A DNA stretch of 25,737 nt, taken from positions 1 through 25,737 of IMG/VR virus record IMGVR_UViG_3300017706_000238; one strand, written 5' to 3'. Positions 1 through 25,737 of the stretch are shown piece after piece. The position numbers were made by a program, and so were the translations under genes. Origin of the DNA: a virus. Position 1 is the stretch's first letter. Each line of letters starts with the position of its first letter. The notes under the pieces were generated by a model, which made no database searches, was not told the origin of the DNA, and saw nothing but the letters and a program-made list of their open reading frames with translations.

Positions 1-156
1 GCACAATACATTTCTAGTATGTGGGCAGAAGCTGCAGCTGAGAAAGATGGTGTGAAAACAAAATCTGAAGAAGAAGAAGAACCAAAGAAGAATGGTAAAA
101 CTATGACAGGTAAAGAAATGTCAAAAGTTGAAATAGCACCAAAGGATAAAGTGTAA
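1..156 (+). CDS. C-terminus of an unidentified protein (5' truncated)
   Basis: Reading frame 1 is open from the window edge to TAA at 154-156 and encodes the last 51 residues of a protein. The tail is highly charged, with a run of five Glu followed by Lys-rich sequence, and looks disordered. It lies 2 bases before the next gene, so both are probably co-transcribed. I do not recognise the family. Its place upstream of virion-type genes suggests a late gene, but that is context only. Confidence 0.6.
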   Translation, partial: AQYISSMWAEAAAEKDGVKTKSEEEEEPKKNGKTMTGKEMSKVEIAPKDKV

Positions 157-158
157 CA

Positions 159-671
159 ATGAAATATCTTGTGGAACTCACAAACATTGAAGAAGCAGAG
201 CTTCCACAGATTTACTGTGATATGGATATGGTTTTATGTGACTTCATTGGTGGGTATGAAAAACTCACTGGTTTAGAATTTGCAAAAACTGATAAAGATG
301 AGCGTTGGAATGCAATCACTGGAAAGAAAGATTTCTGGGCAACATTAGATTGGATGCCTGGCGCTCAGGTAATGTGGAAATTGATAAATAAGTATCAAGC
401 AAACATTCTGTCTGCATATTCAAATAGAGATGCGAACAGTAGGCCAGGCAAGAAAAAGTGGTTATCACGAAATGCAAAACCTACTGGTAAAATACATCTT
501 GTTATGAGAGCAGACAAACAGAAATATGCCATGACTGATGGTAAACCAAATATTCTGATTGATGATTATAAGAAGAATATAATTGAATGGGAAACCAAAG
601 GTGGTATTGGGATTCATCATCTGAGTCCAACAAAGACCATTTCTCAATTGAAGAGATATGGATTTAGATAA
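159..671 (+). CDS. HAD-like 5'(3')-deoxyribonucleotidase-type phosphatase
   Basis: A 170-residue protein with a HAD-superfamily motif I, DMDMVLCD (D21 and D23 as nucleophile and acid/base, D28 following), a serine-containing motif II (LSAYS) near residue 86, and a late ILIDDYKKNI segment that fits motif IV. The closest group I recognise is the NT5C-like 5'(3')-deoxyribonucleotidase family, which dephosphorylates (deoxy)nucleoside monophosphates in the cytoplasm. Such genes occur in large phages as nucleotide-pool enzymes. The substrate cannot be read from the sequence. The fold call is fairly safe, the substrate is not. Confidence 0.75.
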   Translation: MKYLVELTNIEEAELPQIYCDMDMVLCDFIGGYEKLTGLEFAKTDKDERWNAITGKKDFWATLDWMPGAQVMWKLINKYQANILSAYSNRDANSRPGKKKWLSRNAKPTGKIHLVMRADKQKYAMTDGKPNILIDDYKKNIIEWETKGGIGIHHLSPTKTISQLKRYGFR

Positions 672-674
672 ATA
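667..674 (+). promoter_or_regulatory. Possible T4-type late promoter
   Basis: GATAAATA lies 33 bases upstream of the structural gene at 707 and overlaps the stop of the previous gene. It matches the T4 late element TATAAATA at seven of eight bases. A very similar CATAAATA precedes the next gene. A short AT-rich motif like this can arise by chance. Confidence 0.4.
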
Positions 675-706
675 GAAGAGTAAAATCTTTAATAAGGAGA
701 AAGACT

Positions 707-1282
707 ATGGCCCTATGGGGAACAACAGTAACAGCAGATGAGTCCAAACCAAAGTGGCTCACTGCTGCACAAAAGAAAGAGGCATTCGCAACTGATAGAG
801 GTTGGGTAGTGCTAAACGGTAAAGGTAACGAAGAAGTTCTATGTTCTATCGGCGGACTTGCTGGTGGTACATCTAGTACTGTCGGACTTGGTGCTGCAAC
901 TATCACTGCGACAGATTTTGTAACTACTGCATTTGACGTAAGTGCTGGTGGTAACATTGATGTTCGTGTAATTTACAACGAGAAGGTAACTGTAACAGGT
1001 TCACCAACTATAGTAATCGCTAATGACCAAGCTGGTGGTGGTTCAGCCGCAACTAAGACTGCAACATATCAGTCTGGTACTGGTACAAACAGATTGACAT
1101 TCAGATGTACAATTGGTGCTGGTGGTACAACAGTTGTTGCAGATGACGTATTGTCAATCGGTGCTCAGAACGTAGCGCTTGCTGGTGGTACACTGAAAGA
1201 TACAGGAACTACATTGAACTCGTTGGTTGCAATTAGTGCCGCTGCTGGTACAGCCGCTGGAACACTAACGGCAATCGCATAA
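707..1282 (+). CDS. Virion structural protein with an Ig-like (SwmB-type) repeat
   Basis: A 191-residue protein with no signal peptide, rich in Gly, Ala, Thr and Ser. Residues about 67-160 resemble one copy of the bacterial Ig-like/SwmB-type repeat (a Val-Thr-rich strand, then SGTGTNRLTF, then a GGTLKD motif), a beta-sandwich found in surface and adhesive proteins. Position among late genes, a strong AAGGAG ribosome binding site and a possible late promoter fit a capsid decoration or tail-surface protein. The N-terminus (MALWGTTVTADESKPKWL) looks like a conserved docking segment. Its exact place in the virion is unknown. Confidence 0.65.
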   Translation: MALWGTTVTADESKPKWLTAAQKKEAFATDRGWVVLNGKGNEEVLCSIGGLAGGTSSTVGLGAATITATDFVTTAFDVSAGGNIDVRVIYNEKVTVTGSPTIVIANDQAGGGSAATKTATYQSGTGTNRLTFRCTIGAGGTTVVADDVLSIGAQNVALAGGTLKDTGTTLNSLVAISAAAGTAAGTLTAIA

Positions 1283-1285
1283 ATA
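1278..1285 (+). promoter_or_regulatory. Possible T4-type late promoter
   Basis: CATAAATA overlaps the stop codon of the upstream structural gene and lies 23 bases before the ATG at 1309. It shares the ATAAATA core with the element at 667 and with the perfect matches at 12994 and 24941. Confidence 0.35.
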
Positions 1286-1308
1286 ATACTATAATAATGG
1301 AGTGATTA

Positions 1309-1563
1309 ATGAAAAAAAATGGTAAGACACTAAGTGTCAGTGAAATTGAAGAATATAAGACACAATTGCAGACAGATTTTGAAAAGGTTCAAACTCAAAT
1401 GCAAAACGTAGATAATATGAAGGTACAGTTGACAGCACAGGGTAATGCACTAAGTGGTGCAATGCAACAATGTGACGTTTTTCTAAACCTATTAGGTGAG
1501 GCGAATCCCGCCAGTAGCATTCCCTCGCAAGACGATAGTGCAGTGCAAACTGCACTGAGTTGA
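1309..1563 (+). CDS. Small coiled-coil protein, unknown function
   Basis: An 84-residue hydrophilic protein. Residues about 10-65 form a Gln/Lys/Glu-rich helix with heptad-like spacing and the C-terminus is Ser/Asp-rich. There is no membrane segment or signal peptide. It sits between two probable structural genes and follows a GGAG-type ribosome binding site. It could be a chaperone or scaffold for the neighbouring beta-rich proteins, but nothing in the sequence proves that. Confidence 0.6.
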   Translation: MKKNGKTLSVSEIEEYKTQLQTDFEKVQTQMQNVDNMKVQLTAQGNALSGAMQQCDVFLNLLGEANPASSIPSQDDSAVQTALS

Positions 1564-1590
1564 GGGTTTTAACAATTAAGGAGAAAACAA

Positions 1591-2055
1591 ATGGCTGATA
1601 AAAAAATTACAGCACTAAACGATCTAGGAACAGGTATTGCTGCCGAGGATCTACTTCACGTTATTGACGATCCAGCAGGAAACCCTGTCAATAAAAAGAT
1701 TACTGTTCGTGACACAGTTCAAAACATTCCAACTTGGATTGGTTTGGATGGTGCTGCACAGGTAATTTCTAACACTTCTGCTGCCCCAGACGTAACATCA
1801 ACAACAGGTACATCTATTACTCATATTAATACTGTAGCTGCTGGTGGTGCTCATTCATCTGGACTTGCAGATGGTTCTAACGGACAAATCAAAATCATCA
1901 CAATGATTGCTGATGGTGGTAACGCTGTTATAACACCTTCCAATTTTGCAAATGGTTCAACTATCACTTTTGCTGATGTAAATGATACAGTAACACTTAT
2001 CTTTACAAACAGTAAGTGGCTTGTGCTTGCAAGAGATGGTGTAACAATCGCTTAA
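1591..2055 (+). CDS. Virion fibre or decoration-like protein
   Basis: A 154-residue protein. It opens with a KKITALNDLGTG...DLLHVIDDPAGNPVNKKI-type segment, which I recognise as the N-terminal attachment motif common in marine phage fibre and head-decoration proteins. The rest is Gly/Ala/Thr/Asn-rich with alternating hydrophobic strands, consistent with a beta structure. A clear AAGGAG lies before the ATG. Placed among late genes, it is probably a virion surface protein. I cannot tell head from tail. Confidence 0.6.
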   Translation: MADKKITALNDLGTGIAAEDLLHVIDDPAGNPVNKKITVRDTVQNIPTWIGLDGAAQVISNTSAAPDVTSTTGTSITHINTVAAGGAHSSGLADGSNGQIKIITMIADGGNAVITPSNFANGSTITFADVNDTVTLIFTNSKWLVLARDGVTIA

Positions 2056-2066
2056 GGAGTAATTTG

Positions 2067-2261
2067 ATGGCTATCAGATATGGTGCAAATGGCAAACCAA
2101 TGCCTGAAAATAAACCAGAAGCCCTTCAAGAAATCCTAGAAGTCAACCCAAATGAAGATGTAGCCTCTCCAGTAGAGGCTACATTGGTTGACGAGGATGA
2201 AGTAAGTTGGGATGATCTGGACATGGAAGAAGAAGAGGAAAATGAAGATGAAGACGTTTAA
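2067..2261 (+). CDS. Small acidic protein, unknown function
   Basis: The start is ATG 2067 because AAGGAG lies at 2054-2059. An upstream in-frame start would run back into the previous gene. The 64-residue product has a basic N-terminus (MAIRYGANGKPMPENKP) and then an acidic tail with about 20 Asp/Glu in the last 30 residues. It overlaps the next gene. Acidic tails of this kind can mimic nucleic acid or keep a partner soluble, but no function can be assigned. Confidence 0.6.
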   Translation: MAIRYGANGKPMPENKPEALQEILEVNPNEDVASPVEATLVDEDEVSWDDLDMEEEEENEDEDV

Positions 2262-2655
2262 AAAACATTTGACTGAAAAAGCAGTCGATGGTGGTTATCC
2301 AGTAGACGGTTCTGACTTCACTAACGACCTCGCTAAACCAGAATCAGTTGAAAGAATTAATTCATTCTTGGGTGCAATGGGAAATATAGAGTATCTAGTT
2401 CCAGAACACGCTATGAATAAACTTAGAGAAAAACTTGGACGTTTATCTATTTCTTTTGGTGATGTTGATCTTGGTGAAGGTGGCAAAGTTTCTATGCCAT
2501 TGACACAGTTTGGTGGACGTTTTGGAGAAGATGACGACCACGAAAAAATTGACGATGACGGCATTTCACACAAAGTTGAAGGTGGAAGATCAATTGAAAT
2601 CATGCACGAAAAAACTCAAGCAGGAACTCATTTTATCAGAGCCAAAATCGTTTAA
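2248..2655 (+). CDS. Conserved T4-like phage protein, unknown function
   Basis: Two in-frame ATGs (2242 and 2248) both lie inside the previous gene's acidic tail. I chose 2248 because MKTF is a recurrent start of T4-like virion proteins and is also seen in the gene at 4171. The 135-residue product is soluble, with an acidic stretch (EDDDHEKIDDD) near residue 95. No catalytic motif is visible. Confidence 0.6.
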   Translation: MKTFKKHLTEKAVDGGYPVDGSDFTNDLAKPESVERINSFLGAMGNIEYLVPEHAMNKLREKLGRLSISFGDVDLGEGGKVSMPLTQFGGRFGEDDDHEKIDDDGISHKVEGGRSIEIMHEKTQAGTHFIRAKIV

Positions 2656-2670
2656 AACGACAAGGTTATT

Positions 2671-3033
2671 ATGTTTGAAAAATTAAGTAAAGACAATATC
2701 ATTATGTTTGCTATTAAACATTATGATAATCCACAATGTGAAGGTGAAACCGAATTCAACGATGACATGAAACGCTTTAAATATGTTAAGCGTTTATTGA
2801 GAAAGTATAACGAAACAGGTGAACTAAAAGAACGCCTTATACTTAATCATATGATTGTTATCAATAATGTTTTTGGTGCAGATGCAGCTTCTACTTTGTT
2901 GTTGTTTAAAATTGAACCAGAATTATGGAGTGTTCTTAAAACATTCATGGTATTTTTAAATATGTTACCAGAGGGTGAGATACCAGAAGTAGAACAAATA
3001 CAAGATATTAAAAAGGTATTAGAGAAACTATAA
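2671..3033 (+). CDS. Conserved T4-like marine phage protein (DUF7207-like)
   Basis: A 120-residue, mainly helical protein. The core (RFKYVKRLLRKY, then LKERLILNHMIVINNVFG) is one I recall from many T4-like cyanophages and pelagiphages, where it is annotated only as conserved hypothetical. The DUF number is from memory. It overlaps the next gene by one base (TAATG), so the two are translationally coupled. Constant position beside other late genes suggests a role in virion assembly, but this is not proven. Confidence 0.65.
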   Translation: MFEKLSKDNIIMFAIKHYDNPQCEGETEFNDDMKRFKYVKRLLRKYNETGELKERLILNHMIVINNVFGADAASTLLLFKIEPELWSVLKTFMVFLNMLPEGEIPEVEQIQDIKKVLEKL

Positions 3034-3647
3034 TGGGAAGAGCGATTGATTTATTTGTTACCTACCGTTTTATCAAACTGTTAACAACACCGTTTGACAG
3101 GACTGATGCATTTAAGATGGGCATCATCGACAAAGATGGAAACAGAACTGATAAGACATTGTATAAAGTATCTGAAAAGAATGCGTATACAATTCTACAC
3201 AAACTGGTATTTAACATTAAGAAAATATTTCAGAAGGTGCCTGGATTAAGAACAAGACTAGGTACATATGCAGCTGCATTGTTTCTTTTAAAGGATACCT
3301 TCAAAGAACATGTCGAGGATGAAAAGATGTTTGAACGTGAGTTCATTAAATATCTACAAGAAAATGACATGGAACTTGACGATACTATCGTTGAGGAAGT
3401 AACACTTGACAATGGTAAGTTGTCAAAAGGAATTTATGTTCTCGTGCAAGACGTAGTAACATCTGGTGAAGAACAAGATGAGATAGATGCACTAGAGGGC
3501 GATGAAGTAGAAGTATTTGAAGATACACCAGCCGCAGATACAATTCTGGGGGTTGATGTGTTTCCAGTAATACACAAGAAAACAAAGCAGAAGATATTTG
3601 TTTCTGCTGAAGATATTAAAGAAGCGGATATAGGGGATCTATTATGA
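3033..3647 (+). CDS. Conserved T4-like phage protein, unknown function
   Basis: A 204-residue protein with a conserved N-terminal half (AIDLFVTYRFIKLLTTPF, then DAFKMGIIDKDGNR, then LHKLVFNIKK) that I recall from T4-like marine phages. The Glu/Asp-rich stretch near residues 145-165 is likely a linker. It is coupled to both neighbours: TAATG upstream and ATGA downstream. No enzyme motif is visible. A structural or assembly role is inferred from position only. Confidence 0.65.
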   Translation: MGRAIDLFVTYRFIKLLTTPFDRTDAFKMGIIDKDGNRTDKTLYKVSEKNAYTILHKLVFNIKKIFQKVPGLRTRLGTYAAALFLLKDTFKEHVEDEKMFEREFIKYLQENDMELDDTIVEEVTLDNGKLSKGIYVLVQDVVTSGEEQDEIDALEGDEVEVFEDTPAADTILGVDVFPVIHKKTKQKIFVSAEDIKEADIGDLL

Positions 3648-4171
3648 GTCTAAAATTTGATGACATGATGAAAAGGTTCTATGACGATCCAATGTTAGGC
3701 CTCAAAAAAGTAGATGAGGATGCACCAGCAAATGCATCAGGTGCTGCTGTTGCTGGTACTGGTGATGATCCAGTGCATTGGAGAATGCCTAAGAAGAAAA
3801 AGAAAAACCCATACGATGGTAGAACAAAAGAAGCAAGAACCTTCTACAAAAGAATGTCGGAACGGAAAGCAAAGAGAGAAGCAATGAAAACAAAACTCGC
3901 ACAGAAAGTCCAAGAGACTACTATGGAACGTGCATCTATCCTTGCAGAAGACAATATAGATGTTCTAAAGAATATTGTAAAGAGAAAACAGAACCAGAAT
4001 ATTAAATTCAAAGATGGTTCTATGAAAGTGGACTTGTTCACAGCCTCTGCTATTACACAAGTATATGACGCAGTAAATCGTTCTAATCAACAGAAACTAC
4101 AAAAGATGTTGAATGGAACAAAAGCACAATTTATGAAAATGGCTGACTTTGCACTTTCAAAGGTAAAGTAA
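3644..4171 (+). CDS. Conserved T4-like phage protein with a basic central region
   Basis: A 175-residue protein. The N-terminal Ala/Gly-rich linker leads to HWRMPKKKKKNPYDGRTKEAR, followed by a long Lys/Arg/Glu-rich helix and a helical C-terminal domain. The DGRTK segment in this setting is one I recall from T4-like marine phages. High positive charge suggests contact with DNA or with an acidic scaffold partner. ATGA overlap upstream and TAATG overlap downstream place it in the late operon. Confidence 0.6.
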   Translation: MSLKFDDMMKRFYDDPMLGLKKVDEDAPANASGAAVAGTGDDPVHWRMPKKKKKNPYDGRTKEARTFYKRMSERKAKREAMKTKLAQKVQETTMERASILAEDNIDVLKNIVKRKQNQNIKFKDGSMKVDLFTASAITQVYDAVNRSNQQKLQKMLNGTKAQFMKMADFALSKVK

Positions 4172-5169
4172 TGAAAACCTTTAATCAGTTTGCCAAAGTA
4201 CATCCTATTGCTGATTTGAATGCACAAACTGGTGGTGCAAAACTTTCAAAGAACGATTTAAACGGCGTAGAAAAATATGCAGATAGATTATATGCTGCCG
4301 CTGGTATTGACGTAGAATTTACCAGACATTTTTTAGATAGGGTCAATGACGCACGAAACAAGAAACAGATTACTGTGGCGGAGCTTATTCGGATGTTTAA
4401 GCAGAGTTACAAGAAGTTTGGTAAAAAGATTGCGAAACTGGGGCCAGACGCCGAAGCAGTCTTAAATGATATGCAGACAGATATCAATATGCCTTTCGTC
4501 CTAAAGTGGGATGGAAAGGAACTAGATTTAATTGCAAAGACAGTTATGAGAAAAACTAACTTTGCAACATCAAACCCCAAATTAAGTTTTGAAGCGTTTG
4601 AATTTTTTCCTGAAAAATTATATGAACGGATTACTTTACCTGAACCTCCTACTGATTTACAGAAAGAGGCAGATAAGGTAAAACAGATTATTGCGAATAG
4701 GACTCCAGAAGATGAACAGTCCATTCGTGACCATGATGAGAATTCATTTTACGCTATTGAAAAGTATTGTGAAGAACATGGTTTGATATTTCACGATACT
4801 GAAATGAGAGATATTGTTATGCAGGCCAAACCCACCATTGGGTATTTTAAAGAACAATTTAACCTTGATAGACCACACGAAGTTGATCCGTCTATCAAAC
4901 CAATGTCTAGTACAACTAACAAAACAAGATCATATCCTAGTGGACATGCAACACAATCAATGTTGGTTGGACTATACGTTTCTGCAAAGTTTCCAGAACA
5001 CACAGACGGTATCACAAAAGCCGCAAAAGAGTGTGGACTAGGTAGGGTGAAAGCAGGGTTTCATTATCTTGCAGATTATGTTGCTGGTAACTTACTTGCA
5101 GAAAAAATGTTCCTAGTTATGAATAAAGATAACTATGGAAAATACATAAAGGAGGCTAGAAATGGCTAA
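4171..5169 (+). CDS. Phage structural-type protein fused to a PAP2 phosphatase
   Basis: A 332-residue protein with two parts. Residues 1 to about 140 begin MKTFNQF and contain a domain seen in T4-like phage proteins (HFLDRV, then INMPFVLKWDGKELDLIAKTVMRK). Residues about 180-320 form a PAP2/acid phosphatase domain with all three signature motifs: K227-x6-R234-P235, P256-S-G-H259, and R292-x5-H298-x3-D302. H298 would be the nucleophile and H259 the acid. The PAP2 family dephosphorylates lipids such as phosphatidate or small phosphate esters. No signal peptide or membrane span is evident, unlike most lipid-active PAP2 enzymes, so it may be virion-borne or cytoplasmic. Confident on the domain, unsure of substrate. 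Confidence 0.8.
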   Translation: MKTFNQFAKVHPIADLNAQTGGAKLSKNDLNGVEKYADRLYAAAGIDVEFTRHFLDRVNDARNKKQITVAELIRMFKQSYKKFGKKIAKLGPDAEAVLNDMQTDINMPFVLKWDGKELDLIAKTVMRKTNFATSNPKLSFEAFEFFPEKLYERITLPEPPTDLQKEADKVKQIIANRTPEDEQSIRDHDENSFYAIEKYCEEHGLIFHDTEMRDIVMQAKPTIGYFKEQFNLDRPHEVDPSIKPMSSTTNKTRSYPSGHATQSMLVGLYVSAKFPEHTDGITKAAKECGLGRVKAGFHYLADYVAGNLLAEKMFLVMNKDNYGKYIKEARNG

Positions 5170-5359
5170 GAAACCAACCAAAAAAACCAAAACTGGTATA
5201 AGAGGATGGATTAAAAACAGACTAGGTGAAAGAACTACATTAGATGGTGCAGTATGTGTTGCACTAGGACTAATGATTCTTTTTATGGCACCACTCGCTA
5301 AGATTGCAGCTGGAATTGCAATTGCATGGGGTGTGTGGACTATGTGGAAGTCTGAATAA
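5162..5359 (+). CDS. Small membrane protein
   Basis: A 65-residue protein with a Lys-rich N-terminus (about residues 1-25) followed by a hydrophobic region (residues about 30-60) that could make one or two membrane spans. A strong AAGGAGG at 5149-5155 sits inside the upstream gene, which it overlaps by 8 bases. It begins a block of small membrane proteins before the spanins, so a lysis-related role such as a holin or antiholin is possible but unproven. Confidence 0.6.
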   Translation: MAKKPTKKTKTGIRGWIKNRLGERTTLDGAVCVALGLMILFMAPLAKIAAGIAIAWGVWTMWKSE

Positions 5360-5493
5360 TGGAAGGTGATGTACAAGCAGGGATAGAATTTATCTATCAT
5401 ATGCGTGAACACCTTGTAGACATTGGAGTCGCAACGGTTTACGGTATAACTGTATATGCCATAGTAATGTGGATTAGAAGAAAGTTAATGTAA
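5359..5493 (+). CDS. Very small membrane protein (44 residues)
   Basis: ATG 5359 overlaps the preceding stop (TAATG) and TAA 5491-5493 overlaps the next ATG in the same way, so the frame is coupled on both sides. The product has an amphipathic N-terminus, one hydrophobic segment (VATVYGITVYAIVMWI) and a basic end (RRKLM), which predicts a single span with the C-terminus in the cytoplasm. Unknown family. It is a small-holin or pinholin candidate by size and position. Confidence 0.6.
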   Translation: MEGDVQAGIEFIYHMREHLVDIGVATVYGITVYAIVMWIRRKLM

Positions 5494-5705
5494 TGTTAAG
5501 TAAAAAGTGCAAGTTACATCTAGAAGAAGTAGGAATGACAGGTGGGCAACATATGAAACGTGCTCTCAAAACAGCGGTACTATTACAACTATGTGTGCCT
5601 GCACTTTTGATTCATAGTATCGCTCCTAGATATTTTCCAAATACTGCTAGTGATGTTATGAGAACAATTTTGAAAGAAAGAGATGAAGATGAACATGAAA
5701 TTTAG
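5493..5705 (+). CDS. DUF6356-like small membrane protein
   Basis: A 70-residue protein with a pattern I recognise from DUF6356: an N-terminal HLEEVGMTGGQH segment, a hydrophobic helix (LLQLCVPALLIHSIAP), then F-x-N-T-A-S and a charged tail. This family is common in alphaproteobacteria and of unknown function. Presence in the phage's membrane-protein block is unusual and points to an alphaproteobacterial host. Family match is from memory of the consensus. Confidence 0.6.
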   Translation: MLSKKCKLHLEEVGMTGGQHMKRALKTAVLLQLCVPALLIHSIAPRYFPNTASDVMRTILKERDEDEHEI

Positions 5706-6153
5706 TATTGGTATAGTTATTGCAATAGTGTTACAGGTGTCTGCCTTTGTATGGTGGACAGCTCAACAGGCTCAGACAATAGGTTTGTTAAAGAGTGAAG
5801 TTGCAGAACTTACTGCGAAAAGTGAAATTGAAAAGGAAGTTACTCTCCTTAACGATGTGAAACAATTACAAAAAGATATTGAGGAATTGAATCAGAAAAC
5901 TCTTGATGCAATACTTGAAACACATAATCGTATTGATGGAATGGGTGTACATGTAAACAGTCAAGATGAACTAATAAATGACACCTTTACTGTTCAGATG
6001 AAATCACTACATGATTTTCAACACGAATTTGAAGTCAAGGTTGCAAACTCATTTGCTCAGATAGAAGAATGGATAGATGAGATTGAGTGGGGTGCAGAAG
6101 ACTCCTTACAGGAAATACATAGTAGGATAGAGAAGCACTCACACAATGATTAA
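5683..6153 (+). CDS. Membrane-anchored coiled-coil protein
   Basis: In-frame ATGs at 5683, 5689 and 5695 all lie within the previous gene's end, so the exact start is uncertain. The product (about 156 residues) has one N-terminal membrane span (IGIVIAIVLQVSAFVWW) followed by a long Glu/Lys/Leu-rich helix extending to the end, with a His-rich tip. The topology (N-terminal anchor, periplasmic coiled coil) is spanin-like and it sits directly before the likely inner spanin, which it overlaps by 8 bases. It could be a second inner-membrane lysis component. Confidence 0.6.
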   Translation: MKMNMKFSIGIVIAIVLQVSAFVWWTAQQAQTIGLLKSEVAELTAKSEIEKEVTLLNDVKQLQKDIEELNQKTLDAILETHNRIDGMGVHVNSQDELINDTFTVQMKSLHDFQHEFEVKVANSFAQIEEWIDEIEWGAEDSLQEIHSRIEKHSHND

Positions 6154-6538
6154 AATATATGCACTAGTTATCATACTTGGAATACTTGGCGGTGCAACTT
6201 ATGCCGCCAAGTATTACTATGATACAACACAGTCAACTATTGCTCAGTTGCGTGAGAACAATGCAAAACTAGAAGTTGCAAATCAAGAGAACCAAGCGAC
6301 TATCATAAAGATGGAAAAAAATAATGTACGTTTGAATGCTCTCACAGATCAACTTAACAAGGACTTGAGAAAGTCAGAAGTGTACGGAGATGAGCTTCGT
6401 GAAACTTTGAATAAACATAATTTAACACACTTGGCGAATAAAAAACCAGGCTTGATTGAAAAGAGAATGCAAAATGCGACAGACAAACTATGGGTTGACC
6501 TTGAGTCTGCTACTAGTGACAACGCTACTCCTGAGTAG
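6146..6538 (+). CDS. Inner-membrane spanin (i-spanin, Rz-like)
   Basis: A 130-residue protein with an N-terminal span (ALVIILGILGGATYAAKYYY), then a coiled coil rich in Gln/Asn/Lys/Glu and a short Pro/Gly-containing C-terminal region. The next gene starts inside this one in another frame and encodes a lipoprotein, which is the classic overlapping Rz/Rz1 arrangement. Spanins fuse inner and outer membranes at the last step of Gram-negative lysis. The call rests on topology and gene arrangement, not on a specific motif. Confidence 0.7.
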   Translation: MIKIYALVIILGILGGATYAAKYYYDTTQSTIAQLRENNAKLEVANQENQATIIKMEKNNVRLNALTDQLNKDLRKSEVYGDELRETLNKHNLTHLANKKPGLIEKRMQNATDKLWVDLESATSDNATPE

Positions 6539-6875
6539 TTGTAGTACGTTCAGACCAGAAAAAGAAGTTGTTACAGTAACAAAACTTGTAGAGCGAAACA
6601 TACCAACAGTTCCAGCTCCAAGACCTGTAAGAATGAATGAAATTAAAATCTATGTAGTTTCTCCAGAAGAAAACTTTGAAGATTTTATGAAAGAGTTTAC
6701 CGCTAAGAATGGAACAGATTCTTATATTGCAATATCAGTAAAAGACTATGAAAATTTATCGAAGAACTTTGCAGAATTAAGAAGATATATAGAACAACAA
6801 AAACAAATAATTCTATATTATGAAGAGGCAGTGAAACCAATAGAGGATACCGCCGATGAGGGAACAGATCAATAA
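6474..6875 (+). CDS. Outer-membrane lipoprotein, likely o-spanin
   Basis: ATG 6474 gives a good lipoprotein signal peptide with lipobox LLSSC and lipid-modified Cys23. A TTG at 6456 is in frame but less likely. After Cys23 comes a Pro-rich stretch (IPTVPAPRP) and then a helical C-terminal half, for about 133 residues in total. It overlaps the i-spanin gene by 65 bases in a different frame. It is longer than lambda Rz1, closer to larger o-spanins. The lipoprotein call is strong. The spanin role is inferred from the overlap. Confidence 0.7.
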   Translation: MRQTNYGLTLSLLLVTTLLLSSCSTFRPEKEVVTVTKLVERNIPTVPAPRPVRMNEIKIYVVSPEENFEDFMKEFTAKNGTDSYIAISVKDYENLSKNFAELRRYIEQQKQIILYYEEAVKPIEDTADEGTDQ

Positions 6876-7593
6876 ATTTGCAAAGGCGTCTATGTATGCG
6901 TACATGAACAAACAGGATGCCCCATTTTCAGAATTAGGATACACAGAAATAAAATATTTTGATATGGACGGCGCTCAATGTTATGCTGTATCAAACGATA
7001 AAGAATATGCACTAGTTTTTAGAGGAACAGAACCATCAGAGATATCAGATGTTCTTGCAGACTTAAATGCTATACCTCGTGGTGCAATGACAAAGGGGTG
7101 GGTTCACTCTGGGTTTAGAAATGAACTAGATAAGATTTGGGATGCAATACTACAACACCATTCCGATCACAAGAAAAAGAAATTATATATTTGTGGACAT
7201 TCACTAGGAGCTGCAATGGCGACTATCGCAACCTCAAGAATTGAGGAGTCCACAAAAGTCGAACATCTTTACACTTATGGTTCACCTCGTGTTGGAACTA
7301 GAAAGTTTGTAAAGAATATTACAACACCTCATACACGAGTCGTAAATAATAATGATATAGTAACAACTGTTCCACTATTCTTCATGGGATATAAACATCA
7401 TGGAGACTTGACATATATCAACTATTTTGGACACATAAGAAAAATGTCACTATGGCAAATTGTAAAAGATAAGTGGAGAGGTAGATGGAGAGCCTTCAAA
7501 AAAGGACAACCATTTGACGGTGCATACGATCATGGTATGGCATACTATGTAAAATATACTGACCCAGTATATGCAGAAGGAATAAATAAATGA
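6856..7593 (+). CDS. Class 3 lipase (alpha/beta hydrolase)
   Basis: A 245-residue enzyme of the lipase class 3 family. Visible features are the oxyanion-region FRGTEP (residues 55-60), the nucleophile elbow G114-H-S116-L-G118 with Ser116 nucleophile, D167 (NNNDIVTTVP) and H226 (YDHGMAYYV), which form a complete Ser-Asp-His triad. This family hydrolyses acylglycerols or phospholipid esters. No signal peptide is visible. The gene overlaps the o-spanin by 20 bases and is coupled to the next by ATGA, so it is expressed with lysis genes. It may degrade host membrane lipids at lysis. The substrate is unknown. Confidence 0.85.
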   Translation: MREQINKFAKASMYAYMNKQDAPFSELGYTEIKYFDMDGAQCYAVSNDKEYALVFRGTEPSEISDVLADLNAIPRGAMTKGWVHSGFRNELDKIWDAILQHHSDHKKKKLYICGHSLGAAMATIATSRIEESTKVEHLYTYGSPRVGTRKFVKNITTPHTRVVNNNDIVTTVPLFFMGYKHHGDLTYINYFGHIRKMSLWQIVKDKWRGRWRAFKKGQPFDGAYDHGMAYYVKYTDPVYAEGINK

Positions 7594-7883
7594 TAGATAT
7601 GTTGGAATCAATGCTTACTGACCGTCTATGGATTTACACTGCATTAGCTGGTTCTGTATTTGGTGCAGCATTCGTTGCATATTTTAAAGGTACACATATT
7701 GGAATATGGAGTTATGGTAAGTTTGACCAAATCCTAGATTATCTAATAGACAGATGGGGATGGACTTGGTTGCAACAACCAGAAGATGCATGGAGGAAAA
7801 AGTATCCACATGTTACAAAGAAGATAGATGAATTAGAGAAAAGAATTAAGAAGTTAGAAAATGGCAACAGTAAAAAGTCTTGA
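7590..7883 (+). CDS. Membrane protein with a C-terminal coiled coil
   Basis: A 97-residue protein. Residues about 12-32 (LWIYTALAGSVFGAAFVAYF) form one membrane span, followed by an aromatic-rich amphipathic segment (DRWGWTWLQQPEDAW) and a Lys/Glu coiled coil at the end. It is coupled to the lipase by ATGA and overlaps the next gene by 23 bases. Similar small proteins occur in T4-like marine phages. A membrane-lesion role at lysis is possible. Confidence 0.6.
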   Translation: MIDMLESMLTDRLWIYTALAGSVFGAAFVAYFKGTHIGIWSYGKFDQILDYLIDRWGWTWLQQPEDAWRKKYPHVTKKIDELEKRIKKLENGNSKKS

Positions 7884-8316
7884 AACAGAAGTAGAACTTC
7901 TGAAAAGAGAAGTGACGGATATGAAACAAATTCATATCCGTTTAGATTCTGCTATCGAAAAAATTGCAGATGTGTCATCTTCATTACATACAATCATGGC
8001 TGTCCACGAAGAAAAACTAATTAGGCAGGAAGAAGCATTGGAAGAAAACGAAAAAGAATTTAGGGAGAGTGTACAAGAATTACATTCTCGTATTACGACT
8101 AATGCTAAAGAAACCTCTCAGCATATGTCAGAGGTAGAACGTAGACTAGTTGATGCTATGAGTCAGCATAGTCAACAGTCAACAGAACAGATTATGAGAC
8201 TGCGAGAAGAAATACAAACCAGAGTAGGTGTACTGGAGAAATGGAGATACCTAATTATAGGTGCTTCCATTGTTGTAGGTTTTGCATTGACAGAGATACT
8301 ACCAATCTTTATGTAA
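7861..8316 (+). CDS. Tail-anchored coiled-coil protein
   Basis: A 151-residue protein. Almost all of residues 1-125 is a charged coiled coil. A single hydrophobic span (YLIIGASIVVGFALTEILPIF) lies at the extreme C-terminus, so it is a tail-anchored membrane protein facing the cytoplasm. It is the last gene before the first sigma70-type promoter and probably the end of the late operon. The reverse topology compared with the protein at 5683 is notable. Function unknown. Confidence 0.6.
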   Translation: MATVKSLETEVELLKREVTDMKQIHIRLDSAIEKIADVSSSLHTIMAVHEEKLIRQEEALEENEKEFRESVQELHSRITTNAKETSQHMSEVERRLVDAMSQHSQQSTEQIMRLREEIQTRVGVLEKWRYLIIGASIVVGFALTEILPIFM

Positions 8317-8321
8317 ATCTA

Positions 8322-8350
8322 TTGACATTGATGGTGAAATCGTGTATATT
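8322..8350 (+). promoter_or_regulatory. Sigma70-type promoter for the primase gene
   Basis: TTGACA at 8322-8327, a 17-base spacer, then TATATT at 8345-8350. Transcription should begin near 8357, which coincides with the ATG at 8358, so the message would have almost no leader. It marks the change from late to replication genes. Confidence 0.75.
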
Positions 8351-8357
8351 ATGACTT

Positions 8358-9386
8358 ATGAATTATATCGACACAAAGTATATATCCCTTATTGGCCCTA
8401 GACTAAGAAACTTCACAAAGAAGAGTGATTTTTTGTGGAATTTTTCTTGTCCGTATTGTGGTGATTCAACAAAGAACCGTAAGAAAGCTAGAGGTTTTGT
8501 TTACAGAACAAAGAATGATTTGTTCTACAAATGTCACAACTGTGCTTTTGGTACAACACTATCTAAATTGATAGAACATGTTGATGCTGGATTATTTAAA
8601 GAATATTCTTTGGAGAGATATAAAGAGGGGCAAACATCAAATGGTAGAGGTGGTAAAGGATCAGGACAATCTGTTCCTAAACCAGACTTTGATTTTACTG
8701 CTCCAAAATTTAAGAAAAAAGTTTCTTTCGCTGGACTAAAATCATTTGCATATATGAATGAAAAACATCCAGCAAAGAATATTTTTCTTCAAAGAAAACT
8801 GCCTGAAGAGTCTTGGAATGATATATATTACTGTCCAAACTTTTTCGAGTTTACGAATAGGTTTATACCTAACAAATTCCCATCATTGGTAGGCGATCAT
8901 CCAAGGATGATTATACCATTCAGAAAAACGAATGGTGAAATATTTGCATATCAAGGACGAGCGTTTGGTGACGAACCACAGAAATACATCACCATCATTC
9001 TGGATGAGAACCATCCGAAGATTTTTGGTCTTAACAGGGTGGACACTTCTAACGATATTCTTGTCGTGGAAGGCCCTCTTGATAGTTTATTTCTTAACAA
9101 TTGTATTGCGGTTGCTCAAAGTGATTTGCGTGTACCTAATTACAAAGATAAAGCAATACTTGTTCCAGATAACGAACCAAGGAATAAGGAAGTTTGCAAA
9201 CAAATAGAAAGGTGCATAAACGATGGATATCGTGTTTGTTTATGGCCATCTTCACTAGAAGAAAAAGATGTTAACGATATGATTTTGGGTGGTATGACAT
9301 TTCTAGAGATTACAGAATGTATACATAGTAACACCCATCACGGATTAGAAGCATTAACCGTTTTCAACTCGTGGAAGCGGACATAG
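8358..9386 (+). CDS. 61: DNA primase, T4 gp61-like
   Basis: A 342-residue primase. The N-terminal zinc ribbon uses C31, C34, C59 and C62 and starts with MNYIDTKYI, the usual opening of gp61 in T4-like marine phages. A TOPRIM catalytic core follows: VVEGPLDS (E238), VPDNEPRN (near 268-276) and KDVNDM (near 303-308). It makes RNA primers for lagging-strand synthesis with the gp41 helicase. There is no Shine-Dalgarno sequence before the ATG and the promoter lies immediately upstream, so leaderless translation is likely. Identification is strong. Confidence 0.9.
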   Translation: MNYIDTKYISLIGPRLRNFTKKSDFLWNFSCPYCGDSTKNRKKARGFVYRTKNDLFYKCHNCAFGTTLSKLIEHVDAGLFKEYSLERYKEGQTSNGRGGKGSGQSVPKPDFDFTAPKFKKKVSFAGLKSFAYMNEKHPAKNIFLQRKLPEESWNDIYYCPNFFEFTNRFIPNKFPSLVGDHPRMIIPFRKTNGEIFAYQGRAFGDEPQKYITIILDENHPKIFGLNRVDTSNDILVVEGPLDSLFLNNCIAVAQSDLRVPNYKDKAILVPDNEPRNKEVCKQIERCINDGYRVCLWPSSLEEKDVNDMILGGMTFLEITECIHSNTHHGLEALTVFNSWKRT

Positions 9387-9406
9387 AAACATTAGGAGAA
9401 TTATAA

Positions 9407-11218
9407 ATGGCCCTTGAGAACGTAGTAACATTCCCAAGTGCTGAGGAAACTGGTCTTGACCACCTTGGCATTACTATAGACAAAAACAGAGACAAAGATT
9501 TATCAGAACAAGCATACAAACTACTCAAGGACTATTATTGTAAATCAGACGAAGATTCACCACAACAGGCATATGCTCGTGCTGCTGTTGCATACTGTGA
9601 TGGAGACTTAGGACTCGCACAAAGAATCTATGATTACGTTTCAAAAGGTTGGTTTATGTTTGCTTCACCAGTGTTGTCAAATGCACCAAGGACAGGACAA
9701 AAAGCAAGAGCATTACCAATTTCTTGTTTTCTAACTTATGTACCAGATTCGCTAGAAGGACTAATCGACCATTCAGCTGAGTTACGTTGGTTGTCAGTTA
9801 AAGGTGGTGGTGTCGGTGGACATTGGAGTGACATTCGTGCAATCTCTAATAAAGCGCCTGGCCCAATGCCGTTTCTACATACAGTAGATGCAGACATGAC
9901 AGCCTATCGTCAGGGTAAGACAAGGAAAGGTTCTTATGCAGCTTACATGGATGTATCACATCCAGACATCATAGAATTCTTAAACATGAGAGTTCCCACT
10001 GGTGATGTAAACCGTAAGAACCTTAACTTGCACCATGCGATTAATATTACTGATTCTTTTATGAGAGCAGTAGAACGTGGAGAAATGTGGGATTTGATTG
10101 ATCCCAATGACCACGATGTTCGTGAGACAATGCCTGCAAGAACACTATGGCAACAAATTCTAGAAGTGAGATATCGTACAGGTGAACCATATCTAAACTT
10201 TATTGATACTGCAAACGCAGCACTTCCTCATACTATGAAAGCTAAAGGTTTGAAAATTAATGGTTCAAATCTCTGCAATGAAATTCACCTACCCACATCT
10301 GAAGATAGAACTGCTGTATGTTGTTTGTCTTCAGTAAACTTGGAGAAGTATGATGAGTGGAATAATTCAAATCTCATTCGTGATCTTATTCGCTTTCTTG
10401 ACAATGTTCTACAGTTTTTCATTGACAATGCAGGCGATGAAATTCAGCGTGCTCGCTACTCAGCAACACAAGAACGTAGTCTTGGACTAGGTGCTATGGG
10501 TTGGCATTCTCTTTTACACCAGAAGAGAATTCCTTTTGAGTCAGTAGAAGCAAGAGAACTAAACAGAGAAGTATTTAAATATATTAAAGATGAAGCATCA
10601 AAGGAATCTACCACTATGGGTTCAGAAAGGGGTGAGGCTCCTGATATGATGGGTACTGGTAGACGTAATGCTCATCTACTTGCAATTGCTCCTAATGCAA
10701 ACTCTAGTATTATTGTTGGAACATCACCATCTATTGAACCAATGAAAGCGAATGCATATACACACCGTACTCGTGCTGGTTCTCATTTGGTGAAGAATAA
10801 ATACCTAGAACAAGAATTAAAGAAAGTAAAGAAGAACACACAAGATGTTTGGTCAGATATTATTACTAATGGGGGAAGCGTCCAACATCTCGACTTCCTC
10901 TCGCAAAAAATCAAAGATGTTTTCAAAACAGCGATTGAGTTGGATCAACTTGTTCTCGTGGAACAAGGTGCAGACAGACAAGAATATCTCTGTCAAGGAC
11001 AATCACTAAACTTATTCTTCCCAGCTGGGGCAGATAAAAGAGACTTACATAAGGCACACTTTGCTGCGTGGAAGTTAGGTACGAAGGGTCTGTACTATCT
11101 AAGAACAGAGACTTCACAACGTGCAGAGAATGTTGCTGAGAAAGTAACAAGAGATGCACTAAAGGATTTTGAAACACAAACTATGACACAAGATGAATGT
11201 GTCGCATGTCAGGGGTAA
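9407..11218 (+). CDS. nrdA: Ribonucleotide reductase class I large subunit, short form
   Basis: A 603-residue alpha subunit that reduces ribonucleoside diphosphates to deoxy forms. The active site is complete: C107 and C305 or C306 (disulfide pair), N288-L-C290-N-E292 (radical thiol and partners), Y563-Y564 (radical path), and a C-terminal C598-V-A-C601 tail that would be re-reduced by glutaredoxin. It is much shorter than the E. coli enzyme (about 760) and appears to lack the N-terminal ATP cone, so overall-activity inhibition by dATP is probably absent. It is followed at once by the Grx-NrdB fusion gene. Confidence 0.93.
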   Translation: MALENVVTFPSAEETGLDHLGITIDKNRDKDLSEQAYKLLKDYYCKSDEDSPQQAYARAAVAYCDGDLGLAQRIYDYVSKGWFMFASPVLSNAPRTGQKARALPISCFLTYVPDSLEGLIDHSAELRWLSVKGGGVGGHWSDIRAISNKAPGPMPFLHTVDADMTAYRQGKTRKGSYAAYMDVSHPDIIEFLNMRVPTGDVNRKNLNLHHAINITDSFMRAVERGEMWDLIDPNDHDVRETMPARTLWQQILEVRYRTGEPYLNFIDTANAALPHTMKAKGLKINGSNLCNEIHLPTSEDRTAVCCLSSVNLEKYDEWNNSNLIRDLIRFLDNVLQFFIDNAGDEIQRARYSATQERSLGLGAMGWHSLLHQKRIPFESVEARELNREVFKYIKDEASKESTTMGSERGEAPDMMGTGRRNAHLLAIAPNANSSIIVGTSPSIEPMKANAYTHRTRAGSHLVKNKYLEQELKKVKKNTQDVWSDIITNGGSVQHLDFLSQKIKDVFKTAIELDQLVLVEQGADRQEYLCQGQSLNLFFPAGADKRDLHKAHFAAWKLGTKGLYYLRTETSQRAENVAEKVTRDALKDFETQTMTQDECVACQG

Positions 11219-11221
11219 GAA

Positions 11222-12427
11222 ATGAAGGTAGAAATTTACAGTAAATCAAATTGTCCATTTTGTGAGAAGGCCAAACATTGGTTTGATTCACATGGTTACG
11301 AGTATACAGAGAGTAGATTAGATGATGAAGAGCAGAGACTTGCGTTTTATCAGAGAGTTCCTAATGCTCGTTCTGTTCCACAAATCTTTATTGATGATAA
11401 GTTGATTGGAACATACGATCAGTTTATTGCAATTGCCGACCAGTTCGTAAAGAAAAAGGGTGGTGGACTAATGGTGTTCTCTGAAACATACAAACCATTC
11501 CATTATCCTTGGGCAGTTGAAATCACAACAAGACATGAGAAAGTTCACTGGATTGAAGACGAACTTGATTTATCAGAAGATGTTGCAGATTGGAAGTCTG
11601 GCAAAGTCAGTGAGATTGAAAAAGAATATATCACTAACATCCTAAGACTATTCACACAATCTGATGTTGCAGTAGGACAAAACTATTATGACCAACTTAT
11701 TCCTAAATTTAAGAATAACGAAGTACGAAATATGCTTGGTTCGTTTGCGAATAGAGAAGCTATTCACCAACGTGCATATGCACTTCTTAATGAGACACTT
11801 GGGTTATCTGATGCCGAATATCATGCCTTCTTAGAATACACAGAGATGGCAGATAAGATTGAGTTTATGATGGACAGTGATCCAAATACAGTTCGTGGAC
11901 TTGCATTTGCAATGGCTAAGTCTGTGATGAACGAAGGTATTGCCTTGTTTGCATCATTTGTAATGTTGTTGAACTTTCAGCGTTACGGTAAGATGAAGGG
12001 TATGGGTAAAGTTGTTGAGTGGAGTATTCGTGATGAATCAATCCACGTTGAAGGAATTGCAAAACTCTTCAAGGCATATTGTGCAGAACATCCTCGTATT
12101 ATTGACGATGAATTTAAAGCAACTATATATGAGATGGCAAGACAGTCTGTAAAACTAGAAGATAACTTTGTTGACCTTGCATACAAACTTGGTGAGGTTG
12201 AAGGACTAGAACAGTCTGAAGTAAAACAATATATAAGATATATAACAGACAGACGATTAATCCAACTTGGACTAAAAGGAAACTATAAAGTAAAAGAGAA
12301 TCCTTTACAGTGGTTGGAGTGGGTATTGAATGGAGCAGACCATACTAACTTCTTTGAGAATAGAGTAACCGAATATGAGGTTGCTGGACTTAATGGTAAG
12401 TGGGATGACGTTTACGAGGCAGCTTAA
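11222..12427 (+). CDS. nrdB: Glutaredoxin-NrdB fusion, ribonucleotide reductase small subunit
   Basis: A 401-residue two-domain protein. Residues 1 to about 76 are a glutaredoxin with C11-P-F-C14 and SVP53. A KKKGGG linker leads to a class I beta subunit (from about residue 84). Metal ligands D148, E179, H182, E238, E272 and H275 and radical Tyr186 have exactly the spacings of E. coli D84, E115, H118, E204, E238, H241 and Y122. The fused glutaredoxin probably delivers electrons to the NrdA tail CVAC. It lies 3 bases after nrdA. Grx-NrdB fusions are known in a few bacteria. Start ATG 11222 is clear. An internal ATG at 11470 could give NrdB alone. Confidence 0.93.
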   Translation: MKVEIYSKSNCPFCEKAKHWFDSHGYEYTESRLDDEEQRLAFYQRVPNARSVPQIFIDDKLIGTYDQFIAIADQFVKKKGGGLMVFSETYKPFHYPWAVEITTRHEKVHWIEDELDLSEDVADWKSGKVSEIEKEYITNILRLFTQSDVAVGQNYYDQLIPKFKNNEVRNMLGSFANREAIHQRAYALLNETLGLSDAEYHAFLEYTEMADKIEFMMDSDPNTVRGLAFAMAKSVMNEGIALFASFVMLLNFQRYGKMKGMGKVVEWSIRDESIHVEGIAKLFKAYCAEHPRIIDDEFKATIYEMARQSVKLEDNFVDLAYKLGEVEGLEQSEVKQYIRYITDRRLIQLGLKGNYKVKENPLQWLEWVLNGADHTNFFENRVTEYEVAGLNGKWDDVYEAA

Positions 12428-12435
12428 TAACTAAT

Positions 12436-12600
12436 ATGAGTAAAAAAGAAATACTATGTGAAGAGTGTGAAGCTGTATTCAGAATTCAGCATAGCATGGA
12501 AGAGCGGTATTATCAACCAACCTTTTGTCCATTTTGTGGCGAGGAACTAAATAGTGATAACGAAGATGAACTATATGATCCAGCAGATGATGATTATTAA
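12436..12600 (+). CDS. Small zinc-ribbon protein (54 residues)
   Basis: ATG 12436 to TAA 12598-12600, overlapping the next ATG (TAATG). The product has two CxxC knuckles, CEEC (residues 8-11) and CPFC (residues 31-34), and an acidic, Tyr-containing tail. This is a single zinc ribbon that could bind nucleic acid or act as a transcription or protein adaptor. It lies between nrdB and a nuclease. No specific family is recognised. Confidence 0.65.
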   Translation: MSKKEILCEECEAVFRIQHSMEERYYQPTFCPFCGEELNSDNEDELYDPADDDY

Positions 12601-12941
12601 TGAAAACACAAAGTGCGAAAGCAAAAGGTAGGCGCCTGCAACAGTGGGTGCGAGATCAACTGATAGAAAAACTGGAAGTACATCCAGAAGATATCGAGTC
12701 TAGGAGTATGGGCGCTGGTGGGGAAGACCTCATCATGGCTCGTGCTGCTAGACAAAAATTCCCCTATTCAATAGAATGTAAGAATGTAGAAAAACTAAAT
12801 GTTTGGGAAGCGTATTCTCAAGCACAAGAGAACAGTGGCAACTACGAACCTATTGTTGTTATGAAAAAGAACGGTAAGAAACCACTTGTTGTACTTGATG
12901 CAGAGTTCTTTGTTAAACTGCATGATGCAGATATAGACTAA
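12600..12941 (+). CDS. PDDEXK-type nuclease, resolvase-like
   Basis: A 113-residue protein with a compact restriction-endonuclease fold pattern: an N-terminal basic helix (KAKGRRLQQWVRD), GAGGEDLIM (acidic metal ligand), then SIECKN (the E-x-K motif) and a following helix (WEAYSQA). Small proteins of this pattern in phages act on branched or nicked DNA. It ends the nrd operon and a strong terminator follows. The nuclease fold is likely, the substrate is unknown. Confidence 0.7.
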   Translation: MKTQSAKAKGRRLQQWVRDQLIEKLEVHPEDIESRSMGAGGEDLIMARAARQKFPYSIECKNVEKLNVWEAYSQAQENSGNYEPIVVMKKNGKKPLVVLDAEFFVKLHDADID

Positions 12942-12966
12942 CGGTTATGCAAAAATAACACTGGTT

Positions 12967-12994
12967 AAAAGGACAACAAAACTGTCCTTTTGTT
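12967..12994 (+). terminator. Rho-independent terminator
   Basis: AAAAGGACA (12967-12975) pairs perfectly with TGTCCTTTT (12983-12991) over 9 bp around a 7-base loop, followed by U-rich sequence. It closes the primase-nrd-nuclease operon. The last bases of the U-tract touch the start of the TATAAATA element. Confidence 0.8.
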
Positions 12995-13001
12995 ATAAAT
13001 A
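12994..13001 (+). promoter_or_regulatory. Perfect T4-type late promoter
   Basis: TATAAATA at 12994-13001 is an exact match to the T4 late promoter consensus read by gp55/gp33 with the sliding clamp. It immediately follows a terminator and lies 30 bases before the 19-codon gene at 13032, so it is well placed to drive that gene and the operon after it. Confidence 0.75.
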
Positions 13002-13031
13002 AAACTGAATCAACCCCCAAGGAGAAATTCG

Positions 13032-13091
13032 ATGTGGCCTTACACAGATGAGGAATGGGAAGCTTTGAGCGAACCAACTAATAAAAAATAG
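13032..13091 (+). CDS. 19-residue microprotein
   Basis: ATG 13032 to TAG 13089-13091 encodes MWPYTDEEWEALSEPTNKK. Upstream are a strong AAGGAG (13019-13024) and a perfect late promoter. Directly downstream, overlapping the stop codon, is a terminator hairpin. The peptide is acidic with two Trp and a short amphipathic helix. The dedicated promoter, ribosome binding site and terminator argue that this is a real, highly expressed gene. The function is unknown. I cannot rule out a leader peptide for the downstream genes. Confidence 0.65.
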   Translation: MWPYTDEEWEALSEPTNKK

Positions 13092-13111
13092 GGATGCAGT
13101 GCATCCCTTTT
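13090..13111 (+). terminator. Terminator or attenuator hairpin
   Basis: AGGGATGC (13090-13097) pairs with GCATCCCT (13101-13108) around an AGT loop and is followed by TTT and further U-rich sequence. It overlaps the stop codon of the 19-codon gene. Because no separate promoter is obvious for the next genes, it may be leaky. Confidence 0.65.
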
Positions 13112-13135
13112 ATCGTTTTATAGGAAAGAAAGAAA

Positions 13136-13291
13136 ATGACAAAATGGATAGCAAAATTGTTCAATAATAAGAACAGGCATTCGGATATTGTACGTTTTAT
13201 TCGTACAGAATATTTTGAGGATGTAAAACATTTAACAGATGATGACGTAATTTTATATTATAATATCACACACAAGAGGAGAAAAAACTAA
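13136..13291 (+). CDS. Small basic protein (51 residues)
   Basis: ATG 13136 follows an AGGAAAG-type ribosome binding site and TAA 13289-13291 overlaps the next ATG (TAATG). The product begins MTKWIAKLFNNKNRHSD and ends with a basic tail (THKRRKN), with a Tyr/Asp-rich middle. There is no known motif. It is the first gene of a three-gene unit that ends with a DUF1127-like protein. Confidence 0.6.
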   Translation: MTKWIAKLFNNKNRHSDIVRFIRTEYFEDVKHLTDDDVILYYNITHKRRKN

Positions 13292-13530
13292 TGACAATTG
13301 GATTAGTATTAAGACACACATATCAAGAAACTTGTGAGATATGTGAAAGTATTGCGAAGTTTTTCGCAAAATTAGGTTCTAGGTTTAATAACTTTTTTAC
13401 CAGAGTAGGATATGCAAGAGCAGCTGCCGAACTTTCAAGACAAGGATACTATAAAGAAGCAAAGAAACTTATGATAGAGTCTGAAGAAATAAAAGCAGAC
13501 ACAAATAAAAATTTGAAAGGATGGGTGTAA
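13291..13530 (+). CDS. Small helical protein, weakly DUF1127-like
   Basis: A 79-residue mostly helical protein. Its C-terminal half (ARAAAELSRQGYYKEAKKLM) resembles the helical segment of alphaproteobacterial YjiS/DUF1127-type proteins, although the match is weaker than for the next gene. The N-terminus has two Cys (CEIC). It is coupled to both neighbours by one-base overlaps. It may be a partner or divergent paralogue of the next gene. Confidence 0.55.
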   Translation: MTIGLVLRHTYQETCEICESIAKFFAKLGSRFNNFFTRVGYARAAAELSRQGYYKEAKKLMIESEEIKADTNKNLKGWV

Positions 13531-13739
13531 TGACTACACTAACAGCGACATACTGTGCATTTTGCGATGCAGTAGTAGACTTATATAAAAATGTAAAACG
13601 TGTTATGACACCAAAGATGGATTGGAAATGTTATAGAGAACTTTCACAGATGACTGATAGAGAACTCAATGACATGGGTATATCTAGAAGTGAAATTAAA
13701 GCTATTTCTATGGGAACATATAAACCACATGGAAGATAA
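13530..13739 (+). CDS. DUF1127 (YjiS-like) small protein
   Basis: ATG 13530 overlaps the upstream stop (TAATG) and is preferred to an in-frame ATG 9 bases earlier. Residues 31-60 (the segment YRELSQMTDRELNDMGISRS) match the DUF1127 consensus closely. This family is small, Arg-rich and abundant in alphaproteobacteria. Members there have been linked to RNA binding, RNA turnover and adaptation. The N-terminal 30 residues carry two Cys. Under late control, it may modulate host or phage RNA. The domain call is good, the role is inference. Confidence 0.7.
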   Translation: MTTLTATYCAFCDAVVDLYKNVKRVMTPKMDWKCYRELSQMTDRELNDMGISRSEIKAISMGTYKPHGR

Positions 13740-13821
13740 AGTGATTCGCTTAAAATCTAAAATAGTGCGTTCAACTACTAAAAATCAATAAAAAAAATAA
13801 CTTTTTTTCAATTTTTTTTAT
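13740..13821 (+). other. AT-rich intergenic stretch with a GTGATTCGCT repeat copy
   Basis: This non-coding stretch begins with GTGATTCGCT (13741-13750) just after a stop codon. The same 10-mer forms the ribosome-binding region of the gene at 15049. The rest is A/T runs leading into a terminator. I see no gene in it. It could be the remnant of a deleted leader or gene. Confidence 0.4.
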
Positions 13822-13850
13822 AAGTCCTTGATTCTCAAGGGCTTTTTTTT
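13822..13850 (+). terminator. Rho-independent terminator (cassette copy 1)
   Basis: AAGTCCTTGA (13822-13831) pairs with TCAAGGGCTT (13835-13844) around a TTC loop, and a run of eight T follows. It is nearly the same as the terminator at 20201. It separates the DUF1127 operon from the early genes. Confidence 0.85.
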
Positions 13851-13871
13851 AGCTTTATTTTTAAAAAGTGC

Positions 13872-13900
13872 TTGACTTGTTATGATAACAATGGTACATT
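13872..13900 (+). promoter_or_regulatory. Sigma70-type promoter with TTGTT-N5-AACAA operator (copy 1)
   Basis: TTGACT (13872-13877), a 17-base spacer, then TACATT (13895-13900), with an overlapping TATATA. The spacer contains the 15-base perfect palindrome TTGTTATGATAACAA (13877-13891). It drives the run of small genes from 13932. Confidence 0.7.
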
Positions 13901-13931
13901 ATATATGTAATCAGAGAGAAAGGTATTACAA

Positions 13932-14165
13932 ATGTCAAACCAAGTAGATTTTATCAGTGCTCATAACGGTGGTATTCAGTGTTGTTCAGATACTGGACTT
14001 ATCGGATGGTCTAACACTGCCGAAGGTATCGCATATATCTTGAAAACTAAAGGTATTGCAGAAACAGTAATGGGAAGTTCTTCAATGGATTTTGCAGACG
14101 AAGAAGGATTTGCAACACACGATGGTGCGAAAATACTTTGGGCACAAGCATTGGAGTTAGTGTAA
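13932..14165 (+). CDS. Small early protein, unknown
   Basis: A 77-residue acidic protein with no known motif and two adjacent Cys (QCCSD). The Gly/Ala-rich N-terminal half and helical C-terminal end suggest a compact fold. The leader carries AGAGAGAAAGG at 13913-13923, an extended ribosome binding site that is complementary over 11 bases to the loop of the putative small RNA at 20131. It is coupled to the next gene by TAATG. Likely expressed early. Confidence 0.6.
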   Translation: MSNQVDFISAHNGGIQCCSDTGLIGWSNTAEGIAYILKTKGIAETVMGSSSMDFADEEGFATHDGAKILWAQALELV

Positions 14166-14374
14166 TGGCATATTTTTACGAAGATTGGAAAGACAAAAAA
14201 TTGACTGTCGAAGATAATGAAGGACAGTTCATTATGAATTTTGCTGAAGCTGAAAATCAAATGATTTCAAACATTGAAAAAGTGATTGAAGAAGGTAAGA
14301 CAGTTGAATATCTTGAACACCTCAAAGAGTGTTTGCAAAAAGGTAAAGTTCAACTCAAGTGGAATATTAGTTAG
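14165..14374 (+). CDS. Small early protein, unknown
   Basis: ATG 14165 overlaps the upstream stop and gives 69 residues. A more upstream TTG is less likely. The product is acidic and helical (NQMISNIEKVIEEGKTVEYL), with no membrane segment and no motif I recognise. It belongs to a run of short co-transcribed early genes that may take over host functions. Confidence 0.55.
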   Translation: MAYFYEDWKDKKLTVEDNEGQFIMNFAEAENQMISNIEKVIEEGKTVEYLEHLKECLQKGKVQLKWNIS

Positions 14375-14383
14375 GAGTTAATT

Positions 14384-14641
14384 ATGAGTGTAGAAAAAAT
14401 TGTTTCAGAGATGATTGATTTCGTTGCGTATGTTGAAAGTTTCTATGGTGATGTGCCTGATGCGATTTATCCAATGGGTGCTACTCCAAAGATGATTCTT
14501 GAGGCGACTCAACAATACATCTCTAAGGGTGAGATTGAGTTCTGTGGAGATAGTCTTGACAGAGAAAAAGTTCGTGATATAATGATTGAACAGTTTGGTT
14601 TAATATTCCCCCAAGGTGGAATCAAATTAGGAGAAGTATAA
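14384..14641 (+). CDS. Small early protein, unknown
   Basis: An 85-residue soluble protein with an AGGAG ribosome binding site and a TAATG overlap with the next gene. It has a helical N-terminus, a Pro-containing middle (DAIYPMGATPKM) and a single Cys. I do not recognise the family. Confidence 0.55.
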   Translation: MSVEKIVSEMIDFVAYVESFYGDVPDAIYPMGATPKMILEATQQYISKGEIEFCGDSLDREKVRDIMIEQFGLIFPQGGIKLGEV

Positions 14642-14982
14642 TGGGATTGTTAGTAAGTGTTTATAAAGATGCATCATCACAGTATGATTGCACAAATGGT
14701 GGTGTTTCATCTAGGAACATCAAAGGACTTTGTTTAACAAACGTGAGTGGGCCTTTCGATCCATGTGATGATTATCCTGCCGCTCAGTTAGTAAAACAGA
14801 CTTTTCATTTTGGTTCTTCTGTGAAAATTATTCCAGAGGAAGCAGAAGGTAAACAGACTATGATGGGTGGTAACTATGCTGCAACATCTGATAGTAGGTT
14901 CAGTGAAAAGATTGAACAAATGCTTGGACACAACTTTTATGGTGCTATTCCTATTCACGACAGAATTGAAAGAAATTATTAA
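14641..14982 (+). CDS. Conserved phage early protein, unknown function
   Basis: A 113-residue protein beginning MGLLVSVYKDASSQYDCTNGG and ending with a YGAIPIHDRIE segment. This pattern recurs in hypothetical proteins of many unrelated tailed phages, which suggests a general early role. The Gly/Ser/Asn-rich, loop-heavy sequence includes three Cys near the N-terminus. No catalytic motif is apparent. It ends the first early operon, 8 bases before the next promoter. Confidence 0.65.
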   Translation: MGLLVSVYKDASSQYDCTNGGVSSRNIKGLCLTNVSGPFDPCDDYPAAQLVKQTFHFGSSVKIIPEEAEGKQTMMGGNYAATSDSRFSEKIEQMLGHNFYGAIPIHDRIERNY

Positions 14983-14989
14983 AAAACTC

Positions 14990-15018
14990 TTGACTTGTTG
15001 TGATAACAATGGTATTAT
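14990..15018 (+). promoter_or_regulatory. Sigma70-type promoter with TTGTT-N5-AACAA operator (copy 2)
   Basis: TTGACT (14990-14995), a 17-base spacer, then TATTAT (15013-15018). The spacer contains TTGTTGTGATAACAA (14995-15009), differing at one base from the copy at 13877 and lying at the same distance from the -10 element. Confidence 0.75.
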
Positions 15019-15048
15019 GTATATAGATGATGAGAAAGGTGATTCGCT

Positions 15049-15273
15049 ATGAAAATTCAAAAAGACATTAAAGACGTTAAATTTTACGGTACAGATATGC
15101 CTGTATCGGAGAATATCGTTATGGCATCTGCCGCTGGGTGGTATGTCGGTGCAGTCTGTAAAGATCCAGACTGTGGTGGTATGATTGTGCCTTTTGATAG
15201 GTACAGTGAGTACTTTGCAACGCCTGAAGAGGTTGTAAAATATTATGGAAACTTATTGGTGGAGGCTGCGTAA
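15049..15273 (+). CDS. Small early protein, unknown
   Basis: A 74-residue protein with two Cys (VCKDPDCGG) and a hydrophobic middle (VMASAAGWYVGAV) probably too short for a span. The leader includes GAGAAAGG (15032-15039), complementary over 8 bases to the small-RNA loop, followed by GTGATTCGCT next to the start. It is coupled to the next gene by TAATG. Unknown family. Confidence 0.55.
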   Translation: MKIQKDIKDVKFYGTDMPVSENIVMASAAGWYVGAVCKDPDCGGMIVPFDRYSEYFATPEEVVKYYGNLLVEAA

Positions 15274-15461
15274 TGGTAGAACTTTTAGAAGACATTGAGG
15301 TTTTAGAGAATCTTGTAATTGCCATGAATGAAGGTGCTTCGGATGAGAAGTACATGGCGCTTCATGCTGTTGAAGTTCTTCTTTTGAAGAAAAAAGATAC
15401 CTTCAACCAATTTGAAACTGAAATGGAACAGGAGTGCGATTATGCAAGAACAGGTTATTGA
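15273..15461 (+). CDS. Small acidic helical protein, unknown
   Basis: A 62-residue acidic protein, almost wholly helical (LLEDIEVLENLVIAMNEG, then HAVEVLLLKKK), overlapping the next gene. No motif is recognised. The arrangement suggests translational coupling to its neighbours. Confidence 0.55.
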   Translation: MVELLEDIEVLENLVIAMNEGASDEKYMALHAVEVLLLKKKDTFNQFETEMEQECDYARTGY

Positions 15462-15636
15462 TTTAAATGGGCCTGCTGGTAATGCATTTTTTCTACTCTC
15501 ACGAGCAGGGGATCTTGCAGAACAGTTAGGATTGGATAGTGATGCAATCACAGATGAAATGATAGAAGGTGATTATGAAAACCTTATTTCTGTGTTCACT
15601 AAATATTTTGGAGATTACGTTACATTGGAGCGATAA
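15442..15636 (+). CDS. Conserved small phage protein
   Basis: ATG 15442 is chosen because GGAG lies at 15431-15434. The 64-residue product matches a short phage protein that I recall from many tailed phages, with the pattern GPAGNAFFLLSRAGDLA...LGLD and YFGDYVTLER at the end. It is small, acidic and soluble, of unknown function. Confidence 0.65.
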   Translation: MQEQVIDLNGPAGNAFFLLSRAGDLAEQLGLDSDAITDEMIEGDYENLISVFTKYFGDYVTLER

Positions 15637-15840
15637 ATGACAGCAATTGAACATGCTATTTTAGCAACATCAATACTTGCTGCTTTCTTTTACTACGGAA
15701 AGTACTTAGGTAAAAAACAGGTTGTGGATGAGATAATTGAACACACCCTTGAAACTTTAGAAAAAGGTAACTATATAAAAGTAAAATATCACGGCGACTC
15801 AAAAGAAAAAGAATTAATACCTCTTGACACTGAGTCATAA
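15637..15840 (+). CDS. Small membrane-anchored protein
   Basis: A 67-residue protein with an N-terminal hydrophobic span (residues about 5-27, AILATSILAAFFYYGKYLG) and a charged soluble tail. It begins directly after the previous stop. Its 3' end overlaps the promoter at 15824. It could act on the host inner membrane early in infection. The family is unknown. Confidence 0.55.
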   Translation: MTAIEHAILATSILAAFFYYGKYLGKKQVVDEIIEHTLETLEKGNYIKVKYHGDSKEKELIPLDTES

Positions 15841-15852
15841 ATTTGGTATTAT
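15824..15852 (+). promoter_or_regulatory. Sigma70-type promoter
   Basis: TTGACA (15824-15829), a 17-base spacer, then TATTAT (15847-15852). The TTGACTTGTT-type operator is absent here. The -35 element lies inside the end of the previous gene. GTGATTCGGAGG (15865-15876) follows in the leader. Confidence 0.75.
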
Positions 15853-15892
15853 AGAATGTTGTTCGTGATTCGGAGGTTTAATTGATAATGAC

Positions 15893-16036
15893 ATGATTTA
15901 CAAGACGTTAGAAGAGGCCATTGTGGCTGCAAAAGAGATGTGTCGAGTATTGGACACATATGTAAAAATCACTGAATGTGAAACTGGATATGAACTATTT
16001 GGAACTGGTGATTTTGTATTGGAGATAAAAGAATGA
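15893..16036 (+). CDS. Very small protein (47 residues)
   Basis: ATG 15893 to TGA 16034-16036, overlapping the next ATG (ATGA). An ATG at 15888 is in a frame that stops at once. The GGAGG at 15872-15876 is rather far from the chosen ATG, so an upstream non-ATG start (ATT 15881) cannot be excluded. The product is acidic, with a helical N-terminus and strand-like C-terminus. It is coupled to the lipoprotein gene. Unknown function. Confidence 0.5.
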   Translation: MIYKTLEEAIVAAKEMCRVLDTYVKITECETGYELFGTGDFVLEIKE

Positions 16037-16476
16037 AGAAATTACTTGGTACATCAGCACTCGTTGTTTTGATTGGTTGTCATCCAGCAGCTGCACATGA
16101 AGCACAAGATCATTATAAGTCTGTAACTAAACGTATACCGACTACATATCAATCATGTGAAGTTGTAGATGTTCCTATATATGGACAGACAAGTGGTGGT
16201 GCCTCTGGTGCAGATGTTCTTACTGGTATCATTATCGGTGGTTTACTTGGTAAGGGTGCGTCTGGTAATGACAAAGGTGCAGCTGCTGGTGCAGTGATTG
16301 GTGGTATGGTTGCCGCTGATAAGAAAAAAGGTAATCAACGGATTGTTGGTTATAAACAACAACAAGTTTGTAGAGATGTTACAACATACGATGAAAGTAG
16401 ACACACTATCTATAGTCATTCGACTGTTACATTTACATACGAGGGTAGAACCTATTCCCTGAGATTTCAAAAATAG
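16033..16476 (+). CDS. Glycine-zipper outer-membrane lipoprotein (17 kDa antigen-like)
   Basis: A 147-residue protein with a signal peptide and lipobox LIGC, lipid-modified Cys16 (a cut after AAA near residue 21 is the alternative). Residues about 62-95 form a glycine zipper (LTGIIIGGLLG, then GAAAGAVIGG), as in Rickettsia 17 kDa antigen and related envelope proteins that insert in or tether the outer membrane. The C-terminal half is polar with strands. Expressed from an early promoter, it could alter the host surface, for example in superinfection exclusion. That role is inference. Confidence 0.7.
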   Translation: MKKLLGTSALVVLIGCHPAAAHEAQDHYKSVTKRIPTTYQSCEVVDVPIYGQTSGGASGADVLTGIIIGGLLGKGASGNDKGAAAGAVIGGMVAADKKKGNQRIVGYKQQQVCRDVTTYDESRHTIYSHSTVTFTYEGRTYSLRFQK

Positions 16477-16493
16477 GTACAGTTGGGTTATAA

Positions 16494-16571
16494 CTGCCCT
16501 TAGCTCAGCTGGATTAGAGCAACAGCCTTCTAAGCTGTGGGTCGTAGGTTCGAGTCCTACAGGGCAGGCCA
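16494..16571 (+). tRNA. tRNA-Arg (anticodon UCU)
   Basis: A complete cloverleaf with encoded CCA. The acceptor stem is CTGCCCT/AGGGCAG (7 bp), the D-arm GCTC/GAGC, the anticodon stem ACAGC/GCTGT with loop CTTCTAA (anticodon TCT), the T-arm GTAGG/CCTAC with loop TTCGAGT. The discriminator is G, followed by CCA at 16569-16571. It reads AGA, which is the common Arg codon in these AT-rich phage genes, so it probably supports phage codon use. It lies directly upstream of the phage bS21 gene. Confidence 0.96.
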
Positions 16572-16585
16572 ACTATGAGGAAAAT

Positions 16586-16831
16586 ATGTATAAAAAAAGA
16601 AAAGATAAAGAAACAAATCAAGGTGGATTAACAGTTACAGTTCGTAACGATGATGTTAATGGTGCATTGAGAGTTCTTAAAAAAAGACTTATCAAAGATG
16701 GTTTGTTTCAAGAACTACGAGAACGCTCTTACTTTGAGAGTAAGGGAACGAAGCGCAGAAAAGAAAAGGCTGCAGCTACTCGTAGGTTCAAACGTAAGAT
16801 GTTAAAACGACAGGAAGAGATGGGATACTAG
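16586..16831 (+). CDS. rpsU: Ribosomal protein bS21
   Basis: An 81-residue protein with the bS21 pattern: TVTVRNDDVNGALRVLKKRL, then GLFQELRERSYFESKGTKRR and a long Lys/Arg-rich C-terminal helix. bS21 binds the 30S platform near the 3' end of 16S rRNA and assists Shine-Dalgarno recognition. Phage-encoded bS21 is known from marine phages, including pelagiphages. It begins 14 bases after the tRNA, and the two may be made as one transcript. The N-terminal extension (MYKKRKDKETNQGG) is unusual compared with bacterial bS21. Confidence 0.92.
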   Translation: MYKKRKDKETNQGGLTVTVRNDDVNGALRVLKKRLIKDGLFQELRERSYFESKGTKRRKEKAAATRRFKRKMLKRQEEMGY

Positions 16832-16832
16832 A

Positions 16833-16949
16833 ATGATTGTAACTTGTCCTAAATGTTCAATAATTTATGATGAGGAAAAATATTCTAGTTGTCCTAGATG
16901 TCAGGAACAACAAGATTTTGATAATGGGCCTTGGAAAAAGGATAGGTGA
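16833..16949 (+). CDS. Small zinc-ribbon protein (38 residues)
   Basis: ATG 16833 lies just after the bS21 stop and TGA 16947-16949 is just before the next ATG. The product has CPKC (residues 5-8) and CPRC (residues 20-23) knuckles and a short acidic/basic tail, making a minimal zinc ribbon. Its position beside bS21 raises a possible ribosome or RNA role, but many phages have such small ribbons of unknown use. Confidence 0.65.
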   Translation: MIVTCPKCSIIYDEEKYSSCPRCQEQQDFDNGPWKKDR

Positions 16950-16950
16950 T

Positions 16951-17460
16951 ATGGCACAGCGTACAAAAATTGAGAGTGATAATACAATTCCAAAACCTCG
17001 TAAGAGAAGGAAACCAATGTCTGCTGAACAGAAAGCAGCTGCAGCAGAACGTCTTGCTAAAGCTCGTGAAAAACGACTAAAGGAAAATCCCCCAGAATAT
17101 AAATCAATTCATCCAGACGTTCTTGCTCGTCCAGACTCAGATCCTTGGAATCATAAAAGTGTGAAGAGATGGATTAAGACGCAAAGAGAACTTCTTGCAA
17201 CGGAACGTAAGAATGTTAGACAGAATGTCAAAGGTGCTATTGCTAAAATGAAATCCCACGAAGGTTATGTTCAGAATATGGAAAGATACCTAAAGAGTGG
17301 AATATGGTTAGACTTGTTTTGGGGAGAGTACCAAGAAAAGAAATGTAAGAGTGTTTGTTTAGTGATGGCATATCACCCAGACGGTACACCCAAAAGAACT
17401 GTTGGAATGTGGTATCCAGATATTGGATGTGATTGGACAAGGGAAATGGAAAATGACTAA
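16951..17460 (+). CDS. Conserved T4-like marine phage protein
   Basis: The start is ATG 16951, one base after the previous stop, rather than an earlier in-frame ATG inside the zinc-ribbon gene. The 169-residue product has a basic N-terminal helix (KPRKRRKPMSAEQKAAAAERL), then a conserved core (NHKSVKRWIKTQRELL, YLKSGIWLDLFWGEY) that I recall from T4-like cyanophages. It is coupled to the next gene. The basic helix suggests nucleic-acid contact. Its place near RNase H recalls the T4 region containing late-transcription genes 33 and 59, but I cannot assign either. Confidence 0.6.
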   Translation: MAQRTKIESDNTIPKPRKRRKPMSAEQKAAAAERLAKAREKRLKENPPEYKSIHPDVLARPDSDPWNHKSVKRWIKTQRELLATERKNVRQNVKGAIAKMKSHEGYVQNMERYLKSGIWLDLFWGEYQEKKCKSVCLVMAYHPDGTPKRTVGMWYPDIGCDWTREMEND

Positions 17461-17848
17461 TGATAATGAAAACCCTGAGAGTAATATAATAAAGTTCCCT
17501 AAAAATAATCCAAAGGTTGCAATTAAAATTGATAATAAAGCTCACGAGATTCGTGAGAATATTATCTTTACTGAAAATCTATGTGAAGCTTTGGTAGTAA
17601 ACATGATACATAACATGTCAGAAAATGGCATGAATGTAGATGGTGAAAACTTTATTAGAGACACTTCTGTAATAATAGAACTAGTTAAGTCTACAATCTA
17701 CAGAGACTTGGGTATGATACATCCGCTTCAAGAACTTGTTGAAACGCTTACCACTGTGATAAAGGATAATGATGGTGTAGCATATGATGTTGACTTAGAA
17801 GGTTTGGCAAAATTATTAGAAGAAATAGATAAACCTATTGACAATTAA
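17453..17848 (+). CDS. Conserved T4-like phage protein, possible transcription or replication accessory
   Basis: ATG 17453 overlaps the upstream stop and gives 131 residues. The polar N-terminus is followed by helical segments (NLCEALVVNMIHNMSENG, FIRDTSVIIELVKSTIYRDL) of a kind found in T4-like marine phages next to rnh. The T4 order 33-dsbA-rnh makes a late-transcription accessory role conceivable, but I see no diagnostic motif. Acidic overall, no catalytic residues. Confidence 0.5.
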   Translation: MTNDNENPESNIIKFPKNNPKVAIKIDNKAHEIRENIIFTENLCEALVVNMIHNMSENGMNVDGENFIRDTSVIIELVKSTIYRDLGMIHPLQELVETLTTVIKDNDGVAYDVDLEGLAKLLEEIDKPIDN

Positions 17849-17866
17849 TGATTTTTGTAGTACTAT
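17838..17866 (+). promoter_or_regulatory. Sigma70-type promoter for rnh
   Basis: TTGACA (17838-17843), a 17-base spacer, then TACTAT (17861-17866). It overlaps the end of the previous gene. An AAGGTG ribosome binding site and the rnh ATG at 17891 follow. Confidence 0.7.
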
Positions 17867-17890
17867 ATAATACTATAAAAAGGTGAATAT

Positions 17891-18751
17891 ATGATATTAG
17901 TTGATATGAACCAAGTCACAATCAGTAATCTTATGATGCAGATTGGTTCTAAAAGAAAAAATGATGTTGATGAAAATCTAGTTCGCCATATGGTATTGAA
18001 CTCACTTAGAATGTATCGTTCTAGGTTTAGTGAAGAATATGGAGAACTTGTTCTTTGTTACGATAGTAAGAAGTATTGGAGAAGAGACTATTTTCCAAAC
18101 TACAAATCTAATCGTAAGAAAGATAGAGAAGCTTCTGGATTAGATTGGAATCTAATCTTTGAAACTCTCAACAACATTCGTGACGAAATAAAAGATAATT
18201 TCCCATACAAAGTTTTAGAAGTAGAAGGTGCAGAAGCAGATGATTGTATCGCTGCTGTGGTACAACATATTGCTGTTACACCATCTGAGTATGAGAAGGT
18301 TCTAATTCTTTCTGGAGACAAAGACTTTATTCAGTTGCAAAAACACAGTTTTGTAAAACAATTTTCGCCTGTGTTGAAAAAGTTTGTAAGTGGTATAGAT
18401 CCAGATATATATATTAGAGAACATATATTGAAGGGTGATAGAAGTGATGGAGTTCCTAATTTCTTATCATCAGACAATACGTTTGTAGATGAGTTACGAC
18501 AGAAGCCTTTGTCCAAGAAAAAACTGGAGACTTGGATTGACCTTGACCCAGAAGATTATTGTACTGAAGACATGATGCGTAACTATCAACGTAACAAAGT
18601 TTTGATTGACTTGGAACAGATTCCAAGAGAACTGAAGGTAGAGATACTAGAACAATATCAGTTACCACCAAAAGGTGAACGATCAAAACTGTTAAATTAT
18701 TTTATTAAAAAGAGATTGAAAAATCTTATGAATGACATTGGAGATTTTTAA
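17891..18751 (+). CDS. rnh: RNase H, T4 rnh-type 5' nuclease
   Basis: A 286-residue member of the FEN-1/T4 RNase H family. Metal-binding acidic residues are D5, D58, the VEGAEADDC cluster (E112, E115, D117, D118), SGDKD (D143, D145) and GDRSDGVPNF (D183, D186). The YWRRDYFPNYKSNRKKDR segment after residue 61 is typical of this group and forms the DNA-binding arch. It removes RNA primers and flaps from Okazaki fragments in the phage replisome. Length matches T4 RNase H. Confidence 0.92.
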   Translation: MILVDMNQVTISNLMMQIGSKRKNDVDENLVRHMVLNSLRMYRSRFSEEYGELVLCYDSKKYWRRDYFPNYKSNRKKDREASGLDWNLIFETLNNIRDEIKDNFPYKVLEVEGAEADDCIAAVVQHIAVTPSEYEKVLILSGDKDFIQLQKHSFVKQFSPVLKKFVSGIDPDIYIREHILKGDRSDGVPNFLSSDNTFVDELRQKPLSKKKLETWIDLDPEDYCTEDMMRNYQRNKVLIDLEQIPRELKVEILEQYQLPPKGERSKLLNYFIKKRLKNLMNDIGDF

Positions 18752-18752
18752 T

Positions 18753-19208
18753 ATGGCACAGTCCACATACACACCTCTACTATCTGAGGTTTTAAGAAAA
18801 GTGCATAATGCAAAAACAAAAGATAAAAAGGTTGCAATCCTAAAAGAACACGATTGCGATCCACTACGAATGGTAATCAAATCATCGTTTGATCCTAAAA
18901 TCGAATGGTTGATTCCAGAAGGAGAAGTTCCCTTCAAAGCAAATGAAGCTGAAGAAGGAACAGAACATACAGTACTACGCAGAGAAGCAAGGAAACTGTA
19001 TCGTTTTATAAAGGGTGGAGATAATACTCTAGTTGGTTTTAAACGTGAGAATATGTTTATTCAATTATTAGAAGGACTTCACAAATCAGAAGCGCAATTA
19101 ATAGTTGATGCTAAAGATAAAAAATTACATCAAACTTACAAAGGACTTTCAACAACTGTTGTTAAGGAAGCGTTTGGATGGAATGATGAATTTATGAAAC
19201 AAGAATAG
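18753..19208 (+). CDS. Conserved T4-like phage protein (DUF6433-like)
   Basis: ATG 18753 is preferred; the upstream in-frame ATG lies inside rnh. The 151-residue product has the pattern PLLSEVLRKVHNAKTK, VIKSSFDPKIEWLIP, and KLYRFIKGGDNTL, followed by FIQLLEGLHKSEA, which I recall from T4-like cyanophages as DUF6433 (number from memory). Helical, soluble. Position after rnh is conserved in such phages and suggests a replication role, still unproven. Confidence 0.65.
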   Translation: MAQSTYTPLLSEVLRKVHNAKTKDKKVAILKEHDCDPLRMVIKSSFDPKIEWLIPEGEVPFKANEAEEGTEHTVLRREARKLYRFIKGGDNTLVGFKRENMFIQLLEGLHKSEAQLIVDAKDKKLHQTYKGLSTTVVKEAFGWNDEFMKQE

Positions 19209-19216
19209 GAAAAGAT

Positions 19217-20089
19217 ATGAGCTTTGAATTCGATTTTACTAAAGGACATCTCGCAGAAATCATATCTGCTGATGCTGATGATTGGTATGATGCACTGTGC
19301 GAACTGTTACCAAAATACGGTATCACAACAGAACGTAGAGTTGCACACTTTTTAAGTCAGTGTGCCCACGAATCTGGTGGGTTCAAACGATTAGAAGAAA
19401 ATCTAAACTATAGTGCAAAGGCGCTTCGTGCAGTCTTTGGACGATACTTTGGTAACTCACCTAAACGTGATGCAGATGAATATCACCGTAAACCAGAAAT
19501 GATTGCAAACTATGTGTACATGGACGAATATCGTAAGTACAAAATGGGCAACGTCAATGAAGGTGATGGTTGGTTGTTCAGAGGCAGAGGCCTAAAACAA
19601 TTAACAGGTAGACATAACTATACCAAGTTTGGTGAAAGTATTGATATGAGTGCAGAACAAGCAGCAGAGTATGTTGCAACACCAGCTGGTGCAATTGAAT
19701 CTGCATGTTGGTTTTGGGATGCAAATAATCTGAATGATATCGCTGATACAGACAATGTTGTGAAAATGACTAAGAAGATCAACGGTGGCAATATTGGATT
19801 AGAGGATAGACAAAAACGATACTCTCATGCAATGGAAGTACTAGGTATGAGTGTAGAGGATTTAGGTGCAGACGATAGTTCTGTGGAAGATATCCTTGAC
19901 GATATTGGTGTTTTAAGAAAAGGTGCAAAAGGCGAAGGTGTCAAACTTATGCAAGAAGCATTAGGTATTGGTGCAGATGGAGACTTTGGGCCAGGCACAG
20001 AACGTGCATTAAAAGAATGGCAATCAGCAAATGGTTTGGTTGCAGATGGAGTGGCAGGAACTGCTACTTTTGAAAAACTATTTGACTAA
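19217..20089 (+). CDS. Endolysin: GH19 lysozyme/chitinase plus peptidoglycan-binding domain
   Basis: A 290-residue wall hydrolase. Residues about 40-210 are a glycoside hydrolase family 19-type domain with catalytic E52 in QCAHESGGF and the conserved RGRGLKQLTGRHNY (residues 122-135). The C-terminal region from about 232 (LRKGAKGEGVKLMQEALG, then DGDFGPGTERALKEWQ) is a PG_binding_1 domain. It cuts the glycan chain of peptidoglycan. No signal peptide is present, so a holin or membrane damage must release it. A small-RNA-like element follows. Confidence 0.9.
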   Translation: MSFEFDFTKGHLAEIISADADDWYDALCELLPKYGITTERRVAHFLSQCAHESGGFKRLEENLNYSAKALRAVFGRYFGNSPKRDADEYHRKPEMIANYVYMDEYRKYKMGNVNEGDGWLFRGRGLKQLTGRHNYTKFGESIDMSAEQAAEYVATPAGAIESACWFWDANNLNDIADTDNVVKMTKKINGGNIGLEDRQKRYSHAMEVLGMSVEDLGADDSSVEDILDDIGVLRKGAKGEGVKLMQEALGIGADGDFGPGTERALKEWQSANGLVADGVAGTATFEKLFD

Positions 20090-20095
20090 AACTTA

Positions 20096-20124
20096 TTGAC
20101 TCTATGGTATCTTAGTGGTATTAT
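20096..20124 (+). promoter_or_regulatory. Sigma70-type promoter of the putative small RNA
   Basis: TTGACT (20096-20101), a 17-base spacer, then TATTAT (20119-20124). The predicted start near 20131 coincides with the first bases of a 16-bp hairpin, so the transcript is a structured RNA and no coding frame with a ribosome binding site follows. Confidence 0.75.
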
Positions 20125-20130
20125 AGAATC

Positions 20131-20198
20131 ATTGGTGAGGGGCAACTTCCTTTCTCTCTCAACTCTCTCAATAGAGTTGCTCCTCACCAAACTTTTTT
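20131..20198 (+). ncRNA. Putative small regulatory RNA with anti-SD-like loop
   Basis: Right after its promoter, TTGGTGAGGGGCAACT (20132-20147) pairs with AGTTGCTCCTCACCAA (20175-20190), a 16-bp stem with one G-U. A T-run (20193-20198) follows, so the RNA would be about 65 nt and self-terminating. A second terminator at 20201 backs this up. The 27-base loop (20148-20174) is pyrimidine-rich. It contains TCCTTTCT, identical (from memory) to the 3' tail of alphaproteobacterial 16S rRNA, and CCTTTCTCTCT, which is complementary to the ribosome binding region at 13913-13923. Function is inference. Confidence 0.65.
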
Positions 20199-20200
20199 CT

Positions 20201-20230
20201 AAGTTCTTGATTTTCAAGAACTTTTTTTTT
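20201..20230 (+). terminator. Rho-independent terminator (cassette copy 2)
   Basis: AAGTTCTTGA (20201-20210) pairs with TCAAGAACTT (20214-20223) around TTT, followed by a long T-run. It is nearly the same as the terminator at 13822, and like it is followed closely by a promoter with the TTGTT-N5-AACAA spacer. Confidence 0.85.
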
Positions 20231-20240
20231 ACTTTTTCTC

Positions 20241-20269
20241 TTGACTTTTGTTGTAATAACAAGTATACT
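20241..20269 (+). promoter_or_regulatory. Sigma70-type promoter with TTGTT-N5-AACAA operator (copy 3)
   Basis: TTGACT (20241-20246), a 17-base spacer, then TATACT (20264-20269). The spacer contains TTGTTGTAATAACAA (20248-20262). GTGATTCGGAGAG (20279-20291) then gives the ribosome binding site for the metalloprotease gene. Confidence 0.75.
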
Positions 20270-20294
20270 ATTAGTATAGTGATTCGGAGAGATT

Positions 20295-20714
20295 ATGAAT
20301 TATATTGAAATAAACGGTGGTAACAAATACCAAAAGAAAGTTGCTTATAATGTTATCGACACGATGATTAAAGCTCTTATGCCTCGTATGAGAACTTTAG
20401 ACATTACTGTTAACATTCGTAAGTTTACTGATGATGCTATCGGTTACTGCATGATGGAAGATACTAATCGTGAGTTTGAGATTGAGGTTAGTAAGGACTT
20501 ATCCTTGAAAGATTTTGTCACTGCATTGTGTCACGAAATGGTACATGCAAAACAGTACGCTCGTAATGAGATGAGTGGTAACATTACTGACAGACATTGG
20601 AAAAGGTCTACAGTTGCAGACTCAGTTAGTTATTGGGATTTGCCTTGGGAGAAAGAGGCATACCGAATGGAAGATAAACTTGCTCAATTAGTTTGGGAAT
20701 CAAACATACTTTAG
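20295..20714 (+). CDS. SprT-like zinc metalloprotease
   Basis: A 139-residue protein with the zinc-binding motif H80-E-M-V-H84, catalytic E81, and a downstream Glu (E119 or E121, in the segment DLPWEKEAYRME) as probable third ligand, as in SprT/gluzincin minimal proteases found in phages. It lies under the third operator-containing promoter, so it is probably an early product cutting a host protein, perhaps one on DNA. No signal peptide, so cytoplasmic. The protease call is good, the target unknown. Confidence 0.8.
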   Translation: MNYIEINGGNKYQKKVAYNVIDTMIKALMPRMRTLDITVNIRKFTDDAIGYCMMEDTNREFEIEVSKDLSLKDFVTALCHEMVHAKQYARNEMSGNITDRHWKRSTVADSVSYWDLPWEKEAYRMEDKLAQLVWESNIL

Positions 20715-20717
20715 CTC

Positions 20718-20746
20718 TTGACAATTGACGAATCAACAGTTATAAT
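20718..20746 (+). promoter_or_regulatory. Consensus sigma70 promoter
   Basis: TTGACA (20718-20723), a 17-base spacer, then TATAAT (20741-20746), a perfect match at both elements. The spacer holds a different small palindrome, TTGA-CGAA-TCAA (20725-20736). It drives the genes from 20779. Confidence 0.8.
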
Positions 20747-20778
20747 TAGTATGTAGAATGAAAAGAGAGGAATATATT

Positions 20779-21111
20779 ATGACACAAGTAGCAGTTATTC
20801 ACGCAGCGTTTGAGGAAACACCACATACAGTTGCTTTTGTAGATGTGCCTGATTTACCATCAGATAAAGAAAAACTTGAATATGCATATCGTTGGACAAA
20901 TAACGTAATGGGTTCTTGGAGTATCAAAGAAGAATACTTTGAGGATGGTGAAAAGAATGGTGACTATAATCCAAACGTCACTGTTATGGCTCCACTTAAA
21001 GAAGTGGATGGACAAACATATGGTTTACGTTCTACAAGTATGAACGACCAAATGTTATTGGGTACTACAAAGTACAAAGTTGCAATGCTAGGTTTTGAGG
21101 AGATTGTATAA
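20779..21111 (+). CDS. Conserved phage early protein, unknown function
   Basis: ATG 20779 lies 9 bases after an AGAGAGGA ribosome binding site and is preferred to the ATG at 20758, which lies upstream of that site. The 110-residue product has a pattern widespread in tailed phages: AYRWTNNVMGSWSIKE, then TVMAP, GLRSTSMNDQMLL and KYKVAMLGF. I do not know its function. It is coupled to the next gene by TAATG. Confidence 0.65.
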   Translation: MTQVAVIHAAFEETPHTVAFVDVPDLPSDKEKLEYAYRWTNNVMGSWSIKEEYFEDGEKNGDYNPNVTVMAPLKEVDGQTYGLRSTSMNDQMLLGTTKYKVAMLGFEEIV

Positions 21112-21320
21112 TGGGAGCAGTTAAGAGTTACATGATGGATGTTGAGGAAGAGGTTTTCTCAATTGATGGGATTGAGAATAAGTTTAGTGAAGCTGAACAT
21201 GTTTCTGAAGTTCAAACATTCGTAATTGATAAATTAGGATATACTTCTAGTTGGGATAAAGATATCGCAAAGGATGTTGTATCAAGTCAATGGAATGAAT
21301 ATTGGGGTAACTATCCATGA
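21111..21320 (+). CDS. Small acidic protein, unknown
   Basis: A 69-residue acidic protein with a Trp-rich C-terminus (QWNEYWGNYP), coupled to the preceding gene by TAATG and to the next by ATGA. Soluble, no known motif. Confidence 0.55.
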   Translation: MGAVKSYMMDVEEEVFSIDGIENKFSEAEHVSEVQTFVIDKLGYTSSWDKDIAKDVVSSQWNEYWGNYP

Positions 21321-21838
21321 TTAAAGAACTGTTAATGAGTGCATTGACACTCATGCCAGCCGCATATGCTGATGATTCATCTCTAGGTGTAGAAGAATTC
21401 AGACATAGAGAAGCACAGTGTCTTGCACAGAATGTATACTTTGAAGCAAGGAATCAACCAGCGGCTGGACAGATGGCAGTTATGTCTGTCACTATAAATC
21501 GTGTAAATGATTCTAGATTTCCAAATACAATCTGTGGTGTTGTCTATGAAGGCCCTTCTCGACCTAGTTGGAAGGGTACTGGTGAGATGATACCTATTCG
21601 ACATAAGTGTCAGTTTAGCTGGTACTGTGACGGCAAAAGCGATATTGCACAGGATAAAGAAACATTTAATGAGATTTTTCTCTTGAGTGAAATGGTAATT
21701 AATGGTACAATAAAACTCATGGACATTACAGAAGGTGCAACACACTATCATGCAGACTATGTACGTCCAGCGTGGGCAAGAACCAAAACAAAAACAATTG
21801 AGATTGAAGATCATATCTTCTATCGGTGGGAGAAGTAG
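21317..21838 (+). CDS. Secreted SleB-like cell-wall hydrolase
   Basis: A 173-residue protein. A signal peptide with AYA-type cleavage ends near residue 18. The mature part matches the SleB/Hydrolase_2 family: CLAQNVYFEARNQPAAGQMA with catalytic E43, INRVNDSRFPNTICGVVY, QFSWYCDGK, and a final ATHYHADYVRPAWAR. This family is a lytic transglycosylase or amidase of peptidoglycan. The signal peptide would deliver it to the periplasm without a holin, unlike the GH19 enzyme at 19217. It is coupled to the preceding small gene by ATGA. Confidence 0.88.
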   Translation: MIKELLMSALTLMPAAYADDSSLGVEEFRHREAQCLAQNVYFEARNQPAAGQMAVMSVTINRVNDSRFPNTICGVVYEGPSRPSWKGTGEMIPIRHKCQFSWYCDGKSDIAQDKETFNEIFLLSEMVINGTIKLMDITEGATHYHADYVRPAWARTKTKTIEIEDHIFYRWEK

Positions 21839-22381
21839 ATGAATATTTTTTACTTACATGAAGATCCAATGATTAGTGCTGCTATGCATGTGGACAGTCA
21901 TGCTAGTAAAATGATTATTGAGTATGCTCAACTTATGTCTACTGCACATCGTGTATTGGATGGTGAAGAATACTATGGACAGACTAAGAATGGACGTAAA
22001 ATCAAAAGATGGAAGTTGAGTTCTAATCTTGAAAATGTTCTTTACAAAGCTTCTCATGTAAATCATCCTAGTGGTATTTGGGTTCGACAATCAAAAGCAA
22101 ATTACGAATACCTATATGACTTGTGGAGTAAACTAAACGAAGAGTTTGTTTACAGGTATGATAAAGATGTAGACCATGAGAGCTACAGAAAACTACATGA
22201 AGCGCTTGCAGTTGCACCAGATAACATTCCAGATGGTAATTTTACAGAACCAACACCAGCGATGCCTGATGATGTAAAGAATCCATCCTCAATTGTTTCT
22301 TACAGGAATTACTACATAAAATACAAACAACATCTTGCGAGTTGGAAAAAACGTGGTGCTCCAGAATGGTATGTAACATGA
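21839..22381 (+). CDS. Conserved T4-like phage protein, unknown function
   Basis: A 180-residue protein beginning MNIFYLHEDPMISAAMHVDSH, then KMIIEYAQLMSTAHRVLDG. I recall this N-terminal pattern, with conserved His and Glu residues, from many T4-like phage and cyanophage proteins. The His/Asp arrangement could suit a metal site, but I cannot name an activity. The gene starts directly after the previous stop. Confidence 0.6.
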   Translation: MNIFYLHEDPMISAAMHVDSHASKMIIEYAQLMSTAHRVLDGEEYYGQTKNGRKIKRWKLSSNLENVLYKASHVNHPSGIWVRQSKANYEYLYDLWSKLNEEFVYRYDKDVDHESYRKLHEALAVAPDNIPDGNFTEPTPAMPDDVKNPSSIVSYRNYYIKYKQHLASWKKRGAPEWYVT

Positions 22382-22656
22382 CTAAAGAGCCTGAACGCTA
22401 TTATGATTGGATGTTATGGAAAATGCGACAAGAGGATGCAAAAATGGAAGTAAAGATAGACGAAGGTCTTAATCTAGATAAAACTGGTAATGAACTATAT
22501 CGTAGAGAACTTGTAGCATTGTCAACTAAGGTTGAGTTGATGCAAGAGGATATGAAAAATTTGACAAGTGATTATTACAAACTCATAAATAGAGTTAAGG
22601 AATTATCTGAAGAAAATTATCATCTTAAAGAACAGATGAGTGACTTGAAAAAATAG
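22378..22656 (+). CDS. Small coiled-coil protein
   Basis: ATG 22378 overlaps the previous stop (ATGA); an earlier in-frame ATG lies inside the upstream gene. The 92-residue product is charged and almost entirely helical, with a coiled coil from about residue 38 to the end (LVALSTKVELMQEDMKNL, then LINRVKELSEENYHLKEQ). No membrane span. Unknown function, possibly an oligomeric adaptor. Confidence 0.6.
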   Translation: MTKEPERYYDWMLWKMRQEDAKMEVKIDEGLNLDKTGNELYRRELVALSTKVELMQEDMKNLTSDYYKLINRVKELSEENYHLKEQMSDLKK

Positions 22657-22663
22657 GATTATT

Positions 22664-22975
22664 ATGCCAATATTTAATTTTAAAAATACAGAGACAGATG
22701 AAGAGTTTGAGGACTTCATGTCTAATTCTCGCAGAGAAGAACTGCTAGAGAAAAATCCTCATATCAAACAAATGCCATCATCTTTTTCAATTGTTTCGAC
22801 ACATGGTTCGACAATTGATAGTAAAACTGACGATGGTTGGAAAGAGATGCAAAGTAGAATTGCAGAGGCTCATCCAGATACACCTTTTGCAGATAGATAT
22901 GGTAGTAGGAGTATTAAGGATATTAAGACTAAAGCGGTAATAGATAAGCATCGACATAAATGGAGAAATAATTAA
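22664..22975 (+). CDS. Conserved T4-like phage protein, FmdB-like but without cysteines
   Basis: A 103-residue protein whose N-terminus (IFNFKNTETDEEFEDFMSNS) resembles phage FmdB-type zinc-ribbon proteins, yet it contains no Cys, so the metal site is lost. A helical middle and a basic C-terminus (DKHRHKWRNN) follow. It is coupled to phoH by TAATG. Similar proteins in T4-like marine phages are not characterised. Confidence 0.6.
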   Translation: MPIFNFKNTETDEEFEDFMSNSRREELLEKNPHIKQMPSSFSIVSTHGSTIDSKTDDGWKEMQSRIAEAHPDTPFADRYGSRSIKDIKTKAVIDKHRHKWRNN

Positions 22976-23685
22976 TGGCAAAGGCAAAAGATATTAGAAT
23001 TGACCAGATGGTTACTGTAACGCCTGCTACTGACAATCAACAGAAGGTATTTCAAGATTATAAGTCTGGTAAGAATATGTTCTTGTATGGTGCAGCTGGT
23101 ACAGGTAAAACATTCATTACCTTATATCTCGCTTTACAAGAAGCATTGAGAAATGAAACACCATATGATTGTGTTTACTTAGTTCGTAGTGCAGTACCAA
23201 CTCGTGAGATTGGTTTCTTGCCAGGTGATGAAGAAGACAAGACAGCATTGTTCCAAGTACCATATCAGAATATGGTGAAGTTTATGTTTGAACAACCAAA
23301 CGAACAGGCATTTAGTATGTTGTATGATAGACTAAAGAGTCAAGGTTCATTGATGTTTCTTACAACTTCATTCTTGCGTGGTATCACGTTGGATAACGCA
23401 ATTGTTATTGTAGATGAAGCCCAGAACTTGAACTTCCATGAACTAGATACTATTATTACTAGAGTTGGACAAGATTCAAAAATTATGTTCTGTGGTGATA
23501 TCTTTCAAACTGACTTACAAAGAAACAGTGAGAAAGACGGTATATCACATTTTATGAAAATTCTTAGAGGTATGAAATCATTCTCTACAGTAGAATTTAA
23601 TTTAGGTGATATTGTTCGTTCTGGTATGGTAAAGGAATATCTTATCAGTAAAATAAAACAACAAGGACAGACTGAAAGCGGTTAA
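22975..23685 (+). CDS. phoH: PhoH-like P-loop ATPase
   Basis: A 236-residue PhoH-family protein with Walker A GAAGTGKT (residues 39-46), Walker B IVIVDEAQN (DEAQ at 147-150) and the conserved YLVRSAVPTREIGFLPG segment after residue 68. PhoH proteins are common in marine phages and act as nucleotide-binding, helicase-like or RNA-associated ATPases. The link to phosphate starvation is by name and not by evidence here. It lies between an FmdB-like gene and the exonuclease. Confidence 0.92.
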   Translation: MAKAKDIRIDQMVTVTPATDNQQKVFQDYKSGKNMFLYGAAGTGKTFITLYLALQEALRNETPYDCVYLVRSAVPTREIGFLPGDEEDKTALFQVPYQNMVKFMFEQPNEQAFSMLYDRLKSQGSLMFLTTSFLRGITLDNAIVIVDEAQNLNFHELDTIITRVGQDSKIMFCGDIFQTDLQRNSEKDGISHFMKILRGMKSFSTVEFNLGDIVRSGMVKEYLISKIKQQGQTESG

Positions 23686-23693
23686 TAAATCTA

Positions 23694-23722
23694 TTGACAT
23701 TACAGTCTAATTGAAGTATAAT
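23694..23722 (+). promoter_or_regulatory. Consensus sigma70 promoter of the exonuclease gene
   Basis: TTGACA (23694-23699), a 17-base spacer, then TATAAT (23717-23722), perfect at both elements. A short leader with a TTGAGGATAAATT ribosome binding region leads to ATG 23746. Confidence 0.8.
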
Positions 23723-23745
23723 ATGTTAAAACTTGAGGATAAATT

Positions 23746-24447
23746 ATGTTTACACACACACCAGTTGATATACCAGAAGTAAAAACTAAGAACGTAGATC
23801 GCAAACGATTTTATGTAACACCAAATGGAATGTACCCATCAATCACAACTGTACTGAATGTACGAAAACGTGAGGGTTTAGCCCAGTGGCGTAAAAGAGT
23901 TGGACATGATGTTGCAAACTATATTGCAAGAACTGCTGCGACTCGTGGAACTAAAGTCCACCATATGTGTGAGGACTTTATAAACAACCAAGAGGTAGAA
24001 AAAGACAATCGTGAATTTCTGCCTTGGTGTTTGTTTCAACAACTAAAACCAGTAATAGAAAAGAATATAGATAATATATTCGCTCAAGAGTGTGGACTTT
24101 GGAGTGACAAATATCAAGTTGCTGGTAGGGTGGATTGTATTGCAGAATATAATGGAAAACCATCTATCATTGACTTTAAGACTTCTCGTTCAGAACGTAA
24201 TGATGAGTATAATGAGTCATATTATATTCAGGCAGCTGCATATGCAGAAATGTTTGAAGAACGAACAGGAATCGAAATTAATCAAATAGTAATTCTTGTT
24301 GTAACAGAAGATGGAACAGTTCAAGAGTTTGTTAAAACTAAACATGACTACTTACCATTACTAGTAGAAACAGTCGAACAGTTTGTCTCAGAGTGGGAAA
24401 AAGAAAATGAGGAAGTTACTGCTATGCGTAGTGATGCTGGGATGTAG
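23746..24447 (+). CDS. PDDEXK exonuclease, RecB/Cas4-like
   Basis: A 233-residue nuclease with the RecB-type PDDEXK order: GTKVHHMCEDF (His72/73 and Glu), then ECGLWSD (E115), AGRVD130, and IIDFKT with D143-x-K145, and YYIQAAAYAEMF with Q162 in the post-motif helix. This makes a complete two-metal site. Such exonucleases in T4-like marine phages process DNA ends in recombination or degrade host DNA. Its own consensus promoter suggests early or middle expression. The next gene overlaps its 3' end. Confidence 0.85.
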   Translation: MFTHTPVDIPEVKTKNVDRKRFYVTPNGMYPSITTVLNVRKREGLAQWRKRVGHDVANYIARTAATRGTKVHHMCEDFINNQEVEKDNREFLPWCLFQQLKPVIEKNIDNIFAQECGLWSDKYQVAGRVDCIAEYNGKPSIIDFKTSRSERNDEYNESYYIQAAAYAEMFEERTGIEINQIVILVVTEDGTVQEFVKTKHDYLPLLVETVEQFVSEWEKENEEVTAMRSDAGM

Positions 24448-24733
24448 TCCAGCATTTGCAGAACCCTACTGGACACAAAAACCAGTTCAGTGTGGAACAG
24501 CACAAGAAATGGTTGATATCACGATGAGGTTTGGTGAAGCACCAACTATTATCATGGAAGGTAAAACTATGAATACAACAGGTGCATTAACAAAATCTAA
24601 ACTTGTTATTGCACATAATAAGGATACAGAAACGTGGACACTATTAGAATTTACTGATAAAGATACAGGATGTATTCTTAATACTGGAAGAGGATTAAAA
24701 GTAATCCCTTGGCCAAAAGGTAAATCTTTATAA
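24407..24733 (+). CDS. Secreted small protein with signal peptide
   Basis: ATG 24407 gives a signal peptide (MRKLLLCVVMLGCSPAFA, then EPYW) and about 90 mature residues. LGC could also be a weak lipobox. The mature part has two Cys (VQCGTAQEM and TGCILNTG) that could make a periplasmic disulfide. It overlaps the exonuclease gene by 41 bases and is coupled to the next gene by TAATG. Unknown family, envelope-located. Confidence 0.65.
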   Translation: MRKLLLCVVMLGCSPAFAEPYWTQKPVQCGTAQEMVDITMRFGEAPTIIMEGKTMNTTGALTKSKLVIAHNKDTETWTLLEFTDKDTGCILNTGRGLKVIPWPKGKSL

Positions 24734-24921
24734 TGGAAACAATATGGCATATACTATTGACAGTTTGTTCTGGAAGCACATGTCTAGAACAAGATGTGCA
24801 GTGGTTTCAAACTCAATCAGAATGCGAAGTTATGATGGTTGAGTATACAGAAATTCCAGTTGATGGTGATTGGGATACTGTAGAATTTATTTGTAAGCCA
24901 GTAGGATCAATTTCTTCTTGA
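24733..24921 (+). CDS. Small Cys-containing protein conserved in T4-like marine phages
   Basis: A 62-residue protein with a short hydrophobic N-terminus (IWHILLTVCSGSTC) that may be a signal or anchor, and four Cys. The pattern LTVCSGSTCLEQDVQWF and the end FICKPVGSIS is one I recall from T4-like cyanophages as a conserved hypothetical. Co-translation with the preceding secreted protein suggests a shared envelope role. Its 3' end overlaps the tmRNA promoter's -35 element. Confidence 0.6.
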   Translation: METIWHILLTVCSGSTCLEQDVQWFQTQSECEVMMVEYTEIPVDGDWDTVEFICKPVGSISS

Positions 24922-24948
24922 CTCTTTGGAACTACTGTGGTATAAATA
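24918..24948 (+). promoter_or_regulatory. tmRNA promoter: sigma70-type overlapping a perfect late element
   Basis: TTGACT (24918-24923), a 17-base spacer, then TATAAA at 24941-24946. Read as TATAAATA (24941-24948), the same bases match the T4 late promoter exactly. The tmRNA acceptor piece begins just downstream near 24953, so the gene may be transcribed at both early and late times. Confidence 0.75.
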
Positions 24949-24952
24949 GAGT

Positions 24953-25246
24953 ACAGTTTGTTGATACAAACCGAATACTAGACAGGACATGGGGGCAGTA
25001 CCCATCGCCTCCACCATAATCTCACTTCTAGATGAGATATTGAATCACTGCTTGGGAGTGGGATTATGATGGGGGCGAACTAGGATCGACTGATAGGGAT
25101 AGGTAAGAGTAGAACTGTGGGATAGACGCCTAATAGTCTAACAAAACTAAACGCAAACGATAATTTTGCACCTCAAGGTTACGCTCTAGCAGCTTAATCC
25201 GATAGGGTTTCGGTGGGTTTCCTAGTAACAGAATAACCTACCACTT
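24953..25246 (+). ncRNA. ssrA: Permuted (two-piece) tmRNA
   Basis: A circularly permuted tmRNA gene. The acceptor piece comes first: T-arm ATGGG/CCCAT, acceptor strand CGCCTCC (25006-25012), then ACCA (25013-25016). An intervening 12-bp hairpin (25017-25028 with 25055-25066) is followed by the coding piece starting GGGGGCG (25071-25077). GGGGGCG pairs with CGCCTCC over 7 bp with G-U at the third pair, the alanine identity signal. The tag frame at 25153-25197 encodes ANDNFAPQGYALAA then TAA. A pseudoknot is possible downstream (25203-25206/25221-25224 and 25212-25219/25235-25242). The T-loop GGCAGTA is not the usual TTCRANY. Outer ends are estimated. Confidence 0.93.
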
Positions 25247-25261
25247 AATTTGGAGATTATT

Positions 25262-25737
25262 ATGTATCGTGTAACTGGATATTTTAAAGATAAAAAAGTT
25301 GTACAAAAGTTTGTGGATGTATATGATGCAATAGATTTTAGAGATATTGTGGATGCACATTATCCAGTAAAGGTAACATTTGAAAAGGTAATAGATATGA
25401 GACAATGGGTATATGATTGTTGGAATGGTGTAATGGATATGGATAGAAATCCATTGAGACATATTCCAGATTTACAAGTGAGACATATGGTTTTACAAAT
25501 ACTTGCATGGATGTGGTGCATCGTATTTTCGTTTTTAGTTGGTAGTTTTGTTGTATTTGGTATTAGTGCAATTGCTCACATTATCTTACTTGCAGCTATT
25601 GTTATTACAGTAGGAACATTTGAAACTGCAAAACGTAGACCGTCTTTTTTTAATAATTTCCCTACTGGTACACCAAGTAGGTCTAGACAAGTTATGTATC
25701 TTTCTGGTGATGGTAAAGTTGAAAAAATTAAACTTGA
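25262..25737 (+). CDS. Conserved phage membrane protein (3' truncated)
   Basis: ATG 25262 follows GGAG (25252-25255) and the frame stays open to the window edge (158 residues). The N-terminal soluble part (VTGYFKDKKVVQKFVDVYDAIDF, cut here for length: VTGYFKDKKVV then YDAIDF, HYPVKVTFEKV) precedes two membrane spans (about residues 85-125). A basic, Pro/Ser-rich tail follows. Similar proteins occur in T4-like marine phages. Topology suggests an inner-membrane protein with both ends in the cytoplasm. Function unknown. Confidence 0.65.
   Translation, partial: MYRVTGYFKDKKVVQKFVDVYDAIDFRDIVDAHYPVKVTFEKVIDMRQWVYDCWNGVMDMDRNPLRHIPDLQVRHMVLQILAWMWCIVFSFLVGSFVVFGISAIAHIILLAAIVITVGTFETAKRRPSFFNNFPTGTPSRSRQVMYLSGDGKVEKIKL

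Follow-up and report, generated by a model that had tools for sequence, protein, structure and literature searches.

A conserved family of hairpin RNAs beside the endolysin gene of T4-like marine phages, with a pyrimidine loop that may pair with early-gene leaders

Between the endolysin gene and the SprT-like gene of a T4-like marine phage lies a short hairpin that, judged by its sequence signature, is a member of a genuine, previously uncatalogued family of phage small RNAs; no Rfam match to it was obtained in a scan of the window (the whole 25.7-kb virus record analysed here) or in a relaxed local scan. Related phages carry the same element in 43 or more distinct contexts, and it is present in the isolate Melnitz as well. 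The function we favour, with a probability of roughly 0.45, is that of a phage-encoded trans-acting small RNA which would pair with the ribosome-binding leaders of early mRNAs, blocking early messages and sparing late ones. Transcription of the RNA, its base-pairing in the cell, repression as the direction of its effect and the time of its action are what we infer from the sequences.

All features of this region are on the plus strand. The endolysin gene directly upstream of the hairpin RNA (19217..20089) encoded a PHROG endolysin, GH19-like plus PG_binding_1, and 7 nt past its stop codon begins a sigma-70-type promoter (20096..20124), TTGACT-17-TATTAT, composed of TTGACT (20096-20101), a 17-nt spacer and TATTAT (20119-20124) with a TG before the -10, which puts the +1 near 20131. 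The hairpin RNA (20131..20190), delimited by fold and covariation, has a stem of 17 perfect or G-U pairs, 20132-20148 with 20174-20190, beginning one base after the expected +1, and a conserved 25-nt pyrimidine loop, CCTTTCTCTCTCAACTCTCTCAATA (20149..20173), which is nearly pure C/U, is well exposed in the predicted fold and is presumed to be the target-recognition part. Folding z-scores were -6.3 (20131-20205) and -8.6 (20131-20230), and no shuffled sequence folded as well. The initial annotation, made from the letters of this DNA, had described a promoter and a hairpin without a reading frame bearing a ribosome-binding site; both were recovered at 20096-20124 and 20132-20190, with the stem to be corrected from 16 to 17 bp and the loop from 27 to 25 nt. 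The U-tract that it had assigned to the hairpin is present as a T6 run right after it (20193-20198), but a separate canonical intrinsic terminator with a 10-bp stem and a T run of its own follows (20201..20232, stem 20201-20223), and relatives do not retain the T run behind the hairpin. A transcript of roughly 100 nt ended by this terminator is probable. Directly downstream are an early-type promoter (20241-20269) and the SprT-like gene (20295-20714), a conserved neighbour (together 20241..20714), which thus has its own promoter, placed after the RNA's terminator.

Two side observations concern the promoters. Early promoters of this clade (13872-13900, 14990-15018 and 20241-20269) carry a near-palindromic spacer, GTTATnATAAC or GTTCTnAGAAC, between the -35 and the -10, perhaps a shared operator. 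The RNA's promoter in relatives often contains an inverted repeat, variable in sequence yet paired between phages (AGTAACttagtGTTACT, TAATACC..GGTATTA), of at least 5 bp in 68% of cases versus 26% of shuffles and degenerate in the window; this, too, is a possible operator.

Relatives were sampled in two ways, by retrieving 80 SprT-gene relatives and by searching IMG/VR for two loop strings; R1 matches in L071 and L079-type loci were read as coding sequence and set aside. The resulting catalogue comprised 43 distinct hairpins with a C/U loop and a TTGAC promoter, the promoter being at the same place. Distinct exact loop-core matches in the fetched viral contigs fell into 42 with both hairpin and promoter, 33 with neither and few mixed; three of the 33 were complementary start sites and the rest lay in unrelated contexts. 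Ascertainment by loop string is independent, which matters since pairing was one of the grounds on which hairpins had entered the catalogue. Among fully scanned records, sense copies never exceeded one per record. A host origin was rejected: in 84,980 genomes of bacteria and archaea, a 22-nt loop string occurred only on one archaeal MAG contig, taken as chance.

The closest sequenced isolate to the window phage is Methylophilales phage Melnitz (88% identity in ribonucleotide reductase, 81% in RNase H), in which the element is at 38,546 of MZ577097 and is overlapped by the annotated hypothetical gene MelnitzEXVC044M_66; this annotation (L189:38547-38726) has its start within the hairpin and probably does not represent a gene. 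Pelagibacter phage HTVC008M lacks the element. The window also carries a permuted alphaproteobacterial two-piece tmRNA gene at 24914-25242 (Rfam RF01849, RF04321; placed at 24922-25288 by ARAGORN), and a permuted two-piece tmRNA has been reported for Melnitz as well (PMC9004378).

A first covariance model, based on a MAFFT alignment, caught only 7 pairs; pairs were therefore counted after aligning the stem anew from its outer end, with the loop cut to CTCTCTC and one member of doubtful register (L021) left out. With outer bases in register, 94.4% of positions in 33 distinct arms formed standard pairs, compared with 70.7% after shuffling, and none of 500 shuffles reached as high a value. Changes on both sides were seen at 13 of 13 stem pairs, with 85 double-changed cells versus 21 in shuffles, and the signal was destroyed when partners were shifted by one to three columns. 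The arms are only 53-62% identical among relatives. The loops follow the consensus CCUCUCUCUCAACUCUCUC, with CTCTCTC in 30 and CAACTC in 28 of the 32 unique loops (about 1 expected each by shuffling). Stem covariation and loop conservation, proposed in the initial annotation as a check, were thus both borne out; a loop conserved while the stem varies is the opposite of the pattern that it had named as the mark of a mere terminator, and contradicts that reading.

In the window, the loop is complementary to two early start sites. The perfect 11-nt predicted pairing site AGAGAGAAAGG (13913..13923, plus strand, -17.4 kcal/mol) precedes the early gene at 13932, and a weaker 8-nt site, GAGAAAGG (15032..15039, plus strand), which alone is no better than shuffles, precedes that at 15049; both are exact complements, as originally claimed. 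The 11-nt site beat 300 of 300 shuffled loops, but is one of 54 start sites tested. Within the window alone, genome-wide target scores were no better than those of shuffles (p=0.42), and early start sites did not differ from others (p=0.37, n=5 early leaders); the suggested comparison of targets with shuffled loops therefore failed at this scale, and across the early leaders of relatives it gave a strong excess in eight genomes and a modest one against dinucleotide shuffles. A compensatory change between the window loop and the 13932 leader was considered and rejected, because the GAGAGAAAGG- or GAGAAAGAGAG-type SDs in many orthologue leaders are explained by ordinary SD function.

Leaders behind sigma-70 promoters were classed as early in the Melnitz paper (PMC9004378). 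In these phages they read roughly ...UUGAGAAAAGAGG(U)...AUG; the 5-mers TGAGA, AGAGG, GAGGT and TTGAG, obtained from leaders without bias, are all contained in the loop complement, and no enrichment of AGGAG or GGAGG was observed in early leaders. Since gene starts were called by a simple script and the genomes are related and mostly fragments, the p-values of these target tests are guides rather than proofs. Against 129 early leaders, the loops scored a mean of -11.7 kcal/mol and mononucleotide-shuffled loops -9.2, although dinucleotide shuffles scored as well as the natural loops in this test; against 420 other start sites, the loops were no better than shuffles. With 71 non-redundant early leaders, three natural loops beat 200 of 200 mononucleotide shuffles and, set against dinucleotide shuffles, ranked in the top 1.5-2.5%. 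In eight genomes that carry the element, the excess of the loop over shuffles of the same composition was -3.29 kcal/mol at 58 early start sites versus -0.01 at 635 others (p~1e-10), and HTVC008M, without the element, showed no early-leader excess of loop pairing. The commonly given sequence of the 16S tail shows a preference for early leaders too, with lower selectivity than the loops (difference, p=0.019), which means that part of the loop signal is simply strong SDs.

One contig has a longer match. On IMGVR_UViG_3300025608_000032, which also bears a hairpin (L105/L106, G001), a 20-nt exact complement of that phage's own loop (L195:5975-6001) lies over the start of a gene whose small product looks secreted, and two homologues retain 18 nt of it; GAGAGAGAG is also read at several further start sites of that contig. 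Melnitz contains no contiguous loop match of more than 10 nt outside the hairpin, and its 8-mer test gave p=0.11. Coevolution of loop and targets was rejected, since swapping loops among 30 contigs revealed no own-loop advantage (p=0.90). Relatives whose fragments yielded no element had GA-rich leaders that are equally complementary, so the presence of such leaders is independent of the element.

The fit of the C/U loop to early leaders suggests that the RNA helps turn early genes off. Under this reading, a phage-encoded transcript of about 60-100 nt would be made from its own promoter and act in trans; its rigid, covarying stem would present a single-stranded CCUCUCUCUCAACUCUCUC-type loop, whose pairing partners would be the GA-rich leaders (consensus UUGAGAAAAGAGG) at which ribosomes bind the phage's own early mRNAs, together with a small number of further GAGAGAG-type start sites. 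Ribosomes would be blocked on early messages, and late messages such as that of endolysin, with an ordinary AAGGAG-type SD, would be spared. The sequence has the features of a trans-acting base-pairing sRNA, being noncoding and having its own promoter and terminator and a conserved, accessible pairing region.

The genomic position of the element raises another explanation, namely an element that works in cis, at the 3' end or in the processing of the lysis transcript and, in phages that have the tRNA-Gly, in its 5' leader; the rigid hairpin would protect or define RNA ends and the loop would be a processing or binding site. The start of the element is 26-50 nt past the endolysin stop codon in 43 of 43 relatives, whichever of three unrelated kinds the adjoining endolysin belongs to (GH19-like with PG_binding_1, GH108 or Peptidase_M15_4), and a tRNA-Gly lies directly downstream, between the element and the SprT gene, in 18 of the 43 (about 40%). 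Consistent with a role in cis, members of one subgroup (L009/L010, L014-L019, L053-L054) possess a similar hairpin between the endolysin gene and the next gene but no TTGAC promoter, for which reason their hairpin is probably inside an mRNA. Against such a role, the element elsewhere is preceded by a promoter of its own and its stem begins close to +1, end protection needs no precise loop sequence, many members lack the tRNA, and a T run directly after the stem is found in window-type members only; we regard it as rather unlikely. As to the surroundings in general, a SprT gene is downstream of the element in each of the 39 contigs that extend far enough to show it. Three unrelated endolysin families are seen to swap at one spot next to a constant RNA and SprT gene. 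The promoterless subgroup hairpins have a related C/U loop of the TCCTTTCTCTCTC or CTCCTTTCTC type just upstream of the next gene, and a more distant promoterless hairpin relative (L118) lies 3' of a Peptidase_M15_3 gene.

Rho, ribosomal protein S1 and cold-shock proteins bind pyrimidine-rich single-stranded RNA, and the exposure and nearly pure C/U composition of the loop would also suit a decoy titrating a host or phage RNA-binding protein of this kind, or a site for a phage protein. This is an unlikely explanation, for the exact letters CUCUCUC and CAACUC are kept (in 30 and 28 of the 32 loops), more than a ligand recognised by composition needs, and 25 nt is short for Rho.

The initial annotation had read the loop as a mimic of the 16S rRNA 3' tail that covers SD sequences generally or acts as a decoy for them. 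The octamer concerned, TCCTTTCT, does occur in the window (20148-20155) and is taken by us to match the 16S 3' end, as judged against the commonly given tail sequence; it is, however, not a trait of the family, being found in just 2 of the 32 unique loops. The anti-SD core CCTCC is missing from all 32, versus 6.8 occurrences expected from shuffling. CCTTTCT in 7 of 32 loops (0.7 expected) and the anti-SD-like behaviour of the loops towards early leaders speak for mimicry, but ordinary AAGGAG-type SDs are unmatched: endolysin start sites with such SDs are matched less well by the loops than by shuffled ones (mean z +0.67), a value that also led to rejection of self-regulation of the adjacent endolysin start site. 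With the anti-SD core in no loop and ordinary SDs unmatched, the family, as far as its loops tell, is not one of 16S-tail mimics, and such mimicry appears very improbable.

That the hairpin is only a transcription terminator is hardly credible: apart from the T6 directly after the stem in the window, the 25-nt loop with its conserved sequence, the RNA's own promoter, the lack of a T run in most relatives and the separate canonical terminator all argue against it, and the element does not combine the short loop with the U tract directly after the stem that characterise Rho-independent terminators. No reading frame bearing a ribosome-binding site was found at the hairpin, and a coding frame or leaderless peptide was rejected, as frames shift between members, several lack an ATG, and hairpin lengths modulo 3 are random in relatives (15/17/11).

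Several known systems resemble the proposed one in part. Cuckoo RNAs, or CcsR-type sRNAs, of alphaproteobacteria (RFMSmelA075, RFMSmelA099, RSs0680a) consist of 2-4 hairpins with CCUCCUCCC loops, are encoded in bacterial genomes and are thought to block the ribosome-binding sites of several mRNAs (PMC3927594). The phage RNA shares with them a short hairpin with a conserved pyrimidine loop on a variable, covarying stem. It differs in its loop, which is CCUCUCUCUCAACUCUCUC without CCUCC (CCTCC in 0 of 32) and not CCUCCUCCC, in having a single CU-loop hairpin in each transcript and each genome instead of 2-4 modules, and in its neighbours, which are endolysin and SprT genes whereas Cuckoo RNAs often accompany a DUF1127 gene. 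The antisense RNA C4 of phages P1 and P7 blocks translation by pairing, through complementary segments that are exposed, around a ribosome-binding site (PMC12197685). An exposed segment complementary to a ribosome-binding site is likewise present here, the pairing being predicted; C4, however, controls a single neighbouring gene (ant) in the immunity of temperate phages, whereas the present RNA would be a separate transcript with many potential early targets in a T4-like phage. The Rfam C4 model gave no match in the window scan or the relaxed local scan. The RNA would thus work like Cuckoo RNAs or C4 RNA, yet by these features belongs to neither.

T4 RegA is a protein that acts as translational repressor of early mRNAs; the same role, turning early messages off at the ribosome-binding site, would here be served by an RNA instead of a protein, and a RegA or translational-regulator gene is carried by both HTVC008M and Melnitz. 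Phage-encoded bS21, a ribosomal protein and not an RNA, has been suggested to shift initiation in favour of the phage's late messages (PMC9723584). The window also encodes bS21, its gene following a tRNA-Arg(UCT) at 16494-16831, and the same pair is present in Melnitz at 35298-35661.

Compared with these alternatives, an antisense loop aimed at GA-rich early start sites appears to be the better supported function. A bolder version, in which one small RNA beside the lysis gene would be a master translational switch that recognises GA-rich early leaders and ignores late ordinary SDs, early shut-off then being brought about by RNA and not by a RegA-like protein alone, is tentative and somewhat doubtful. 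To our knowledge, there are hardly any records of conserved small RNAs by which a lytic phage controls its own passage from early to late expression. The present family has a clear phylogenetic signature and occurs in a marine phage that is in culture, Melnitz on OM43, and its proposed function predicts that the two SD types of these phages would be sorted by the RNA loop. That the element keeps its place beside endolysin genes which are unrelated and stand in for one another is a puzzle in its own right.
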